Assembly: GCF_036178845.1 (NCBI RefSeq)
Contig: NZ_CP108070.1
Location: 4,464,001-4,528,000 of the forward strand
Source of the DNA: Streptomyces sp. NBC_00271
Lineage (GTDB): Bacteria > Actinomycetota > Actinomycetes > Streptomycetales > Streptomycetaceae
Reading direction: 5' to 3'
Length of the DNA: 64,000 nucleotides
Every line of letters starts with the position of its first letter. Within the stretch, counting starts at the first letter, position 1. A program made the position numbers and the translations under genes. The notes beneath the pieces were generated by a model. It was not told the DNA's origin. It ran no database searches and saw only the letters and a program-made list of their open reading frames with translations. Positions 1 to 64,000 of this stretch are shown here, piece after piece.

Positions 1-2
1 CC

Positions 3-2927
3 ATCACCCAGCGCCGCACCGAGCCGGTCAACGTCCGTGACCGCATAAGGTCGTGCGACTCCGTGAGCCGGTTCCTGGCCTCCCAGCCGGGCGAGGCGTA
101 CTCCCAGCACAAGCGCTGGTACGACGAGATCTTCATCACCGATGAACTGCCGCTCTTCATGGGCGTCCTCGACCAGGCAGGCGACGAGTTCCGCGAGCTG
201 TTCATGGCCGGCGCCGCCGACTTCCTCAGCCGGGTCGACCCGCGGGTCATGCCCCGGCTGCCGGTCTCGCTGCGCCTGAAGTGCCACCTGATCCGTGAAA
301 GCCGTCTCGACGAGCTCATGGAGCTGATCGCCTACGAGCGCGAGACCGGCCGGGCCGTCCCGGTGGTCCGACAGGGCCTGCGCCACTTCGCCGACTATCC
401 GGTGATCGACAAGAAGCGTGCGGTGCCCCACTCGGTGCTGCGCGTGGACTCCGACTTCTCCGCCCGCGCCCGCGCCGAGGAGATCGTCTGGCGCGGCGGC
501 CGCCTGCACATCGACGGCCACGCCTACATCCGCAACCTGGCCGCCGCCCGGCCGCAGCCGACCGCCCTGCGCGTGCTGATGCTGCGCGAGACCGGCAGTC
601 GGCGCACGGTCCTGGTGCGGCCCAGCCGGACCCAGGCCTCGCGCGCCACCCAGACCTCGGGCCAGTCGCTGCACAACTACGACTGGTCGGGCTTCTCCCT
701 CGATCTGGACCCGGCCAAGCTCAAGGCCCGGGGTGGCTGGCGCGACGCCGTGTGGCGGGTCACCCTCGCCACCGTCCAGCAGGGCATCGTCCGCCACACC
801 CGGCTCAAGGCCGGCGAGAGCGGCAGCGCCGAGAGCCCGGCCCCGTTCTGGGTGGAGAAGGACGTGCGGGTGGTCCCCTTCATCAACGACGCCCACCTGT
901 ACGTGCGTGTCGAGCGGGTCCGCGCCAGGCTGACCGGCCACCGGGCCGTGGACGGGGTCCTGGAGCTGACCGGTGTCCTCGGTCACGAGGCCGCCGTCGG
1001 TGACGCGCCGCTCGCCCTGCGTCTCAAGCACGGCTCGACGGCGGCGACGCTGGAGCACCCGGTGGAGCGCACCGTCGGCCAAGGGTTCTCTTTCCGGGTT
1101 CCGCTCGCCGACCTGGACGTCGAGGGCCGCGACTCCGTGAACCTGGAGAACACGGACAAGTGGACGGCCGAGCTGGTGATCGGCGGCTCCAAGCGCGGGT
1201 TCTCCGTGGCCGTCGACACCGGCCAGAACGACCTGAACCCGCAGCACTCGCTCGACGGCAGACCGACCGCCGCGTGGGGCGGGCGCGTCACGGCCGTCAC
1301 CGACGACGGCGCGGGCCGCCTGGCGCTGCGCACCCAGCCCGTCCAGCCCTTGATCGGCGGACTCTCCGTCACCGCCGAGGGCCGGATCGTCCTGACGGGC
1401 TCGCTGCCCGCGTCCGTGGACGAGCCGGTCGAGATCGTGCTGCGGCACAGTCGGCACGCCGAGGAGCACGCTCACCCGGCCACCGTCGCCGACGGCGCCT
1501 TCCGGGCCGAGTTCCTGCCCGTGCCCGACAGCCTCAGCGAGGTGCCACTGCGCCAGGGGCGCTGGTACCTGTTCGCCCGCACCACCCGGAGCCGTGTGGA
1601 GGTGCCGGTCCGAGGCGTGCCGTCGGCGCTCGCGGGCCTGCCCCTGCGCTTCTCCCTCCGCGACCGGGACTACACGCTCACCCACCGCTTCTTCGACCGG
1701 CTCCTGATCGAGGCGGCGCCCGACCTGGGCCCCGAGGAGTTCGGCTGGTACCGCCAGCGCGACATGCGCACCAGCCTGTACGCGCAGGCGCGCACGGCCC
1801 CGCTGCGGGACACAGTCCTGTACGCCGCCTTCTCCGGCCGCCAGTTCTCGGACTCGCCGCGCGCGGTCTACGAGGAGTTGTTGCGCCAGGGCGCCGACCT
1901 GGAGCACATCTGGGTGGTGGAGGACCGCCGCGCCGAGATCCCCAAGGGCGTCAAGGTCATAAGGCGGTGGAGCCGCGAGTGGTACGAGGCGCTCGGTCGC
2001 AGCCGGTACATCGTCACCAACACGCACCTGCCGCACTGGATCCGGCGCCGCGAGGGCCAGGTCATCGTGCAGACCTGGCACGGCACTCCGCTCAAGCGGA
2101 TCGGTCACGACATCGACAGCGTCCAGTTCGCCGACCGCAAGTACCTGTCGAAGGTCGCGGAGGAGACGCCGAGCTGGAGCTTCCTCGTGTCGCCGAACCG
2201 GTTCTCAACGCCGATCATGAAGCGGGCGTTCCAGTACGACGGCGAGATCCTGGAGTCCGGCTACCCGCGCAACGACGTCCTCCTCTCCGAGAAGACGGAG
2301 GACCTGGCGCGGACCGTGCGCGAGCGCATCGGCCTGCCGGAGGGCAAGAAGGTCGTGCTGTACGCGCCGACCTGGCGGGACGACCAGTTCTACCAGGCGG
2401 GCAACTACAAGTTCGATCTGCGGCTCGACGTGAAGGAGGCGGCCGAGCGCCTCGGCGACGACCACGTTCTCCTCATCCGCAAGCACTCGAACATCGTCGA
2501 CGCGGTGCCCGGCGCCGGCGACGGCTTCGTCTTCGACGTGTCCAGCTACCCGGACATCGCCGAGCTGTTCCTGATCACCGACGTGCTGGTCACGGACTAC
2601 TCGTCGCTCATGTTCGACTTCGCGAACACCGGCCGCCCGATGCTGTTCTTCACGTACGACCTGGAGTACTACCGCGACCAGCTGCGTGGCTTCTACTTCG
2701 ACTTCGAGGAGCGGGCCCCCGGCCCGCTCCTGCAGACCTCGGACGAACTCATCGCCGCACTCGCCGACATCGAGGGGATCAGCGCCTCGTACACGGATGC
2801 CTATCGCAAGTTCAAGGACGTGTTCTGCGACCTCGACGACGGGCATGCCGCCGAACGGGTGATCACCCGGATGCTGGAGCTCGCGCACCCCGACCGCCCC
2901 CCTCTTGAGCCTGCGGAGCAGCGTTGA
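3..2927 (+). CDS. CDP-glycerol glycerophosphotransferase family protein, 5'-truncated by window edge
   Basis: C-terminal part of a teichoic-acid-type polymerase that transfers glycerol phosphate from CDP-glycerol to a wall polymer. The frame is open from the first base, and the residues before the GTG at 63 read as natural protein (TEPVNVRDRIRSCDSVSRFL), so the true start lies upstream; related actinobacterial proteins carry an N-terminal family 2 glycosyltransferase there. The TagB/TagF signature is in the last third: TWHGTPLKRIG, YAPTWRDD, LLIRKHSN and VTDYSSLMFDFA. The middle (about residues 130-520 of the visible part) is beta-rich and resembles the extra modules of bifunctional versions. 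Its TGA overlaps the TTG start of the next gene (TTGA), so the two are probably translationally coupled. Confidence 0.85.
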   Translation: MTQRRTEPVNVRDRIRSCDSVSRFLASQPGEAYSQHKRWYDEIFITDELPLFMGVLDQAGDEFRELFMAGAADFLSRVDPRVMPRLPVSLRLKCHLIRESRLDELMELIAYERETGRAVPVVRQGLRHFADYPVIDKKRAVPHSVLRVDSDFSARARAEEIVWRGGRLHIDGHAYIRNLAAARPQPTALRVLMLRETGSRRTVLVRPSRTQASRATQTSGQSLHNYDWSGFSLDLDPAKLKARGGWRDAVWRVTLATVQQGIVRHTRLKAGESGSAESPAPFWVEKDVRVVPFINDAHLYVRVERVRARLTGHRAVDGVLELTGVLGHEAAVGDAPLALRLKHGSTAATLEHPVERTVGQGFSFRVPLADLDVEGRDSVNLENTDKWTAELVIGGSKRGFSVAVDTGQNDLNPQHSLDGRPTAAWGGRVTAVTDDGAGRLALRTQPVQPLIGGLSVTAEGRIVLTGSLPASVDEPVEIVLRHSRHAEEHAHPATVADGAFRAEFLPVPDSLSEVPLRQGRWYLFARTTRSRVEVPVRGVPSALAGLPLRFSLRDRDYTLTHRFFDRLLIEAAPDLGPEEFGWYRQRDMRTSLYAQARTAPLRDTVLYAAFSGRQFSDSPRAVYEELLRQGADLEHIWVVEDRRAEIPKGVKVIRRWSREWYEALGRSRYIVTNTHLPHWIRRREGQVIVQTWHGTPLKRIGHDIDSVQFADRKYLSKVAEETPSWSFLVSPNRFSTPIMKRAFQYDGEILESGYPRNDVLLSEKTEDLARTVRERIGLPEGKKVVLYAPTWRDDQFYQAGNYKFDLRLDVKEAAERLGDDHVLLIRKHSNIVDAVPGAGDGFVFDVSSYPDIAELFLITDVLVTDYSSLMFDFANTGRPMLFFTYDLEYYRDQLRGFYFDFEERAPGPLLQTSDELIAALADIEGISASYTDAYRKFKDVFCDLDDGHAAERVITRMLELAHPDRPPLEPAEQR

Positions 2928-4489
2928 AAGCACCCACGATTCCCTTCGACACAGCACGTCTGAGAGAGCGTCTGGAACGCATCCCGGCGCAGCGCCGGCT
3001 GCCGCTGGCCGTCTACGCCACCACGCAGGTGATCTTCCTGATCTGGTGGGCGGCCTTCTACCCGGGCGGGATGAGCTACGACTCCATCTCGTACGTGTGG
3101 CACGTCACCACCAACCACTGGATGTCCAACCACTCGGTGGCCTACGACGGACTGGTCTGGCTCTCGCTCCAGACCACCGGCGACCTGGCGATCCTGACGT
3201 TCGCTCAGACCGTCGCCATGGCGGCGGCGCTGGCCTATGTGACGGTGACGCTGCGGCAGTTCGGCGTGCCGGGCAAGTGGAGCGCGACGGCCGCGATCGC
3301 GTGCGCGGTGCTGCCGTCGATCGGCTCGTTCACGATCTTCGTATGGAAGGACGTGCCGTTCGTCATCGGCGCGGTCCTGGCGTTCGGAGCCGCCGGGCGG
3401 CTCGTCGCGCGCCGCATGCGCGGAATGCAGTCCGTGCGGGACAAGGCGTTCCGGAACGAGGTCGCGGCCTTGTTCCTCGGCTTCCTGGCCATGGGCCTGT
3501 TCCGCAACAACGGCCTGCTCGTCGCGGTCCTCGCCGCGCCGGTGCTGCTGCTCGTGCTGCCGCGGATGCGCAGGGCGCTGCTGGTCGCGACGGTGATCCC
3601 GGTGCTGATCTCGGGCCTGCTGAACGTGGTCGTCTATCCCGCGATGGGAGTGATCACGCCGACGAAGGACCAGGTGTACGCGATGAACTACGCGGACATC
3701 GCGGTGGTCTACGGCGAGGCCCCGCAGACCTTCACCAAGGCCGACAAGAAGCTCATGGCGAAGGTGGCGCCGCTGTCGCACTGGAGCGGCCGGGCGGCCA
3801 ACTGCTACAACGCCGACTGGGCGATGCAGAAGCCGATGAACCGCCAGAAGGCCGCGGAGTACAACACCCAGCTCGTTGACCTGTGGATGCGGGTTTTGAA
3901 GCGGACGCCGGACAAGATGATCGGGGCGCGGCTGTGCCGCTCGCAGATCGCCTGGTCGCCGTTCCCGGGCCCGGCCGGCCTGATGGGCAACACGCTGATC
4001 AGCTCGCCGTCGGTGCCGAAGGACATGTTCGGCTGGGCTGACTGGAACCCCGAGATGCGGGACAGCCCGTATCGCCCGGAGCTGAAGATCCGTCCGCTCA
4101 ACGACCATCTGCACAACGCGATGTACTTCGTGTGGAAGGCGAGCAAGACGCCGCAGCTGCAGTGGCTGCTGTTCCGGGGCGCCACCTGGTGCTACGCGGC
4201 CTACGCCGTCGTCCTTGCGTTCTCGCGCCGGCAACGGTCCTGGGCGCCGGTGGGTCTGATGGCGGTCACACTGTCGCTCCAGCTGACGGTGGTGGCGGCG
4301 AACCCGGCCCCGCTGGCGCGGTACATGTTCGCGCCGATGGTCCTGGGCATCCTGACGTTGCCGCTGATCGCCGCGAAACCGCGGTTCGGCAGGCGGAGTG
4401 GCGCCGATTCCCAGGCCTCCGGCCCGTCCCACAAGTCGGAGGACTCCTCCTCCACCGACCGCGACACGCAACCCGCACCGGTCGCCTGA
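2924..4489 (+). CDS. DUF6020-type polytopic membrane protein
   Basis: A 521-residue integral membrane protein with about ten hydrophobic segments, starting with VYATTQVIFLIWWAAFYPGG near residue 25 and continuing to residue 490, then a charged cytoplasmic tail rich in Ser. The conserved YPGGMSYDSISYVWHVTT stretch after the first segment is typical of the DUF6020 family, large membrane proteins in wall-polymer or exopolysaccharide loci resembling GT-C glycosyltransferases in architecture. The TTG start at 2924 overlaps the preceding stop codon and has GGAG just upstream, so it is co-expressed with the glycerophosphotransferase. A role in decorating or exporting the same polymer is inference from this coupling. 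Confidence 0.75.
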   Translation: MKAPTIPFDTARLRERLERIPAQRRLPLAVYATTQVIFLIWWAAFYPGGMSYDSISYVWHVTTNHWMSNHSVAYDGLVWLSLQTTGDLAILTFAQTVAMAAALAYVTVTLRQFGVPGKWSATAAIACAVLPSIGSFTIFVWKDVPFVIGAVLAFGAAGRLVARRMRGMQSVRDKAFRNEVAALFLGFLAMGLFRNNGLLVAVLAAPVLLLVLPRMRRALLVATVIPVLISGLLNVVVYPAMGVITPTKDQVYAMNYADIAVVYGEAPQTFTKADKKLMAKVAPLSHWSGRAANCYNADWAMQKPMNRQKAAEYNTQLVDLWMRVLKRTPDKMIGARLCRSQIAWSPFPGPAGLMGNTLISSPSVPKDMFGWADWNPEMRDSPYRPELKIRPLNDHLHNAMYFVWKASKTPQLQWLLFRGATWCYAAYAVVLAFSRRQRSWAPVGLMAVTLSLQLTVVAANPAPLARYMFAPMVLGILTLPLIAAKPRFGRRSGADSQASGPSHKSEDSSSTDRDTQPAPVA

Positions 4490-4506
4490 TCCCGGGCGGG
4501 ACACCG

Positions 4507-4565
4507 GGTACGGCGAAGGGCCCGCCCCGCTCCCCCAGGGGAGGCGGCGGGCCCTTCGCCGTACC
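4507..4565 (+). terminator. Strong hairpin terminator after the wall-polymer operon
   Basis: Perfect 20-bp inverted repeat (arms 4507-4526 and 4546-4565) around a 19-nt C/G-rich loop, 18 bp after the stop codon at 4489. No U-tract follows, as is usual in streptomycetes. Confidence 0.8.
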
Positions 4566-4643
4566 TGGACAGGCCTCGTACAACTCTCCGACCCGGCCGG
4601 GCGTCTGATAGGCGTACGGCCGGATCCAAGGGATGGGCCAGGG

Positions 4644-4970
4644 TTGTCCACTCACCACACCGACCAGGCGCCACCTCGCACGCTCTCGCGAAAGCGTGCC
4701 CTGTGCGCGTCCCTCGGCGTGGCCGCGGCGGTGGTGCTGGCCGCCTCCCCCTCCGCGGCGCGGCCCTGGAGAAGAACCGGCCGGACTACGTCCCGCCCAT
4801 CGCCACGGCCCCGGATCCCGGCCGCGAGACCGTCACGGAGGTGTCCGCCTTCTACTCGGCGGAGGCGAGGAGGCGGTGTCCGCGCACTGGTCACCTCGCA
4901 ACGTGACAGCCTGCTCGATGCGGCGAACACCGCCCGCCAACTGCGTGACACCGTGCAGTTGGACGGGCCT
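4644..4970 (+). pseudogene. Decayed small secreted-protein gene (frameshifted)
   Basis: A TTG codon at 4644 opens a frame with a convincing signal peptide: basic SRKRALCASLG, then AAAVVLAASPSAA. After about residue 40 the plausible protein continues in another frame (ALEKNRPDYVPPIATAPDP ... VSAFYSAEA, about 4762-4870), and near 4880 it returns to the first frame (LVTSQRDSLLDAANTARQL, DTVQLDGP). The two changes compensate, so a secreted protein of about 110 residues can be pieced together, with no single frame intact. I do not recognise the family. It is either a pseudogene or has two sequencing indels. It ends against the hairpin shared with obg. Confidence 0.4.
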
Positions 4971-4971
4971 A

Positions 4972-5022
4972 GAGCCCCGGCGTCCGGGACGGACGGGCCC
5001 GTCCGTCCCGGACGCCGGGCTC
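4972..5022. terminator. Bidirectional terminator between remnant and obg
   Basis: Near-perfect 22-bp inverted repeat (4972-4994 and 5001-5022, one bulged C) with a GGGCCC loop, lying 12 bp beyond the obg stop codon between convergent transcription units. Confidence 0.8.
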
Positions 5023-5033
5023 GACCGGCCCCT

Positions 5034-6470
5034 CTAGAACGCTTCGAATTCGTCGAACGCCTTGTCCGCCTCGTCCCGCTCCGCCTGCTTGTCGCGGCGG
5101 CGCTGCGCGGCGGGCCGCGGAGCTTCGAGGCGGTGGTCCTCACCACGGCGGCCGAGCATCTCCGCGCCGGCCATGACGGTGGGCTCCCAGTCGAAGACGA
5201 CCGCGTTCTCCTCGGGGCCGATGGCGACGCCGTCACCCGAGCGGGCACCCGCCTTCATCAGCTCCGCCTCGACGCCGAGGCGGTTGAGACGGTCGGCGAG
5301 GTAGCCGACGGCCTCGTCGTTGTTGAAGTCGGTCTGGCGGACCCAGCGTTCGGGCTTCTCTCCGCGCACGCGGTAGAGGCCGTCCTCCTCCTGGACCACG
5401 GTGAAGCCGGCGTCGTCGACCGCCTTCGGGCGGATGACGATCCGGGTCGCCTCCTCCTTGGGCTTGGCGGCGCGCGCCGTGCCGACGATCTCGGCGAGCG
5501 CGAAGGACAGCTCCTTCAGGCCCATGTGCGCAACCGCCGACACCTCGAAGACGCGGTAGCCGCGGCCCTCCAGGTCGGGGCGGACCATCTCGGCGAGGTC
5601 CTTGCCGTCCGGCACGTCGATCTTGTTGAGGACGACGATGCGCGGACGGTTGCCGAGGCCGCCGTACTGCTTCAGCTCTTCCTCGATGATGTCGAGGTCG
5701 GTGACCGGGTCGCGCTCGGACTCCAGGGTCGCCGTGTCCAGCACGTGGACCAGCACGCTGCAGCGCTCGACGTGGCGGAGGAACTCGAGGCCGAGGCCCT
5801 TGCCCTGGCTGGCGCCGGGGATGAGACCGGGCACGTCCGCGATCGTGTAGACCGTCTCGCCCGCCGTCACCACGCCCAGGTTGGGGACGAGGGTCGTGAA
5901 GGGGTAGTCCGCGATCTTCGGCTTGGCGGCCGACAGGACGGAGATGAGGGACGACTTGCCGGCGCTCGGGTAGCCGACGAGGGCCACGTCCGCGACGGTC
6001 TTCAGCTCCAGGACGATGTCCTGGAAGTCACCGGGGACACCGAGCAGCGCGAAGCCGGGCGCCTTGCGGCGGGCCGAGGCCAGCGCCGCGTTGCCGAGGC
6101 CACCGCGACCGCCCTGCGCGGCGACGTACGACGTGCCGTGGCCGACGAGGTCCGCGAGGACGTTGCCCGCCTTGTCGAGCACGACCGTGCCGTCCGGCAC
6201 CGGCAGGATCAGGTCCTGGCCGTCCTTGCCCGAGCGGTTGCCGCCCTCGCCGGGCTTGCCGTTGGTGGCGCTGCGGTGCGGCTTGTGGTGGTAGTCGAGC
6301 AGCGTGGTCACGGACTGGTCGACGACCAGCATCACGTCACCGCCCCGGCCGCCGTTGCCGCCGTCCGGGCCGCCGAGCGGCTTGAACTTCTCCCGGTGTA
6401 CGGAGGCACAGCCGTGGCCTCCGCTACCCGCGGCGACGTGCAGCTCGACGCGGTCCACGAAGGTGGTCAT
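5034..6470 (-). CDS. obg: GTPase Obg (CgtA)
   Basis: Essential ribosome-associated GTPase; in streptomycetes Obg also links GTP level to the onset of aerial growth and sporulation. The 478 residues show the glycine-rich Obg fold (about 1-155, GGxGG repeats near 36-44 and 119-127), a G domain with GYPSAGKSS (about 166-174), DVPGLIPGA, and NKIDVPDG, and a C-terminal OCT domain (about 330-415) followed by a charged tail ending [10 protein letters not shown]. The ATG at 6470 is preceded by GGAGG. It lies downstream of rpmA and rplU in the classic ribosomal protein-Obg order, but a hairpin in the 130-bp gap suggests part of its transcription starts independently. Confidence 0.97.
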
Positions 6471-6550
6471 GGGATGTGCCTCCAGTTACGTACGAAAATC
6501 CTGCACAGCCCTGTATGCCACAGAGCCGCTTCTATGGAAAACACGCGAAA

Positions 6551-6587
6551 GGCGGACCCGCTTCCCGAACGGGAAGTGAGGTCCGCC
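6551..6587 (-). terminator. Hairpin between rpmA and obg
   Basis: Inverted repeat GGCGGACC-n2-CTTCCCG / CGGGAAG-n3-GGTCCGCC, 16 bp after the rpmA stop. It probably terminates or attenuates rplU-rpmA transcription before obg. Confidence 0.6.
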
Positions 6588-6602
6588 TCGCGAAAGAACC
6601 GG

Positions 6603-6857
6603 TCAGGCGACCGGAACGATGTTCACGACCTTGCGGCCACGGTGGGTACCGAACTCCACCGCACCGGCGTCAAGGGCGAACAGCGTGTCGTCCTTGCCAC
6701 GGCCGACGCCGTTGCCCGGGTGGAAGTGGGTGCCGCGCTGGCGGACCAGGATCTCACCGGCGTTGACGACCTGACCGCCGAAGCGCTTCACGCCGAGCCG
6801 CTGAGCATTGGAGTCGCGACCGTTCCGAGTGGACGATGCGCCCTTCTTGTGTGCCAT
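6603..6857 (-). CDS. rpmA: 50S ribosomal protein L27
   Basis: 84-residue large-subunit protein placed near the peptidyl transferase centre. The sequence begins [20 protein letters not shown], the normal mature-type start without the N-terminal extension that Firmicutes remove with Prp protease, and carries [15 protein letters not shown] as expected. It follows rplU by 14 bp and is surely co-transcribed with it. Confidence 0.98.
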
Positions 6858-6871
6858 CTCTCCTCAGTCCC

Positions 6872-7192
6872 TTACTTCGCAGCCGCGGGGATCTCAGTGA
6901 CCTTGATCGCCGTGTACTGCTGGCGGTGGCCCTGACGACGGCGGTAACCGGTCTTGTTCTTGTAGCGAAGGATGTCGATCTTGACGCCCTTGTGGTGGTC
7001 CACGATCTCGGCCTGGACCTTGATGCCGGCAAGGACCCACGGGTCGCTGGTCACGGCGTCGCCGTCGACAACGAGCAGGGTCGAGAGCTCGACCGTGTCG
7101 CCAACCTTGGCAGTGGAAATCTTGTCAACCTCAACGATGTCGCCGACAGCAACCTTGTGCTGGCGACCACCGCTGCGCACGATGGCGTACAC
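6872..7192 (-). CDS. rplU: 50S ribosomal protein L21
   Basis: 106-residue 23S rRNA-binding protein: [18 protein letters not shown] at the N-terminus and [17 protein letters not shown] near the C-terminus. The frame stays open 99 bp further upstream (to 7291), but the family length and the purine-rich GAGAGAGA 7 bp before it put the start at the GTG at 7192. First gene of the rplU-rpmA(-obg) unit. Confidence 0.97.
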
Positions 7193-7363
7193 GCGGATCT
7201 CTCTCTCGCTCGGAACGGAACCCCGCAGTCCAGCCACGCGCTGCGCGAGCGGCCTCTCCCGAAGCGCACGGCATGCGAACACGCACGACACGCAGAATTC
7301 CGGGAGGAAGAGGTTTACGGGGGTGCGGCGCGTCAGGGGACACGCCGACGGTCTAGGTTACGG

Positions 7364-7391
7364 GGCCCGGCTTGAGGGGTCAAACCGGGCC
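7364..7391 (-). terminator. Possible terminator of the RNase E gene
   Basis: GGCCCGG/CCGGGCC inverted repeat with a 14-nt loop, about 60 bp past the rne stop and upstream of rplU. The stem is short, so the assignment is tentative. Confidence 0.35.
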
Positions 7392-7452
7392 ACCGTCATG
7401 CGGTCGGAGCAGCGGAGGGACCGACTTCCGTCAGCCCTCCGCCGGTTCCGCG

Positions 7453-10400
7453 TCAGTCCTCGGTGGTCGCCGAGACGGACGAACGGTCCTGCTGCTCGGC
7501 CGCCGCGGTCTTCTTCGCGGTGGTCTTGGCGGCCGTCTTCTTCGCGGTCGCCTTCTTGGCCGTGGCCTTCTTGGCGACCGTCTTCTTGGCAGCGGTCTTC
7601 TTGGTGGCGGCCTTCTTCGCCGTCGCCTTCTTGGCCGTCTTGCGGGCGGCCGTCTTCTTGGCCGGGGCCGGGGCCTCGGCGTCCGTCTCGACCGCGGTCT
7701 CGGCCGCCGTCTCGACGGCCGCGGGGGCCTCGGCCGGCTCCGCCGAGGCCGACGGGACGACCATGACGGCCGCCTCCTCGGACGCGGTGGGCGCGGTGGC
7801 CTTGCGGACGGCGCGACGACGCGGGCGGGCCGGCGCGGCGCTCTCGGCGGGCGCCTCGGGCTGCGGCTCGACGACCTCGGCGGCGGCCTCCGGCACGGGC
7901 GCCGCGACCGGTTCCGTGACCGTCACCGCGGCCTCTTCCGCCGCCTTCGGGGAACCGGCCGGAGCCGACACCTTGCGGGTGGCGCGACGACGCGTACGGC
8001 CCTTGGGAGCGGCCTCGTCCTCCGGTACGGCGACCACGGGGGCCGGAGCGGCCTCGGCAACCTGCGTGACCTCGGGGGCCTCGGCGACCGGCGCCTCGAC
8101 GACCGGGTCCTCGACCGCGACCGGCTCGGACTGGGCGGCCTCGTGGGACGTCAGAGCCCGCTCGGTCCGCTCGGCCCGCTCCTCGCGGCGGCCCCGGGGA
8201 GCACGCTCCTCGGCCTTCGGCGCACCCGCGGGAGCCGACGCGCGCCGGGTCGCCCGGCGCCGCGAACGGCCGCCACGGGAAGCCGCGGCCTCCGCCTCGG
8301 CGGCGCTGCTGTACAGCTCCTCGTCCGGCTGGAACTCCTGCTCGACCAGAGCGACGGGCGCGGCGACCTCGGCGGCCACCTCGGCCTCGCTCTCGACCGT
8401 CTCCGGCTCCTCCGCGATCTCGTGCGTGTGCTCGAGCTCGTGGTCGTGCTCGTGGACCTGCTCGGCACCGCCACGGCCGCGCTTCTTGCGCTTGCCGCCG
8501 CCTCCGACGGAGGTCGGCTGCTCCATGTGCACGATCACGCCACGGCCGTTGCAGTGGACGCAGGTCTCCGAGAAGGACTCCAGCAGACCCTGGCCGACAC
8601 GCTTGCGCGTCATCTGCACCAGGCCCAGCGAGGTCACCTCGGCGACCTGGTGCTTCGTACGGTCGCGTCCCAGGCACTCCAGAAGGCGCCGCAGCACCAG
8701 GTCCCGGTTGGACTCCAGGACCATGTCGATGAAGTCGATGACGACGATGCCGCCCAGGTCGCGCAGCCGCAGCTGGCGCACGATCTCCTCGGCCGCCTCC
8801 AGGTTGTTCCTGGTCACGGTCTCTTCGAGGTTGCCGCCCTGACCGGTGAACTTGCCGGTGTTGACGTCGACCACGACCATGGCCTCGGTCTTGTCGATCA
8901 CCAGCGAACCACCGCTGGGCAGCCAGACCTTGCGGTCCAGGGCCTTCATCAGCTGCTCGTCGATGCGGTACGTCGCGAAGACGTCGACCTCGGAGGTCCA
9001 CTTCGAGAGGCGGTCGGCCAGGTCGGGCGCGACGTGGGACACGTACCCGTGGATGGTCTCCCACGCCTCGTCGCCGCTGACGATGACCTTGGTGAAGTCC
9101 TCGTTGAAGATGTCGCGGACGACGCGGACGGTCATGTCCGGCTCGCCGTACAGCAGGGACGGCGCGTTCGAGCTGCCGCCGTTCTTCGCCTTCTTCTGGA
9201 TGTCCTCCCACTGCGCCTGCAGTCGCTCGACGTCGCGGCTCAGCTCGTCCTCGCTCGCGCCCTCGGCGGCGGTGCGGACGATGACGCCCGCGTCCTCGGG
9301 GACGATCTTCTTGAGGATGGTCTTCAGGCGCGCGCGCTCGGTGTCGGGCAGCTTGCGGCTGATGCCGGTCATCGAGCCCTCGGGCACGTAGACCAGGTAG
9401 CGGCCGGGCAGGGAGACCTGGCTGGTGAGGCGGGCGCCCTTGTGGCCGATCGGGTCCTTGGTGACCTGAACGAGGACCGACTGGCCGGACTTCAGCGCGC
9501 TCTCGATGCGGCGCGGCCCGTTGGCCATGCCGAGCGCCTCGAAGTTGACCTCACCGGCGTAGAGCACGGCGTTGCGGCCCTTGCCGATGTCGATGAAGGC
9601 GGCCTCCATCGACGGCAGCACGTTCTGGACCTTGCCCAGGTAGACGTTGCCGACGTACGAGGTCGACTGCTCCTTGTTGACGTAGTGCTCGACGAGCACG
9701 TTGTCCTCGAGGACGCCGATCTGGGTGCGCTCGCCGCTCTGGCGGACGACCATCACGCGCTCGACGGCCTCACGGCGGGCCAGGAACTCGGCCTCGGTGA
9801 TGATCGGAACGCGACGACGGCCCTGCTCGCGCCCTTCACGACGGCGCTGCTTCTTCGCCTCCAGGCGGGTCGAGCCCTTGATGGACTGGACCTCGTCGGA
9901 CGGGTGCTCGTCCTTCTTGCCGCGCGGCTCGCGGACCTTGACGACCGTGCGCTCGGGGTCGTTCTCGCCGGGCTCGGCCTCGGGGCCGGAGTCACCGGCG
10001 CGACGACGGCGCCGACGGCGGCGACGGCTGCTGCTGGAGCCGGAACCGCCCGGCTCGTCGCGCTCGTCCGCCTCCTCGGCGTCCTCCTCGGCCTGCTCGG
10101 CGGTGTCCTCGGCGTCCTGCGCGGCCTGCTCGGCGGCGTACTCGTCGTCACCGGCCTCACCGTCCGCCTCGGCGGACTCGCCGCGGCGACGGCGACGGCC
10201 ACCACGACGGCGACGGCGGCGCGAGCCCGCGGACTCCTCCTCGGACTCGTCGTCCTCGACGCCGTCCTCGACGTCCTCGGCGGACTCGTCGGGCTCCTCC
10301 ACCTCCTCGACGGGCTCCGGGGCCGGTGCCGCGGGCGCCTCCTCGACGGCCCGGCGGCGACGGCGACGGCGTCCGCCGGTCTCCTCCTCGACGGCCACGG

Positions 10401-11550
10401 GTGCCTCGACGACCTTTTCGGCCTGGGGGGCCTCGGCGGTCTCGGCGGCCACTTCCGCCGCCTCGGCGGCGGCCGCGGCGGCGGCCCGCTCCGGCGTCTG
10501 GAACATCGGCTCGGTGAACACGGGCGCCTGGAACACGGCGACGGCCGGACGCGCGGGCCGTCGCGCGGACTCGGCCTCCTTCGGCGCGGGGGCGGAGAAA
10601 CCGACAGCGGCCTTGCGCGTGGCACGGCGGCGGGTCCGGCGCGGGGCGCCGTCCTCGGCGGTCTCGGCCTCGGCCGTGGTCTCCGCCTCCGCGGCGGGCT
10701 TACTCTCGGCCTCGGCCGCGGGCTTGCTCTCGCTGGGGCTGGTCTCGCTGGTCACGGGCGCCTCCACACGCTCGTCGGCGGCGTCGCCCTCGGGCGCACC
10801 GGCGGGCGCGGAGACGCGCCGGGTGGCGCGACGACGGGTGGTGCGGCGGGGTGCGGCGTCCTCGGCGGCGGGGGCCTCTTCGGCCTGCGCCTCGACGGGC
10901 TCCCTGACGACCTCAGGGGTCTCAGCGGCCTCAGGGGCCTCAGAGACCTCAGGGGTCCGAGCGGTCTCGGTGGTCCCAGCGGCCTCGGCCGCCTTGGGCG
11001 CACCGGTCGGTGCGGAGGCACGACGGGTCGCACGTCGACGCGGACGGGCGGCGGGCGCCGCCTCCTCCTCGACGGCGGGGGCCGCTTCGGCAGCGGGGGC
11101 CTCTTCGACCTGGGCCTCGGCCTCGGTCTCGGCGGCCGCGGGCACCACGGTCTCCGCGGCCTGGGCCGCCTCTGCCGTCACCGGCGCACCGGCGGGCGCG
11201 GACACCCGGCGGGTGGCGCGGCGACGCGTACGGCGGGGAGCGGTGTCCTCGACGGGCTCCACCGGCTCGGCGGCAGCGGCCTGAGCCACCGCCTCCTCCA
11301 CCGTCGCTTCGGTCTCTTCGGTCTCGAGAGCCTCGGGGGCCTCGATGACCTCGGCGGCGGCCATGGCCTCGGCGGATGCCACCGGCGGTATGGCCGGAGC
11401 CGTGGTCTCGGCCACGGACTGGGACTCGGCCGCGCCCGTGGGCGGGCCGGCCGGACGCGACGCCGCACGGCGGCGGCGCCGCGGCGGCAGGGTGTCGCTC
11501 GGAGTGTTGTTGTTGTCGGAACCCTCAGTGGGTTCGGTCGGCTCGAGCAT
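7453..11550 (-). CDS. rne: Ribonuclease E/G family endoribonuclease (RNase ES type)
   Basis: Single-strand-specific endoribonuclease for rRNA maturation and mRNA decay. The catalytic core is in the middle: S1-type segment starting VVRQSGERTQIGVLEDN, then DKTEAMVVVDVNTGKFTG with the metal-binding Asp, and a Zn-link-like CVHCNGRG. It is flanked by two long disordered arms, so it is a streptomycete arrangement rather than the E. coli one. The arms contain seven copies of a basic R-R-A-T-R-R/K-x-S-A-P-A-G-A-P motif (four before and three after the core) set in Ala/Glu-rich linkers, acidic/Arg-rich blocks, and a histone-H1-like Lys/Ala tail. The ATG at 11550 with GGGAG 10 bp upstream is preferred over an upstream in-frame ATG at 11703. 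1365 residues. Confidence 0.93.
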   Translation of the reverse strand: MLEPTEPTEGSDNNNTPSDTLPPRRRRRAASRPAGPPTGAAESQSVAETTAPAIPPVASAEAMAAAEVIEAPEALETEETEATVEEAVAQAAAAEPVEPVEDTAPRRTRRRATRRVSAPAGAPVTAEAAQAAETVVPAAAETEAEAQVEEAPAAEAAPAVEEEAAPAARPRRRATRRASAPTGAPKAAEAAGTTETARTPEVSEAPEAAETPEVVREPVEAQAEEAPAAEDAAPRRTTRRRATRRVSAPAGAPEGDAADERVEAPVTSETSPSESKPAAEAESKPAAEAETTAEAETAEDGAPRRTRRRATRKAAVGFSAPAPKEAESARRPARPAVAVFQAPVFTEPMFQTPERAAAAAAAEAAEVAAETAEAPQAEKVVEAPVAVEEETGGRRRRRRRAVEEAPAAPAPEPVEEVEEPDESAEDVEDGVEDDESEEESAGSRRRRRRGGRRRRRGESAEADGEAGDDEYAAEQAAQDAEDTAEQAEEDAEEADERDEPGGSGSSSSRRRRRRRRRAGDSGPEAEPGENDPERTVVKVREPRGKKDEHPSDEVQSIKGSTRLEAKKQRRREGREQGRRRVPIITEAEFLARREAVERVMVVRQSGERTQIGVLEDNVLVEHYVNKEQSTSYVGNVYLGKVQNVLPSMEAAFIDIGKGRNAVLYAGEVNFEALGMANGPRRIESALKSGQSVLVQVTKDPIGHKGARLTSQVSLPGRYLVYVPEGSMTGISRKLPDTERARLKTILKKIVPEDAGVIVRTAAEGASEDELSRDVERLQAQWEDIQKKAKNGGSSNAPSLLYGEPDMTVRVVRDIFNEDFTKVIVSGDEAWETIHGYVSHVAPDLADRLSKWTSEVDVFATYRIDEQLMKALDRKVWLPSGGSLVIDKTEAMVVVDVNTGKFTGQGGNLEETVTRNNLEAAEEIVRQLRLRDLGGIVVIDFIDMVLESNRDLVLRRLLECLGRDRTKHQVAEVTSLGLVQMTRKRVGQGLLESFSETCVHCNGRGVIVHMEQPTSVGGGGKRKKRGRGGAEQVHEHDHELEHTHEIAEEPETVESEAEVAAEVAAPVALVEQEFQPDEELYSSAAEAEAAASRGGRSRRRATRRASAPAGAPKAEERAPRGRREERAERTERALTSHEAAQSEPVAVEDPVVEAPVAEAPEVTQVAEAAPAPVVAVPEDEAAPKGRTRRRATRKVSAPAGSPKAAEEAAVTVTEPVAAPVPEAAAEVVEPQPEAPAESAAPARPRRRAVRKATAPTASEEAAVMVVPSASAEPAEAPAAVETAAETAVETDAEAPAPAKKTAARKTAKKATAKKAATKKTAAKKTVAKKATAKKATAKKTAAKTTAKKTAAAEQQDRSSVSATTED

Positions 11551-11811
11551 GCGGGTGGATCTCCCGTCAGGCTCCCGGGCGCCGCGCCTGGTCCGGCAGT
11601 GCCGGTGACGTCCGCGGCTCGCGCGATGCGCGGTGCCGCCGTCCGGGGCGCGGGCGCCGCACGGGAGCTCTCTGTGTCCTGTCTCGCCGGTTCCGTACGC
11701 CATGTGTGCGTACGGCCTGGCGAAAGTCTTCTGGTCGGTGCGCTGCCCGACCCAGGTGGCTCCCGGATCCGAGGGCGGCGCTACGACGTCCGTCCTTACG
11801 CGGGACCTTCC

Positions 11812-12588
11812 TTACGCCGACGCCTTCGCGGCGGCAGTTTCGGCGGCCCCTGTGCGATCGGCTGGGGCGGCCATGACTGCCTCGCGGTCGGGCGCGAGCG
11901 GGTCGGTCACCGTGCCGGTCTCTTCATCGAACAGCCCCTGCGCCAGCCTGGTCACCGCTGCGGCGACCGGCGGCGCCAGGTCGGCCACGGCGCGAAGACC
12001 GGACAGGACGTCGTCGGGTCGTACGGCAGGCGTCACGTGCCGAACAACCAGGCGCAGTATCGCACAGGGCTGGTCGGTCGGCCTATCAGCCTGCGGACTG
12101 TGCGCCTCGAGGCTCGCCACGGCACCGCGGGCGTCGAAGGTGCGCATCCCGTTCTTGGTCCTGCGCTGGACTTCCACCGTGTCGGCCGCCTTGAAGGCGT
12201 CGACCGCGCGCTCCGCGTCCTCGGGCGCCACGCCGTCGAGGCGCAGCTCCCACACGGACGCGGTGAGCCGGTCGGCGAGACCCGAGGTGCGGGCCTCGAC
12301 CGCCTCGATGATGTCGAGCCCCACGGGCATCGACTCGTCGAGGAGTTCACGCAACTTCTGAGGGTCTCGCGTCTGGGTGAGCGCGATCTCCAGGTACTCC
12401 GCCTCGCTGCCTGTGCCGGTGGGTGCGGCATTGGCGTACGACACCTTCGGATGCGGTGTGAACCCCGCCGAGTACGCCATCGGCACCTCGGCACGGCGCA
12501 ACGCACGCTCGAAGGCGCGCTGGAAGTCACGGTGGCTGGTGAACCGGAGGCGGCCGCGCTTGGTGTAGCGCAGTCGGATGCGCTGCAC
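11812..12588 (-). CDS. TIGR03936 family (DUF2344) radical-SAM-associated protein
   Basis: The N-terminus QRIRLRYTKRGRLRFTSHRD followed by FQRAFERALRRAEVPMAYS is the family hallmark. The protein normally partners, or is fused to, the TIGR03960 B12-binding radical-SAM protein that lies about 10 kb upstream here; the island between them has split the usual neighbours. Function is unknown, but a tRNA- or rRNA-modification role is often suggested from its association with rne and ribosomal genes. The first canonical start is the GTG at 12588. Conserved-looking residues GKRQPEGPPPAPA precede it in frame, with AAGGA placed correctly for a CTG at 12630, so the true protein may be 14 residues longer. 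Confidence 0.85.
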   Translation of the reverse strand: MQRIRLRYTKRGRLRFTSHRDFQRAFERALRRAEVPMAYSAGFTPHPKVSYANAAPTGTGSEAEYLEIALTQTRDPQKLRELLDESMPVGLDIIEAVEARTSGLADRLTASVWELRLDGVAPEDAERAVDAFKAADTVEVQRRTKNGMRTFDARGAVASLEAHSPQADRPTDQPCAILRLVVRHVTPAVRPDDVLSGLRAVADLAPPVAAAVTRLAQGLFDEETGTVTDPLAPDREAVMAAPADRTGAAETAAAKASA

Positions 12589-12636
12589 CGCGGGTGCGGG
12601 CGGCGGGCCTTCGGGCTGTCGCTTGCCCAGTGTCGT

Positions 12637-13833
12637 TCAGTCCTTCGTGAGAGCGGTCGTACTGCTACCTAGAGTACGTGTAGCGGCGGCTCCCGGTTCC
12701 CGCTGGTGCTTCGCCAGGGGCACCCGCTCGGGCTCCCGGGGTGTACCGAAGAGCATGCGGCGGATGTCCGCGCGGGTCTGCCGTGCCGACTCGCGGGCGG
12801 TGGCCAGGGCCTGCCGTGCCACGCGGCCCACGCCGCGCGCGGCCTCGGCGGCGGGCCGCAGGACCGTGTCCCGGACGACGTGTCCGACCGGTGTCAGCAC
12901 GCTGCGGTACACCCAGCGCACGGGCTCCACGAAGATCCACCGGAAGAGTCGTCCGAGGAACCGGCCGACGGCGAGCGAAAGGTGTCCGGCCACCCGCCAG
13001 GCGTGTCCGAGTGCGTCCCCGACCTCCCGCGCGACGACGGCGAGGACCCGTCCGACCGGCACGATCACCCAGCGCCACAGGGCGAGCGCGGGCAGCACGA
13101 GCAGGATGCGCAGGGTCCAGTAGAGCGCGGCGCCGATCCCGGTGAAGATCATCCGTACGAGCCACCCGAGTCCGCGCGCCGCCCACGCGATCGCCCGTCC
13201 GACGGGGGCGAGGATCCACTCGTACAGCCACAGCGCCGGTACCACGATCAGATGACGGACCAGCCAGGCCACGACCCGGTACGCCCCGAGCGCGACCGCC
13301 GCGACCCCGATCCCCAGGCCCCTGAGCAGCCAGGCGACGGCCCGCCCGACGGGGGTCAGCACCCGGGCGTACACCCAGGCGAGTACGGCGCCGATGCCAC
13401 GGAGCACCCAGGCGAACCCGGCGCCGAGACCGCGGAGGACCCACATGAGCCCGGCGCCGATGCCCCGCGCCACCCAGGCGATCGCGTGTCCGACCGGCGT
13501 GAGCACCGTCTCGTACATCCACACGGCGGGCACGACGAGCAGCACGTACCCGAGCCACGCCAGCGCCTTCCCGACCGGCACCACGGCGTACCGCCACAGC
13601 GTCACCCACGGCCAGACGAACACCGCCCAGGCAACCCACTGGAACACCCGCCCCACGGGGCGCAGCACGGTGTCCCGCAGAAACCTTCCGCCGACCACCA
13701 GGGCGTCCCACAGCATGCGCACCGGCACGACGAGCACGAGGACGACGATCCGCACGGGCAGGCGGATCGCGACCGTGAGGCACCCCTCGGCCGGTACTGC
13801 GGGTCGCTCAGCAGGCGACTTTTCCAGGTCCAT
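12637..13833 (-). CDS. Repeat-built membrane protein with PVG motifs
   Basis: 398 residues, family not recognised. After a short N-terminal segment (MDLEKSPAERPA) almost the whole protein is hydrophobic and built from seven copies of a unit starting P-V-G-R/H/K-A/V, usually followed by AW, a Trp/Arg-rich helix RGxG, and a second helix ending WxYExxLT or WxYxxVLT. Charged residues are mostly Arg, giving amphipathic membrane helices rather than a transporter-like topology. The last 80 residues are soluble and Arg-rich (ARESARQTRADIRRMLFG). Its stop at 12637 lies just before the TIGR03936 gene in the same frame, so the two form an operon. Confidence 0.6.
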   Translation of the reverse strand: MDLEKSPAERPAVPAEGCLTVAIRLPVRIVVLVLVVPVRMLWDALVVGGRFLRDTVLRPVGRVFQWVAWAVFVWPWVTLWRYAVVPVGKALAWLGYVLLVVPAVWMYETVLTPVGHAIAWVARGIGAGLMWVLRGLGAGFAWVLRGIGAVLAWVYARVLTPVGRAVAWLLRGLGIGVAAVALGAYRVVAWLVRHLIVVPALWLYEWILAPVGRAIAWAARGLGWLVRMIFTGIGAALYWTLRILLVLPALALWRWVIVPVGRVLAVVAREVGDALGHAWRVAGHLSLAVGRFLGRLFRWIFVEPVRWVYRSVLTPVGHVVRDTVLRPAAEAARGVGRVARQALATARESARQTRADIRRMLFGTPREPERVPLAKHQREPGAAATRTLGSSTTALTKD

Positions 13834-14017
13834 ACCGTTGTAGACGCGTCAGTGCCGCATCTGGATGCACGCCTGGAGGCCGGTTGCACTCCCGGTGGAA
13901 CTTCCGGCTGCTGTTCCGCCCCGCCAGGAGCAGCTCCCAACCCCCGCCAGGGAAGCGCCAGGAACTCCGGGCACACTTTGCCTGTCGCAGTCCCGTCTCC
14001 AAGAGGATGATCCACGC

Positions 14018-14602
14018 ATGATTACGCTCACCAAAGAAGACGGCCCGGCGGATCTGGACGGAGTCACCCATCTGTCCATCGGAGTGTCCTGGGATCCCAC
14101 CGCGGGCAGCAGCGGTGGAGTGATGGGCGTACTCCGCCGCAAGACCGGCACCGACCTGGACCTGATAGCCATCGCGATGCAGGGCACGGACCCGGTGCGC
14201 CTGGCGGGCCTCGACTCGCTCGACCCCATGGGCAACGGCTCCCTGGTCCACAGCGGTGACAACCAGACCGGGCGCGGGGAGGGTGACGACGAGACGTTGA
14301 CGGTCGAGTTCGCCCGCATACCGCCCAACATCACGGCGATCGTGTTCATCGCCGCCGCCTTCAAGAAGGGCAGTTCCTTCCAGAAGGCCCGCAACATCAG
14401 CTTCAAGGTGTACGACGCGACCGGCGGCACCACTCAGCAGGTCGCCGACATCTGGCCGAGCCTGCTCACCCAGGACAACGGGTGCGCCGTGGCCAAGGCC
14501 GTTCGGGTCGACGGCAGCTGGAAGCTCGAGGTCATCAATGTGACGGGGAAGATCAAGCAGGGTGACGAGCACGCCCTGATGCGCTTCGCCGTCAGCAAGT
14601 AG
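14018..14602 (+). CDS. TerD-family stress protein
   Basis: 194-residue TerD-domain protein, a calcium-binding beta-sandwich family linked to tellurite and general stress responses and abundant in streptomycetes. Visible features: MITLTKEDGPADLDGVTHL, GVSWDP, TGTDLDLIAIAM, the acidic Ca-binding loop DNQTGRGEGDDETLTVEF, and FKVYDATGG. The ATG at 14018 with AGAGGA 10 bp upstream is preferred; an open frame upstream does not look like protein. It is divergent from the PVG-repeat protein and opens the accessory island. The precise role is not evident from context. Confidence 0.9.
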   Translation: MITLTKEDGPADLDGVTHLSIGVSWDPTAGSSGGVMGVLRRKTGTDLDLIAIAMQGTDPVRLAGLDSLDPMGNGSLVHSGDNQTGRGEGDDETLTVEFARIPPNITAIVFIAAAFKKGSSFQKARNISFKVYDATGGTTQQVADIWPSLLTQDNGCAVAKAVRVDGSWKLEVINVTGKIKQGDEHALMRFAVSK

Positions 14603-14630
14603 TCCGCCATCAGTAGGTAGAACGGGGTAC

Positions 14631-14662
14631 CCGGGGTACCTGTAGGACTCCGGGTACCCCGG
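14631..14662. terminator. Hairpin between convergent TerD and Nudix-like genes
   Basis: Perfect 10-bp stem (14631-14640 with 14653-14662) and 12-nt loop, midway between two convergent genes. Confidence 0.55.
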
Positions 14663-14674
14663 AAACCCCGGGTA

Positions 14675-15778
14675 CTACATACGCCGAACGGCCCGCGCCT
14701 CCGCCCTCTCGACGGGCGTGCGGCCGTAGACATGGACCAGGGCGAGATGGAACAGGGCGGGCGCAAGAGGGGCCCAGCGGTGGATCCGATCCGCGCGCAG
14801 CATGTACGTGACCACTGCCGCGGGGCGGAAAGGCACGTAATCGATGGTCTGATGCTCCCATCGATCCGCGACCCCTCGGCTCATGCGCGCTTGCAGGCCT
14901 TCTCCGGTCAAGTCCTTCAGCCTGGCAAAGAAGTGGGCGCTCCAGTGGCGCTTGTCGACGTCCAGCACGAAGGCGAGCAACTCGAGTGCGTACTCGTGGG
15001 GTTCGAGGGACAGCTCCTCCCGCATGCCGCGCCGGGCCACCGCATGCACGTCGGGGGCGCTCCTGCCGGACGAGTCGATGTGCCGTGACATGCCTTCGTT
15101 GACAGAGGAGTTCCAGACACCCGGGGCCATACGGACCCGGTCACTGCGCTGACTGACGACCAGCAGGTCGTCGGCGGTCACCACCGCCACATTCGCAGCG
15201 AAGCTGCACTGCAGAAACGCGGGTGCCCGCAGCGGATCGTCCGGCGTGAGATACCGGGAACGAGGGGTCGTCCCGTCGGCCAGTCGTCGGTCGAGCTGCT
15301 GAGCGGCGAGAAAGGTGTAGTAGTCCGTCGGGCGAAGCCTCAGGTGGACCACGGGTTGCTCTTCGAGAGCGGTGCGCGAGACGTCGAACGACTCGACCGC
15401 GTAGCGAGGGCCGTTCCACAACGGAGTCCGCCCCTCCGCCCGCAGACGCTCGCTCTCCGCCTCGATCTCGGCCCGCCAGCCGTCCATGTCCGCGGGCAGC
15501 TCGATCTCCGCGTCGAGCACTCGGACGTGGACCGCTTCGGCGGGTACGGGCGACTCGCCGTCCCCTTCGACGATCAGGGCGGACGTATGCAGAGGGCCCA
15601 TGGAGAAGGTCCTCCACGCGGGACTGGACTTCTCCCGCTGGCTCAGGCCGCGCACCGCGCGGGTGGAGCGAGTACGCAGCCTGAACCAGCCGTCCTGCAA
15701 CGGTTGCTGGAACAGCACCGCACACAGCATCCCGAGTACGGCGCCCACGACTCCGTTGGCCACATCGATCCCGCCCAT
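14675..15778 (-). CDS. Membrane-anchored protein with degenerate Nudix-like domain
   Basis: 367 residues. One N-terminal membrane segment (VANGVVGAVLGMLCAVLFQ) is followed by a region with no family I recognise and a C-terminal domain (about 180-340) resembling a Nudix fold: VVTADDLLVVSQRSDRV, then a box-like helix VARRGMREELSLEP and VLDVDKRHWSAHFFARL. The canonical box needs Gly-x5-Glu and Arg-Glu-x2-Glu-Glu; here only part of it (REEL) survives, so catalysis is doubtful and ligand sensing more plausible. Start is uncertain: ATG at 15778 has no good ribosome site, and GTG codons just upstream are alternatives. It lies 131 bp downstream of the permease-phosphatase fusion on the same strand, so the two may be co-expressed. 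Confidence 0.55.
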   Translation of the reverse strand: MGGIDVANGVVGAVLGMLCAVLFQQPLQDGWFRLRTRSTRAVRGLSQREKSSPAWRTFSMGPLHTSALIVEGDGESPVPAEAVHVRVLDAEIELPADMDGWRAEIEAESERLRAEGRTPLWNGPRYAVESFDVSRTALEEQPVVHLRLRPTDYYTFLAAQQLDRRLADGTTPRSRYLTPDDPLRAPAFLQCSFAANVAVVTADDLLVVSQRSDRVRMAPGVWNSSVNEGMSRHIDSSGRSAPDVHAVARRGMREELSLEPHEYALELLAFVLDVDKRHWSAHFFARLKDLTGEGLQARMSRGVADRWEHQTIDYVPFRPAAVVTYMLRADRIHRWAPLAPALFHLALVHVYGRTPVERAEARAVRRM

Positions 15779-15909
15779 GCCAGGCAGCGTAGGCAAGTTG
15801 ATCACGCCACGCGCGATCTTGCCCTTACCGTTACGGCCGACTCGGATCAGCGTGGCAGTCTCTGTGACCGACAGGAAACCGGCTCGACCTGTTCGGACCT
15901 CGGGAGGTG

Positions 15910-18546
15910 CTAGTGGCCGTCCGTCGGCGGCAGGTCCTGCTCGGTCCAGATCGTCTTGCCGGTGGGTGTGTAGCGCGTGCCCCAGTGGTGGGTCATCTGG
16001 GCGATGATGAACAGACCCCGGCCTCCCTCGTCGTCGTTCGCGGCGTGCCGCAGATTGGGCGTGGTGTGGCCGGTGTCGGAGACTTCGCAGATCAGGGTCC
16101 GGTCGCGGATCAGGCGTACCTGGATCGGGCCGCCGACGTAGCGGATGACGTTGGTGACCAGTTCGCTGACGATGAGCTCGCTGGCGAACGTCAGGTCGTC
16201 CAGCCCCCAGTCGCGGAGCTGCTTGCCGACGGCGGTGCGGATGGTGGCCACCGCCGCCGGGTCCGGGGGCAGCTCCCACTGGGTGAACTGGTTCCGGTCG
16301 AGCAGGCGTGTGCGGGCGACGAGCAGCGTGGCGTCCTCGTCCACGGCCCCGGGCAGCAGGGTGTTCACCGCTCGGTCGCACAGCTCTTCGAGGGACGCTC
16401 GGTGGTCGGCGATGATCCGGGACAGCTGCGCGAGTCCGGCGTCACGGCTGTCGGCCGCCTGGAGGAGGCCGCCCGTGAAGAGGGCGACGAGACTGCCCGG
16501 CGGGAGCTCCAGATCCGTGCTCTGGTAGGGCAGGCCACCGATTCCCAGCGGCGGTCCGGGGGGCAGCTCCGGATGGTCGACGACACCCGTGTGCGGCTCG
16601 ACGACCAACAGCACCGACTCCCCGGCCCGCGCCAGACTGCACTTCCCCGAGACGGGGTCGTACACCGCGTACAGGCAGGTCACGCCCAGGGCCTCGTCGG
16701 CCTTCGGTCTCAGGTGGCCCGGGCCTTGGCCGGCTCCGCGCTCGTGCGCGGTCTGCTCGACCAGGTCGTCCAGGCGGGACAGGAGCTCGTCCGGGCTCAG
16801 GTCCAGCCGGGCCAGCACGCGTACACCCGTGCGCAAGCGGCCCATGGTGGCCGCGGCGCGCAGGCCGTGACCGAGCACGTCCCCGACGACCAGGCCGACC
16901 CGGGTGCCCGACAGGGGGATGAGGTCGTACCAGTCGCCGCCCACCCCGGACCCGCTGTCGGCGGGCAGGTAGCGGCTCGCCGCGTCGACGGCGGCGTGCG
17001 GCGGCAGGCGGCCCGGCAGCAGGCTCCGCTGGAGTTTGAGGGCCACGGCGTGGCCACGGGTGACCAGCGGCATCAGCAGGAGACCGAGCAGCAGGGCGCC
17101 CAGGCCCAGGACGGTGACCCCGCCCGTCCTTCCGATCAGCGGCAGGTCGACGCTGGTCCTGCCGTATTCGGCCTTCGCGTAGACGACGAAGGTGGCGTAG
17201 AGGAACAACAGGAGCATCATCAGCCCGCCGAGCCCCGGCAACACGCCCTTGAAGATCAGGTCTCTGGCGCTGCGGGTGAGGACCTTGCGGTGGTACCAGA
17301 CGCAGGCGAAGCCGGTCAGTCCGTACTGGAACGCGATCGCGAGACCGACCGAGTCGATCGAGTCGGCCAGGACGTTCTGGCTGAACGACGACAGCAGGAC
17401 CAGCACGGCGATCGACACCGCGCCCATGCCGATGGTTCCCCAGGTCGGGGTGAGAAATCTGCGGTGGACCCGGGCGAACCGGGCGGGGACGGCCTTGTGG
17501 ACCGCCATGGAGAAGACGGTCCTGGCCAGGGGCAGGATGGTGGTCTCCGCGGAAGCCAACGCCGAGGTCAGCACCATCAGGATCAACAGTCTCGACAGAA
17601 GCAGCCCCGTGCCGTCGCCCCCGAACACGGCGTCGCCCAGTCCGGAGAACACATCGTTCGCGTTGTGCGCGTTGCCGAGCCCGATGCCCGAGGTGCCGAC
17701 TCCCGCGAACGCCTGCGACGAAGTGGACACCAGCCCGTAGATGATCAGGAGCAGCACAGTGGACATGACCGCGGCGCGCCCCGGGACGCACCTGCTGTCG
17801 ACGGTTTCCTCGTTGACCGTGAACGCGGTGTCCCAGCCCCAGTAGATGAAGACACCCGCGAGGATGCCCGAGGTCAGCGCCCTTGCCGAGGGCACCTCGA
17901 ACGGGTTGAACCAGGAGGCGGAGACGTGGATCGCCGTCGGGGGAGGGTCGGTGTAGACCTTGACCAGTGCGGCGACGGCGAACAGGACCAGCATCGCCAC
18001 TTCCAGGCACAGCAGCCAGCGCTGGACAGCCGCCGAGAACTCGATGCCGACGTAACAGATCGCGGTCAGCACGACGATCCAGGCGATGCCCGCCACGGTG
18101 GTCCACAGTCGGCTCTCCGCCAGTCCGTCCAGGCCCACCAGCCGGAAGCCGTAGGCGGCGGCGATCTCGGCGAGGCTCGCCATGACGATGATGTTGGCGA
18201 CGATGAGGCCCCAGCCGCCCATCCAGCCGGTGCGCGGTCCGAAGGCGCGGGTGGCCCAGGTGAAGGTGGTCCCGCAGTCGGCGTTGCTCGCGTTGAGCTC
18301 CCGGTAGGCGTACGCGACCAGCAGCATCGGGATGAACGCCAGCATGGTGACGATCGGGGCCTGCAGTCCGACCCCGGCCACGATGATGCCCAGCGTGGCG
18401 GCAAGACTGTATGCCGGGCCGGCGGAGGCCAGGCCCATGGCCACCGAGGAGAACATGCCCAGGGCGTCGTTCTTGAGCCCTTTCCGGCCGGACCCCGTAC
18501 CGGGAGCGGGGCGGCTTGCAGACTCGGCGCCGCCAAAGTGCCTCAC
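15910..18546 (-). CDS. Fusion: APC amino-acid permease + SpoIIE/PP2C phosphatase + HATPase anti-sigma-type kinase
   Basis: One uninterrupted 878-residue frame joins three normally separate proteins. Residues about 25-495 are an APC-superfamily permease with about 12 membrane segments (GMFSSVAMGLASAGPAYSLA at the start, GGWGLIVANIIVMASLAEIA, WGWDTAFTVNEETVD). Directly after the last segment (HAVALKLQRSLLPGRLPPHA, residue 499 on) comes a SpoIIE-type PP2C domain with GVGGDWYD and VVGDVLGHGLRAA. Residues about 745-878 are a GHKL ATPase of the RsbW kind: ELIVSELVTNVIRY (N box), CEVSDTG (G1), GGRGLFI (G2). The expected YTDG metal-binding Asp reads FTGG, so phosphatase activity may be reduced. A transporter sensing an amino acid or amine and directly controlling an anti-sigma/anti-anti-sigma switch is inference. 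GTG at 18546 is the chosen start; the frame continues upstream through a tandem repeat. Confidence 0.85.
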   Translation of the reverse strand: MRHFGGAESASRPAPGTGSGRKGLKNDALGMFSSVAMGLASAGPAYSLAATLGIIVAGVGLQAPIVTMLAFIPMLLVAYAYRELNASNADCGTTFTWATRAFGPRTGWMGGWGLIVANIIVMASLAEIAAAYGFRLVGLDGLAESRLWTTVAGIAWIVVLTAICYVGIEFSAAVQRWLLCLEVAMLVLFAVAALVKVYTDPPPTAIHVSASWFNPFEVPSARALTSGILAGVFIYWGWDTAFTVNEETVDSRCVPGRAAVMSTVLLLIIYGLVSTSSQAFAGVGTSGIGLGNAHNANDVFSGLGDAVFGGDGTGLLLSRLLILMVLTSALASAETTILPLARTVFSMAVHKAVPARFARVHRRFLTPTWGTIGMGAVSIAVLVLLSSFSQNVLADSIDSVGLAIAFQYGLTGFACVWYHRKVLTRSARDLIFKGVLPGLGGLMMLLLFLYATFVVYAKAEYGRTSVDLPLIGRTGGVTVLGLGALLLGLLLMPLVTRGHAVALKLQRSLLPGRLPPHAAVDAASRYLPADSGSGVGGDWYDLIPLSGTRVGLVVGDVLGHGLRAAATMGRLRTGVRVLARLDLSPDELLSRLDDLVEQTAHERGAGQGPGHLRPKADEALGVTCLYAVYDPVSGKCSLARAGESVLLVVEPHTGVVDHPELPPGPPLGIGGLPYQSTDLELPPGSLVALFTGGLLQAADSRDAGLAQLSRIIADHRASLEELCDRAVNTLLPGAVDEDATLLVARTRLLDRNQFTQWELPPDPAAVATIRTAVGKQLRDWGLDDLTFASELIVSELVTNVIRYVGGPIQVRLIRDRTLICEVSDTGHTTPNLRHAANDDEGGRGLFIIAQMTHHWGTRYTPTGKTIWTEQDLPPTDGH

Positions 18547-18654
18547 ACTTGATTCCAACGCCGGGCCACTCCCCTCCGCAACAGCGCAGGGGCAGCAGAA
18601 AGGCCCGAATCGGACTCGGACCCACTCCACCAGTGAGTGGAAGTCCACCACTGA

Positions 18655-18720
18655 GCGGATGTCCGAGGCACCTCCGGGCGGATGTCCGAGGCACCTCCGG
18701 GCGGATGTCCGGGGCACGTC
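18655..18720. repeat. 23-bp tandem repeat, 2.9 copies, upstream of the fusion gene
   Basis: Two identical 23-bp units (18655-18677, 18678-18700), each starting gcggatgtccgaggcacc, then a third 20-bp unit (18701-18720) with two differences. The array starts about 110 bp upstream of the fusion gene's GTG. Confidence 0.9.
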
Positions 18721-18733
18721 TGAACACCGCCAA

Positions 18734-18835
18734 GGCCTCGATCACCCGATCGAGTCCCGCGCCCACCTCAGTGCGCGTGACCGCTCCCTGCGGGGGCCGG
18801 TGCGGCGTTCTCGACCGTCAGTGGCAGAAGCTTCT
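18734..18835 (-). repeat. Duplicated 3' end of the radical-SAM gene, copy A
   Basis: About 100 bp matching the end of the radical-SAM gene at 22912 with roughly ten differences. It still encodes KLLPLTVENAAPAPAGSGHAH and a stop at 18768 on the minus strand, and matches some sequence beyond the stop (cctcgatcacccgatcgag). The most diverged of the three copies. Confidence 0.8.
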
Positions 18836-18959
18836 GAGCTGCGGCTGTGGACTTGATCAACGCTGCGACTGCGACCTTGCCGCGATCCACCGATGAGTTC
18901 CGCCTGCTGCGCCGGTCTACCGGGACGTACGCCATCGAGCCACCGACTGGAGACCCACC

Positions 18960-19430
18960 ATGACCAATCCCGCACACCCCGGCCGCATGCTGTTCGTGAA
19001 CATCCCCGTAGCCGACCTCGATCGCAGCAAGGAGTTCTTCGCCAAGCTCGGGTTCAGCTTCAATCCGAAGTTCACCGACGAGACCGCCGCCTGCATGCTG
19101 GTCGGCGAGCACGCCTTCGTCATGCTGCTCAGCCGCGAGAAGTTCGCGGAGTTCGCGAAACTGCCGATGGCCGATCCCACCACGCACACGCTGGCGTTGT
19201 ACTGCTTCAGCGTGTCGTCCCGCGATGAGGTCGACACGGTCAGCGCCACCGCGCTCGCGGCGGGCGGCTCCGAGGCGGATGGCGCCGAGGACTACGGTTT
19301 CATGTACTCACGCAGCTTCTTCGACCTCGACGGCCACGGCTGGCAGGTCATGTGGATGGACCCGGCGGCGGCGGAGCAGGGCCCCGAGGCGTTCGCGGCC
19401 TCCACGCAGGACGCCGTCACCCCGGCCTGA
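18960..19430 (+). CDS. VOC-family (glyoxalase/bleomycin-resistance fold) protein
   Basis: 156 residues with the two-module VOC fold: MLFVNIPVADLDRSKEFFAK opens the first beta-alpha-beta unit, and FMYSRSFFDLDGHGWQVMWM closes the second. Proteins of this subgroup often lack glyoxalase activity and act as metal-dependent dioxygenases, isomerases or ligand-binding resistance proteins; the substrate cannot be read from sequence. ATG at 18960 has GGAG 7 bp upstream. It is the only gene between copies A and B of the duplicated radical-SAM 3' end, so it may have arrived as cargo of one insertion. Confidence 0.88.
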   Translation: MTNPAHPGRMLFVNIPVADLDRSKEFFAKLGFSFNPKFTDETAACMLVGEHAFVMLLSREKFAEFAKLPMADPTTHTLALYCFSVSSRDEVDTVSATALAAGGSEADGAEDYGFMYSRSFFDLDGHGWQVMWMDPAAAEQGPEAFAASTQDAVTPA

Positions 19431-19483
19431 CCCACCGCGTTCCGCACCTGCGCCGTCGTCGTGCGGCCGACCGCCACGCCGAG

Positions 19484-19510
19484 AGCCCCTCCCGGACGGG
19501 GAGGGGCTCA
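19484..19510 (+). terminator. Terminator after the VOC gene
   Basis: GAGCCCCTCC/GGAGGGGCTC hairpin with a short loop about 55 bp after the stop at 19430. The remainder of the 19431-19857 gap holds copy B and no recognisable gene. Confidence 0.7.
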
Positions 19511-19697
19511 AAGGCCACACAGCCTCGCACAAGCCTGGAACGGGCCCTCAGATCCACTCCACCTCGGAGACGATGTGCAAGGCACTCCCAGGACCCGGCA
19601 GGGGCGTCCGAGAGGACACCGACGGCGCCGACGGGCGAGGGGGCGAAGCGCCCACCGCGGCCGAGTGAGGACGAGGTGGCGGCCGTGATTTCGAGTA

Positions 19698-19825
19698 CCT
19701 CGCTCACCTCAGTGCGCGTGACCGGTCCCTGCGGGGGCCGGTGCGGCGTTCTTGACCGTCAGCGGCAGCAGCTTCTTGCCCGTCGGGCCGATCTGGATAC
19801 TCGTATCCATCTGCGGGCGGACGCC
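19698..19825 (-). repeat. Duplicated 3' end of the radical-SAM gene, copy B
   Basis: 128 bp aligning without gaps to 22901-23028 with three mismatches (about 98% identity). On the minus strand it encodes the last residues of the radical-SAM protein (TSIQIGPTGKKLLPLTVK ... GTGHAH) with the stop at 19704, but nothing upstream. The match ends abruptly at both sides. Confidence 0.9.
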
Positions 19826-19857
19826 CACTCACCGCCGCGACCTGACCTGCCGAACGA

Positions 19858-20445
19858 TCAGATATCGCCCTGGACGAGGGCATGCAGATGCTCGTCATGC
19901 CATCCGTCCGCGTGCAGCAGCGCACTGCGCATGGTGCCTTCGAGGGAGTATCCGGCCTTGTCCGCAACACGGCAGGATGCCGGGTTGGCCACCGAGTGAC
20001 ACAGCCGCAGACGATGCAGGCCAAGGTCGTGCAGAGCCCACTCGCTGACGCGCTTCGTGGCCTCGACCACCACACCGCCCCCACGCGCCGCGGGGAGGAT
20101 CCAGTAGAGGATCTCGGCGCTGCCGGCGCGGAGGTCGATGTCGCCCCACCCGATCAGTCCCACGGCCTCGCCATCCGGTCGCGCGATGGCCCAGATCGCA
20201 CTCAGCTCAGCCCGCCACCGCTCGTGCATGCGTTCAATCCTGCGGCGCGCGTCTTCTGACGTCTCCACCAGCAGGCGATTCCACTGGCAAACCCCGGGAT
20301 CCTGACTGGCGGCCACCAAGACGTCGGCGTCGGAGAGACGCCAGGGTCGCAGCTCCAGGCCGCATGGAAGGCCGAGCACCGGCTGGTCCATCTGGGCCAT
20401 CTGCCCCGCCGGAACGACTGCTGGTATGCCTGAGCCGGAGATCAT
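19858..20445 (-). CDS. GNAT-family N-acetyltransferase (RimJ/RimL type)
   Basis: 195 residues. The pattern is that of ribosomal-protein-alanine or small-molecule acetyltransferases: LELRPWRLSDADVLVAASQD at the N-terminus, AVGLIGWGDIDLRAGSAEIL for the central strands, the acetyl-CoA pyrophosphate loop LPAARGGGVVVEATKRV, and LCHSVANPASCRVADKAGYS for the final helix. Here the usual RGxGxG/A loop is RGGGVV. Start ATG 20445 has AGGA at the right distance; ATGs at 20400 and 20391 are alternatives. It lies between copy B and a gene-free stretch inside the accessory island. Confidence 0.85.
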   Translation of the reverse strand: MISGSGIPAVVPAGQMAQMDQPVLGLPCGLELRPWRLSDADVLVAASQDPGVCQWNRLLVETSEDARRRIERMHERWRAELSAIWAIARPDGEAVGLIGWGDIDLRAGSAEILYWILPAARGGGVVVEATKRVSEWALHDLGLHRLRLCHSVANPASCRVADKAGYSLEGTMRSALLHADGWHDEHLHALVQGDI

Positions 20446-20946
20446 CGCGGCATCCTGCCACAGCCCTCAGCCGCGAAACTCGTCACTCGGTGCCCCAACC
20501 ATCAACTCAGCGAACCTATGCAGTCACAGCACTAAGGTTCGTGTCCTCGAAGCCACCTCCAGCCAACGTTGGCCCGCGCACCACCACTGCTGTACTCCGC
20601 TGCTGTACGGCGACCGCCGTGGCGCGCCCGTGACCTGTGCGTCATGGATGGCCCCCTGAGCCCGCAGCGTGAGCCGGCTGCGGACCGGTGAGGGATGCCA
20701 CAAATGAGGTCGGCCAGTGGCGCGCGAGCGTCGAGGGGGCTAACGTCGACAGGGAGAACGACCGGTCTTCCTACCTCTGAGGGGATGGCCCCTCGGCCTT
20801 CCGGGCGGGGCTGCCTTCATGCAGAGAACTGCTGGTGGGCCCTGGTGCACGTCGAAGAGAGATCAAAGAGTTCCATGAAAGCAACCCGTGCCCCGGCCTG
20901 CCTGGGGCCCCGCAGAGGGCCACCGCTTCGCGCGGCCCCACTGGGA
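20446..20946. other. Gene-free stretch
   Basis: About 500 bp in which no frame looks like natural protein. The only structure seen is a small hairpin GAGGGG-atg-GCCCCTC-like around 20777-20793. It is probably degraded island DNA. Confidence 0.5.
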
Positions 20947-21555
20947 TCAGCCGTCCGATCGGATGAGCCGGACCGCGTTCAGCAGGGTCTTGTGGGCGGC
21001 CGTCGAGTCGTCCAGGTAGCCGGCGGCCATCGCGCCGTCGTACAGCATCAGCAGCGCACCGGCGGCCGACTCCGCGTCGGCGTGGCCGAGCCGCGTGAGC
21101 AGGTCCTGGAAGAGGGTGCGGATCCAGTTCCGGTGGGACGTCACCAAGCCACGGACAGGATGGTCGGCGTCCGGGTACTCGGCGGCCGCGTTCATGAACG
21201 GCGATCCGCGAAAGTCGCGCTCGCGGGCGTGCTCGGCGATGGCCTCGAAGATCAGGTCGATCGCCTCGGCGGGCGGGTGCCCGGCGGCCAGTGGTTCGGC
21301 CACCTCACGGTAGTAGGCGTCCTTGGTCAGCAGGTAGGCCACGACCAGGTCGTCCTTAGAGGCGAAGTGCCGGTAGAAGGTCGCCTTCGTCACCCCGGCC
21401 TCGGCGATCAGCCGCTCCACGCCGATCGCGCGGACGCCCTCGTAGTAGAACAGCCGCGACGCGGCCCGGACCAGGCGTTCGCGAGGCGGTAGTTCTCCCT
21501 CGGTCTTGGTCTCGCGGCGCGTGCTGTCGGTGCTCTTCTGCCCAGTGCTGCTCAC
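20947..21555 (-). CDS. TetR-family transcriptional regulator
   Basis: 202 residues. The N-terminal helix-turn-helix is complete (LVRAASRLFYYEGVRAIGVE, then LIAEAGVTKATFYRHFASKD) and the C-terminal ligand domain is of the short TetR_C type. It is divergent from an SDR oxidoreductase with 129 bp between starts, the standard layout for a regulator repressing its neighbour and itself. The GTG at 21555 is the best start; an open frame further upstream is antisense to the SDR gene. The ligand is unknown but likely a substrate of the SDR enzyme. Confidence 0.88.
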   Translation of the reverse strand: MSSTGQKSTDSTRRETKTEGELPPRERLVRAASRLFYYEGVRAIGVERLIAEAGVTKATFYRHFASKDDLVVAYLLTKDAYYREVAEPLAAGHPPAEAIDLIFEAIAEHARERDFRGSPFMNAAAEYPDADHPVRGLVTSHRNWIRTLFQDLLTRLGHADAESAAGALLMLYDGAMAAGYLDDSTAAHKTLLNAVRLIRSDG

Positions 21556-21602
21556 TGCCCCATTGTGCCCTCGGCCCTGCCTCGAGCGGCCTCTACCCCC
21601 GA

Positions 21603-21625
21603 ACGGCCCCCACCCATGGGGCCGT
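21603..21625. promoter_or_regulatory. Candidate TetR operator
   Basis: Perfect inverted repeat ACGGCCCC-n7-GGGGCCGT in the divergent intergenic region between the tetR-type and SDR genes. A TetR dimer typically binds such a palindrome. Inference from position and symmetry only. Confidence 0.45.
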
Positions 21626-21684
21626 CCTCCCCCTATCCCGTACGGCCCGCAGCAGCGTGGCCGTTCATCGAAAGGCTTGAACCC

Positions 21685-22446
21685 ATGAATCGTCGTCTTG
21701 AAGGAACCGTCGCCCTGGTCACCGGAGCATCCAGCGGTATCGGCCATGCCACCGCGTTGGAGCTTGCCCGCGAGGGCGCCTCCGTGGCCCTGGTCGGTCG
21801 ACGCGAAGACCGGCTCACCGACCTCGCCGCGGAAATCACCGGCGCGGGTGGAAAGGCCCTGGTCGTGCCCGCCGACATCGCCACCGCCCAGGCCGCCGCG
21901 GAAGCGGTCGAGCGGACCGTCGAGGGCCTGGGCCGTCTGGACACGCTCGTCAACAACGCCGGCCTCATGCTGCTCGGACCCGCCCCCAGCGCAGACCTGA
22001 ACGACTGGCGGCGCATGATCGACATCAACCTCATGGGCCTGATGTACACCGCCCACGCAGCCGTCCCCCACCTGGTCAAGGCCGCCGCCGAGGAGCCGCG
22101 TCAGGTCGCCGACATCGTCAACATCGGCTCGCTCGCCGGCCGCAACGCCTACGCCATGTCCGCCGTGTACAGCGCCACCAAGTTCGGCGTCGGTGCCTTC
22201 AGCGAGGCACTGCGTCAGGAACTGGCACGCCAGCACGTCCGCGTGTCCGTCATCGAGCCGGGAAGCGTCGACACCGAACTGCGTACGCACAACCCCGACG
22301 TCATCCAGCAGCACATCGTCGCCGCCCTGGGCGACATCGAGCGGCTACAGAGCCAGGACATCGCCGACACCGTCGGCTACATCGTCACCCGCCCCCGGCA
22401 CGTGGCCGTCGCCGAGCTGCTCGTACGCCCCACCGAGCAGGCCTGA
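21685..22446 (+). CDS. Short-chain dehydrogenase/reductase (classical SDR)
   Basis: 253-residue NAD(P)-dependent oxidoreductase: TGASSGIG cofactor loop near residue 14, NNAG near 89, catalytic Ser in NIGSLAG and YSATK near 158. The basic GRREDR after the second beta strand favours NADPH. It resembles the YdfG/serine-dehydrogenase-like subgroup, often paired with TetR regulators in streptomycetes. The ATG at 21685 with AAAGG 10 bp before is chosen over an upstream start. Fourteen bases after its stop the sequence becomes a DJ-1/PfpI remnant, so it may once have been part of a stress-response pair. Confidence 0.92.
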   Translation: MNRRLEGTVALVTGASSGIGHATALELAREGASVALVGRREDRLTDLAAEITGAGGKALVVPADIATAQAAAEAVERTVEGLGRLDTLVNNAGLMLLGPAPSADLNDWRRMIDINLMGLMYTAHAAVPHLVKAAAEEPRQVADIVNIGSLAGRNAYAMSAVYSATKFGVGAFSEALRQELARQHVRVSVIEPGSVDTELRTHNPDVIQQHIVAALGDIERLQSQDIADTVGYIVTRPRHVAVAELLVRPTEQA

Positions 22447-22493
22447 ACACCAAGCCCGTGGCCAACTCCGCAGCACACAGGAGAGGCGCGCAC

Positions 22494-22619
22494 TATGTCA
22501 GGAACACCATCCCCATGACCCCCTACGCCACCGCTGACGGCAGGCTCGTGACGGGACAGAACCCCTACTCCACCAAGGCAGTCACCGCCAAGATCATCGA
22601 GACGCTGCACCACCTTTGA
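22494..22619 (+). pseudogene. Internally deleted DJ-1/PfpI-family gene
   Basis: A ribosome site (AGGAG) and ATG at 22494 open only seven codons (MSGTPSP, stop). The stop overlaps an ATG at 22515 whose 34 codons end in ADGRLVTGQNPYSTKAVTAK-IIETL, the characteristic C-terminus of DJ-1/PfpI (type 1 glutamine amidotransferase-like) proteins (DGRLxTGQNP). The body of the protein, with its nucleophilic Cys, is missing. This looks like a deletion that joined the start to the tail. Confidence 0.6.
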
Positions 22620-22709
22620 CTGGTCAAGGCAGCCGCCGTGCGGGCTACGGCCGCACGCTCCCCGAGCTCGTGGACGATTGCCGTCAAACCCTGTCGTCAA
22701 CGCAAATGC

Positions 22710-22743
22710 CAGAGGCCCTGTGGAGTGATCCACAGGGCCTCTG
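22710..22743. terminator. Strong hairpin next to the tRNA-Arg fragment
   Basis: Perfect 15-bp stem (CAGAGGCCCTGTGGA and its complement) with a 4-nt loop. It lies just downstream of the minus-strand tRNA fragment, where a tRNA terminator would be. Confidence 0.7.
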
Positions 22744-22752
22744 ACGTGCTGC

Positions 22753-22792
22753 GCACTCGGCAGGATTCGAACCTGCAACATTCTGATCCGTA
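22753..22792 (-). other. 3' half of a tRNA-Arg(ACG): attachment-site-like remnant
   Basis: On the minus strand this reads CTACGGATCAGA (anticodon loop and 3' stem, anticodon ACG), a variable region, the complete T arm GCAGGTTCGAATCCTGC and the acceptor strand CGAGTGC. The 5' half is absent; the sequence changes abruptly to a C-rich hairpin (22793-22819). Integrases of actinobacterial elements and phages commonly use tRNA 3' halves as att sites, and insertion leaves such a half behind. Confidence 0.7.
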
Positions 22793-22900
22793 GCCCCCTC
22801 CCGTTCATGGAAGGGGGCCCAACTGGTCACTCAGTCACATCGAAGCGTGGACCTGGCCTCAGACCCACTCCCACCAGGGCCTCAATCACCCGATCGAGAG

Positions 22901-23028
22901 CCTCGCTCACCTCAGTGCGCGTGACCGGTCTCTGCGGGGGCCGGGGCGGCGTTCTTGACCGTCAGCGGCAGCAGCTTCTTGCCCGTCGGGCCGATCTGGA
23001 TACTCGTATCCATCTGCGGGCAGACGCC
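22901..23028 (-). repeat. 3' end of the intact radical-SAM gene, copy C (parent of copies A and B)
   Basis: The 128-bp segment shared with 19698-19825; here it is the natural end of the coding sequence plus 11 bp beyond the stop. Copy A shares a further stretch downstream of the stop (about 22880-22900). Confidence 0.9.
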
Positions 23029-24882
23029 GCAATCGAAGCACGGGGTCCAGCGGCAGTCCTCGACCTCCGTCTCGTCGAGGGCGTCCTGCCAGTCCTCCCA
23101 GAGCCAGTCCTTGTCGAGGCCGGAGTCGAGGTGGTCCCAGGGAAGGACCTCCTCGTAGGTCTTCTCACGGGTCGTGTACCAGTCGACGTCCACACCGAAG
23201 GCGGGGAGGGTCTTCTCGGCGCAGGCCATCCAGCGGTCGTACGAGAAGTGCTCGCGCCAGCCGTCGAAGCGGCCACCGTCCTCGTAAACCGCGCGGATGA
23301 CGGCGCCGATGCGGCGGTCACCGCGGGAGAGCAGGCCCTCGACGATGCCGGGCTTGCCGTCGTGGTAGCGGAAGCCGATGGAGCGGCCGTACTTCTTGTC
23401 GCCGCGGATCTTGTCGCGGAGCTTCTCCAGGCGGGCGTCCGTCTCCTCGGCGGAGAGCTGGGGCGCCCACTGGAAGGGGGTGTGCGGCTTGGGGACGAAG
23501 CCGCCGATCGACACCGTGCAGCGGATGTCGTTCTGGCCGGAGACCTTGCGGCCCTCGGCGATCACGTTCATCGCCATGTCGGCGATCTGCAGGACGTCCT
23601 CGTCCGTCTCCGTCGGCAGGCCGCACATGAAGTACAGCTTCACCTGGCGCCAGCCGTTGCCGTACGCCGTGGAGACGGTCCGGATGAGGTCCTCCTCCGA
23701 GACCATCTTGTTGATGACCTTGCGCATGCGCTCGGAGCCGCCCTCCGGCGCGAAGGTCAGACCGGAGCGCCGGCCGTTCCTCGTCAGCTCGTTCGCCAGG
23801 TCGACGTTGAAGGCGTCCACACGGGTCGAGGGGAGGGACAGACCGATCTTGTCCTCCTCGTAGCGGTCCGCCAGGCCCTTGGCGATGTCGCCGATCTCGG
23901 AGTGGTCGGCGGAGGAGAGGGACAGCAGGCCGACCTCCTCGAAGCCCGTCGCCTTCAGGCCCTTCTCCACCATCTCGCCGATGCCCGTGATCGAGCGCTC
24001 GCGCACCGGGCGGGTGATCATGCCCGCCTGGCAGAAGCGGCAGCCGCGCGTGCAGCCGCGGAAGATCTCGACCGACATGCGCTCGTGGACCGTCTCCGCC
24101 AGCGGCACCAGCGGCTGCTTGGGGTACGGCCACTCGTCGAGGTCCATGACCGTGTGCTTGCTGACCCGCCACGGGACGCCCGACTTGTTCGGGACGACTC
24201 GGGCGATACGGCCGTCGGGGAGGTACTCGACGTCGTAGAAGGCCGGGATGTAGACGTTGCCCGTCTTCGCGAGGCGGAAGAGGACCTCCTCGCGGCCGCC
24301 CGGCCGGCCCTCCGCCTTCCAGGCCCGGATGATGTCGGTCATGTCCAGCACGGCCTGCTCGCCGTCGCCGATGATCGCCGCGTCGATGAAGTCGGCGATC
24401 GGCTCGGGGTTGAAGGCCGCGTGGCCGCCGGCCAGGACGATCGGGTCGTCGAGCGTACGGTCCTTGGACTCCAGCGGGATCCCGGCCAGGTCCAGGGCCG
24501 TCAGCATGTTCGTGTAGCCCAGCTCCGTGGAGAAGGACAGACCGAAGACGTCGAAGGCCTTCACCGGGCGGTGACTGTCCACCGTGAACTGGGGGACCCG
24601 GTGCTCGCGCATCAGCTCCTCCAGGTCCGGCCAGACGCTGTACGTGCGCTCGGCGAGGACGCCCTCACGCTCGTTCAGTACCTCGTAAAGGATCATGACG
24701 CCCTGGTTGGGCAGCCCGACCTCGTACGCGTCCGGGTACATCAGCGCCCAGCGGACGTCACAGGCGTCCCAGGGCTTGACCGTGGAGTTGAGCTCTCCGC
24801 CGACGTACTGGATCGGCTTCTGCACATGCGGGAGCAGAGCTTCGAGCTGTGAAAACACCGATACAGCGGCTTCGGCAGGCAT
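22912..24882 (-). CDS. TIGR03960 family B12-binding radical-SAM protein
   Basis: 656 residues. N-terminal cobalamin-binding-like region (WALMYPDAYEVGLPNQGVMI, GLSFSTELGYTN), a radical-SAM core with the cluster motif FRGCTRGCRFCQAGM (CxxxCxxC), and a Cys-rich tail (CRWTPCFDCGVCPQMDT). The family is conserved across actinobacteria and Firmicutes, with TIGR03936 as its partner; the reaction is unknown, RNA or protein methylation being suspected. The ATG at 24882 has GAAGG 8 bp upstream, better than the ATG at 24927. In most streptomycetes it is next to the PVG-repeat and TIGR03936 genes; here about 9 kb of island DNA separates them. Confidence 0.92.
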   Translation of the reverse strand: MPAEAAVSVFSQLEALLPHVQKPIQYVGGELNSTVKPWDACDVRWALMYPDAYEVGLPNQGVMILYEVLNEREGVLAERTYSVWPDLEELMREHRVPQFTVDSHRPVKAFDVFGLSFSTELGYTNMLTALDLAGIPLESKDRTLDDPIVLAGGHAAFNPEPIADFIDAAIIGDGEQAVLDMTDIIRAWKAEGRPGGREEVLFRLAKTGNVYIPAFYDVEYLPDGRIARVVPNKSGVPWRVSKHTVMDLDEWPYPKQPLVPLAETVHERMSVEIFRGCTRGCRFCQAGMITRPVRERSITGIGEMVEKGLKATGFEEVGLLSLSSADHSEIGDIAKGLADRYEEDKIGLSLPSTRVDAFNVDLANELTRNGRRSGLTFAPEGGSERMRKVINKMVSEEDLIRTVSTAYGNGWRQVKLYFMCGLPTETDEDVLQIADMAMNVIAEGRKVSGQNDIRCTVSIGGFVPKPHTPFQWAPQLSAEETDARLEKLRDKIRGDKKYGRSIGFRYHDGKPGIVEGLLSRGDRRIGAVIRAVYEDGGRFDGWREHFSYDRWMACAEKTLPAFGVDVDWYTTREKTYEEVLPWDHLDSGLDKDWLWEDWQDALDETEVEDCRWTPCFDCGVCPQMDTSIQIGPTGKKLLPLTVKNAAPAPAETGHAH

Positions 24883-24963
24883 CTCGCGAACCTTCGTGAG
24901 CTGGGAGGTACTGACAGGGTTGACCATCCAGCGTAACGCGGCCGGAGCCGGCCCCCGTACGCC

Positions 24964-26565
24964 TCAGACGGCACCCTGGCCCTCGATCGCCTCCCACTCC
25001 CCCGGCAGCGTCGCCTCCACCGCCGCCGCGCGCTGCTCCGCGCGGCCGTACAGCACCCCGTACGTGAACGCGTTCTCGCCCGCCTCGTGCGCCTCGGTCG
25101 CCAGCTCCCGCAGGGCCTCGCGGACCATCACGCTGTCCTGGTGGTCGCCCAGCAGCGTCTGCAGGGACTTCATCGACTTGACCAGGTCGGCGGCGGGTTC
25201 ACCGAGGGCGGGGGTGGCCGCCTCGGCCGCGTAGCGCGTGCGCTTGGCCTTCTTGCGGGCGTCGTGCATCGCGAGGTCGCGCTCGGAGCCGGGCGGCAGT
25301 TCCAGGGCCTCGCCGACCAGGTCGGCGACCTTCTTGAAGTCCTTCCGTACGGCCTTGGCGATCACCTTCTCGGGCTTCTTCGAGGCCGCCTCCTGCAGGG
25401 GCGGCCTGGCCACCAGGGTGTCCAGCGTCGTCAGCAGGTCCAGGTAGCGCTTGCCGTCCAGTACGGCGATCAGGTGCTGCCGGGAGCCGGAGCGGCGGGC
25501 TCCCGACCAGGTGTCCAGGCGGGCCTGGACGGGGCCCGTGACCAGGTCGGACGGGAGGTCGTCGAGCGCCGCCGTCAGGTGCTCGGTGAGGACCTCCTGG
25601 TCGCGGTCGACACCCAGCTCGGCGGCGAGCCACTTCAGCTCGATGCCGATCGGGTCGGTGACGGTGCGGTCGAGGATCTTGCCGTACGAGCGGAAGGTGC
25701 TGCGGAGGCGGCGGGTGGCGACGCGCATACGGTGCACGGAGTCGGGCACGTCGCGGCGGACGGCGGGGTCCAGCTCGACGATCGCGTCGCGCTGCTCGCG
25801 GACGTAGGTGAGGATGTGGTCGCCGGCGGTGTGCGGGGGCGAATCGGGGGGTTCGGGCTTCGCGGCCGTCGTCGTCGTCTTCGACACGTCAGCGACCTTG
25901 TCTGCCTTCCCCTCCTTGCCTGCCTTCTCCGACTTGCCTGCCTTCGCCGGCTTGCGGGGGGCCGTGTCGTCGAGTGCCTTGGCCAGTTTGGACGCGGAGG
26001 CGGAGCGTTTGATGCCCGCCTTGCGGAGCTTCTTCTCGACCTTGTCGAGGAAGGCCGGATCGCCGTCGTCGGCGAGTTCGACCTCGATCTCGGTCCATTC
26101 CGCGCTGCCCGCGCCGCCGCTGAGGCGCTCCGCGCGGACGCGGTCGACGCTGACCTCGGCGAGGAGGGTGCCGGAGGCGTCGACGAGGTGGCGGATGTCG
26201 CGGGCCGACAGGAGACGTACGACGGGGACCAGTTCGGCGTCGCGGATGCGGGAGCGGACGAGGGCGGTCAGGTCTTCGGGGACGGTGTCGGAGAGCGGGG
26301 CGCGGATTTCGTCGCGGACGCCCTCGGAGACGGGGAGTTTGAGGTGCCAGCCCGCGTCGTCGCCGCCGGTGCGGCGGCGGAGGGTGAGGGAGGCGGTGGC
26401 GAGCCGCTGGTCGGCCGTGTCGTAGTAGGTGGCGTCCAGTTCGGCCACGCCCTTGTCGATGACGCCCGAGACTCCCGGGACGTCGGTCAGGTCCGGGAGT
26501 GGCGCGTCGCTGCCGGCCGGGGGACCCTCGTACTTTCGCTCGATTTCGCGCTTGGTGTCCGCCAT
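24964..26565 (-). CDS. CYTH-CHAD domain protein
   Basis: 533 residues. The N-terminal CYTH (triphosphate tunnel metalloenzyme) domain shows the signature EIERKYE and strands ending DATYYDTADQRLA and LTLRRRTGG. A Lys/Ala-rich linker (about 200-250) leads to a CHAD domain with conserved His and Arg (VHRMRVATRRLRSTFRSYGK; ARKKAKRTRYAAEA). CYTH enzymes hydrolyse inorganic triphosphate or related substrates and CHAD domains bind polyphosphate, so a polyphosphate-associated triphosphatase is likely. It lies upstream of the radical-SAM gene on the same strand with about 80 bp between them. Confidence 0.92.
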   Translation of the reverse strand: MADTKREIERKYEGPPAGSDAPLPDLTDVPGVSGVIDKGVAELDATYYDTADQRLATASLTLRRRTGGDDAGWHLKLPVSEGVRDEIRAPLSDTVPEDLTALVRSRIRDAELVPVVRLLSARDIRHLVDASGTLLAEVSVDRVRAERLSGGAGSAEWTEIEVELADDGDPAFLDKVEKKLRKAGIKRSASASKLAKALDDTAPRKPAKAGKSEKAGKEGKADKVADVSKTTTTAAKPEPPDSPPHTAGDHILTYVREQRDAIVELDPAVRRDVPDSVHRMRVATRRLRSTFRSYGKILDRTVTDPIGIELKWLAAELGVDRDQEVLTEHLTAALDDLPSDLVTGPVQARLDTWSGARRSGSRQHLIAVLDGKRYLDLLTTLDTLVARPPLQEAASKKPEKVIAKAVRKDFKKVADLVGEALELPPGSERDLAMHDARKKAKRTRYAAEAATPALGEPAADLVKSMKSLQTLLGDHQDSVMVREALRELATEAHEAGENAFTYGVLYGRAEQRAAAVEATLPGEWEAIEGQGAV

Positions 26566-26639
26566 GAACTGAATCTAGTGGCTGTCGAGCCGGGATGGCA
26601 GTACCAGCCCCATCCAGGACCTCCGGGAACGACCGGATC

Positions 26640-27390
26640 TCGCCCCCGCCGCCCCTACCCGTCCCATCCCCAGGGGCTCCGCCCCTTCAACCCCACCGGG
26701 GGCTACGCCCCCTGAACCCCCACGGGGCTGCCGCCCCTGCACCCCGCCATGGGCTGCACCCCTTGGACCCCGCAGGCCTCCGCCCCTGCACCCCACCGGG
26801 GGCCGCTGCCCCCTACCTCCCCCCGACAGGGCTCTGCCCCGCGCCTCATCGGGGGCTGCTGCCCCCCTGAGATCCCGCAGGGCTCTGCCCTAGCGCCCCA
26901 CTGGGGGCTGCCGCCCCCTACACCCCCGCAGGGCTCCGCCGTTGGACCCCGACGGGCCTGCGGCCCCGACCCCCGCCGGGGCTGCGCCCCAGACCCCTGC
27001 CCGGGCGGGTGGGATGGGCGGGACGGGGCGGGGCGGGGTAAGTAGGGCACGGCCTGAACGGCCTCGTCCTCAAACGCCGAACGGGCTGAAAGATGCGCGC
27101 CGGGGTGAGTGGGTAGGACGTGGGGGGCACGGCCTTGTGGGTGGAGAGACGGCCGCCTCGTCCTCAAACGCCGGACGCGCGAGGTGAGCTGAGGGCGGGA
27201 CTGAATCGGGCACGCCCTTCCGAACACCGGACGCCCAAGGCTTTTAGGGGCGCGAGGAACTGCGCGACCAGCCCCCACCGGACCGCACCCGAAAAACCAA
27301 CCGGGGCCAGGGGCGAAGCCCCGGCTCAGGGGCGCGAGGAACTGCGCGACCAGCCCCCACCAGACCGCACCCGAAGACGCACCCCCTCCC
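26640..27390. repeat. Gene-free block of dispersed GC-rich repeats
   Basis: The 840-bp gap between CYTH-CHAD and rodA has no gene. It starts with a cccctacccgtcccatcccc element, continues with imperfect copies of a GGGGCTCCGCCCC-centred unit (26668-26990), then two cctcgtcctcaaacgccg elements (27061, 27152) and two copies of the ggcgcgaggaactgcgcgac hairpin element (27247, 27331). All three element types recur in other gaps of this window. Confidence 0.8.
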
Positions 27391-27407
27391 GCCCAACCGC
27401 CGGAGGC

Positions 27408-28604
27408 CTACGCCGACATGGGGCGTTGGACTCTGATCGACTGCAACAACCCCACCGCCACCCACACCGCGAACATCGACGAGCCACCGTAGGAGACGAA
27501 GGGCAGGGGGAGGCCCGCGACCGGCATGATGCCCAGGGTCATGCCGATGTTCTCGAAGGCCTGGAAGGCGAACCAGGCGATGATGCCGGCGGCGACGATC
27601 GTGCCGTACAGCTCGGTGGTCTCGCGGGCGATGCGGCAGGCCCGCCACAGCACGACGCCCAGCAGGAGCAGGATCAGGCCCGCGCCCACGAAGCCCAGTT
27701 CCTCGCCCGCGACCGTGAAGACGAAGTCTGTCTGTTGTTCCGGGACGAACTGGCCCGTGGTCTGGGAGCCGTGGCCCAGGCCCGTGCCGAAGAGGCCGCC
27801 GGAGCCGATGGCGATACGGGCCTGGTTGGTGTTGTAGCCGACGCCCGCCGGGTCGAGGTCGGGGTTGGCGAAGGCGGCGAAGCGGTTGATCTGGTACTCG
27901 TCGAGGATCTTGAGCTGCCAGATCGCCACCGCGCCCAGCGCACCGGCACCGAGCAGACCGAACACCCAGCGGTTGGAGGCGCCGGAGGCGAGCAGCACGC
28001 CGAGCACGATGATGACCGCGACCATGATCGTGCCCAGGTCGGGCATGAGCAGCACGATCATCATCGGGACGGCCGCGAGGCCCAACGCCTGCAGCACCGT
28101 GCGGTGGTCGGGGTACTGCTTGTCGCCCGCGTCCACCCGGGTGGCCAGCAGCATCGCCATGCCCAGAATGATCGTGATCTTGGTGAACTCGGCGGGCTGG
28201 AGCGACAGACCGCCCGCGACGAGCCAGTTGCGCTGGCCGTTGATCGTCGCGCCGAGCGGGGTCAGCACCAGCAGGATCATGAAGACCGAGAGGCCGTACA
28301 GGATCGGGACCGCCGTGCGCAGGGTGCGGTGACCCAGCCAGATCGTGCCGACCATCAGGCCGAACCCGATGCCGGTGTTCATGAGGTGGCGGATGAGGAA
28401 GTAGTAGGGGTCGCCCTGGTTGATCTCGGTGCGGTTGCGGGTCGCCGAGTAGACGAGGGCCGAGCCGATCAGGGACAGCGCGAGGGCCGAGAGCAGTATC
28501 GGCCAGTCGAGGCGGCGGGCCAGGGAGTCACGGGCGAGCAGCCGTGACAGCCCGCCGCGGGCGGGGCCGTAGCCGGAGACGGAGAAGTTGTTCGCTCCGG
28601 TCAT
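27408..28604 (-). CDS. rodA: RodA/FtsW-family peptidoglycan glycosyltransferase (SEDS)
   Basis: 398-residue SEDS protein with about ten membrane segments. Key features: DWPILLSALALSLIGSALVY as first segment, NTGIGFGLMVGTIWLGHRTL, NGQRNWLVAGGLSLQPAEFT (with the conserved periplasmic-facing region), and FVSYGGSSMFAVWVAVGLLQ at the end. SEDS proteins polymerise lipid II and work with a class B PBP; here the PBP gene is immediately upstream and overlaps by ATGA. With mreBCD this forms the Streptomyces spore-wall synthesis cluster. The first 28 residues are a soluble extension. Confidence 0.95.
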   Translation of the reverse strand: MTGANNFSVSGYGPARGGLSRLLARDSLARRLDWPILLSALALSLIGSALVYSATRNRTEINQGDPYYFLIRHLMNTGIGFGLMVGTIWLGHRTLRTAVPILYGLSVFMILLVLTPLGATINGQRNWLVAGGLSLQPAEFTKITIILGMAMLLATRVDAGDKQYPDHRTVLQALGLAAVPMMIVLLMPDLGTIMVAVIIVLGVLLASGASNRWVFGLLGAGALGAVAIWQLKILDEYQINRFAAFANPDLDPAGVGYNTNQARIAIGSGGLFGTGLGHGSQTTGQFVPEQQTDFVFTVAGEELGFVGAGLILLLLGVVLWRACRIARETTELYGTIVAAGIIAWFAFQAFENIGMTLGIMPVAGLPLPFVSYGGSSMFAVWVAVGLLQSIRVQRPMSA

Positions 28605-30862
28605 GTCAGGATCCTCGTCCCCCGCCGCTTCTTCGGACGGTCCGTACGCCTTCGGGTGTTGCGGTTACTGGCCGTCGGGGACGGCGTGGTGCCCGCGGGC
28701 AGCTGCTGGTCGGTGGCCCCGGGCGAGGGCGACTCGCTGGCCTGGAGGTCCTTGACCGGGTCCTTGGAGATCTCCGGGGTGTCGATCGAACCGTCCGTCT
28801 GGATCTTCGGAAGACCCTTCTGGGGGGTGGGGAGGAGCGCCTTCGACTTGTCGATGGAACCGTCGGCCTGGACGCCGTACAGCGCGTTGTAGATGTTGCG
28901 CACGGCCTCACCGGAGGCGCCGGAACCCGTACCGGCCTGGGCGATGGTCATGACGACCGTGTAGTCCTTGGTGTACGTGGCGAACCAGGACGTGGTCTGC
29001 TTGCCGTAGACCTCGGCGGTACCGGTCTTGGCGTGCAGCGCGATCTTGTCCTGCGGCCAGCCGCCGAACTTCCAGGCGGCGGTACCACGGGTGACGACGC
29101 CTTCGAGGGCCGAGTCCATGCCCTTGAGCGTGGCCTTGCTGATCGGCAGCTTGCCCTTGACCTTGGGCTTGATCTCCTGGACGGTCTTGCCGTCGGCGCT
29201 GACGATCGCCTTGCCGATGGTCGGCGTGTGGATGGTGCCGCCGTTGGCGAGCGCCCCGTAGATCATGGCCTCCTGGATCGGGGTGACGAGGGTGTCGCCC
29301 TGACCGATGGAGTAGTTGATCTCGTCACCCTCGCGCATCTTGTTGCCCTCGAGGCAGTTCTCGTACGCGATCTTCTGGACGTAGTCGCCGTCCTTCTTAC
29401 CGGTCTTGCACCAGACGTCCTTGTTGGCCTTCCAGTAGCTCTGCTTCCACTGGCGGTCCGGGACGCGGCCGGTGACCTCGTTGGGCAGGTCGACGCCGGT
29501 CTCCTTGCCGAGGCCGAACTGGTGGGCGGCCTTGAAGAAGTAGTCCTTCGGCTCCCCCTTCTTGGGGTTGATGCCGCCGTCCTTCTTCCACTCGTTGTCC
29601 GCGAGGCCGTAGAAGACGGTGTCGCAGGAGACCTCCAGGGCCCGGCCGAGCGAGATGGGGCCGAAGTTCTCGCCCTCGAAGTTCTTGAAGACCTGGCCGC
29701 CCACCGAATACGAACTGGTGCAGGGGTAGCCGCCGTCCCACTCGTAGCCGGCCTCGACCGCGGCGGCCGTGGAGACCACCTTGAAGGTCGAACCGGGCGC
29801 GGACTGACCCTGTATGGCCCTGTTGAGCAGCGGGTAGTCGGAGTTCTTTCCGGTGAGGGCCTTGTAGTCCTTGGCGGAGATGCCGCCGACCCAGGCGTTC
29901 GGGTCGTATGTCGGGGCGGACGCCATGGAGACGATCCGGCCGGTCTTGGCCTCCATCACCACGACGGCGCCCGAGTCGGCCTTGTAGTTCTCGCCGGTGA
30001 TCTTGTCGAACTGCTGGCGGGCGGTCTTCATCGCCGTGTCCAGCTCGTACTCGGCGACCCGCTGGACGCGGGAGTCGATGCTGGTGACGAGGTTGGAGCC
30101 GGACTGGGCCGCGTCGCTCTTGGCCTTGCCGATCACGCGGCCGAGGTTGTCGACCTCGTAACGGGTGACGCCGGCCTTGCCGCGCAACTCCTTGTCGTAC
30201 TGGCGCTCTAGGCCGGAGCGGCCGACCTGGTCGGAACGGAGGTAGGGCGAGCTGCTGTCCTTGGCCTGGGTGATCTCGGCGTCCGTGACGGGCGAGAGAT
30301 AGCCGAGGACCTGAGCGGTGTTGGCCTTGCCGGGGGCGGCGTAGCGGCGTACGGCCTCGGGCTCGGCGCTGATGCCGGGAAAGTCCTCGGAGCGCTCACG
30401 GATCTGCAGGGCCTGCTTGGCGGTGGCCTCGTCGGTGATGGGGATGGGCTGGTACGGGGAGCCGTTCCAGCAGGGCTGCGGCGTCTTCGCGTCACACAGC
30501 CGGACCTTCTGGATGACGTCCTCGGGCTTCATGTCCAGCACGCCGGCCAGCTTCGTCAGAACCGCCTTGCCGTCGTCCTTCATCTTCATCAGGTCGGTGC
30601 GCGAGGCGGAGACCACGAGCCGGGTCTCGTTGTCGGCGATCGGCACCCCACGCGCGTCGAGGATCGAGCCGCGTACGGCGGGCTGGACGACCTGCTGGAC
30701 GTGGTTGCCGGAGGCTTCCTTGGCGTACTCCTGGCCGTTGCGGATCTGGAGGTACCAGAGGCGGCCGCCGAGGGTGCCGAGGAGGGAGAGGACGAGGATC
30801 TGGATGACGACGAGTCGGATCTGTACCCGTGGGGTCCTGCCGGTCTCGGGAATGTTGGTCAC
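28601..30862 (-). CDS. mrdA: Penicillin-binding protein 2 (class B transpeptidase)
   Basis: 753-residue monofunctional transpeptidase for lateral/spore wall synthesis. One N-terminal membrane anchor (VIQILVLSLLGTLGGRLWYL), a dimerisation domain from about 60 to 250, and the transpeptidase domain with active-site GSTFK (SxxK) near residue 356, YSIGQG, and HAKTGTAE (KTG). The C-terminus is a Pro/Ser/Thr-rich tail with basic residues. The start at 30862 has GGGGGAGG about 10 bp upstream. The stop overlaps the rodA start, consistent with a stoichiometric RodA-PBP2 complex. Confidence 0.95.
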   Translation of the reverse strand: MTNIPETGRTPRVQIRLVVIQILVLSLLGTLGGRLWYLQIRNGQEYAKEASGNHVQQVVQPAVRGSILDARGVPIADNETRLVVSASRTDLMKMKDDGKAVLTKLAGVLDMKPEDVIQKVRLCDAKTPQPCWNGSPYQPIPITDEATAKQALQIRERSEDFPGISAEPEAVRRYAAPGKANTAQVLGYLSPVTDAEITQAKDSSSPYLRSDQVGRSGLERQYDKELRGKAGVTRYEVDNLGRVIGKAKSDAAQSGSNLVTSIDSRVQRVAEYELDTAMKTARQQFDKITGENYKADSGAVVVMEAKTGRIVSMASAPTYDPNAWVGGISAKDYKALTGKNSDYPLLNRAIQGQSAPGSTFKVVSTAAAVEAGYEWDGGYPCTSSYSVGGQVFKNFEGENFGPISLGRALEVSCDTVFYGLADNEWKKDGGINPKKGEPKDYFFKAAHQFGLGKETGVDLPNEVTGRVPDRQWKQSYWKANKDVWCKTGKKDGDYVQKIAYENCLEGNKMREGDEINYSIGQGDTLVTPIQEAMIYGALANGGTIHTPTIGKAIVSADGKTVQEIKPKVKGKLPISKATLKGMDSALEGVVTRGTAAWKFGGWPQDKIALHAKTGTAEVYGKQTTSWFATYTKDYTVVMTIAQAGTGSGASGEAVRNIYNALYGVQADGSIDKSKALLPTPQKGLPKIQTDGSIDTPEISKDPVKDLQASESPSPGATDQQLPAGTTPSPTASNRNTRRRTDRPKKRRGTRILT

Positions 30863-31014
30863 TGGTGCTGCCTCCCCCTCTCAGAGTGGGTACGGGACAC
30901 GGGCGCGCGAGCCGTGTGCGTACGGGGCGCCACATGCGTGCGAGTCATACGAGTCATACGAGTACACGGCGAACCTGGGGGCCTTGACCCCGGGGTCGGG
31001 CAACTGGCGTGTGC

Positions 31015-31680
31015 TCACAGACGCTTGACCCCCTTGATGCGCCCCGCGCGGGCGACGCGCGCCCGGGCGGCCTTGACCCGGTGGCCGCGCTGGCTGCCGA
31101 TGCGCAGGCCGGTGCCGGAGGCCAGCCAGCCCGAGGAGACGTTGGCGGCCTTGGGGCTGTTGGAATCGCCGAGCGGATTGCCCTCGGAGCGCCGGGCCAG
31201 GGCCATCAGTCCCGGGACCACGAACGGCGCGAGCAGCAGGTCGTACAGGGCGGCCGTGAACAGCAGGCTGCCCAGGCCCACATGGCGGGCGGCGGTGTCA
31301 CCGACGAGGGCGCCGACACCGGCGTACAGCAGGGTGGAGCCGACCGCGGCGGCGACGACCACGGCCATCGGCCCGGTCGCCGACTTGAGCTGGCCGTTCT
31401 CCGGCTTCGCCAGCCCCGCGAGATAGCCGATGACGCACAGCACGAGGGCGTAGCGCCCGGCGGCGTGGTCGGCGGGCGGGGCGAGGTCGGCGAGCAGGCC
31501 GGCGGCGAAGCCGATGAGGGCGCCGCCGACATGGCCGTAGACCATGGCGAGGGCCAGCACGGTGAGCAGGACGAGGTCCGGGACGGCACCCGGGAGATGA
31601 AGACGGGCGAGGACACTCACCTGGATCACCAGGGCCACCACCACCAGGGTGGCGGAGATCAGCATCCGATTGAAACGCAT
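31015..31680 (-). CDS. mreD: Rod shape-determining protein MreD
   Basis: 221-residue membrane protein with about five to six hydrophobic segments (ATLVVVALVIQVSVLARLHL near the N-terminus; ALAMVYGHVGGALIGFAAGL) and a basic C-terminal tail longer than in rods. It bridges MreC and the RodA/PBP2 machine. ATG at 31680 has GGAG 10 bp before it and lies 13 bp downstream of mreC. The 150-bp gap to mrdA downstream contains a short repeat of cgagtcata near 30944. Confidence 0.93.
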   Translation of the reverse strand: MRFNRMLISATLVVVALVIQVSVLARLHLPGAVPDLVLLTVLALAMVYGHVGGALIGFAAGLLADLAPPADHAAGRYALVLCVIGYLAGLAKPENGQLKSATGPMAVVVAAAVGSTLLYAGVGALVGDTAARHVGLGSLLFTAALYDLLLAPFVVPGLMALARRSEGNPLGDSNSPKAANVSSGWLASGTGLRIGSQRGHRVKAARARVARAGRIKGVKRL

Positions 31681-31693
31681 GGGGATTCAGCTC

Positions 31694-32632
31694 CTACGGC
31701 GTCTGGCCGGTGACGGGCTCGGACGCCGAGGGGGTGACCGTCACGGTCACGGTCGGCGTGGGCGTCGGTTTGGGCTTGGCCGGCAGCACCGTGTCGCGAG
31801 GGTCCTTGCGGGGGGCCTCTACGACGACGCCGACGATGTCGAGCTTCGAGAACGCGACGTACGGCGTGACGTAGATCGTGCGGGTCAGGTCGCCGCCCGA
31901 CGGGTCGACACGGGAGACCACGCCGACCGGGACGCCGGGCACGAAGGGCTTGTCGGCCTGCGAGCCGAAGGTGACCAGCCGGTCCCCCTTCTTGATCTTC
32001 GCCTTGCCGTTGAGCATCTCCACCCGCAGCGGGCGGTCGCCCTGACCGGAGGCGAAGCCGAGCTCGTCGCTGGACTCCATCCGCGTACCGACGGTGAAAT
32101 CGGGGTCGTTGGCGAGCAGCACGGTGGCGGTGTCCGGACCGACGGTGGTCACGCGGCCGACGAGTCCGTCGCCGTTCAGGACCGTCATGTCGCGCTGGAT
32201 GCCGTCGTTGCTGCCGACGTCGATGGTCACGGTCCAGGAGAAGCCCTGGGCGGCTCCTATGGCGATGACCTCGGCGCCCTTGATGCCGTACTGCCCGGCG
32301 CCGGCCGTCTTCAGCATCTTGTCGAGCTGGTTCAGACGGCTGCGATTGCGGTCGTCACTGCCGAGCTTGGCCTTCAGCGCCGTGTTGTCGTGCTCGAGTT
32401 GGGCGATGCGATCGTGTCGGCTGTCCGAGTCGCGGACCGCGGCGATCGCGTTGCCGACGGGGTCGACCGCGGAGGACACCCCGTTCTCGATCGGGCCGAA
32501 GACCGTCGCGGCGGCTTGGCGGGCACCCTGGACCGGTGAGTCCTGTCCACCACGGATGTCCACCGTGATCAAAGCGAACGCGATGGCGATCAGCAGCACC
32601 AGGAGCAGCCGGCTCTCTCGTGTGTCCCTCAC
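31694..32632 (-). CDS. mreC: Rod shape-determining protein MreC
   Basis: Bitopic scaffold protein: one membrane helix (LLLVLLIAIAFALITVDIRG), a coiled coil around HDRIAQLEHDNTALKAKLG, and the MreC beta-barrel domain (AEVIAIGAAQGFSWTVTID, GLVGRVTTVGPDTATV, PVGVVSRVDP). The C-terminus is a Pro/Thr tail (PKPTPTPTVTVTVTP). The GTG at 32632 gives the usual MRDTRESRLL start; an in-frame TTG at 32665 would add 11 residues. It organises wall elongation proteins at the membrane; in streptomycetes it is mainly needed for spore-wall thickening. Confidence 0.93.
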   Translation of the reverse strand: MRDTRESRLLLVLLIAIAFALITVDIRGGQDSPVQGARQAAATVFGPIENGVSSAVDPVGNAIAAVRDSDSRHDRIAQLEHDNTALKAKLGSDDRNRSRLNQLDKMLKTAGAGQYGIKGAEVIAIGAAQGFSWTVTIDVGSNDGIQRDMTVLNGDGLVGRVTTVGPDTATVLLANDPDFTVGTRMESSDELGFASGQGDRPLRVEMLNGKAKIKKGDRLVTFGSQADKPFVPGVPVGVVSRVDPSGGDLTRTIYVTPYVAFSKLDIVGVVVEAPRKDPRDTVLPAKPKPTPTPTVTVTVTPSASEPVTGQTP

Positions 32633-32786
32633 GTGCGGCGGCCGTGCCTTCCTCGTCGGTGTCAACAGGAACGCACCCCGAGCGAGTGCTGACGCCCAAG
32701 GGTGTTATGGGGGAGCTTATGCCTCGATATCAACGATCCGCCGTACGAGAGGCGATCATCCCGTACGGCGGAATCGAAGAGTTGCC

Positions 32787-33818
32787 TCATCTGCGCGGCT
32801 GGGCGTCAAGAACCTGCTGGAGCGCCTCGAATTCCTCGACGCACTTGCCGGATCCGAGCGCCACGCTGTCCAGCGGATCCTCGGCGATGTGGATCGGCAT
32901 ACCGGTCTCGCGACGCAGGCGTTCGTCGAGCCCGCGCAGCAGCGCCCCGCCGCCCGTCAGAACGATTCCGCGGTCCATCACGTCACCCGACAGCTCCGGC
33001 GGGCACTTGTCGAGCGTCGTCTTCACGGCGTCGACGATCGCGTTGACCGGTTCCTCGATCGCCTTGCGGACCTCGGCCGCGGAGATGACAACGGTCTTGG
33101 GCAGCCCGGAAACGAGGTCCCGGCCCCGGATTTCGGTGTGCTCGTCGTTGTCCAGGTCGTACGCCGAACCGATCGTGATCTTGATCTGTTCGGCGGTGCG
33201 CTCACCGAGGAGGAGGCTGTACTCCTTCTTGATGTGTTGGATGATCGCGTTGTCCAACTCGTCGCCCGCGACGCGGATGGACTGGGCGGTGACGATGCCG
33301 CCGAGCGAGATGACCGCGACCTCCGTGGTGCCGCCGCCGATGTCCACCACCATGTTGCCCGTGGCCTCGTGGACCGGCAGGCCGGAGCCGATGGCCGCGG
33401 CCATGGGCTCCTCGATGATGTGCACCTGGCGGGCGCCGGCCTGGGACGACGCCTCGATGACGGCACGGCGCTCGACACCCGTGATGCCCGAGGGCACGCA
33501 GACGACGACACGGGGACGGGCGAGATAACGCCGCTTGTGGATCTTCAGGATGAAGTAGCGGAGCATGCGCTCGGTGATCTCGAAGTCGGCGATGACACCG
33601 TCCTTCAGCGGGCGCACGGCAACGATGTTGCCGGGGGTCCGCCCGATCATCTTCTTCGCCTCCGCGCCGACCGCGAGGATGCCACCGGTGTTGGTGTTGA
33701 TCGCGACGACGGACGGCTCGTTGAGTACGATCCCGCGACCCCTGACGTACACCAGCGTGTTGGCGGTCCCGAGGTCGACAGCCATGTCACGGCCGATGAA
33801 CGACATTGAGTTCCCCAT
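32787..33818 (-). CDS. mreB: Actin-like rod shape-determining protein MreB
   Basis: 343-residue bacterial actin. Phosphate-1 loop [16 protein letters not shown], phosphate-2 loop [14 protein letters not shown] and adenosine motif [18 protein letters not shown] are intact. The start could be ATG 33818 or ATG 33806; GGGGAA sits 5' of the second. First gene of the mreB-mreC-mreD-mrdA-rodA series, with 154 bp to mreC, where an internal promoter is possible. In Streptomyces it is dispensable for hyphal growth but required for normal spore walls. Confidence 0.97.
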
Positions 33819-34027
33819 CAGGATTCGTCTGGCCTTCCCAAGTGGAGCTTTGACGGCTTTTTAGGAACGGCGAGGTGGGTGCAGTGACGTGAAGGTCTCC
33901 ATCGTAGACGCGCCTGCACGAACACTGCGCGAGGGTCTTCGCCATTGTCAGCATGCGTGGCGTCGCCCCGCTTGTGGAGACGACCCAACGGGGGCACGCG
34001 TTCCCCCGATCGGCACGCATATGCCGC

Positions 34028-34056
34028 GGGACGGCCGGAATTTCCACGGCCGTCCC
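34028..34056 (-). terminator. Terminator downstream of ndk
   Basis: Perfect 10-bp stem GGGACGGCCG/CGGCCGTCCC with a 9-nt A/T-containing loop, between ndk and mreB. The remaining 34057-34156 shows nothing recognisable; the mreB promoter should lie between here and 33819. Confidence 0.7.
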
Positions 34057-34156
34057 TGGTCGGACATCAGGCTGGGGACGCAAGTCCTTTACAAGCCTTT
34101 GCAAGCCGTTATCAGAACATCTTGGAATCGTGATGTCTGTGCGGGTCTGCCGCGAC

Positions 34157-34255
34157 CTGGACGCGACTTGGACCTGACGTGCAACTGACTGGGACCTGAC
34201 TCGGAGGCGACTTGGAGGCGGCTCGGCGGCGACTTGGGCGCAGCTCGGACGCGAC
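34157..34255. repeat. Array of nine degenerate 11-bp tandem repeats
   Basis: The 99 bp divide exactly into nine 11-mers of consensus TYGGANSYGAC: CTGGACGCGAC, TTGGACCTGAC, GTGCAACTGAC, TGGGACCTGAC, TCGGAGGCGAC, TTGGAGGCGGC, TCGGCGGCGAC, TTGGGCGCAGC, TCGGACGCGAC. It starts 12 bp after the ndk stop codon. Confidence 0.9.
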
Positions 34256-34267
34256 TACGAGGAGGGG

Positions 34268-34681
34268 TCAGACGCGGCCGGGGAAGAAGATCTTCAACTC
34301 GCGCTCGGCGGACTCCTCGGAGTCGGAGGCGTGGATCAGGTTCTCGCGGACGATCACACCGTAGTCGCCGCGGATGGAACCGGGGGCGGCGGCGATGGGG
34401 TCGGTGGGGCCGGCGAGCGCGCGCACGCCCTCGATGACCCGCTCGCCCTCGACGACCAGCGCCACGACGGGGCCGGACGCCATGAACTCCACCAGCGGCT
34501 CGTAGAACGGCTTGCCCTTGTGCTCGCCGTAGTGCTGTTCCAGCGTGTCCTGGTCCAGTGTGCGCAGCTCCAGCGCGGTGATCTGCCAGCCGGCCTTGCG
34601 CTCGATACGGCTGATGATCTCGCCGGTCAGGCCGCGACGGACGGCGTCGGGCTTGAGGAGGACGAGGGTGCGCTGGCTCAC
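34268..34681 (-). CDS. ndk: Nucleoside diphosphate kinase
   Basis: 137-residue enzyme that equalises nucleoside triphosphate pools through a phospho-histidine. MSQRTLVLLKPDAVRRGLTG at the start and the active-site NLIHASDS (catalytic His) near residue 113 are intact, and length matches bacterial Ndk. Monocistronic by position: repeat-filled gaps on both sides, with an 11-bp repeat array and a hairpin in its 3' flank. Confidence 0.98.
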   Translation of the reverse strand: MSQRTLVLLKPDAVRRGLTGEIISRIERKAGWQITALELRTLDQDTLEQHYGEHKGKPFYEPLVEFMASGPVVALVVEGERVIEGVRALAGPTDPIAAAPGSIRGDYGVIVRENLIHASDSEESAERELKIFFPGRV

Positions 34682-34779
34682 GGTGGTGGCTCCTTCGGGT
34701 CACAAGTGTGCGGGTGACCGAGGCTACAGGGCGTGTCTGGGTGGGTGTTACGCAGAGTCAGGTGGACGGGGGCGTCCGG

Positions 34780-34965
34780 GGTTCTTCGACTGCGGGCGAG
34801 CGGGGGCTGACCGCGCAGTTCCCCGCGCCCCCAAGACCGGGGCTACGCCCCGGATCACTCGGCTGCGGGCCCGGTGGGGGTTGCTCGCGCAGTTCCTCGC
34901 GCCCCTGAAAACCGGGGGCGCAGCCCCTGGGACGGGACGGGTAGGGGCTGCGGGGGCGAAAAACC
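34780..34965. repeat. Dispersed GC-rich repeats between ndk and DUF4233
   Basis: Two inverted copies of the hairpin element (ctgaccgcgcagttccccgc near 34808; tgctcgcgcagttcctcgcg near 34881) and an inverted copy of the gacgggtaggggctgcgggg element (34936-34957). No gene in this 284-bp gap. Confidence 0.8.
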
Positions 34966-35319
34966 CTACGCCGGGTTCCCGCCCGTCTCCGCCTGCGCAG
35001 CGAACCTCGCCTTGGCCTCGTCGATCTTCCGCCCGTAGTGCACCGAGGCCCACCACAGCGCGGCGAAGATCGCCCCCAGGAAGAACATCGACCCCACGAC
35101 GAACCCGCTGGCGATCAGCGCGATCTGCAGGGCCCAGCCGAGCTGGACACCTCCGGGCCGGGTGATCATCCCGCAGAGCAGCACACTCACCGCCATGAAG
35201 ATCCCGCTGACCGTCCACACCGTGGCCATGGACAGATCGGGATCCTTCATGGCGACGAGCCCGGCGAAGCCGATGACGAAGAACTCGCCGATCAGGGTGG
35301 AAGCACAGAGCGTACGCAC
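34966..35319 (-). CDS. DUF4233 small membrane protein
   Basis: 117 residues with four hydrophobic segments (LIGEFFVIGFAGLVAMKD, VWTVSGIFMAVSVLLCGMIT, LGWALQIALIASGFVVGSMF, FLGAIFAALWWASVHYGRK). The family is found almost only in actinobacteria directly downstream of folC, as here with 5 bp between stop and start. Function is unknown; the coupling to folC suggests a link to folate or wall metabolism but nothing in the sequence tells which. Confidence 0.88.
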   Translation of the reverse strand: MRTLCASTLIGEFFVIGFAGLVAMKDPDLSMATVWTVSGIFMAVSVLLCGMITRPGGVQLGWALQIALIASGFVVGSMFFLGAIFAALWWASVHYGRKIDEAKARFAAQAETGGNPA

Positions 35320-35324
35320 AGCGG

Positions 35325-36866
35325 TCAGCCCCTCCTCAGGAGCAGTCGGGCCTCGCCGACGGTGATGACGGAGCCGGTCACGAGAACGCCGCCGCCCGCG
35401 TACTCGCCCTCCTCCTCGGCCAGCGTGATCGCCGCCTCGATCGCGTCGTCGAGCCGCGGCTCCACCTGCACCCGCTCGTCGCCGAAGATCTCGACGGCGA
35501 TCCCGGCGAGCTCGTCGGCGTCCATCGCGCGATGGCTGGAGTTCTGGGTGATCACGACCTCGGCGAAGATCGGCTCGAAGGCCTCGAGCAGCCCCTGTAC
35601 GTTCTTGTCGCCGCTCGCACCGACGACCCCGATCAGCCGGCTGAAGTCGAAGGCCTCGCCCACGGCCTCGGCGGTGGCACGGGCGCCCGCCGGGTTGTGC
35701 GCGGCGTCCAGGACGACGGTCGGCGAGCGCCGTACGACCTCGAGGCGGCCCGGCGAGGTGACGGAGGCGAAGGCCTTCCGCACGGTGTCGATGTCGAGCC
35801 GCTGGGCGTGCGTCGCGCCGACGCCGAAGAACGCCTCGACCGCGGCGAGCGCCACGGCGGCGTTGTGCGCCTGGTAGGGGCCGTGCAGCGGCAGGAAGAT
35901 CTCCTCGTACTCCCCGCCGAGCCCGCGCAGTGTGACGAGCTGCCCGCCGACGGCCACCTGCCGGGCGACGACCCCGAACTCCAGGCCCTCCCGGGCCACG
36001 GTCGCGTCGACGTCCACGGCCTTCTTCAGCAGCACCTGAGCGGCGTCCACCGGCTGCTGCGCCAGGATCACCGTCGCGTCCTGCTTGATGATGCCGGCCT
36101 TCTCGGTGGCGATCTCGCCGGGCGTCTCGCCGAGCCGGTCGGTGTGGTCGAGGTCGATGGGGGTGACGACGGCGACGTCCCCGTCGATCACGTTGGTGGC
36201 GTCCCAGCTGCCGCCCATGCCGACCTCGACGACGGCGACGTCGACGGGGCTGTCCGCGAAGGCGGCGTACGCCATGCCGGTGAGCACCTCGAAGAACGAC
36301 AGCCGGTACTCCTGCTGGCCGTCGACCATCTCGATGTACGGCTTGATGTCGTTGTACGTCTCGATGAACCGCTCGGCGGAGATCGGGGCGCCGTCGAGGC
36401 TGATCCGCTCGGTGATCGACTGGACGTGGGGGCTGGTGTACCGGCCGGTGCGCAGGTCGAAGGCGCCGAGGAGGGACTCGATCATGCGGGCGGTGGAGGT
36501 CTTGCCGTTCGTGCCCGTGATGTGGATCGAGGGGTACGCGCGCTGGGGCTCGCCCAGGACGTCCATCAGCGCGGCGATCCGGCTGACGGAGGGCTCCAGC
36601 TTGGTCTCGCCCCAGCGGCTGGCGAGCTCGGCCTCCACCTCGCGCAGCGCCTTGTCAACCTCGGGGTCGGCCGGGCGCGCGGGTACGTCGGCCTGGCGGC
36701 CCGCGTCGGCGCCCTGGGTGCGCAGGGTGCGGCTGCCGGCCTCGATCACCGCGAGGTCGGGGTCGCGGTCGGTCTCGGCCGCGATGATCTCGTCGAAGAG
36801 ACCGTGCGGGTCGCTGGGGTCCGGCTCGTCCGGCTCGCTGCTGTCGTGCGGGGGGAGCTCACTCAC
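35325..36866 (-). CDS. folC: Bifunctional folylpolyglutamate synthase/dihydrofolate synthase
   Basis: 513-residue Mur-ligase-family enzyme that adds Glu to dihydropteroate and extends folate polyglutamate tails. ATP loop HITGTNGKTSTARM near residue 140, DVAVVEVGMGGSWDATN, DHTDRLGETPGEIATEKAGI and LDAAHNPAGARATA are intact. The first 75 residues are an acidic, disordered extension (PHDSSEPDEPDPSDPHG) typical of streptomycete FolC. It overlaps no neighbour but is closely followed by DUF4233; valS upstream is separated by a repeat block and a terminator. Confidence 0.96.
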   Translation of the reverse strand: MSELPPHDSSEPDEPDPSDPHGLFDEIIAAETDRDPDLAVIEAGSRTLRTQGADAGRQADVPARPADPEVDKALREVEAELASRWGETKLEPSVSRIAALMDVLGEPQRAYPSIHITGTNGKTSTARMIESLLGAFDLRTGRYTSPHVQSITERISLDGAPISAERFIETYNDIKPYIEMVDGQQEYRLSFFEVLTGMAYAAFADSPVDVAVVEVGMGGSWDATNVIDGDVAVVTPIDLDHTDRLGETPGEIATEKAGIIKQDATVILAQQPVDAAQVLLKKAVDVDATVAREGLEFGVVARQVAVGGQLVTLRGLGGEYEEIFLPLHGPYQAHNAAVALAAVEAFFGVGATHAQRLDIDTVRKAFASVTSPGRLEVVRRSPTVVLDAAHNPAGARATAEAVGEAFDFSRLIGVVGASGDKNVQGLLEAFEPIFAEVVITQNSSHRAMDADELAGIAVEIFGDERVQVEPRLDDAIEAAITLAEEEGEYAGGGVLVTGSVITVGEARLLLRRG

Positions 36867-36899
36867 GCTGCCAGTCTACGGAGCCGAGCCCGCCCCGGG

Positions 36900-37192
36900 T
36901 CTCTCGCCCCCGCCGCCCCTACCCGTCCCATCCCCGGGGCTCCGCCCCCAGCCCCCGGGTGAGTTCTTCGGCTGCGGGCCGGTGGGGGCCGGTCGCGCAG
37001 TTCCCCGCGCCCCTAAAAGCTGGGGCACTGGGGCGCAGCCCCGTGCCCCAGGGGCGCGGGGAACTGCGCGCCAAGCCCCCACCGGCCCGCAGTCGAACAA
37101 ATCCGGGTGGGCGGGGGATGCGGGGCGAAGCCCGCCTCAGGGGCGCGGGGAACTGCGCGGCCGGCCCCCACCCACCCGCAGACCACAGACGT
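36900..37192. repeat. Dispersed GC-rich repeats between folC and valS
   Basis: One cccctacccgtcccatcccc element (36914) and three copies of the hairpin element: one inverted (36985-37017), two direct (37050-37090 and 37137-37180). They fill the intergenic region; no gene found. Confidence 0.8.
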
Positions 37193-37193
37193 C

Positions 37194-37229
37194 GAAGGCC
37201 CCCGGGACCACATGGTCCCGGGGGCCTTC
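37194..37229 (-). terminator. Terminator of valS
   Basis: Perfect 17-bp stem (GAAGGCCCCCGGGACCA) with a 2-nt loop, 20 bp past the valS stop. Confidence 0.85.
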
Positions 37230-37249
37230 GTTCCCCTACGACAGAGCCG

Positions 37250-39874
37250 TTACGCCTCCGGGAGGCGCTCCAGTTGGGCCTGGATGCGGGCGATGTCCTC
37301 GTCCGCCTTGGCGAGCCGCGTACGGATCTTGTCCACGACCTGGTCCGGCGCCTTGGCGAGGAACGCCTCGTTGCCGAGCTTGGCGTTCGCCTGGGCCTTC
37401 TCCTTCTCGGCGGCGGCGAGGTCCTTGGCGAGCCGCTTGCGCTCGGCCGCGACATCGATCGTGCCGGAGAGGTCGAGCGCCACCGTGGCCCCGGCGACGG
37501 GAAGCGTCGCCGTCGCCGCGAAGGCCTCGCCCTCCGGCTGCAGCCGCAGCAGCTGACGGATGGCCGCCTCGTGCGGGGCGAGGGCGGTGCCGTCCAGCGT
37601 GAGGCGGGCCGGAACACGCTGGCCGGGCTGGAGACCCTGGTCGGCACGGAAGCGGCGGACCTCCGTGATGACCTGCTGAAGCGTCCCGATCTCACGCTCG
37701 GCGCCCGCGTCACGGAAGCCGGAGTCGGTCGGCCACTCGGCGATGACGACCGACTCGCCGCCGGTCAGCGTCGTCCACAGCGTCTCGGTGACGAAGGGGA
37801 CGATCGGGTGGAGGAGGCGCAGGGTGACGTCGAGGACCTCGCCCAGGACACGCCCGGAGACCTTCGCCGGCTCGCCGCCCGCCATGAACGTCGTCTTGGA
37901 CAGCTCGACGTACCAGTCGAAGACCTCGTCCCACGCGAAGTGGAACAGGACGTCCGAGAGCTTGGCGAACTGGAAGTCGTCGTAGAGCGCGTCGACTTCG
38001 GCGACCGTCGCGTTGAGACGGGAGAGGATCCAGCGGTCGGTCGCCGACATCTCCGAGGCGTCCGGCAGCGGGCCCTCCACCGTCGCGCCGTTCATCAGCG
38101 CGAAGCGCGTGGCGTTCCAGATCTTGTTGGCGAAGTTGCGCGAGCCCTGGACCCAGTCCTCACCGATCGGGACGTCGACGCCGGGGTTGGCGCCGCGCGC
38201 AAGCGTGAACCGGAGCGCGTCCGAGCCGTACTTGTCCATCCAGTCCAGCGGGTTGACCGCGTTGCCGAAGGACTTCGACATCTTCTTGCCGAACTGGTCG
38301 CGGACCATGCCGTGCAAGGCGATGGTGTGGAACGGCGGGGTGCCGTCCATCGCGTAGAGGCCGAACATCATCATCCGGGCGACCCAGAAGAAGAGGATGT
38401 CGTAGCCGGTGACCAGGACGGAGTTCGGGTAGAACTTCGCGAGCGACTCGGTCTGTTCGGGCCAGCCGAGGGTCGAGAAGGGCCAGAGGCCGGAGGAGAA
38501 CCAGGTGTCGAGGACGTCGGTGTCCTGGTGCCAGCCCTCGCCGGTCGGGGCCTCGTCGTCGGGGCCGACACAGACGACCTCGCCGTTCGGGCCGTACCAG
38601 ACCGGAATGCGGTGACCCCACCACAACTGCCGCGAGATGCACCAGTCGTGGAGGTTGTCGACCCAGTCGAAGTACCGCTTCTCCATCTCCTGCGGGTGAA
38701 TCTTGACCCGGCCGTCGCGGACCGCGTCACCGGCGGCCTTGGCCAGCGGGCCGACCTTGACCCACCACTGCATGGACAGCCGCGGCTCGATGGTGGTCTT
38801 GCAGCGCGAGCAGTGGCCGACCGAGTGGACGTACGGCCGCTTCTCGGCGACGATCCGGCCGTCGGCGCGCAGCGCGGCGACGATGGCGGAGCGGGCCTCC
38901 AGCCGGTCCAGGCCCTGGAACGGACCCGGGACCGTGATGACCGCGTGCTCGTCCATCACGGCGATGTTCGGCAGGTTGTGGCGCTGGCCGATCTCGAAGT
39001 CGTTCGGGTCGTGGGCCGGGGTGACCTTGACCGCGCCCGTGCCGAACTCCGGATCGACGTGGGTGTCCGCGACGACCGGGATGAAACGCTCGGTGAGCGG
39101 GAGGCGGATGTTCTTGCCGACGAGGTGCTTGTAGCGCTCGTCGTCGGGGTGCACGGCGACGGCGGTGTCACCGAGCATCGTCTCGGCACGGGTGGTGGCG
39201 ACGACGATCGTGTCGTCCCCCTCCCCGTACTTCATGGAGACCAGCTCGCCGTCGTCGTCCTGGTACTCGACCTCGATGTCCGAGATGGCCGTGAGGCAGC
39301 GCGGGCACCAGTTGATGATGCGCTCGGCGCGGTAGATCAGCTCGTCGTCGTAGAGCTTCTTGAAGATGGTCTGGACGGCCTGGGACAGACCCTCGTCCAT
39401 GGTGAAGCGCTCACGGGACCAGGCGACGCCGTCACCGAGGCGGCGCATCTGGCCGGAGATCTGCCCGCCGGACTCGGCCTTCCACTGCCAGACGCGCTCG
39501 ACGAAGGCCTCCCGGCCCAGGTCGTGCCGGGACTTGCCCTCCTTGCCCAGCTCCCGCTCGACGACGTTCTGCGTGGCGATGCCGGCGTGGTCCATGCCGG
39601 GCTGCCACAGCGTCTCGTAGCCCTGCATGCGCTTGCGGCGGGTGAGGGCGTCGATGAGGGTGTGCTCGAAGGCGTGGCCGAGGTGCAGGCTGCCCGTGAC
39701 GTTCGGCGGCGGGATGACGACGGTGTAGGGCGGCTTGTCGCTCTTCGCGTCCGCCTCGAAGTAACCACGTTCTACCCAGCGCTCGTACAGCGTCCCCTCT
39801 ACGTCGGCCGGCGCGTACTGGGTCGGCAGTTCGGGAGTGGGCTCTGATTGCGGCTGCTGAGAGTTCTCGGTCAC
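37250..39874 (-). CDS. valS: Valyl-tRNA synthetase
   Basis: 874-residue class I synthetase charging tRNA-Val and editing Thr-tRNA. HIGH-type motif [11 protein letters not shown] near residue 61, CP1 editing region (about 160-350, with [20 protein letters not shown]), [12 protein letters not shown] near 530, and the C-terminal coiled-coil tRNA-binding arm ([20 protein letters not shown]). Length is typical. GTG at 39874. The 136-bp divergent region to 40011 must hold its promoter; I see no clear T-box-like leader in it. Confidence 0.98.
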
Positions 39875-40010
39875 GGGGTCAGTTTAGGGGCGTCACCGCC
39901 CTGTCCCGAAACACGATTCTTTCGTAACGGTCCGCCCCCCACTGCCGTGGCACCCCAGGGGTTACGCCAGGATGTCAGGAACACATAAGCATCTGGAGGG
40001 GAACCCAGAG

Positions 40011-41006
40011 ATGAGCTACAACCAGCCGGGCCCGTACGGCGGGCCGCCCCAGCAGCCCGGACCGTACGGTCAGCCGGGGCAGCAGGGCCCCTACGGCCAG
40101 CCGCCGCAGGCTCCCCAGCCCGGTTACGGCTACCCGCAGCAGGCTCCTCCGCAGCCCGGCTACGGCTACCCCCAGCAGGCTCCCCAGGGTGTCCCGCCGC
40201 AGACTCCCCCGTACGGTCAGCAGCCCGCGTACGGCCAGCAGCCCCCTTACGGGCAGCAGCCTCCCTACGGCCAGCAGCCCTACGGCCCCCCGCAGCCGCC
40301 CGCGCCCGGCGGTGGCAAGAAGAAGACGGCGATCGTCATCGGCTCGGTCGCGGTCGTCGCCGCGATCGCCGTGGGGGCGTATCTCGTCATCGGTGGCAGC
40401 AGCAGCAGCGGTTCGGTCGCGGACGACGGCCCGCACAAGCTGACGGCGCCCGCGACGGTCGTCAACGGCACCTACAAGAAGTCCAACAGCTCCAGCGACA
40501 CCCCCTCGAACTCCGACAGCGACATCAAGGACTTCGAGAAGTGGGGCGTCAAGAACGCCAAGGACGCCGGCGCGGGCTACGTGAACGGCACCGGCATGAC
40601 CGCGAAGAACCTGTCCTACAGCGGGGTGTACGGCACCATCGACGACCCGGCGGCCGTCGTGGACGCCATGTTCGCCAAGGTGAAGACGGAGTCCGAGAAG
40701 GACCAGAGCAAGGACAGCAGCAAGGGCAAGCTGCTCGGCAGCCCGCAGGAGTTCAAGCCCTCGGGCTTCAGCAACGGCATCCTGAAGTGCCAAGAGGCCG
40801 AGATCACGAACACCGACTCGTCGACCTCCGCGGCCGGCGCCCCCAAGACCGTGAAGGTGCCCCTGTGCATCTGGGGCGACCACAGCACGGTCGCCTCCGT
40901 CACCTCGATCGACATCGCCGCCTTCCTCACCGGCAAGAGCGCCACCATGGAGGACACGGCGGCCCTCGCCGCCAAGCTCCGCAACGACGTCCGCGTCAAG
41001 ATCTGA
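40011..41006 (+). CDS. Pro/Gly/Tyr-rich N-terminal, single-pass membrane protein
   Basis: 331 residues, not assigned to a named family. Residues 1-100 are a low-complexity Q-P-G-P-Y-G / QQAPxxQPGYGYP repeat domain, typical of cytoplasmic ends of actinobacterial membrane proteins. A single helix (TAIVIGSVAVVAAIAVGAYL) follows, then a Ser-rich linker and an extracytoplasmic domain (about 165-331) with two Cys (ILKCQEAE, VKVPLCIWGDHS) likely forming a disulphide. The ATG at 40011 with GGAGGGG 10 bp upstream is preferred over 39972. The final coding 12-mer gtcaagatctga is duplicated 20 bp downstream of itself. A cell-surface or stress-sensing role is a guess. Confidence 0.75.
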   Translation: MSYNQPGPYGGPPQQPGPYGQPGQQGPYGQPPQAPQPGYGYPQQAPPQPGYGYPQQAPQGVPPQTPPYGQQPAYGQQPPYGQQPPYGQQPYGPPQPPAPGGGKKKTAIVIGSVAVVAAIAVGAYLVIGGSSSSGSVADDGPHKLTAPATVVNGTYKKSNSSSDTPSNSDSDIKDFEKWGVKNAKDAGAGYVNGTGMTAKNLSYSGVYGTIDDPAAVVDAMFAKVKTESEKDQSKDSSKGKLLGSPQEFKPSGFSNGILKCQEAEITNTDSSTSAAGAPKTVKVPLCIWGDHSTVASVTSIDIAAFLTGKSATMEDTAALAAKLRNDVRVKI

Positions 41007-41053
41007 CCGTCAACGTCAAGATCTGAGCGCACGCGTCAACCGCGAGCACAGCA

Positions 41054-41097
41054 ACGGCGAAGGGGCCCCGGTCGGTTGACCGGGGCCCCTTCGCCGT
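41054..41097. terminator. Bidirectional terminator between membrane protein and clpX
   Basis: Perfect 20-bp stem (41054-41073 with 41078-41097) and GGTT loop between two convergent genes. Confidence 0.85.
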
Positions 41098-41115
41098 ACG
41101 TGCGTGCGGTGGCGG

Positions 41116-42402
41116 TTACGCCGTCTTCTGCTCGCCCGGGCCGCGCCCGCGGGCGTCGCGCGGGATCAGCGTCGGGTTCACGTTGGACAGGACGACGTCC
41201 GCCGTGATGACCACCCTCGCCACGTCCTTGCGCGAGGGAACCTCGTACATCACCGCCTGGAGGACCTCCTCCATGATGGCGCGCAGGCCGCGCGCGCCGG
41301 TCTGGCGGAGGATCGCCTGGTCGGCGATGGCTTCCAGGGCCTCGCGCTCGAAGTCCAGCTCCACGCCGTCGAGTTCGAACAGGCGCTGGTACTGCTTCAC
41401 GAGCGCGTTGCGCGGCTCGACGAGGATCTGGAGGAGCGCCGGCCGGTCGAGGTTGTGGACCGAGGTGATGACGGGCAGCCGGCCGATGAACTCGGGGATC
41501 ATGCCGAACTTCACCAGGTCCTCGGGCATGACCGCCTCGAACTGGTCCTTGGACTCGAGCTCGCGCTTGGAGCGGATCGTCGCACCGAAGCCGATGCCCT
41601 TGGCACCCGCCCTCGACTCGATGAGCTTCTCCAGGCCCGCGAAGGCGCCGCCCACGATGAACAGGACGTTCGTCGTGTCGATCTGGATGAACTCCTGGTG
41701 GGGGTGCTTGCGTCCGCCCTGGGGCGGAACGGAGGCCGTCGTGCCCTCCAGGATCTTGAGCAGCGCCTGCTGGACGCCCTCGCCGGACACGTCTCGCGTG
41801 ATCGACGGGTTTTCGCTCTTACGGGCCACCTTGTCGATCTCGTCGATGTAGATGATGCCCGTCTCGGCCTTCTTGACGTCGTAGTCGGCCGCCTGGATGA
41901 GCTTCAGCAGGATGTTCTCGACGTCCTCGCCGACGTACCCCGCCTCCGTCAGCGCCGTCGCGTCGGCGATGGCGAACGGGACGTTGAGCATGCGCGCGAG
42001 CGTCTGGGCGAGCAGAGTCTTGCCGGAGCCCGTGGGGCCCAGCAGGAGGATGTTGGACTTCGCCAACTCGATGGCGTCGTCCCGGCTCTGACCGCCGCCG
42101 TTCTCACCGGCCTGGACCCGCTTGTAGTGGTTGTACACCGCGACCGAGAGGGCTTTCTTGGCCGACTCCTGGCCGACCACGTACCCCTCGAGGAACTCGT
42201 AGATCTCGCGGGGCTTCGGGAGCTCCTCCCAGCGGACCTCGCTCGTTTCCGCGAGTTCTTCTTCGATGATCTCGTTGCAGAGATCGATGCACTCGTCGCA
42301 GATGTACACACCGGGGCCTGCGATGAGCTTCTTGACCTGCTTCTGGCTCTTGCCACAGAACGAGCACTTGAGCAGATCGCCGCCGTCACCGATGCGTGCC
42401 AC
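41116..42402 (-). CDS. clpX: ATP-dependent protease ATP-binding subunit ClpX
   Basis: 428-residue AAA+ unfoldase that feeds ClpP. C4 zinc domain CSFCGKSQ ... [11 protein letters not shown] at residues about 13-40, Walker [13 protein letters not shown], Walker [12 protein letters not shown], and sensor/arginine finger region [13 protein letters not shown]. Start is the GTG at 42402 ([15 protein letters not shown] follows) with GGGGAA upstream; an open frame extends 114 bp further but does not match ClpX. It follows clpP2 by about 170 bp, so it may have its own promoter. Confidence 0.97.
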
Positions 42403-42573
42403 GGTGTGCTTCCCCTTCGCCTGGGAGACGCCTAGGTCCAGCGGCTCCTGGTGCTGCCTTATGTCCGACGGTACCTTGCCGAGCCCCCCGTTCGGGCCCC
42501 CCTTGGCACGGTTCACTTTGTCGTGAACCGCGCCAACGGGCGACAGACGAGCGGCAGACGATACAGCGATACG

Positions 42574-43254
42574 TCAGACGATCGCGGAACTGTTCATCTT
42601 GCGGGTGGAGATGATCTGGTCGATCAGGCCGTACGCCAGCGCGTCCTCAGCGGTGAGGATCTTGTCGCGCTCGATGTCCTCGCGGATCTTCTCGATCGGC
42701 GTGGTCGAGTGCTTGGCCAGCATGTCTTCCAGCTGCGCGCGCATCCGGAGGATCTCGTTCGCCGCGATTTCGAGGTCCGAGACCTGGCCGCGGCCGGTCT
42801 CGCTGTACGGCTGGTGGATCAGCACGCGGGCGTTCGGAAGCGCCATGCGCTTGCCCGGCGTGCCGGCGGCCAGCAGGATCGCGGCGGCCGAGGCCGCCTG
42901 ACCCATGCAGACCGTCTGGATGTCGGGCTTCACGAACTGCATCGTGTCGTAGATGGCCGTGAGGGCCGTAAACGAGCCACCGGGGCTGTTGATGTAGACC
43001 GAGATGTCACGGTCGGGGTCCATCGACTCCAGGCACAGCAGCTGCGCCATGACGTCGTTGGCGGAGGCGTCGTCGATCTGCACGCCGAGGAAGATCACGC
43101 GCTCCTCGAACAGCTTCGCGTACGGGTCGTACTCACGCACGCCCTGCGAGGTGCGCTCGACGAAGCGCGGGATGACGTAGCGGGACTCCGCACGAGGACC
43201 GGTGTACTCGGCCTGCGTGCGGGCGTAGATGCCGCTGCCGGGGAAGTCGTTCAC
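42574..43254 (-). CDS. clpP2: ClpP protease proteolytic subunit 2
   Basis: 226-residue serine peptidase, downstream member of the clpP1-clpP2 operon. Catalytic Ser in [12 protein letters not shown], His in [15 protein letters not shown], oxyanion segment [20 protein letters not shown]. It has the longer N-terminus ([18 protein letters not shown]) of actinobacterial ClpP2. The GTG at 43254 is preceded by a perfect AGGAG. In streptomycetes ClpP1 and ClpP2 form the main heteromeric protease with ClpX and ClpC. Confidence 0.97.
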
Positions 43255-43393
43255 TGTGTCTCCTGAAGAGCCTGTAAGAGCCTGGGGCGGTCGGCTGGGG
43301 GCGCTGGAGGGCCGTCTGCGCCGCTCCGGGGCACTGGGTGCGCCCGGAGAGCGGCAGAGGGGCCACGCGCCGCCCTGGGGGGCACTGAGGGGC

Positions 43394-44011
43394 TTACGAC
43401 GCCCCGGTGCCGCCACCGCCCGGCATACCAGCAGCGGTGGGCACGATGTCGTCGATGAGGCCGTACTCCTTGGCCTCGATCGGGTCGAACCAACGGTCGC
43501 GGTCCGAGTCACGAGTGATCTGCTCGACCGTCTGACCGGTGTGGAAGGAGGTCAGCTCGGCCATCCGCTTCTTGGTGTGCAGCAGCCGCTCGGCGTGGAT
43601 CTTGATGTCCGACGCGGAGCCCGCCAGGCCGGCCGAGGGCTGGTGGATCAGGATCTCGGCGTTCGGCAGGGCGAAGCGCTTGCCGGGGGTGCCCGCGCTG
43701 AGCAGGAACTGACCCATCGAGGCAGCCATGCCCATGGCGATCGTCACCACGTCGTTCTTGATGAACTGCATGGTGTCGTAGATCGCCATGCCGGCCGTGA
43801 TCGATCCGCCGGGGCTGTTGATGTAGAGGTAGATGTCCTTGTCCGGGTCGGCGGCAAGGAGCAGCAGCTGCGCCGTGATCTTGTTGGCGATGTCATCGTC
43901 GACCGCCTGGCCGAGGAAGATGATCCGCTCGCCGAGCAGTCGGTTGTAGACCTGGTCGCCGAGGCCACCACCGAAGGGTTCGCCGGCAGCTGTGGGCATC
44001 AGATTCGTCAC
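43394..44011 (-). CDS. clpP1: ClpP protease proteolytic subunit 1
   Basis: 205-residue serine peptidase. Catalytic Ser in [13 protein letters not shown], His in [15 protein letters not shown], and the C-terminal [11 protein letters not shown]. The GTG at 44011 has AGGTGG 4-9 bp before it and gives [14 protein letters not shown]; some annotations use a start about 14 codons upstream ([13 protein letters not shown]), also open here. First gene of clpP1-clpP2, with a ClgR-like box about 170 bp upstream of the start. ClpP1 loss in S. lividans blocks aerial growth, so this operon is central to development. Confidence 0.96.
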
Positions 44012-44178
44012 GTATCCACCTGCTCGTCTTACGACGGCGCCGGGCCGTCTCACGTCTTCTGCTGGGGGCGTGGGACCCCGGTGCGACAACCGCCCGGGGC
44101 GGCTTCGGGGACTCCCCTGCCCTCGTATTCATGGACCCTAACGCGCGGGTCCCTCCGGGGAATCCCGCAGAAGGAACT

Positions 44179-44192
44179 GTTCGCTGTGAGCG
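44179..44192. promoter_or_regulatory. ClgR-like box upstream of clpP1
   Basis: GTTCGC-n5-GCG, resembling the ClgR recognition sequence described for Streptomyces clpP1 and other Clp genes. ClgR activates clpP1P2 and clpC1. It lies about 170 bp upstream of the clpP1 start; the rest of 44012-44178 is expected to be the promoter and leader. Confidence 0.45.
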
Positions 44193-44214
44193 CATGCGCT
44201 CCGCTGGGTCGGAC

Positions 44215-44366
44215 AGGGGGGTTCGGCGGGGCTGCGCCCCGTCGGGGGCGCGGGGAACTGTGCGATCCGCCCCCGCAAAGCCGCGGTCGCGTCTGCCACG
44301 GGTGGTCCAACGGCGAGTGCGGCTTGTCGTGGGTTGCTCGCGCAGTTCCTCGCGCCCCCAAAGGCC
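44215..44366. repeat. Two copies of the GC-rich hairpin element upstream of clpP1
   Basis: Direct copy ggcgcggggaactgtgcgat (44238-44257) and inverted copy tgctcgcgcagttcctcgcg (near 44335). They occupy the 3' side of the gap between tig and clpP1. Confidence 0.75.
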
Positions 44367-44367
44367 G

Positions 44368-44404
44368 ACGGGCCCCCGGGGACAAGAAGTCCCCGGGGGC
44401 CCGT
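44368..44404 (-). terminator. Terminator of tig
   Basis: Perfect 16-bp stem (44368-44383 with 44389-44404), AAGAA loop, 26 bp past the tig stop. Confidence 0.85.
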
Positions 44405-44430
44405 CGTACAGCTGCTGAAGCGCCGTGGGC

Positions 44431-45837
44431 TTACGCCTCGGGCTTCTCCTCGGGAGCCTCGGTGGAGGCCTCGTCACCGTCGGTGACCTCGGCGACGACC
44501 TCGGTGGCCGACTCGGTCTCGTCCTCCTCGTCGTCGAGGTCGACGACCTCGCCGTTGGTGTCCTTGACCGTGGCGGCCTCGACGACGACCGCGAGGGCCT
44601 TGCCGCGGGCGACCTCGCCGACCAGCATCGGGACCTGGCCGCCTTCGACGACCGCCTGGGCGAACTGGTCGGGGGACATGCCGGAGGAGGCCGCACGCCG
44701 CATGAGGTGCTCGGTGAGCTCCTCCTGGTTGACGTTCAGCTTCTCCTTGTTGACGAGCTCGTCAAGGACGAACTGCGTCTTGATGCCCTTGACCGCGGCT
44801 TCCTTGGTCTCGGCGTCGAACTCCTCGACCGTCTTGCCCTGGATCTCGAGGTACTTCTCGAGGTCGAGGCCCATCTGGCCGAGCTGGTGGTGCTCGAGGT
44901 TGTGCTTACGGGTGTTGATCTCGTCCTCGAGCAGCTTCTCGGGGACCGGGACCTCGACCAGCTCGAGCAGCTTCTCCAGGACACGCTCCTGGGCCTGCGT
45001 GGCCTGGTCGTACTGCTTCATGTTCTCGAGGCGCTTGCGGCTGTCCGCCTTGAGCTCGTCGAGGGTGTCGAACTCGGAGGCGAGCTGCGCGAAGTCGTCG
45101 TCGAGCTCGGGCAGTTCGCGCGCGGCGACCTGGGTGACCTTGACGGTGACCTCGGCCTCCTTGCCGGCCGCCGAGCCGCCCTTGAGCTCGGAGGCGAAGG
45201 TGGCCTCGCCACCGGCCTCCAGGCCCTTCACGGCCTCGTCGATGCCGTCCAGCAGCTCGCCGGAGCCGATGGTGTAGGAGACGTCGGAAGCGACGCCGTC
45301 CTCCAGCACCTCTCCGTCGACCTTGGCCTCCAGGTCGATCGTGACGACGTCGCCGTCCTGGGCGGCGCGCTCGACCGGCGAGGTGGACGCGAAGCGCTCA
45401 CGGAGCTCCTCGACGGCCTTCTCGACGTCCTCGTCGGCGACCTCGACTGCGTCGACCTCGACCTCGATGCCGGAGTAGTCCGGGATCTCGATGGTCGGGC
45501 GGACGTCGACCTCGGCGGTGAAGTTCAGCGTTTCGCCGTCCTTCAGCTCCGTGATGTCGACCTCGGGCTGGCCGAGGACATTCAGCTCAGCCTCGTTGAC
45601 CGCTTCGGTGTAGAACTTCGGGAGCGCGTCGTTGACGGCCTCTTCGAGCACGGCGCCGCGACCGAACCGCTGGTCGATGACGCGCGCCGGGATCTTGCCC
45701 TTCCGGAAGCCCTTCACCGTGACCTGCTGGTTGATCTTCTTGTACGCCGCGTCGAGGCTGTCCTTGAGCTCCTCGAAGGGCACCTCAACAGTGAGCCGAA
45801 CCCGAGTCGGGTTCAGGTTCTCCACGGCGCTCTTCAC
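44431..45837 (-). CDS. tig: Trigger factor
   Basis: 468-residue ribosome-bound chaperone with prolyl isomerase domain. Ribosome-binding helix-loop carries the signature [19 protein letters not shown] (residues about 42-60), the PPIase/FKBP part spans about 150-250, and a Glu/Asp-rich tail ([18 protein letters not shown]) closes the protein. Start GTG at 45837 has AAGGAG 8 bp before; an upstream open frame crosses the tRNA-Pro gene and is not protein. Located next to clpP1P2-clpX, so folding and degradation genes are grouped. Confidence 0.97.
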
Positions 45838-46100
45838 GGTTCGGTCTCCTTGTGGCTGACTTCTTGGGGGTACTGCTGCGGGGTTCTGCTGTTTGTTTTC
45901 TGCCGAGATCAGGCAGAGCCTCAGCGGATTCGCGGCCCTTGAGAGACGTAACAGTGCAGACACACGGGCGCGCAACCTGCATAGTAACCGCAGGCGGTAC
46001 ACGCCCCAAAAGGCGATCTTGCGATCCCGGCCATCGGCCGTCGGGCGTCTGTTCTCTCGCCTGATCCGTCGCCTGACGTGTCGCCGGAACCGGCTGGTGG

Positions 46101-46174
46101 TCGGGGTGGCGGGATTTGAACCCACGGCCTTCCGCTCCCAAAGCGGACGCGCTACCAAGCTGCGCCACACCCCG
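46101..46174 (-). tRNA. tRNA-Pro (anticodon UGG)
   Basis: 74-nt cloverleaf: acceptor CGGGGTG/CACCCCG, D arm GGCGCAGCTTGGTAGCGC, anticodon stem TCCGC with loop TTTGGGA (TGG), T arm GTGGGTTCAAATCCCGC, discriminator A. CCA is not encoded. A TACCCT -10-like hexamer lies 15-20 bp upstream on the minus strand (46189-46194). Confidence 0.95.
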
Positions 46175-46280
46175 TCGGTGCGACACGTAGGGTACATGCC
46201 CGGAGACAGCGCGGCTGCCGCATTTCACGAGCGTCCGCGGGGTCGCGGAACGGGGTGTGCGGGGACGGGGTGCGACCCGC

Positions 46281-46286
46281 TACGAT
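46281..46286 (+). promoter_or_regulatory. Probable -10 element of tRNA-Gly
   Basis: TACGAT, a good match to TANNNT, 40 bp before the mature 5' end of tRNA-Gly. No convincing -35 was found. Confidence 0.4.
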
Positions 46287-46326
46287 GCCTCCTGTGCCGG
46301 GGTCACTGACCTGCGGTGCTCTCTGT

Positions 46327-46400
46327 GCGGGCGTAGCTCAATGGTAGAGCCCTAGTCTTCCAAACTAGCTACGCGGGTTCGATTCCCGTCGCCCGCTCCA
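46327..46400 (+). tRNA. tRNA-Gly (anticodon UCC), CCA encoded
   Basis: Acceptor GCGGGCG/CGCCCGC, D arm GTAGCTCAATGGTAGAGC, anticodon arm CTAGTCTTCCAAACTAG (TCC), T arm GCGGGTTCGATTCCCGT, discriminator T at 46397 and encoded CCA at 46398-46400. Confidence 0.96.
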
Positions 46401-46406
46401 TACGGC

Positions 46407-46448
46407 TCAGGGCCGGGCCGGAGGATCACTCCTCCGGCCCGGCCCTGA
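46407..46448 (+). terminator. Terminator of tRNA-Gly
   Basis: Perfect 19-bp stem (46407-46425 with 46430-46448), TCAC loop, followed by TCGTTTTG; seven bases after the tRNA. Confidence 0.88.
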
Positions 46449-46545
46449 TCGTTTTGCCGGTCGTTCGGATCGCCGGTCGTTTTGTCGGTCGGTCGGATCG
46501 CCGATGGATTTCCCCGGTCGGTCGGTCGGATCGCTGATCGAGTCG
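46449..46545. repeat. Imperfect tandem repeat of about 30 bp, three copies
   Basis: Three diverged units, each containing cggtcgg/ttcggatcgcc(g/t)g, start at 46449 (tcgttttgccggtcgttcgg), 46477 (tcgttttgtcggtcggtcgg) and about 46508. The first two share the leading TCGTTTTG. Confidence 0.6.
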
Positions 46546-46648
46546 GTATGGAGAGCGCGGTCGGCCCGGGGCGCGGCCGTCGGGTCCGCGTCCATGAATG
46601 GGGCGGTGAAGGCGCCGGCCCGTCCCGCCCGGAGATCAGAACCGGGGA

Positions 46649-46843
46649 TCAGAAACTGATCGAGTTGATCGTCTGCGCTATCGAGTCCAGGAACCGCTGG
46701 ATGGACGGAGCCATTCCGGTCGACGCGAGGAAGAAGCCGAAGAGCACCGCGACGATGGCGGGCCCCGCCTTGATCGATCCCCCTCGGATCAGCACCACGA
46801 GGATGATCGCCAACAGCAGTACCACTGACAGCGAAATGGCCAC
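46649..46843 (-). CDS. Small conserved hydrophobic protein
   Basis: 64 residues, nearly all in two membrane helices (ISLSVVLLLAIILVVLIRGG and AGPAIVAVLFGFFLASTGMA) with a short amphipathic tail (IQRFLDSIAQTINSISF). I recall similar short proteins being common in streptomycete genomes, often near tRNA genes or plasmid-transfer regions, but know no function. GTG start at 46843. The only neighbours are tRNA-Gly and a gene-free stretch, so it is probably monocistronic. Confidence 0.7.
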   Translation of the reverse strand: MAISLSVVLLLAIILVVLIRGGSIKAGPAIVAVLFGFFLASTGMAPSIQRFLDSIAQTINSISF

Positions 46844-47353
46844 AACTGATCACACCCTACGGTCGGTCCGCTCTCCCGGCCCGGGGGTGCAGCCCCGCAC
46901 ACCCCCGCCAGAACCATCGTGCCACCAACGCGGCCCCCGTATGCCGCAGGTGACACATCGTCGGCCGGGACCGCCCGGGAACCGCACTCCCCCACCCTCC
47001 CGTGACGGGCCAACTGTCCGGCCCCGTACGCAATTCGACCGTGCGCCCGCATGGGAAATTCCGGGGGATCGTTGCCGTGTCCACACATCCCGTTCGCAGG
47101 AATTTCCAATTGTTGCCACGGGCGCGGCGAAGAAACCCCGGAGGGCGCCCGGAAGATGGCTCCGAAGGCACCGAAGACTGGACATTTCACCAGAGTCGCC
47201 CGCGAGTGTTATGCACCAATTAGTCGTGACGAATGAGGACAGAACGGCGCCACAACTGTCGCATGCGGTAAGGGGAAATCGTCAAATCCGGGGCGCTCGA
47301 AACGTTACTCACGGACAAACTCACACGTGATACGCAGGAATAGCGCCAGGAGT
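46844..47353. other. Gene-free stretch
   Basis: No frame looks like protein. Contains the inverted pair GGAAATTCC (47053) / GGAATTTCC (47099) about 37 bp apart, and an A/T-richer zone from 47210 to 47350, unusual in this genome and likely regulatory for the downstream leaderless unit. Confidence 0.5.
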
Positions 47354-47383
47354 TTTACGACGACACACGGACAACGCTAGGGT
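47354..47383 (+). promoter_or_regulatory. Candidate leaderless promoter
   Basis: TTTACG (47354-47359), 18-bp spacer, TAGGGT (47378-47383), then exactly 7 nt to the ATG at 47391. This TANNNT-n7-ATG layout is that of leaderless actinobacterial mRNAs. Confidence 0.5.
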
Positions 47384-47390
47384 GCCTCAG

Positions 47391-47489
47391 ATGTTCCACG
47401 CCGCCTCGTCCCCCGCAAGAGCAGCAAGGTCCTGGATCGTCTCCCCCGCTCCCTCCGCTCCCCGCGGTTCCTGGCGGGAGGCTTCGTGA
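47391..47489 (+). CDS. Leaderless 32-codon upstream ORF
   Basis: Starts MFHAASSPARAARSW and ends GSWREAS at a TGA that overlaps the GTG start of the acyltransferase (GTGA). It has no ribosome site of its own but a promoter-like TAGGGT 7 nt ahead. The composition (Ala, Ser, Pro, Arg) is unremarkable. It may exist only to couple ribosomes into the next gene, or may be a random frame; the exact overlap favours the former. Confidence 0.4.
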   Translation: MFHAASSPARAARSWIVSPAPSAPRGSWREAS

Positions 47490-48700
47490 CGAACTCGCTC
47501 CACCCGAACGGTCCCCGTCGAACGCCGCTCCCCCCGGCGGAGCGGTCGGTGGAGGGGGTGCCGACCCCGCGCTCGGCCCCGAGCCTGCCGCCCGACCGGG
47601 CTTCGAAGTCGGCCGGCGTCACGGCCACCAGCGCCCCCACGGCCGCCACCGCCACCCACCCCGGCAAGCCGCGTGACGCCTTCTTCGACAACGCCAAGTA
47701 CCTGGCGATCGTGCTCGTGGCCATGGGCCATGCGTGGGAGCCCCTGAAGGGTCAAAGCCGCGTCCTCGAAGCCGCGTACATGGTCGTGTACGCCTTCCAC
47801 ATGCCGGCCTTCATCATCATCTCCGGCTACTTCTCCCGCAGTTTCGACATGCGCGCGGACCGGCTGAAGCGGCTGGTCACCGGCGTCGCCGTGCCGTACG
47901 TCGTCTTCGAAGTGGCGTACGTCCTCTTCAAGCGCTGGGCCGACGACGATCCGTCGCTGCCGGTCAGCCTGCTCGACCCCTGGTTCCTCACCTGGTTCCT
48001 GTGTGCGCTGTTCATCTGGCGGCTGACGACGCCGCTGTGGAAGCTGGTCCGCCGGCCGCTTCCGCTCGCGCTCCTCGTGGCCATGCTCGCGACCACCTCG
48101 CCGTCCATCGGTGACGACCTGGATCTGCAGCGGACGCTCCAGTTCCTGCCGTTCTTCGTGCTGGGCCTGTGCATGAAGCCCGAGCACTTCCAGCTGGTGC
48201 GCCGCCGCGAGGTGCGCATCCTGTCGGTGCCGGTGTTCGCCGCCGCGCTGGTCGTGAGCTGGTGGGCGGTTCCGCGGATGAACCCCGGCTGGTTCTACCA
48301 CCGCGACAGCGCCCAGGAGCTGGGTGTCCCCTGGTGGGTCGGCCCCGTGATGGTGCTCGCCCTCCTCGGCTGCTCGCTGGTGCTCACCGCGTGCTTCTTC
48401 GCCTGGGTGCCGCGCCGCAGGATGTGGTTCACGGCGCTCGGCGCGGGCACGTTGTACGGCTATCTGCTGCACGGTTTCCTGGTCAAGGGCGGCGACTACT
48501 GGGGCTGGTTCGACCACGAGTGGCTGCACCGGCCGCTCGGCGAGATCTTCGTGACCCTCGTCGCGGGCGTGGCCGTCACCCTGCTGTGCACGGCGCCGGT
48601 CCGGCGGGTCTTCCGCTTCGCGATGGAGCCCAGCATGGAGTGGGCGTTCAAGCGGGACTCCACGGAGCTGGCCCGCGAACGGGCCAAGACCCCGGCGTAA
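47486..48700 (+). CDS. Acyltransferase 3 family membrane protein
   Basis: 404 residues. After a 65-residue Pro/Ala-rich cytoplasmic extension come about ten membrane segments, beginning FFDNAKYLAIVLVAMGHAWE, in which the catalytic-type His of the acyltransferase-3 family is in GHAWE. FHMPAFIIISGYFSRSFDM and the terminal half (GTLYGYLLHGFLVKGGDYWG) agree with the family. These enzymes O-acylate cell-surface sugars or polymers, or secondary metabolites. GTG at 47486 with GGGAGG 5 bp upstream overlaps the small upstream ORF. Downstream is a 20-bp repeat array that separates it from a convergent HD gene. Confidence 0.88.
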   Translation: MTNSLHPNGPRRTPLPPAERSVEGVPTPRSAPSLPPDRASKSAGVTATSAPTAATATHPGKPRDAFFDNAKYLAIVLVAMGHAWEPLKGQSRVLEAAYMVVYAFHMPAFIIISGYFSRSFDMRADRLKRLVTGVAVPYVVFEVAYVLFKRWADDDPSLPVSLLDPWFLTWFLCALFIWRLTTPLWKLVRRPLPLALLVAMLATTSPSIGDDLDLQRTLQFLPFFVLGLCMKPEHFQLVRRREVRILSVPVFAAALVVSWWAVPRMNPGWFYHRDSAQELGVPWWVGPVMVLALLGCSLVLTACFFAWVPRRRMWFTALGAGTLYGYLLHGFLVKGGDYWGWFDHEWLHRPLGEIFVTLVAGVAVTLLCTAPVRRVFRFAMEPSMEWAFKRDSTELARERAKTPA

Positions 48701-48811
48701 CCACCGTCAACAGGCGCAATCACCCTTGACCTGACGCAACCACTGTCAACTCTGTGCGACGAGCGTCAACCCGACATGGTCACCGTCAACCTGACACAGT
48801 CACCGTCAGCC
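48701..48811. repeat. 20-bp degenerate tandem repeat, five copies plus partial
   Basis: Begins at the base after the acyltransferase stop and divides into exact 20-mers at 48701, 48721, 48741, 48761 and 48781, then 11 bases of a sixth. Consensus CACCGTCAACCTGACRCAAT; units 1 and 5 are the most similar. The end overlaps the stop codon of the convergent HD gene (48806). Confidence 0.88.
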
Positions 48812-49261
48812 CGGCGGCAGTCCGAGCAGCGCCCGCATCGCGGCGTACTTCTTGGTCAGCCGCGCGCGGGTGTGCTCGTCGAGGACCGCGAGCCGGGCCG
48901 GATCGGCGTTGTGTGCCAGGTCCGAGGCCTTGACCACGAGAGCTCCCGGAGTCGTACGAATGCGTTTCGCGTACGACTCCGGGGGCTCTCCCTCGCGTTT
49001 GGTCAGCGCCAGCACGATGTCCTTCGTACGCCCGGTCAGCGCGGCCTCGCGCAGCCAGTCCTCGGAGAGCACGTCGTCCTCGACGGCGTCGTGCAGCCAG
49101 GCCGCCGCGATCTGCTCGTCGTCGCCCCCGCGCTCACGGACCCCGTCCGCGACGGCCTGCAGGTGCTCGGTGTACGGCCGCCCCGCCTTGTCGGTCTGGG
49201 CGGCATGCGCCGTACGGGCGAGGGTCTCTATTTCGGCCAGGGTCAGGAGAGTCTGCGTCAC
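48806..49261 (-). CDS. HD-domain phosphohydrolase
   Basis: 151 residues. HAAQTDKAGRPYTEHLQAV supplies the first His, AAWLHDAVEDD the HD pair, and VVKASDLAHNADPARL the final Asp, so the metal site is complete. The arrangement resembles the small SpoT/MESH1-like hydrolases acting on (p)ppGpp or NADPH rather than nucleases, though the substrate is inference. Start GTG 49261 overlaps the TGA of an FtsX-like remnant (GTGA), so its translation may depend on leftover coupling. An upstream open frame is not protein-like. Confidence 0.82.
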   Translation of the reverse strand: MTQTLLTLAEIETLARTAHAAQTDKAGRPYTEHLQAVADGVRERGGDDEQIAAAWLHDAVEDDVLSEDWLREAALTGRTKDIVLALTKREGEPPESYAKRIRTTPGALVVKASDLAHNADPARLAVLDEHTRARLTKKYAAMRALLGLPPG

Positions 49262-49689
49262 CCCTCCAGTGTCTCCCGCCGCAGCGCCGCGCGGGCGGGG
49301 TCGGTGACCGCCGTGAGACCGAGCATGACAACCGCCCCGGCGAAGGACCCGTACAAAAGGGGCGGGATGTACGGTCCCTGCCCGGTCGGCCCCTTCATCA
49401 TCAGCATCAGCGTGGCGAGCGCGATGGCCGTGCCGAGGACGATGCCGGCCGGGGCGACCAGCGGGGCCTCCCAACGGATCATGCGCACCGGCGACGGGGG
49501 GAGCCGATCAGCCTCTCCGGGCTCGGCACGGTCCGCGACCGCGCCGAGCACACCATCCCGGATGCGCGTGGCGACGTACGGCCGGGGCCTTGGGCTGCCC
49601 CAGATCACGTTCGCGAGTCACCTTGGTGCCGTCGGACAGGCGGAGCGCGAGCCGGCCGCCCACCTCGGCGGCCGGACCCGGCGCCGTCG
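49258..49689 (-). pseudogene. Remnant of an FtsX-like ABC transporter permease
   Basis: Two pieces of a MacB/FtsX-type permease survive. The C-terminal piece (about 49258-49485) reads MIRWEAPLVAPAGIVLGTAI, PYIPPLLYGSFAGAVVMLG and PARAALRR, matching the last membrane segments and the usual RxPARxALRR end. About 100 bp upstream, in another frame (about 49590-49690), is AAEVGGRLALRLSDGTKVT, typical of the periplasmic domain (GDxLxLRLGDGTxVT). The rest, including the N-terminal segments, is missing. The segment begins where the PP2C gene ends. Confidence 0.6.
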
Positions 49690-50862
49690 TCAGCGGGTTG
49701 CCGTGGCGCCGTCCCGGCAGATCAGGAGGAGGGCTCGGTCGTCGTTGACGTCCTTGGCGACCGCCTCGATGAGGTGCCACGCGGCGCCGTGGAAACCGCC
49801 CGCGACATAGCGGTCGGCCTCGCCGGTGAGGCGGTCGATGCCCTCGACGATGTCACGGTCGGAGGTTTCCACCAGACCGTCCGTGAAGAGCATCAGGACG
49901 TCCCCGGGCCGCAGCGAACCCTTGACGGGGTCGAACTGGGCACCGTCGTACACCCCGAGGAGCGGACCCTCCGCGGCCTTCTCCTCCCAGCGCCCGCTGC
50001 CCGCGCTGAGCTGAAGGCCCGGCGGGTGCCCGGCGGAGAAGAGTTCGTAGTCGCCGGAGTCCAGGTCCAGGACCAGGTGGATCGACGTGGCGAAGCCCTC
50101 GTCCCAGTCCTGGCGCAGGAGGTAGCCGTTCGCGGCGGGCAGGAAGGCGTGGGGTGGGAGCGATCCCAACAAGCCGCCGAAGGCTCCGGAGAGGAGCAGG
50201 GCGCGCGACCCCGCATCCATACCTTTTCCGGACACATCGGTCAGGACGACTTCGAGCGTTCGGCCGCTGTTCGTACGTGCGGCCACGACGAAGTCCCCCG
50301 AGAACGACTGACCGCCCGCCGGGCGCAACGCCATCTCCCGGTGCCAGCCCAGCGGCAGGCCCGGCAGCTTGCTCTGCACCCGGATGCGTTCGCGCAGGTC
50401 GAAGAGCATGGTGCCGCCGCGCCGCCAGGGCACGCCGACCCGGCTGCGGAACTGGGCGATCAGCAGGCCGAAGAAGCCGCAGGCCGCGACGACCAGGACC
50501 ACGCCCGGGGTGACCCGGGAGGGGCCCTCGGTGTACGGGCCCAGCTTCACCGACTCCACTATCAGCGCGGTGGCGGCGGCCGCGTACAGGCCGAGCAGGC
50601 TGGCGGGGCGCAGCAGAAGGCCGCCCGCGACGATCGGCAGGACCAGCGCGGCCGGGGAGCACCAGACCGAGTTCATCAGCGTCGTGGCCGCGATCACGGG
50701 GATGGTCAGCAGCAGACCGGCCAGTGCGATCCAGTCCGAACCGTCGCCGCGGAAGTAGTCGACGGCGGATCTGCGCACGCCGGTGCGGGCCCGGTGCCAC
50801 TGCTTCTTCAACCGGGCCGTGAACGTCTCGGCTTCCGCGCGCCGCTCTCGTCCTGCTGCCAT
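49690..50862 (-). CDS. Membrane-anchored PP2C/SpoIIE-family phosphatase
   Basis: 390 residues. Four or five membrane segments at residues about 45-145 (IALAGLLLTIPVIAATTLMN, GVVLVVAACGFFGLLIAQFR) followed by a cytoplasmic SpoIIE-type PP2C domain: GQSFSGDFVVAARTNSGR (first Asp), VLTDVSGKGMDAGSRALL, LMLFTDGLVETSDRD (TDG intact, unlike the fusion at 15.9 kb), and a terminal Asp (NDDRALLLICRDG). RsbU-type phosphatases dephosphorylate anti-anti-sigma factors. No partner anti-sigma gene is adjacent. ATG/GTG start at 50862. Confidence 0.9.
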   Translation of the reverse strand: MAAGRERRAEAETFTARLKKQWHRARTGVRRSAVDYFRGDGSDWIALAGLLLTIPVIAATTLMNSVWCSPAALVLPIVAGGLLLRPASLLGLYAAAATALIVESVKLGPYTEGPSRVTPGVVLVVAACGFFGLLIAQFRSRVGVPWRRGGTMLFDLRERIRVQSKLPGLPLGWHREMALRPAGGQSFSGDFVVAARTNSGRTLEVVLTDVSGKGMDAGSRALLLSGAFGGLLGSLPPHAFLPAANGYLLRQDWDEGFATSIHLVLDLDSGDYELFSAGHPPGLQLSAGSGRWEEKAAEGPLLGVYDGAQFDPVKGSLRPGDVLMLFTDGLVETSDRDIVEGIDRLTGEADRYVAGGFHGAAWHLIEAVAKDVNDDRALLLICRDGATATR

Positions 50863-51012
50863 TAGTTCGGGACCCTATCCATCGGACCAGGTGCTTGGCA
50901 CGGGAGGTCCCACTTGTCCCCCGTCCGAGCGCTCAACATCACAGTGAACGGCGCCTCCGGAGGTGGGGGAAATTCCCTCGCTCGTACCGCATTGCCCTGG
51001 TAGGCATGGCGT

Positions 51013-52242
51013 ATGACGACTGACTTGCGGGTGCTGCGGCAGCCCGAGTGGAACACGTGGTACGACAACCTGCTCCGCGCGTTCGGGGGCGTACCGGAGT
51101 CGTCCGAGGAGCGCGAGGTGATGAACGCGCTCACAGAGTACGACCGTTTCCTGGGGATCTGGGACGGCGACCAGTGTGTGGGCACCGCGGGGGCGTTCTC
51201 CTTCCGGGTCACCGTCCCCGGCGGCACCTCCGTACCGGCCGCGGGCATCACGATGGTGAGCGTCGCGGCCACCCACCGGCGGCGCGGGCTGCTGACGTCG
51301 ATGATGCGGCGGCAGCTGGACGACATCCGCTCATGGGGCGAACCGCTCGCCGTGCTGACCGCGTCGGAGCCGGTGATCTACGGCCGGTTCGGCTACGGCA
51401 TCGCGACCCACCAGTACAACGTCGAGATCGACACGACCCGGGTACGGCTGTCCGTACCGCCCGGCACCGATGACGTACGTCTGCGGTACGCCACGCCTGC
51501 GGACGTACTCGACGCTTGCGAGGCGGTGTACGCGCGGCTGGTCCCGGGCCGGCCCGGGATGCTGGCGCGGCGGCCCGGCTGGGACCGGGCGATGCTGCTC
51601 GACCCGGAGAGCGAGCGGGACGGGGCGTCGCCGTTGCAGTGCGTGGTCGCCGAGCGGGACGACGAGATCGTGGGCTACGCCCGGTACCGGATCAAGCAGG
51701 ACGGCGACCACCGCGGGGCCGGGTTCACCGTCCGCCTCGACCAACTGGAGGCGCTCGACCCGGCGTCGCACGCGGCGCTGTGGCGGTTCCTCTTCGAGAT
51801 CGACCTGACGTCCACGCTGCACGCCCGCGGTCGCCCCGTCGACGAGGCGTGGCAGCACATGGTGTCCGACATCCGCCGCTGCGCGGTGCGGATGCGGGAC
51901 GCGCTGCATGTGCGGCTCGTGGACGTCGGTGCCGCGCTGGAGGCGCGGACGTATCAGGCGCCGGTGGACGTGGTGTTCGAGGTGGAGGACGTGTTCTGCC
52001 CCTGGAACGAGGGGCGTTGGCGGCTCACCGGGGACGCCAAGGGCGCGACCTGTGTGCGTACGTCGGACGCCGCCGATCTCGCGCTGTCCGTACGGGAGTT
52101 GGGGGCGGCGTATCTCGGCGGGGTGTCCCTGGCCTCGCTCGCGGCGGCGGGGCGGGTGCGGGAGTTGCGGCAGGGCGCGCTCGCGGAGGCCTCGGTGGGC
52201 TTCTCGTCTGCGGTCGCACCCTGGTTGCCGCACGGGTTCTAG
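51013..52242 (+). CDS. Eis-family GNAT N-acetyltransferase
   Basis: 409 residues with the three-part Eis layout: N-terminal GNAT (AAGITMVSVAATHRRRGLLT, the RRxG acetyl-CoA loop; LTASEPVIYGRFGYGIAT), a central second GNAT-like domain, and a C-terminal SCP2-like domain (LALSVRELGAAYLGGVSLA) ending in Phe, whose carboxylate is important in Eis. Mycobacterial Eis acetylates aminoglycosides and protein lysines; streptomycete homologues have broad amine substrates. ATG at 51013. Neighbours are unrelated, so it is probably monocistronic. Confidence 0.92.
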   Translation: MTTDLRVLRQPEWNTWYDNLLRAFGGVPESSEEREVMNALTEYDRFLGIWDGDQCVGTAGAFSFRVTVPGGTSVPAAGITMVSVAATHRRRGLLTSMMRRQLDDIRSWGEPLAVLTASEPVIYGRFGYGIATHQYNVEIDTTRVRLSVPPGTDDVRLRYATPADVLDACEAVYARLVPGRPGMLARRPGWDRAMLLDPESERDGASPLQCVVAERDDEIVGYARYRIKQDGDHRGAGFTVRLDQLEALDPASHAALWRFLFEIDLTSTLHARGRPVDEAWQHMVSDIRRCAVRMRDALHVRLVDVGAALEARTYQAPVDVVFEVEDVFCPWNEGRWRLTGDAKGATCVRTSDAADLALSVRELGAAYLGGVSLASLAAAGRVRELRQGALAEASVGFSSAVAPWLPHGF

Positions 52243-52265
52243 CCCCCCGGGGGGCCGAACCCGGT

Positions 52266-53075
52266 TCAGCGGTTCTGGCAGGTCGGGCACCAGAAGAGGT
52301 TGCGGGCGGCGAGATCGGCGGTGCGGATCTCGCCGCCACAGATGTGGCAGGGCAGGTTGGCCCTGCGGTACACGTACACCTCGCCGCCGTGGTCGTCCAC
52401 GCGCGGTGGGCGGCCCATGGCGTCCGGGGTGTGTTCCGGGCGGACGGTGTCGATGCGGTTGTTGCGGACGCCCTCGCGCATGAGTGCCACCAGGTCCGTC
52501 CAGATCGCGTCCCACTGCGTCGGGGTGACGTCCTTCCCCGTGCGGTACGGATCGATGCCGTGACGGAAGAGGACTTCTGCGCGGTAGACGTTCCCCACGC
52601 CCGCGATGATCTTCTGGTCCATGAGGAGGGCGGCGATCGTCGTACGGCTGCGGGAGACGCGGTGGTACGCCGCCGACGGGTCCGCGTCCGCGCGGAGGGG
52701 GTCCGGGCCGAGGCGGGCGTGTATCGCCTGCTTCTCGTCGTCCGTGATCAGGGCGCAGGTGGTGGGGCCGCGGAGGTCGACGTACGACGTGGCGTTCGCG
52801 AGGCGGAGGCGGACCGTGTCGGTGGGGGGTGGGGCGGGGGCGTCGCCGAAGTTCACCTTGCCGAAGAGGCCGAGGTGGATGTGGATCCAGTCGGCGGTGC
52901 GGAAGGCGAGGAAGAGGTGTTTGCCGTGGGCGTCGGCGTGTTCGAGGGGGGTGCCGTCGAGGAGGGTGGCGGCGTCGGTGAACTTGCCCTGGGGGCTGGT
53001 GACGCGGGTGGGCCCGCCTGCGAACCTGGCCGCGTAGTCCTCGGCCAGCCGGTGAATCGTGTGCCCCTCGGGCAC
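52266..53075 (-). CDS. Fpg/Nei-family DNA glycosylase (endonuclease VIII type)
   Basis: 269 residues for base-excision repair of oxidised bases. N-terminal PEGHTIHRLA carries catalytic Pro2 and Glu3; a Lys-containing beta hairpin (HGKHLFLAF), helix-2-turn-helix (LMDQKIIAGVGNVYRAEVLF) and C-terminal zinc finger (CHICGGEIR ... FWCPTCQ) are complete. The PEGHT (rather than PELPEV) start places it in the Nei rather than MutM group. ATG/GTG start at 53075; upstream is a long repeat block. Confidence 0.93.
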   Translation of the reverse strand: MPEGHTIHRLAEDYAARFAGGPTRVTSPQGKFTDAATLLDGTPLEHADAHGKHLFLAFRTADWIHIHLGLFGKVNFGDAPAPPPTDTVRLRLANATSYVDLRGPTTCALITDDEKQAIHARLGPDPLRADADPSAAYHRVSRSRTTIAALLMDQKIIAGVGNVYRAEVLFRHGIDPYRTGKDVTPTQWDAIWTDLVALMREGVRNNRIDTVRPEHTPDAMGRPPRVDDHGGEVYVYRRANLPCHICGGEIRTADLAARNLFWCPTCQNR

Positions 53076-53124
53076 GGGGTCCTCCTCGTGCAGCAGTGTC
53101 TTCTACGGCGCCGACGGCTCGGAG

Positions 53125-53733
53125 GTTGTCTCGCCCCCGCCGCCCCTACCCGTCCCATCCCCAGGGGCTCCGCCCCTTCAACCCCACCGAGGGCTCCGCC
53201 CCCGAACCTCCACGGGGCTCCGCCCCTGCACCCCGCCGGGGGCACGCCCCCAAACCCCACGGGGCTCCGCCCCGAACCTCCGCGGGGCATAGCCCCTGCA
53301 CCCCGCCAGGGGCACGCCCCCGAACCCCCCGTGGGGCTCCGCCCCTGCACCCCGCCGGGGGCTGCCGCCCCCTGGACCCCTGCGGGGCTGCGCCCCGGAC
53401 CTCCCGCATCGGCCTGCACGGCCTCGTCCTCAAACGCCGGACGGGCTGGAGGTGCGGGCCGGGGTGGGTGGGCTTGTCCTCTGGCGCCGGACGGGCTGGA
53501 GACTTGGGCCGGGGTGGGGTCTTCAGGGGCGCGGGGAACTGCGCGACCAGCCCCCACCGGCCCGCGGACGAAGGCGGACGGGGGATCCGGGGCGCAGCCC
53601 CGATCCCTCAAGGGGCGCGGGGAACTGCGCGAGCAACCCCCACCCACCCGCGGTCGAAGAACTCCGCGCGGACGGGGATCCGGGGCGCAGCCCCGTCCCC
53701 CTGGGCAACCCCCATCCGCCCGCGGCTGAAGGC
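53125..53733. repeat. Largest block of dispersed GC-rich repeats
   Basis: Gene-free 600 bp. One cccctacccgtcccatcccc element (53142), eight or more imperfect copies of a GGGGCTCCGCCCC-centred unit (53165-53400), a cctcgtcctcaaacgccgga element (53423) and a related one (53478), then two hairpin elements (53528 and 53614). Same kinds and order as the block at 26.6-27.4 kb. Confidence 0.8.
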
Positions 53734-54222
53734 TCAGGCCTGCTGGGGGTGGTGGGGCGGGACGGGCGGGAGGTCGCCGGTCTTTTCGTAGGCCGACAGC
53801 ATGTCGATGCGGCGAATGTGGCGCTCGTCACCGGAGAAGGGCGTGGAGAGGAAGACCTCCACGAACTTCGTCGCCTCCTCCTCGGAGTGCATCCGCGCAC
53901 CCACCGCCACCACGTTGGCGTTGTTGTGCTGCCGCCCCAGCGACGCCGTCTCCTCGCTCCAGGCGAGCGCGGCACGAACCCCGGCCACCTTGTTCGCCGC
54001 GATCTGCTCCCCGTTGCCGGAGCCGCCGATCACGATGCCGAGGGCCTCGGGATCGGCCGCCGTACGCTCCGCCGCGCGGAGGCAGAACGGCGGGTAGTCG
54101 TCCTGGGCGTCGTAGATGAGGGGCCCGCAATCGACGGGCTCGTGCCCGGCGGCCTTGAGCCACTCGACGAGGTGGTTCTTGAGTTCGAAACCGGCATGAT
54201 CGGAGCCGAGATACACGCGCAT
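53734..54222 (-). CDS. rpiB: Ribose-5-phosphate isomerase B
   Basis: 162-residue RpiB/LacAB-type enzyme interconverting ribose-5-phosphate and ribulose-5-phosphate in the pentose phosphate path. The N-terminus RVYLGSDHAGFELKNHLVEW and central VIGGSGNGEQIAANKVAGVR and HNNANVVAVGARMHS are diagnostic. The actinobacterial form uses Glu in SGNGEQ as the base in place of the catalytic Cys, as here. ATG at 54222 chosen over 54270 by homology. Confidence 0.95.
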   Translation of the reverse strand: MRVYLGSDHAGFELKNHLVEWLKAAGHEPVDCGPLIYDAQDDYPPFCLRAAERTAADPEALGIVIGGSGNGEQIAANKVAGVRAALAWSEETASLGRQHNNANVVAVGARMHSEEEATKFVEVFLSTPFSGDERHIRRIDMLSAYEKTGDLPPVPPHHPQQA

Positions 54223-54461
54223 GGTCCGAGTGTGACACGGCCGTTTCGGATCGACCTCGCCGGGTGTCACCGGCGAAAACTGTGAGCAAGGCTACAAACC
54301 TCAAGGAAACCTCAAGTAACGATCTGGATTCAAAGGTTCACGAATTCCTTTGCCTCCGATTCACTGGACCGGCTCGTTACAGGGTCCCTACAAGGGCCCG
54401 CTCGGGTCCGTACACCGCTCGTACGGGAATCTGCTCACCCGGCGCAAAGGAATCCCCCTCT

Positions 54462-55955
54462 ATGACCTCGCAGCCGACCCCCACAAAGGCCGCAAGCGGC
54501 CCCGGAGGCCCCGGAGAACCCGGTTCGGGCCTCCAGGCCGGACTCAAGAACCGTCATCTGACCATGATCGCCATTGGTGGCGTCATCGGAGCCGGCCTCT
54601 TCGTGGGCTCCAGCTCCGGTATCGCCACCGCGGGCCCCGGAATCCTCCTCTCCTACGCTCTCGTCGGCACGCTCGTGGTGCTGGTGATGCGGATGCTGGG
54701 CGAGATGTCCGCCGCGAACCCGACCTCCGGTTCGTTCTCCGCGCACGCGGACCGCGCCCTCGGGCGCTGGGCCGGCTTCTCGATCGGCTGGCTGTACTGG
54801 TTCTTCTGGGTGGTCGTGCTGGCCGTCGAGGCGACCGCGGGAGCCAAGATCCTCGAAGGGTGGATGCCCGGCGTACCGCAGTGGGGCTGGGCGCTCATCG
54901 TGATGATCGTGCTCACCGCGACCAACCTGGTCTCCGTCGGCTCGTACGGTGAGTTCGAGTTCTGGTTCGCCGGGATCAAGGTCGTGGCGATCGGCGCGTT
55001 CATCATCGTCGGCGGCCTCGCGATCTTCGGCGTGCTGCCGGGTGTCGACGCCCCGAAGGCCGGCCTGGGGAATCTGACCGAGCACGGCGGCTTCCTGCCG
55101 CACGGGCCCGGCGCGATCCTCACCGGTGTGCTCCTGGTCGTCTTCTCCTTCATGGGCAGCGAGATCGCGACCCTCGCCGCCGGTGAGTCCGAGGACCCGC
55201 AGCGGGCCGTCACCAAGTCCACCAACAGCATCATCTGGCGCATCGGCGTCTTCTACCTGGGCTCGATCCTCGTCGTCGTGTCCCTGCTGCCGTGGAACGA
55301 CCCCTCCATCAAGGACAAGGGCTCCTACGTCGCGGCCCTCGACTCCCTCGGCATCGCGCACGCCGGTGAGATCATGAACTTCATCGTGCTGACCTCCGTG
55401 CTGTCGTGCCTGAACTCCGGGCTCTACACGGCCTCCCGGATGGCGTTCTCGCTCGGCGAGCGCGGCGACGCGCCCAAGGTGTTCGCGAAGACCACCTCGC
55501 GCGGTGTCCCGATGGCCGCGATCGTCGTCTCGGTCGTCTTCGGCTTCGTCGCCGTCTTCTTCAACTACAAGTTCCCGGACTCGGTCTTCCTCTTCCTCGT
55601 CAACTCCTCCGGCGCGGTCGCCCTGTTCGTCTGGCTGGTCATCTGTTTCTCGCAGCTGCGGATGCGGAAGATCATCCAGCGCGAGGCGCCGGAGAAGCTG
55701 GTCGTGAAGATGTGGCTGTACCCCTACCTGACCTGGGCGACGGCCGCGCTGATCGTCTTCGTCCTCGGCTACATGCTGACCGACACGGAACACGACGGAC
55801 GCGAGACCGTGCTGCTGTCGCTGCTCGTCGCCGCGGTCGTGCTCGTGATCGCCTTCGTGAAGCAGAAGCTCGGCGGCTCCGCGGCGACCGAGCCCGCGGA
55901 CGTCGACGCGCCGGTGGGCGCCAAGGAGCCTGTCGACGCCACGTCGGAGGCCTGA
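54462..55955 (+). CDS. AAT/APC-family amino acid permease
   Basis: 497 residues with twelve membrane segments. NRHLTMIAIGGVIGAGLFVG is the conserved first segment of the amino-acid transporter (AAT) group that includes GabP, AnsP and ProY; GEIATLAAGESEDPQRAVTK is the conserved loop after segment 6, and FNYKFPDSVFLFLVNSSGAV resembles GabP/CycA. The substrate is probably a neutral amino acid or GABA. The ATG at 54462 with AAAGGAA 9 bp before it is preferred over 54264. Gap 54223-54461 contains its promoter. A strong bidirectional hairpin closes it. Confidence 0.92.
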   Translation: MTSQPTPTKAASGPGGPGEPGSGLQAGLKNRHLTMIAIGGVIGAGLFVGSSSGIATAGPGILLSYALVGTLVVLVMRMLGEMSAANPTSGSFSAHADRALGRWAGFSIGWLYWFFWVVVLAVEATAGAKILEGWMPGVPQWGWALIVMIVLTATNLVSVGSYGEFEFWFAGIKVVAIGAFIIVGGLAIFGVLPGVDAPKAGLGNLTEHGGFLPHGPGAILTGVLLVVFSFMGSEIATLAAGESEDPQRAVTKSTNSIIWRIGVFYLGSILVVVSLLPWNDPSIKDKGSYVAALDSLGIAHAGEIMNFIVLTSVLSCLNSGLYTASRMAFSLGERGDAPKVFAKTTSRGVPMAAIVVSVVFGFVAVFFNYKFPDSVFLFLVNSSGAVALFVWLVICFSQLRMRKIIQREAPEKLVVKMWLYPYLTWATAALIVFVLGYMLTDTEHDGRETVLLSLLVAAVVLVIAFVKQKLGGSAATEPADVDAPVGAKEPVDATSEA

Positions 55956-55987
55956 GCACACGGACGCGGATTCCGGCGGAATCGGTA

Positions 55988-56031
55988 ACGGGGAGGGGCC
56001 CGGCGGCAGCTGCCGCCGGGCCCCTCCCCGT
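55988..56031. terminator. Bidirectional terminator between permease and kinase genes
   Basis: Perfect 22-bp palindrome-like stem ACGGGGAGGGGCCCGGCGGC-AG with its complement, directly abutting the kinase stop codon at 56032. Confidence 0.88.
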
Positions 56032-58110
56032 TCACAGGGGCGTGAAGCTCTTCTTGACCGCGTCGTAGACGGGGAGCGCGGTCGCCTCGATGTCGGGGTG
56101 ATACCAGGTGCTGATCTCGTACGACGTGCCGCCGGAGCGGAAGCCGAGCAGTCGGACGTGCCAGAGCCGCCCCCTGGCTGTGACGGTGTACTCCCAGACG
56201 ACCGCGGGCGCGCCGCGGAACGTGGTGCGCTCCAGGCGGATCCGGCGGTAGTTCAGGCCCTTGCTGGTGCCCACCTCCGCCTGCTGCCACTGCGCCAGCA
56301 GGTCACCACGGGCCGGGGTCGCGTTGGCCACGATCTCCTGCGCACGGTCGGGCGAGGTGTAGTGCACCTCGGAACCGCTCTGCGCCACCCGCTGCCAGCC
56401 CTGCGGCGGCACCCACGCGTACAGTCCGGCCTCCTTCCGGGCGCCCGCCGGCAGGCTCGGCGGGCGTGATGTGCCGTCGACGGTGGGGGGTGGGGAGGAG
56501 GGGTCGGTGGAGGAGGTCTGCGCGGAGTTCGGCGACGTCGACGAGGCCGATGGCGAGGTCGAAGTCGAAGTCGAGGTGGACGCGCCGGTCGTGTCGTGGG
56601 AGGAGCCGCCCGTCTGCGTCATGACGAGCCCGACGACGGTTCCCACGATCACCACGCCACCGGCGGCGGCCAGGCCCATCCGGCGCCGGCCCCGCCGTGG
56701 GACGGAGGGCACGGCGGGGCCGGGGAGTTCGCCCGGCGGCATGACCACCGCGCGGGAGACCGTGGTGTGCGTGGCGAGGGAGGGGGGTTCGGGAAGCGGC
56801 GGGGGTGCGATGGGCTCGGGGGCTGGTTTGGGGGCGGGGGTGGGTGTGGGTGTGGGTTCGGGGGCCGGGGTGGGCGCTGGTGGGGGTGGGGGGTCGGGGG
56901 TTGGATCGGGTAGGGGGGCGGGCTCCGGGATGGCGTCCTGTACGGGGTCCGGCTCGGAGTCCGGTGCGGGGGTCGGCTCGGGGGCCCGCTGGGGCGGGAG
57001 GTGTTGCGCCGCGCGTATGAGGCTCACGTCCAGGAGCGCGCGCGTGGGCGACTCCTGGTGGAAAGGGGGGACGGGGGGCGGCGCGGATTCCGGTGACTCC
57101 GGTGTCCCCGGTGTCCCCGGTGCATCCAGAGCCTCAGCCGTCCCTCCCACCTCTGACGTCTTGGATGCCTCTGCCGTCTTGGATGCCTCCGGTGCCTCCG
57201 ATATCTCCCGTGCCTCTGCCGCTTCCGATGGTTGTCGTGTCTCCGGTGATTCCGGTGATTCCGCCGCTGGTGCGGGGACGAGCCCCGCTTCCGGGGATTC
57301 GGTCTCCTCCGGTCGGGGGAAGGCGATCGGGCGCAACGCCGTCTCGAGCTCCGCCAGACCCGGTCGGGTCGACGGCTCCTTCTCCAGCAGGGCGGCCAGG
57401 ATCTCCCCCAAGTCACCTGCCGCGGAAGGAAGTTCGGGCTCCTCGTACAGAACCGCGTGCAACGTCGCCAGCGTGGTCGAACGGGAGAACGGAGAGCGGC
57501 CGCCGAGGGCCGCACAGAGCGTCGCCCCCAGCGACCAGACGTCGGACGGCGGGCCCTGGGGGCGTCCGGAGACACGCTCGGGTGCCATGTAGTCAGGGGA
57601 GCCGACCAGCATCCCGACCATGGTGAGCGCCTCCGCGTCCTGGAGCGCGGCGATGCCGAAGTCGGTGAGGACGACACGGTGTCCGCGCCGTTCGACCAGG
57701 ACGTTGCCCGGCTTGATGTCCCGGTGGAGTACTCCCCCGGCGTGCACCTGGCGCAGGGCCGCGACCAGTTCGAGCCCGATACGGGCCGCGGTGGGCGGGT
57801 CGAGCGGTCCGTCCTCGACCACGAGTTGCTCGAGAGAGCGGCCGGCGACGAGTTCCATGACGATCCACAGCCGCTCGCCCTGGTCCACGACGTCGTAGAT
57901 GCGCACGACATTGGGATGGTCGATCCGGGCCGTGGCCCTGGCTTCGCGCAGGGTGCGTTCGCGGCGGGTTCGGGTGTCCTCCGGGTCGAGTCCGTCGATC
58001 CGCATTTCCTTGACGGCGACCTGCCGGTCGAGCATTTCGTCGGTGGCTCGCCACACCCGTCCCATTCCCCCCTGGCCAATACTCTCGGCCAGCCGATATC
58101 GACCCGTCAC
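56032..58110 (-). CDS. Membrane Ser/Thr protein kinase (PknB-like)
   Basis: 692 residues. Kinase domain about 1-265: GQGGMGRVWRA glycine loop, VAVKEMRI Lys, MELVAGRSLEQL, HRDIKPGNVL catalytic loop, TDFGIA, and DYMAPERVSG. Next about 200 residues of Pro/Glu/Ala low complexity (APEPTPTPTPAPKPAPEP), a membrane helix (RMGLAAAGGVVIVGTVVGLV), a Ser/Thr stalk and an extracytoplasmic domain of about 140 residues with no PASTA repeats, so the ligand differs from PknB. Start uncertain; GTG at 58110 with GGGA upstream is chosen, the frame being open to 58203. The region between it and the divergent LPXTG gene is 187 bp. Confidence 0.9.
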   Translation of the reverse strand: MTGRYRLAESIGQGGMGRVWRATDEMLDRQVAVKEMRIDGLDPEDTRTRRERTLREARATARIDHPNVVRIYDVVDQGERLWIVMELVAGRSLEQLVVEDGPLDPPTAARIGLELVAALRQVHAGGVLHRDIKPGNVLVERRGHRVVLTDFGIAALQDAEALTMVGMLVGSPDYMAPERVSGRPQGPPSDVWSLGATLCAALGGRSPFSRSTTLATLHAVLYEEPELPSAAGDLGEILAALLEKEPSTRPGLAELETALRPIAFPRPEETESPEAGLVPAPAAESPESPETRQPSEAAEAREISEAPEASKTAEASKTSEVGGTAEALDAPGTPGTPESPESAPPPVPPFHQESPTRALLDVSLIRAAQHLPPQRAPEPTPAPDSEPDPVQDAIPEPAPLPDPTPDPPPPPAPTPAPEPTPTPTPAPKPAPEPIAPPPLPEPPSLATHTTVSRAVVMPPGELPGPAVPSVPRRGRRRMGLAAAGGVVIVGTVVGLVMTQTGGSSHDTTGASTSTSTSTSPSASSTSPNSAQTSSTDPSSPPPTVDGTSRPPSLPAGARKEAGLYAWVPPQGWQRVAQSGSEVHYTSPDRAQEIVANATPARGDLLAQWQQAEVGTSKGLNYRRIRLERTTFRGAPAVVWEYTVTARGRLWHVRLLGFRSGGTSYEISTWYHPDIEATALPVYDAVKKSFTPL

Positions 58111-58297
58111 CAATAATCCCGGAACACCGCCACTCGTATTCCCCGTCAATCCCCTGCACCCCCTCAACACCCGCCACAATCGTCCGCCACAGCAGAAACA
58201 CAATGGTCACACTTCATGCCGTACCAGCATAGTGCGGAGAAATCTTGTGGTACCTCTTCAAGTACTGCGAATTCAGGCGCAGCCAAGGGGGGCGAAC

Positions 58298-59023
58298 ATG
58301 AGTTCTCGTCACACGACGACCATCGCAGGATCGCTGCTCACGGCATCTTTCTCGGCCGTGATGATCCTTTCCTTCACCGCCGTCGCGGACGACCAGGGAC
58401 CGGGGAGCAGCAAGGGGGGAAAGGCCATGGACCCGGCGCCGACGGGGGTGAAGCTGACCACGTTGCTGCCCGAGAAGATCTCAGTGGACAACAGCTCGCA
58501 CGAAACGGCGCTGACCGCCACGGTAAAGAATGAGGGGACCAAGGACAGCGGAAAGATCCGGCTACTGGTGGTCGGATTCGACGGCCTACAGGTCAAGAGT
58601 GTCAAGGGTTGTTCCGCCATGGCGGACAAGGATCTGCCCAAGGGTTCGAACAGTGGATTCGTGTGCGATGTCGGCAATCTCGCGGCCGGAAAGTCTCAGT
58701 CGTACGACGTCGCCGCGACCTTCGATCTGAGCAAGACCGGAAAGATCTGCCTGCCGGTGCAGGACAGCGACGGAAAGAAGACGTTCTGGCAGCAGGGCCC
58801 GGTGCCGTTCGGTACGACGAACCCGTCGCCGAACGCCCCGGCCACTCCGCTGCTGCTCGACACCGAGAACAAGCCGGTGACACCCGGCGGCGACCAGTTG
58901 CCCAAGACCGGCGCCGGGAGTGACCTGCTGCCGCTCGGCGCGGCGGGGGCGGCGCTCGTCTCCGTCGGGGTGGCGGGAATGTGGTGGGCCCAGCGGCGGC
59001 CCCGTCGGCAGCCGCAGTCGTGA
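58298..59023 (+). CDS. Secreted LPXTG cell-wall-anchored protein
   Basis: 241 residues. Signal peptide (TIAGSLLTASFSAVMILSFT), an extracellular domain of about 150 residues with two Cys (GCSAMADKDLPKG ... GFVCDVGNLA), and a sortase sorting signal QLPKTG followed by a hydrophobic segment and the basic tail WWAQRRPRRQPQ. The LPXTG with an acidic/Gly residue after it fits housekeeping class E/A-like sortase substrates of streptomycetes. The beta-rich domain resembles COG1361/CARDB-type modules but is not assigned. ATG at 58298 has AAGGGGGG 6 bp upstream. Divergent from the kinase. Confidence 0.88.
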   Translation: MSSRHTTTIAGSLLTASFSAVMILSFTAVADDQGPGSSKGGKAMDPAPTGVKLTTLLPEKISVDNSSHETALTATVKNEGTKDSGKIRLLVVGFDGLQVKSVKGCSAMADKDLPKGSNSGFVCDVGNLAAGKSQSYDVAATFDLSKTGKICLPVQDSDGKKTFWQQGPVPFGTTNPSPNAPATPLLLDTENKPVTPGGDQLPKTGAGSDLLPLGAAGAALVSVGVAGMWWAQRRPRRQPQS

Positions 59024-59081
59024 CCGGGTGGGCCGGGACGCCGTGTGCGCGGTGTCCCGGCCCACCTTCCCCAAAACGCGG

Positions 59082-59128
59082 AAGAGGCTCGCCGGTTCGA
59101 AGTCGGAGTACGACCCGGCGAGCCTCTT
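59082..59128. terminator. Hairpin between LPXTG gene and bioY
   Basis: 14-bp perfect stem AAGAGGCTCGCCGG / CCGGCGAGCCTCTT, 19-nt loop, between two convergent genes. Confidence 0.7.
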
Positions 59129-59161
59129 GCGAGGGGACTGCGAACCTCTTGCGAGGGGACT
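59118..59161. repeat. 22-bp tandem repeat, two copies
   Basis: Units at 59118-59139 and 59140-59161 (gcgagcctcttgcgagggga-ct and gcgaacctcttgcgagggga-ct) differ at one base. The first unit overlaps the terminator stem; the array ends next to the bioY stop at 59168. Confidence 0.85.
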
Positions 59162-59167
59162 ACGGCC

Positions 59168-59758
59168 TCAGCGGTTGAGGAACTTCCAGGCGGTCGGCAG
59201 GACGCCCATCGCCAGCGCCGCCTTCAGGGCGTCGCCGATCAGGAACGGGGTGAACCCCGCCGCGAGGGTCGCGCTCAGCGACATGCCGGTGGCGGCGGCC
59301 AGGTACGGAAGGCCGACCGCGTAGATGATCGCCTCGCCCAGCAGCATCGCGCCCGCGGTGCGCAGGAACGAGCGGTCGGCGCCGCGGCGGGCGAGGGCGC
59401 CCACGGCGGCGGAGGCGAACATCATGCCGAGGATGTAGCCGAGGGACGGAGCGGCGGTGCCGGAGCCGCCGTCGGCGAACCACGGCATGCCGGCCATGCC
59501 GACGAGGGCGTAGAGCGCGAGCGAGAGGAAGCCGCGGCCCGCGCCGAGGGCCGTGCCGACGAGGAGGGCGGCGAAGGTCTGGCCGGTCACCGGGACCGGG
59601 GAGCCCGGCACGGGCAGGGATATCTGGGCGGCCAGGCCGGTGAGGGCGGCTCCGCCGAGTACGAGGGTGATGTCCCTGACGCGGGAGGCCGGGAGCAGGT
59701 CGGCGAGGACCTCGCCGGGGCGGATGCCTTGGCGGGGGGTGGCGGCAGCGGTGCTCAT
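59168..59758 (-). CDS. bioY: Biotin transporter BioY
   Basis: 196-residue substrate-binding (S) component for biotin uptake with six membrane segments. The family signature is present: PVPGSPVPVTGQTFAALLVG and ALYALVGMAGMPWFADGGSG; LGYILGMMFASAAVGALARR follows. No bioM/bioN genes are adjacent, so it either uses a shared energising module or acts alone as some BioY do. ATG at 59758. No BirA-type operator was seen upstream. Confidence 0.94.
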   Translation of the reverse strand: MSTAAATPRQGIRPGEVLADLLPASRVRDITLVLGGAALTGLAAQISLPVPGSPVPVTGQTFAALLVGTALGAGRGFLSLALYALVGMAGMPWFADGGSGTAAPSLGYILGMMFASAAVGALARRGADRSFLRTAGAMLLGEAIIYAVGLPYLAAATGMSLSATLAAGFTPFLIGDALKAALAMGVLPTAWKFLNR

Positions 59759-59977
59759 GGGGACTCCGGCGGGTGACGGGGGGGCGGGACACGGTGACGC
59801 TATCCCAGGGGGGCGGGCGGATCACCGTGCGCGATCGACAAAGCGGGGATCCGGGACTTGGTGGAGCCCTTACAAAGGAGGCCGCGTACACCTATCGGGG
59901 CGTGATGCTGGTCACTGAGGTGGGATGGTTTTGTCCCGAGGGAGCTTCGAGTGCGCTCTGTAGGGTCCCACCAATTC

Positions 59978-60110
59978 GCCCCCGCCGCCCCTACCCGTCC
60001 CATCCCTCCGGGGCTCCGCCCCGGACCCCATCGGGCGTCTTCGTCGGCTGCGGCCCGGTGGGGGCCGTTCGCGCAGTTCCCCGCGCCCCTGAAAGCCCCG
60101 GGTCGGCCGG
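59978..60110. repeat. Dispersed GC-rich repeats
   Basis: One cccctacccgtcccatccct element (59990) and one inverted hairpin element (gttcgcgcagttccccgcgc near 60067). The rest of the 59759-60153 gap shows no gene. Confidence 0.75.
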
Positions 60111-60153
60111 CGGGCGAAGGACGGCGCCTCTGGCCGGAATCGGGGGTAAGACC

Positions 60154-60159
60154 TACCCT
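60154..60159 (+). promoter_or_regulatory. Candidate -10 element of leaderless leader-peptide RNA
   Basis: TACCCT, 7 nt upstream of the ATG of the first leader peptide, the spacing expected for a leaderless transcript. No convincing -35 seen. Confidence 0.4.
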
Positions 60160-60166
60160 TCAGGGC

Positions 60167-60250
60167 ATGGTTGCCCAGGCTGAGAACTTCGCGTCGCGTC
60201 GCTATGTCGACCTGCGACGCCAGGGCACCGCCACCTGTCGCCCCGGGTAG
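60167..60250 (+). CDS. Cysteine-containing leader peptide upstream of ROK gene
   Basis: 27 codons: MVAQAENF-ASRRYVDLRRQGTATCRPG. The core RRYVDLxR...C is the pattern of short putative leader peptides placed before sulfur-transport genes in streptomycetes (R-x-VDLxR followed by one or more Cys). It has a leaderless-type promoter and ends 66 bp before the ROK regulator. Ribosome stalling at the Cys codon when cysteine is short could control the downstream mRNA; this is inference. Confidence 0.55.
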   Translation: MVAQAENFASRRYVDLRRQGTATCRPG

Positions 60251-60315
60251 GGCGGGCGGAGCGCATCCGGCTCGCCGAGACGCGACCGTTTCGGACACGC
60301 TCCCTAGGAAGCGCC

Positions 60316-61530
60316 ATGCCTCGTACCTCCCTTGCCTCTCTCGCCCCCTCCCCGCCCACGACACCGCACCGCGCCACCGCAGGCGACCGCCGTCGCACCA
60401 GCGCCAGCGTCATCCTGCGCTCCGTGCTGGAACACGGCCCGGTCGCCCGCAGCACCGTCGCCCGGCTGACCGGCCTCTCCCCTGCCTCGGTGACCGACTA
60501 CTGCGCCCGGTTCACCGCGCTCGGCCTGATTCGGGAGGCTCCGGCGCCCCGGCAGTCGAACGGCGTCGGACGTCCCCACGTCCCCGTCCACCTGGACGAC
60601 TCCCGGTTCGTGGTCGGCGGGGTCCACGTGGCCGTCCCGTACACCACCGTCGCCCTGCTCGACCTGCGCGGCCGGGTCGTCACGGAGCGACGACTCGCCC
60701 ACGACGACGGCACGGAGCCCGACCGCGTACTCGCGAACGCCGCCGCCGGGCTGGCCGCCCTGCTCACCGACCACCCCGGCCGCACCCCCCTCGGCGTCGG
60801 CGTCGCGGCCGGCGGCTGGGTGGACCGCGACTCCGGGACGATCGTGGAACACGCGCTGCTCGGCTGGCATGACGTCGATGTCCGGGGCGCGCTGGGCACG
60901 CGGAGCGGGCTGCCGGTCCATGTGGACGGGCACGCGCGGGCGTTGGTCAACGGAGAGCGGCTGTTCGGGCGGGCGCGCGGCAGCCGCAGCGTGCTGCACC
61001 TGTTCGTCGGCAACGTGGTGGACGCCGCCTTCGCCACCCACGACGAGGTGCACCACGGCCCCCGCTCCCAGGCCGGGGCGATCGCCCATCTGCCGTTGCC
61101 GGGCGGCTCGGAGCACTGCGACTGCGGCCGGACCGGCTGCCTTCAGGCCGAGTTGAGCGAGCGGACACTGTGCCGGCGGGCACGGGAGGCGGGGGTCATC
61201 ACCACCGCCGACCCGATGCACGTGGTCGGCGCCGCGGCCGACGGGAACCCCGTCGCCGTACGTCTGCTGCTGGAGCGGGCCCGGACGGTCGGGCGGGCGG
61301 CCCGGCTGCTGCTGGACGTGCTCAACCCGGACACGGTCGTCGTCGCGGAGGTCGGGACCGTGCATCGGGAGGACTGCCTCGGGGCGCTGCGCGCGGAGGT
61401 GGGTGCGGACCGGGCGGCTTCCGTCCTGCCGACCAGTTTCCCGGAATCCGTCCTCGCCGTGGCGGGTGGATCGGTGGCACTCGACGTGGTGTACCGGGAT
61501 CCGCTGAGCCTGTCACCGGGGACGAATTAA
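60316..61530 (+). CDS. ROK-family transcriptional regulator
   Basis: 404 residues. N-terminal winged helix (ASVILRSVLEHGPVARSTVA, LTGLSPASVTDYCARFTALG) followed by a sugar-kinase-fold ROK domain with the zinc motif CDCGRTGCLQAELSE (Cys-x-Cys-x4-Cys). Typical ROK regulators respond to sugars; the kinase phosphate loops are not obviously intact (GVGVAAGGWVDRDSG), so it is a regulator, not a glucokinase. AGGAAG sits 6 bp before the ATG at 60316. Its position between two Cys leader peptides and just upstream of a sulfonate-type ABC transporter suggests it controls that transporter. Confidence 0.88.
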   Translation: MPRTSLASLAPSPPTTPHRATAGDRRRTSASVILRSVLEHGPVARSTVARLTGLSPASVTDYCARFTALGLIREAPAPRQSNGVGRPHVPVHLDDSRFVVGGVHVAVPYTTVALLDLRGRVVTERRLAHDDGTEPDRVLANAAAGLAALLTDHPGRTPLGVGVAAGGWVDRDSGTIVEHALLGWHDVDVRGALGTRSGLPVHVDGHARALVNGERLFGRARGSRSVLHLFVGNVVDAAFATHDEVHHGPRSQAGAIAHLPLPGGSEHCDCGRTGCLQAELSERTLCRRAREAGVITTADPMHVVGAAADGNPVAVRLLLERARTVGRAARLLLDVLNPDTVVVAEVGTVHREDCLGALRAEVGADRAASVLPTSFPESVLAVAGGSVALDVVYRDPLSLSPGTN

Positions 61531-61584
61531 TTCAGAAACTCGGAATGTTGACAGCGGTCGTCCGAGGACAGGAGCATCCTTCCC

Positions 61585-61668
61585 ATGAGCAGCTCGCGGG
61601 TGCAGGTTCCGCTGACCAAGTGCCGCGTCGTCGACCTTATGCGGGTCGCACGCACGCGTTGTTGCTGA
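61585..61668 (+). CDS. Cys-Cys-ending leader peptide upstream of sulfonate ABC genes
   Basis: 27 codons ending VDLMRVARTRCC-stop; the preceding part is MSSSRVQVPLTKCRV. LTxxRxVDLxRVxxxxCC is the typical sulfur-linked leader peptide of streptomycetes. AGGAG is 10 bp before the ATG, and a TTGACA (61548-61553) lies upstream. Adjacent Cys codons at the very end are ideal for sensing charged tRNA-Cys. Hairpins follow before the transporter gene. Confidence 0.7.
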   Translation: MSSSRVQVPLTKCRVVDLMRVARTRCC

Positions 61669-61705
61669 CGCCGGGTCACTGCCGCGTCGGCGCCTTGACC
61701 TGCTG

Positions 61706-61766
61706 ACGCGTTGACGCATCGACGCGTAGACGATCACCCGGTTTCTTCTGCCACGCCCTCGGCGTG
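61706..61766 (+). promoter_or_regulatory. Candidate attenuator hairpins
   Basis: Stem ACGCGTTG/CGACGCGT (61706-61727, 6-nt loop, one wobble pair) and stem CACGCC/GGCGTG (61752-61766, CTC loop) lie between the second leader peptide and the substrate-binding-protein gene. They could form an attenuation switch. Remaining sequence in the 61669-61883 gap shows no gene. Confidence 0.35.
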
Positions 61767-61883
61767 CGCCTCCCGTCTCCTCATGCGCGCGTATTTCGCT
61801 GCTTTCACTTCCTTCCCTTGGTGAATTCCCCCTGCCCGGAATTCCGCGCGCATTCCCGTCACTTGGATCCCCGGAGTCCTCCC

Positions 61884-62969
61884 ATGCCACCACTGTCTCC
61901 TTCGTCGTCCCCTTCCGCGTCCGGTGTGGACCGGCGGCTGTTCCTGTCCTCCCTGCTCGGCGTGGCCGCCGCGGCCGGACTGAGCGGTTGCGCGGGGGCC
62001 AGTGCCGCCGACAGCAAGTCCAAGGGGTCCCTGTCCGCCCCGCTGTCCGCCAAGGTCCCCTCCGGTACGAGCCTCAAGATCGCCTCGTACCAGAACGTCC
62101 AGCAGCTCCAGTTCAAGCTCGCGGGCCTCACCGACCTGCCGTTCACCGTCTCCAGCTGGGTGAACATCGGCGCCGGCCCCGATGTCATCAACGCCTTCCG
62201 CGCCAAGTCCCTCGACCTCGCCAACAACGCGGGCATCCCGCCCATCCAGGCGCACTACCAGGGCTACGACGCCAAGATCGTCGCGATCAACGTCACCCGC
62301 AAGCCCAACTACCTCTTCGCGACCAAGCCCGGCAGCGACATCCGCACCGTCGCGGACTTCAAGGGCAAGAAGCTGGCGTTCTCCCAGGGGCAGGCGCAGG
62401 GGGTCGTACTGCTGCGCGCCCTGAAGCAGGCCGGGATCAAGTACGACGACGTCGACCTGGTGCCGCTGACCAGCAACCAGTTCCTCACCGCGCTCCAGGC
62501 GGGCCAGGTGGACATCGCCCCGCTCGCCAACCAGCAGGCCCCGGCCTACCTCAAGCAGTACGGGTCCAAGGGCGCCCACACCATCACCACCGATGTCGTG
62601 GACCTGCTCAACCTGCTGTGGGCGCCCACCTCCGTGCTGGCCGACCCGGCGAAGGCTGCGGCCGTCGCCGCGTACATCCCTCGCTGGGCGCAGGGGCAGG
62701 TGTGGGCGTACGAGCACCCGGACGCCTGGAACGAGGAGTTCTACGTCAAGACGCAGAACCTCACGCTCGCACAGGCCCGGTCGATCACGGAGCTCGCCAA
62801 CAAGCCGCTGTTCCCGCCGAGCTGGGACGAGGCGGTGAAGTGGGAGCAGGAGACCGCCGATCTGCTGGCCGAGGGCGGCTTCGTGAAGGCTTTCAAGGTC
62901 GGCTCGCTCTTCGACCGGCGCTTCGAGGGCATCGCGGCGAAGGCCGTCCCGGCGGAGTACCGGAAGTGA
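61884..62969 (+). CDS. Aliphatic sulfonate-type ABC transporter substrate-binding lipoprotein
   Basis: 361 residues. Signal peptide with twin arginines and a lipobox (DRRLFLSSLLGVAAAAGLSGCA), so a Tat-exported lipoprotein is likely. The mature part is a periplasmic-binding fold of the SsuA/NitT/TauT group: LKIASYQNVQQLQFKLAG, AFRAKSLDLANNAGIPPIQA, and TVADFKGKKLAFSQGQAQG (hinge). Substrates of this family are sulfonates, taurine or nitrate; the two Cys leader peptides argue for an organosulfur compound. ATG at 61884 with GGAG 8 bp before it. GTGA overlap couples it to the permease. Confidence 0.85.
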   Translation: MPPLSPSSSPSASGVDRRLFLSSLLGVAAAAGLSGCAGASAADSKSKGSLSAPLSAKVPSGTSLKIASYQNVQQLQFKLAGLTDLPFTVSSWVNIGAGPDVINAFRAKSLDLANNAGIPPIQAHYQGYDAKIVAINVTRKPNYLFATKPGSDIRTVADFKGKKLAFSQGQAQGVVLLRALKQAGIKYDDVDLVPLTSNQFLTALQAGQVDIAPLANQQAPAYLKQYGSKGAHTITTDVVDLLNLLWAPTSVLADPAKAAAVAAYIPRWAQGQVWAYEHPDAWNEEFYVKTQNLTLAQARSITELANKPLFPPSWDEAVKWEQETADLLAEGGFVKAFKVGSLFDRRFEGIAAKAVPAEYRK

Positions 62970-62974
62970 CGGCC

Positions 62975-63820
62975 ATGACGACCACCACGACCACCGTGCC
63001 GGTGACCGCCGCCGAGGACACGCCTGCCGTACGGCGCAGGCGGCGCCGCGGCCTCGCTCCCGGCAAGCGCCTGCCCGCCTCCCGGCTCATCGGCCCCGCC
63101 CTCTTCCTCGCCCTGTGGGCGGTCGCCTCCGCCGCCGGGCAGCTGGACCCGGGTGCGATCCCGGCGCCCTGGACGGTCCTGAAGACCGCCGGTCACCTGT
63201 GGACCGACGGCACGCTCCCCACCGACGTCCGCACCTCCCTGGAACGCGCGGGATACGGCTTCGCGCTGGGCCTGACCGCCGGTGTGGTCCTCGCGCTGGC
63301 GGCCGGGCTCAGCCGGATCGGCGAGGCGCTGATCGACGGGACCGTGCAGCTCAACCGGGCGATCCCGACCCTGGGCCTGATCCCGCTGTTCATCCTCTGG
63401 CTGGGCATCGGCGAGACCTTCAAGATCGCCATCATCGCGATCGTCGTCTACATCCCGATCTACCTCAACCTGCACGCCGCGCTGTCCGGCATCGACCACC
63501 GCTACGTCGAACTCGCCGAGGTCCAGGGCCTGTCGAGGCTCCAGTTCGTCCGCCAGATCGTCATCCCCGGGGCACTGCCCGGCTTCTTCGTTGGGCTGCG
63601 CCTCGGGGTGACCGGCTCCTGGCTGAGCCTGGTGGTCCTGGAGCAGATCAACGCCACCAGCGGACTCGGCTACATGATGTTCCAGGCCCAGAACTACGGC
63701 CAGTCGGACGTCATCCTGGTCGGCCTGCTGATCTACGGCGTCTTCGGCCTGCTCTCCGACAGCGCGGTCCGTCTCGTCGAACGGAGGGTGCTGTCATGGC
63801 GCCGCACACTCAGCAGCTGA
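62975..63820 (+). CDS. ABC transporter permease (SsuC-like)
   Basis: 281 residues, six membrane segments. After a Thr-rich, Arg-rich N-terminus (VRRRRRRGLAPGKR) come LIGPALFLALWAVASAAGQL, ALGLTAGVVLALAAGLSRIG and the conserved EAA-like loop YVELAEVQGLSRLQFVRQIV that contacts the ATPase, then LPGFFVGLRLGVTGSWLSLV as in SsuC/TauC. Either GTG 62966 (overlapping the upstream stop) or ATG 62975 is the start. The end overlaps the ATPase start by 25 bp. Confidence 0.88.
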   Translation: MTTTTTTVPVTAAEDTPAVRRRRRRGLAPGKRLPASRLIGPALFLALWAVASAAGQLDPGAIPAPWTVLKTAGHLWTDGTLPTDVRTSLERAGYGFALGLTAGVVLALAAGLSRIGEALIDGTVQLNRAIPTLGLIPLFILWLGIGETFKIAIIAIVVYIPIYLNLHAALSGIDHRYVELAEVQGLSRLQFVRQIVIPGALPGFFVGLRLGVTGSWLSLVVLEQINATSGLGYMMFQAQNYGQSDVILVGLLIYGVFGLLSDSAVRLVERRVLSWRRTLSS

Positions 63821-64000
63821 CCACCGCGCCCGCCGTCCAACTCCGGGGTCTTACGCGGTCGTTCGACGGCCGCACGGTCCTCGACGACATCGACCTCGAC
63901 CTGCCCGCCGGACAGTTCACGGCCCTGCTCGGGCACAGCGGTTCCGGCAAGAGCACGCTGCTTCGGGCCATCGCGGGCCTGGACCACGAGGTCGCCGGAA
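63796..64000 (+). CDS. ABC transporter ATP-binding protein (SsuB-like), truncated at the window edge
   Basis: The first 68 codons. ATG at 63796 has GGAGGG 8 bp upstream and lies inside the end of the permease gene. VQLRGLTRSFDGRTVLDDID is followed by Walker A GHSGSGKST and LLRAIAGLDHEVAG at the window edge. Nitrate/sulfonate/taurine-type ATPase by partner genes. The remainder, with signature and Walker B motifs, is outside the window. Confidence 0.88.
   Translation, partial: MAPHTQQLTTAPAVQLRGLTRSFDGRTVLDDIDLDLPAGQFTALLGHSGSGKSTLLRAIAGLDHEVAG

Follow-up and report, generated by a model that had tools for sequence, protein, structure and literature searches.

The stretch of Streptomyces sp. 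NBC_00271 DNA analysed here, called the window (64,000 nucleotides), contains on its minus strand one open frame of 878 codons in which an APC permease, a SpoIIE/PPM domain and an RsbW-type ATPase follow one another (Table 1). The permease part scores above the Pfam cut-off for AA_permease_2 and shows the APC fold, the SpoIIE domain scores 148.9 bits against a Pfam cut-off of 25, with the profile of the phosphatase region matching the SpoIIE structures 5mqh, 3t91 and 5ucg, and the C-terminal domain possesses the N box and G boxes of the GHKL fold (E795/N799, D824/G826 and G842/G844). Pfam up to an E value of 0.1 recovered only AA_permease, SpoIIE and HATPase families; SLC5, STAC and histidine kinase domains were absent. 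A preliminary description of the stretch had proposed a single protein with permease, phosphatase-like and ATPase domains, which frame and Pfam matches bear out.

Table 1. Coordinates of the fusion gene, its parts and aligned residues, and of SpoIIE genes that follow stand-alone permeases
Feature	Position	Strand	Remark
Fusion gene, 878 codons: APC permease - SpoIIE/PPM domain - RsbW-type HATPase	15910..18546	-	
Permease part, residues 29-494	17065..18462	-	12 TM helices assigned from model
Junction, residues 495-511 (VTRGHAVALKLQRSLLP)	17014..17064	-	
SpoIIE/PPM domain, residues 547-746	16309..16908	-	Pfam stretch
D556, aligned with SpoIIE D628 (metal ligand)	16879..16881	-	Asp present
G692, aligned with SpoIIE D746 (metal ligand, TDG motif)	16471..16473	-	Asp gone
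E737, aligned with SpoIIE D795 (first Asp of DD motif)	16336..16338	-	substituted; adjoining D736 present
RsbW-type HATPase, residues 759-867 (E795/N799, D824/G826, G842/R843/G844)	15946..16272	-	Pfam stretch
Same-strand SpoIIE genes after stand-alone permeases	L090:9540-11486, L091:9679-11511, L103:9555-11738, L144:5514-7979		

Three tandem 23-nt repeats (83-100% alike) lie at 18646-18714, about 100 bases upstream of the start of the fusion gene. A stretch of about 135 nt occurs three times, at 18750-18884, 19691-19825 and 22894-23028, with 71-100% similarity to the reference copy, and this repeat takes in the 3' end of the radical SAM gene TIGR03960 (minus strand, 22912-24927); the copies, located between TIGR03960 and TIGR03936/rne, may mark successive insertions. 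A further SpoIIE-domain gene is found in the window at 49714-50265 (394-aa frame), and the source genome as a whole has 98 SpoIIE matches, of which 97 exceed the cut-off and some form mirror-image pairs near the chromosome ends. For most of the many partner-switching systems of this genome we know of no signal.

Distribution and neighbourhood of the fused gene

Scoring of 7995 candidates yielded 5372 homologues, the best 120 of which all extend across the junction and align with 92-100% of the query. In an evenly drawn sample of 199 Streptomyces genomes, the full fusion occurs in 11 (68-100% identity, source genome included) and some match at E <= 1e-140 in 40, while among 296 genomes of the class a full-length match at E <= 1e-140 is present in the source genome alone. 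At least 79 loci of named genomes were compared; among the matches listed, both halves share one frame at 34 and the permease stands alone at 44, with one fused locus (L086) cut by a contig start. Named carriers among the matches listed belong to Streptomyces and Streptantibioticus, besides Kitasatospora aureofaciens (L072) and a record named Streptosporangium nondiastaticum, and Streptomyces sp. NBC_01549 carries two copies (L056 and L070). Full-length fusions thus exist in other genomes, which the preliminary description had been unable to check, and neither of the observations that it had named as refuting, homologues always split at residue 498 or a join or frameshift near 17,050, was made, since homologues span the junction.

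That an assembly error or a frameshift has joined two genes is practically inconceivable. At one homologous locus, L110 of Streptomyces lilacinus, the permease and SpoIIE halves do lie in different frames, by sequencing error or by a real break, and this speaks for such an artefact; the identical join in many separate assemblies rules it out near 17,050, and the homologues refute it for the protein of the window.

Clustering of the open reading frames of 35 fused loci (window included), with a crude ORF caller, brought up no partner gene common to most of them, the largest cluster comprising 11 of 35; a conserved downstream gene, for which the preliminary description had suggested looking, was likewise not found at most of these loci. 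The largest clusters are the neighbours at one genomic site, namely rne (11), a 398-aa gene (12637-13833 in the window; 10), TIGR03936 (6) and TIGR03960 (5). Only the largest clusters were annotated in this partner search, and a STAS or sigma gene may possibly accompany the fusion at some loci.

Origin of the fusion

A quickly calculated permease tree of 69 rows unites all 31 fused permeases in one clade with an SH-aLRT of 100; this clade is nested within stand-alone permeases of Streptomycetaceae and has as sisters four stand-alone permeases, three from Kitasatospora and one from a Streptomyces record. No paralogue with homology to both halves was found in the source genome, where the best phosphatase-side paralogues reach 57% and the best permease paralogue 33%; relatives of residues 495-878 in other genomes reach up to 66-67% identity. 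The homology of PAS/GAF-type relatives and paralogues starts mostly at residues 493-501, two long matches starting at 445 and 448, and all four SpoIIE-HATPase relatives run through Pfam (61-67% identical over 495-878) have PAS inputs, three of them with GAF in addition. Because of these starting points and the inputs of the relatives, the permease can be placed where a PAS/GAF module had been, at the point where the alpha-0 helix (LKLQRSLLP) begins. Judged by tree and homology boundaries, the protein is the product of a single fusion event, in which a stand-alone Streptomycetaceae permease displaced the PAS/GAF module of a SpoIIE-HATPase protein, with the join at about residue 495. In the structure model the TM12 helix (476-509) continues into the junction, but with pLDDT below 50 at residues 497-514.

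Permease and phosphatase genes also occur side by side. At four of 54 stand-alone loci (one contig counted twice), the permease is followed by a separate same-strand SpoIIE gene with PAS or GAF (Table 1), of which only that of L144 includes a HATPase, and at four Modestobacter loci (L111, L118, L125 and L128) a SpoIIE gene lies near the stand-alone permease on the opposite strand, with PAS and GAF in the one run through Pfam (L128). The HMM used to find these neighbours had a training set of 17 rows that included several wrong-strand translations (minus-strand loci had been left unturned), so that genes may have been missed, and its matches were confirmed by Pfam at five of eight loci; the adjacency was spotted post hoc, and the estimate of its chance occurrence presumes two rough figures, about 20 loci and a 0.9% share of SpoIIE genes. 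The adjacency suggests that permease and phosphatase activities were linked before the fusion.

Metal-ligand positions, kinase motif and permease core

The metals of SpoIIE are reported to be bound by D628, D746 and D795 (PMC8080068, PMC5468089). Alignment of a profile of 22 related domains to 5mqh places these at residues 556, 692 and 737, all three SpoIIE numbers being recovered as chain index plus 579 on the presumption that the chain ends at residue 827, and the protein of the window has D, G and E there. The comparison covered 155 partly redundant fused rows, composed of 121 (the window and the best 120 of 5372 homologues) and 34 listed loci. Among these matches listed, all three Asp are found together in only eight rows and at least one position is non-Asp in 147; thinning of the matches listed at 97% identity leaves 8 all-Asp rows among 121, and thinning at 90% leaves 6 among 73. 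By contrast with this erosion in the fused proteins, 27 paralogues of the source genome have Asp at 556, 692 and 737 in 26, 24 and 26 cases, and 19 nearer relatives in other genomes in 19, 17 and 17.

Among the matches listed, D737 is lost in 141 fused rows, D692 in 97 and D556 in six. D692 is lost solely where D737 is lost (97/141 versus 0/14, matches listed). The losses counted by row are not independent events, the tree needing two changes for D737 and 19 for D692. The six losses of D556 all fall among the 14 rows of the matches listed that keep D737; the deep fused lineages L069, L070, L072, L075, L077 and L078 retain D692 and D737 and have Glu (four) or Asn (two) at 556, which is a separate route to the same erosion. 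Seven of the eight all-Asp rows of the matches listed are likewise loci of deep lineages, one (P0112) residing inside the derived clade, and by their residues these three-Asp proteins could be active. The protein of L083, from Streptantibioticus ferralitis, is one with Asp at all three positions. The adjoining D736 is Asp in 141/141 rows that have lost D737 versus 11/14 that keep it (fused rows, matches listed), wherefore it is possibly a substitute ligand; residual phosphatase activity through the conserved D736 is possible, and Glu at 737 may still bind metal.

In the HATPase, N799, D824, G826, G842 and G844 are invariant in 155/155 fused rows among the matches listed. We read the phosphatase catalytic site as having been freed from constraint while the neighbouring kinase site was held; catalysis by the SpoIIE domain has probably been lost in most of the family, the protein of the window included. 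By simple Nei-Gojobori counts on a small number of pairs, dN/dS of the SpoIIE part is below 1 in eight of nine fused pairs (L071-L076, 1.02), with the gene of the window being a member of four of the nine; in the HATPase the pair of the window and L055 is without any difference, and that of the window and L056 has a dN/dS of 0.85.

Changes have also accumulated in the permease. At least 37 of the 38 stand-alone permeases agree at 135 conserved columns; at 93 of these, the conserved residue is retained by every one of the 31 fused permeases. At 141 columns conserved in 28 farther stand-alones, ten sister-side stand-alones differ at 2-5 and the 31 fused permeases at 5-20 (15 in the window), and when each of the 28 is left out in turn, 25 differ at 0-4 columns and three deep ones at 9-21. 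Common to the fused permeases are P89A (31/31), replacement of T340 by L, M or S (31/31) and a changed Q127 (30/31), whereas D118N, Y407Q/H and T333A belong mostly to the derived clade, the window having Q334E, T42A and A43G in addition; the GWD motif of TM6 is invariant. Several substituted residues are polar and in core helices. In the APC fold the substrate path is lined by TM1, 3, 6, 8 and 10, which contain 68 of the 135 conserved columns; the window has 13 changes at the 135 columns, and 11 of them sit in these helices (enrichment P about 0.009, tested after the pattern had been seen). Profile alignments to solved APC structures were too weak to map the changed residues onto substrate contacts, and the changes are therefore placed by helix number only. 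Permease dN/dS amounts to 0.18-0.55 in fused (median 0.35, nine pairs) versus 0.06-0.29 in stand-alone permeases (median 0.16, 12 pairs); the faster change is a weak argument because neighbouring genes of the window show similar values (398-aa gene, 0.27-0.41; TIGR03936, 0.15-0.31; TIGR03960, 0.05-0.10). As the permease has lost residues kept by its stand-alone relatives, the 'transporter' may now be a 'receptor'; we read these changes as altered binding or transport, compatible with a receptor as well as with retained transport.

Proposed signalling role and known systems

The reading we favour, at a probability slightly short of even, is that of a transporter-derived receptor wired through a probably inactive phosphatase domain to a partner-switching kinase whose partner would be encoded elsewhere. 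An ancestral stand-alone APC permease would have been swapped in, once, for a PAS/GAF input module, and TM12 would have been linked at its cytosolic end to alpha-0, a helix of the SpoIIE domain; a ligand bound within the permease core would shift TM12, and this movement would pass through alpha-0 and the PPM switch helices to alter the state of the cytosolic domains. The SpoIIE domain would serve as a non-catalytic coupler or docking domain, and the RsbW-type kinase/anti-sigma domain would act in trans on a partner, either a STAS-domain protein or a sigma factor, whose gene lies elsewhere. Such coupling has precedents, as inputs of PPM phosphatases work via the helix preceding the domain and the switch helices, according to a report on RsbU and to models with PAS, GAF or receiver domains (PMC12143880), and RssB uses the same PPM switch without phosphatase activity (PMC5468089). 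Signalling by CbrA was reported to be independent of its transporter domain (PMC7096432), and coupling between permease and kinase is for this reason not to be assumed. More tentatively, the protein may be a carrier-derived bacterial amino-acid or metabolite receptor, in which transport would be lost or altered, the phosphatase would have become a non-catalytic coupler and ligand occupancy would gate the serine kinase/anti-sigma domain.

The preliminary description had gone further and proposed a direct metabolite-to-sigma-factor link, in which the state of an active transporter would control what an active phosphatase/kinase pair does to an anti-anti-sigma factor. While its fusion, the presence in other genomes and the input position of the permease stand, its working phosphatase is not supported, as at least one ligand Asp is missing in 147/155 fused proteins among the matches listed and two are missing in the copy of the window; as permease core residues are substituted too, the active pair seems unlikely, even if the domain order, the full-length homologues, the eight of 155 proteins (matches listed) with all three Asp, seven of them deep-lineage loci, and the retention of D736 wherever D737 is lost speak for it. 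The direction of control could also be the reverse, with the cytosolic domains regulating transport and the permease as output. C-terminal regulatory domains are thought to control some carriers, such as KimA, and fold comparison of the permease part gave KimA with c-di-AMP as one of its best matches; still, the permease occupies the PAS/GAF input position and is joined to the helix that receives signals in PPM domains, and the changes hit the permease core and the phosphatase site rather than the kinase motif, which makes this quite unlikely. A relic, that is a fusion which spread, lost its use and is now decaying, would account for the lost metal ligands, the elevated median dN/dS of the fused permease and the occurrence of the full fusion in just 11/199 Streptomyces genomes. 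We hold it to be very unlikely in view of a frame open at 34 loci, kinase-motif residues invariant in 155/155 rows (both among the matches listed) and a SpoIIE part with dN/dS below 1 in eight of nine pairs.

A protein composed of APC permease, SpoIIE and RsbW-type domains with an eroded phosphatase site was not found by title or start of abstract among the open-licence papers searched; members bear generic database names ('amino acid permease', 'amino acid transporter/anti-sigma regulatory factor'), and the composite is hence already annotated though apparently undescribed. Already known are transporter-signalling fusions (CbrA, CrbS), polytopic PPM proteins (SpoIIE) and PPM pseudoenzymes (RssB), of which CbrA and RssB most resemble the fusion in kind. 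To our knowledge, the chain of Bacillus subtilis SpoIIE contains no HATPase, and that of the yeast sensor Ssy1 neither a kinase nor a phosphatase domain. SpoIIE likewise has a polytopic membrane part (10 TM) N-terminal to its PPM domain and, unlike the fusion, is described as having a 270-residue regulatory region between membrane part and phosphatase and as keeping D628, D746 and D795 (PMC8080068). RssB, an E. coli adaptor, is likewise reported as a PPM domain that keeps its regulatory switch without phosphatase activity, but with a receiver-domain input, a protease-adaptor output and inactivation by truncation rather than by metal-ligand substitution (PMC5468089, PMC12143880). CbrA and CrbS, SLC5-STAC histidine kinases described as 'transceptors', also carry a whole transporter N-terminal in a signalling protein, and CbrA is reported to transport L-histidine while its kinase phosphorylates CbrB (PMC7096432, PMC13022988); these have SLC5, linkers of the STAC and PAS types and a histidine kinase of a two-component system, whereas the fusion has an APC permease, a TM12-PPM join and an RsbW-type output. 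Rv1364c, OsaC and Streptomyces PAS/GAF-SpoIIE-HATPase proteins similarly unite RsbU-like and RsbW-like domains in one chain, with PAS/GAF input and no transporter, unlike the fusion; Rv1364c (3ke6), the best solved relative of residues 495-878, is further reported to have an additional anti-anti-sigma domain (PMC12143880).

With the fusion, an APC-family permease would join the short list of whole transporters serving as signalling inputs, here tied to partner switching. As members keep all, some or few ligands and close stand-alone sisters exist, the order from carrier plus phosphatase to receptor plus pseudophosphatase should be traceable stepwise. The modular-exchange model for PPM inputs names RsbU-type, PAS, GAF, receiver and HAMP inputs and, in the available part of that source, no transporter (PMC12143880); a transporter helix as linker would extend it. 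Ssy1 is described as a permease homologue that has lost transport and senses amino acids (PMC5890159), in a eukaryote, unlike the bacterial fusion, which, if our reading is true, would be its bacterial counterpart, a one-protein nutrient receptor for partner switching.
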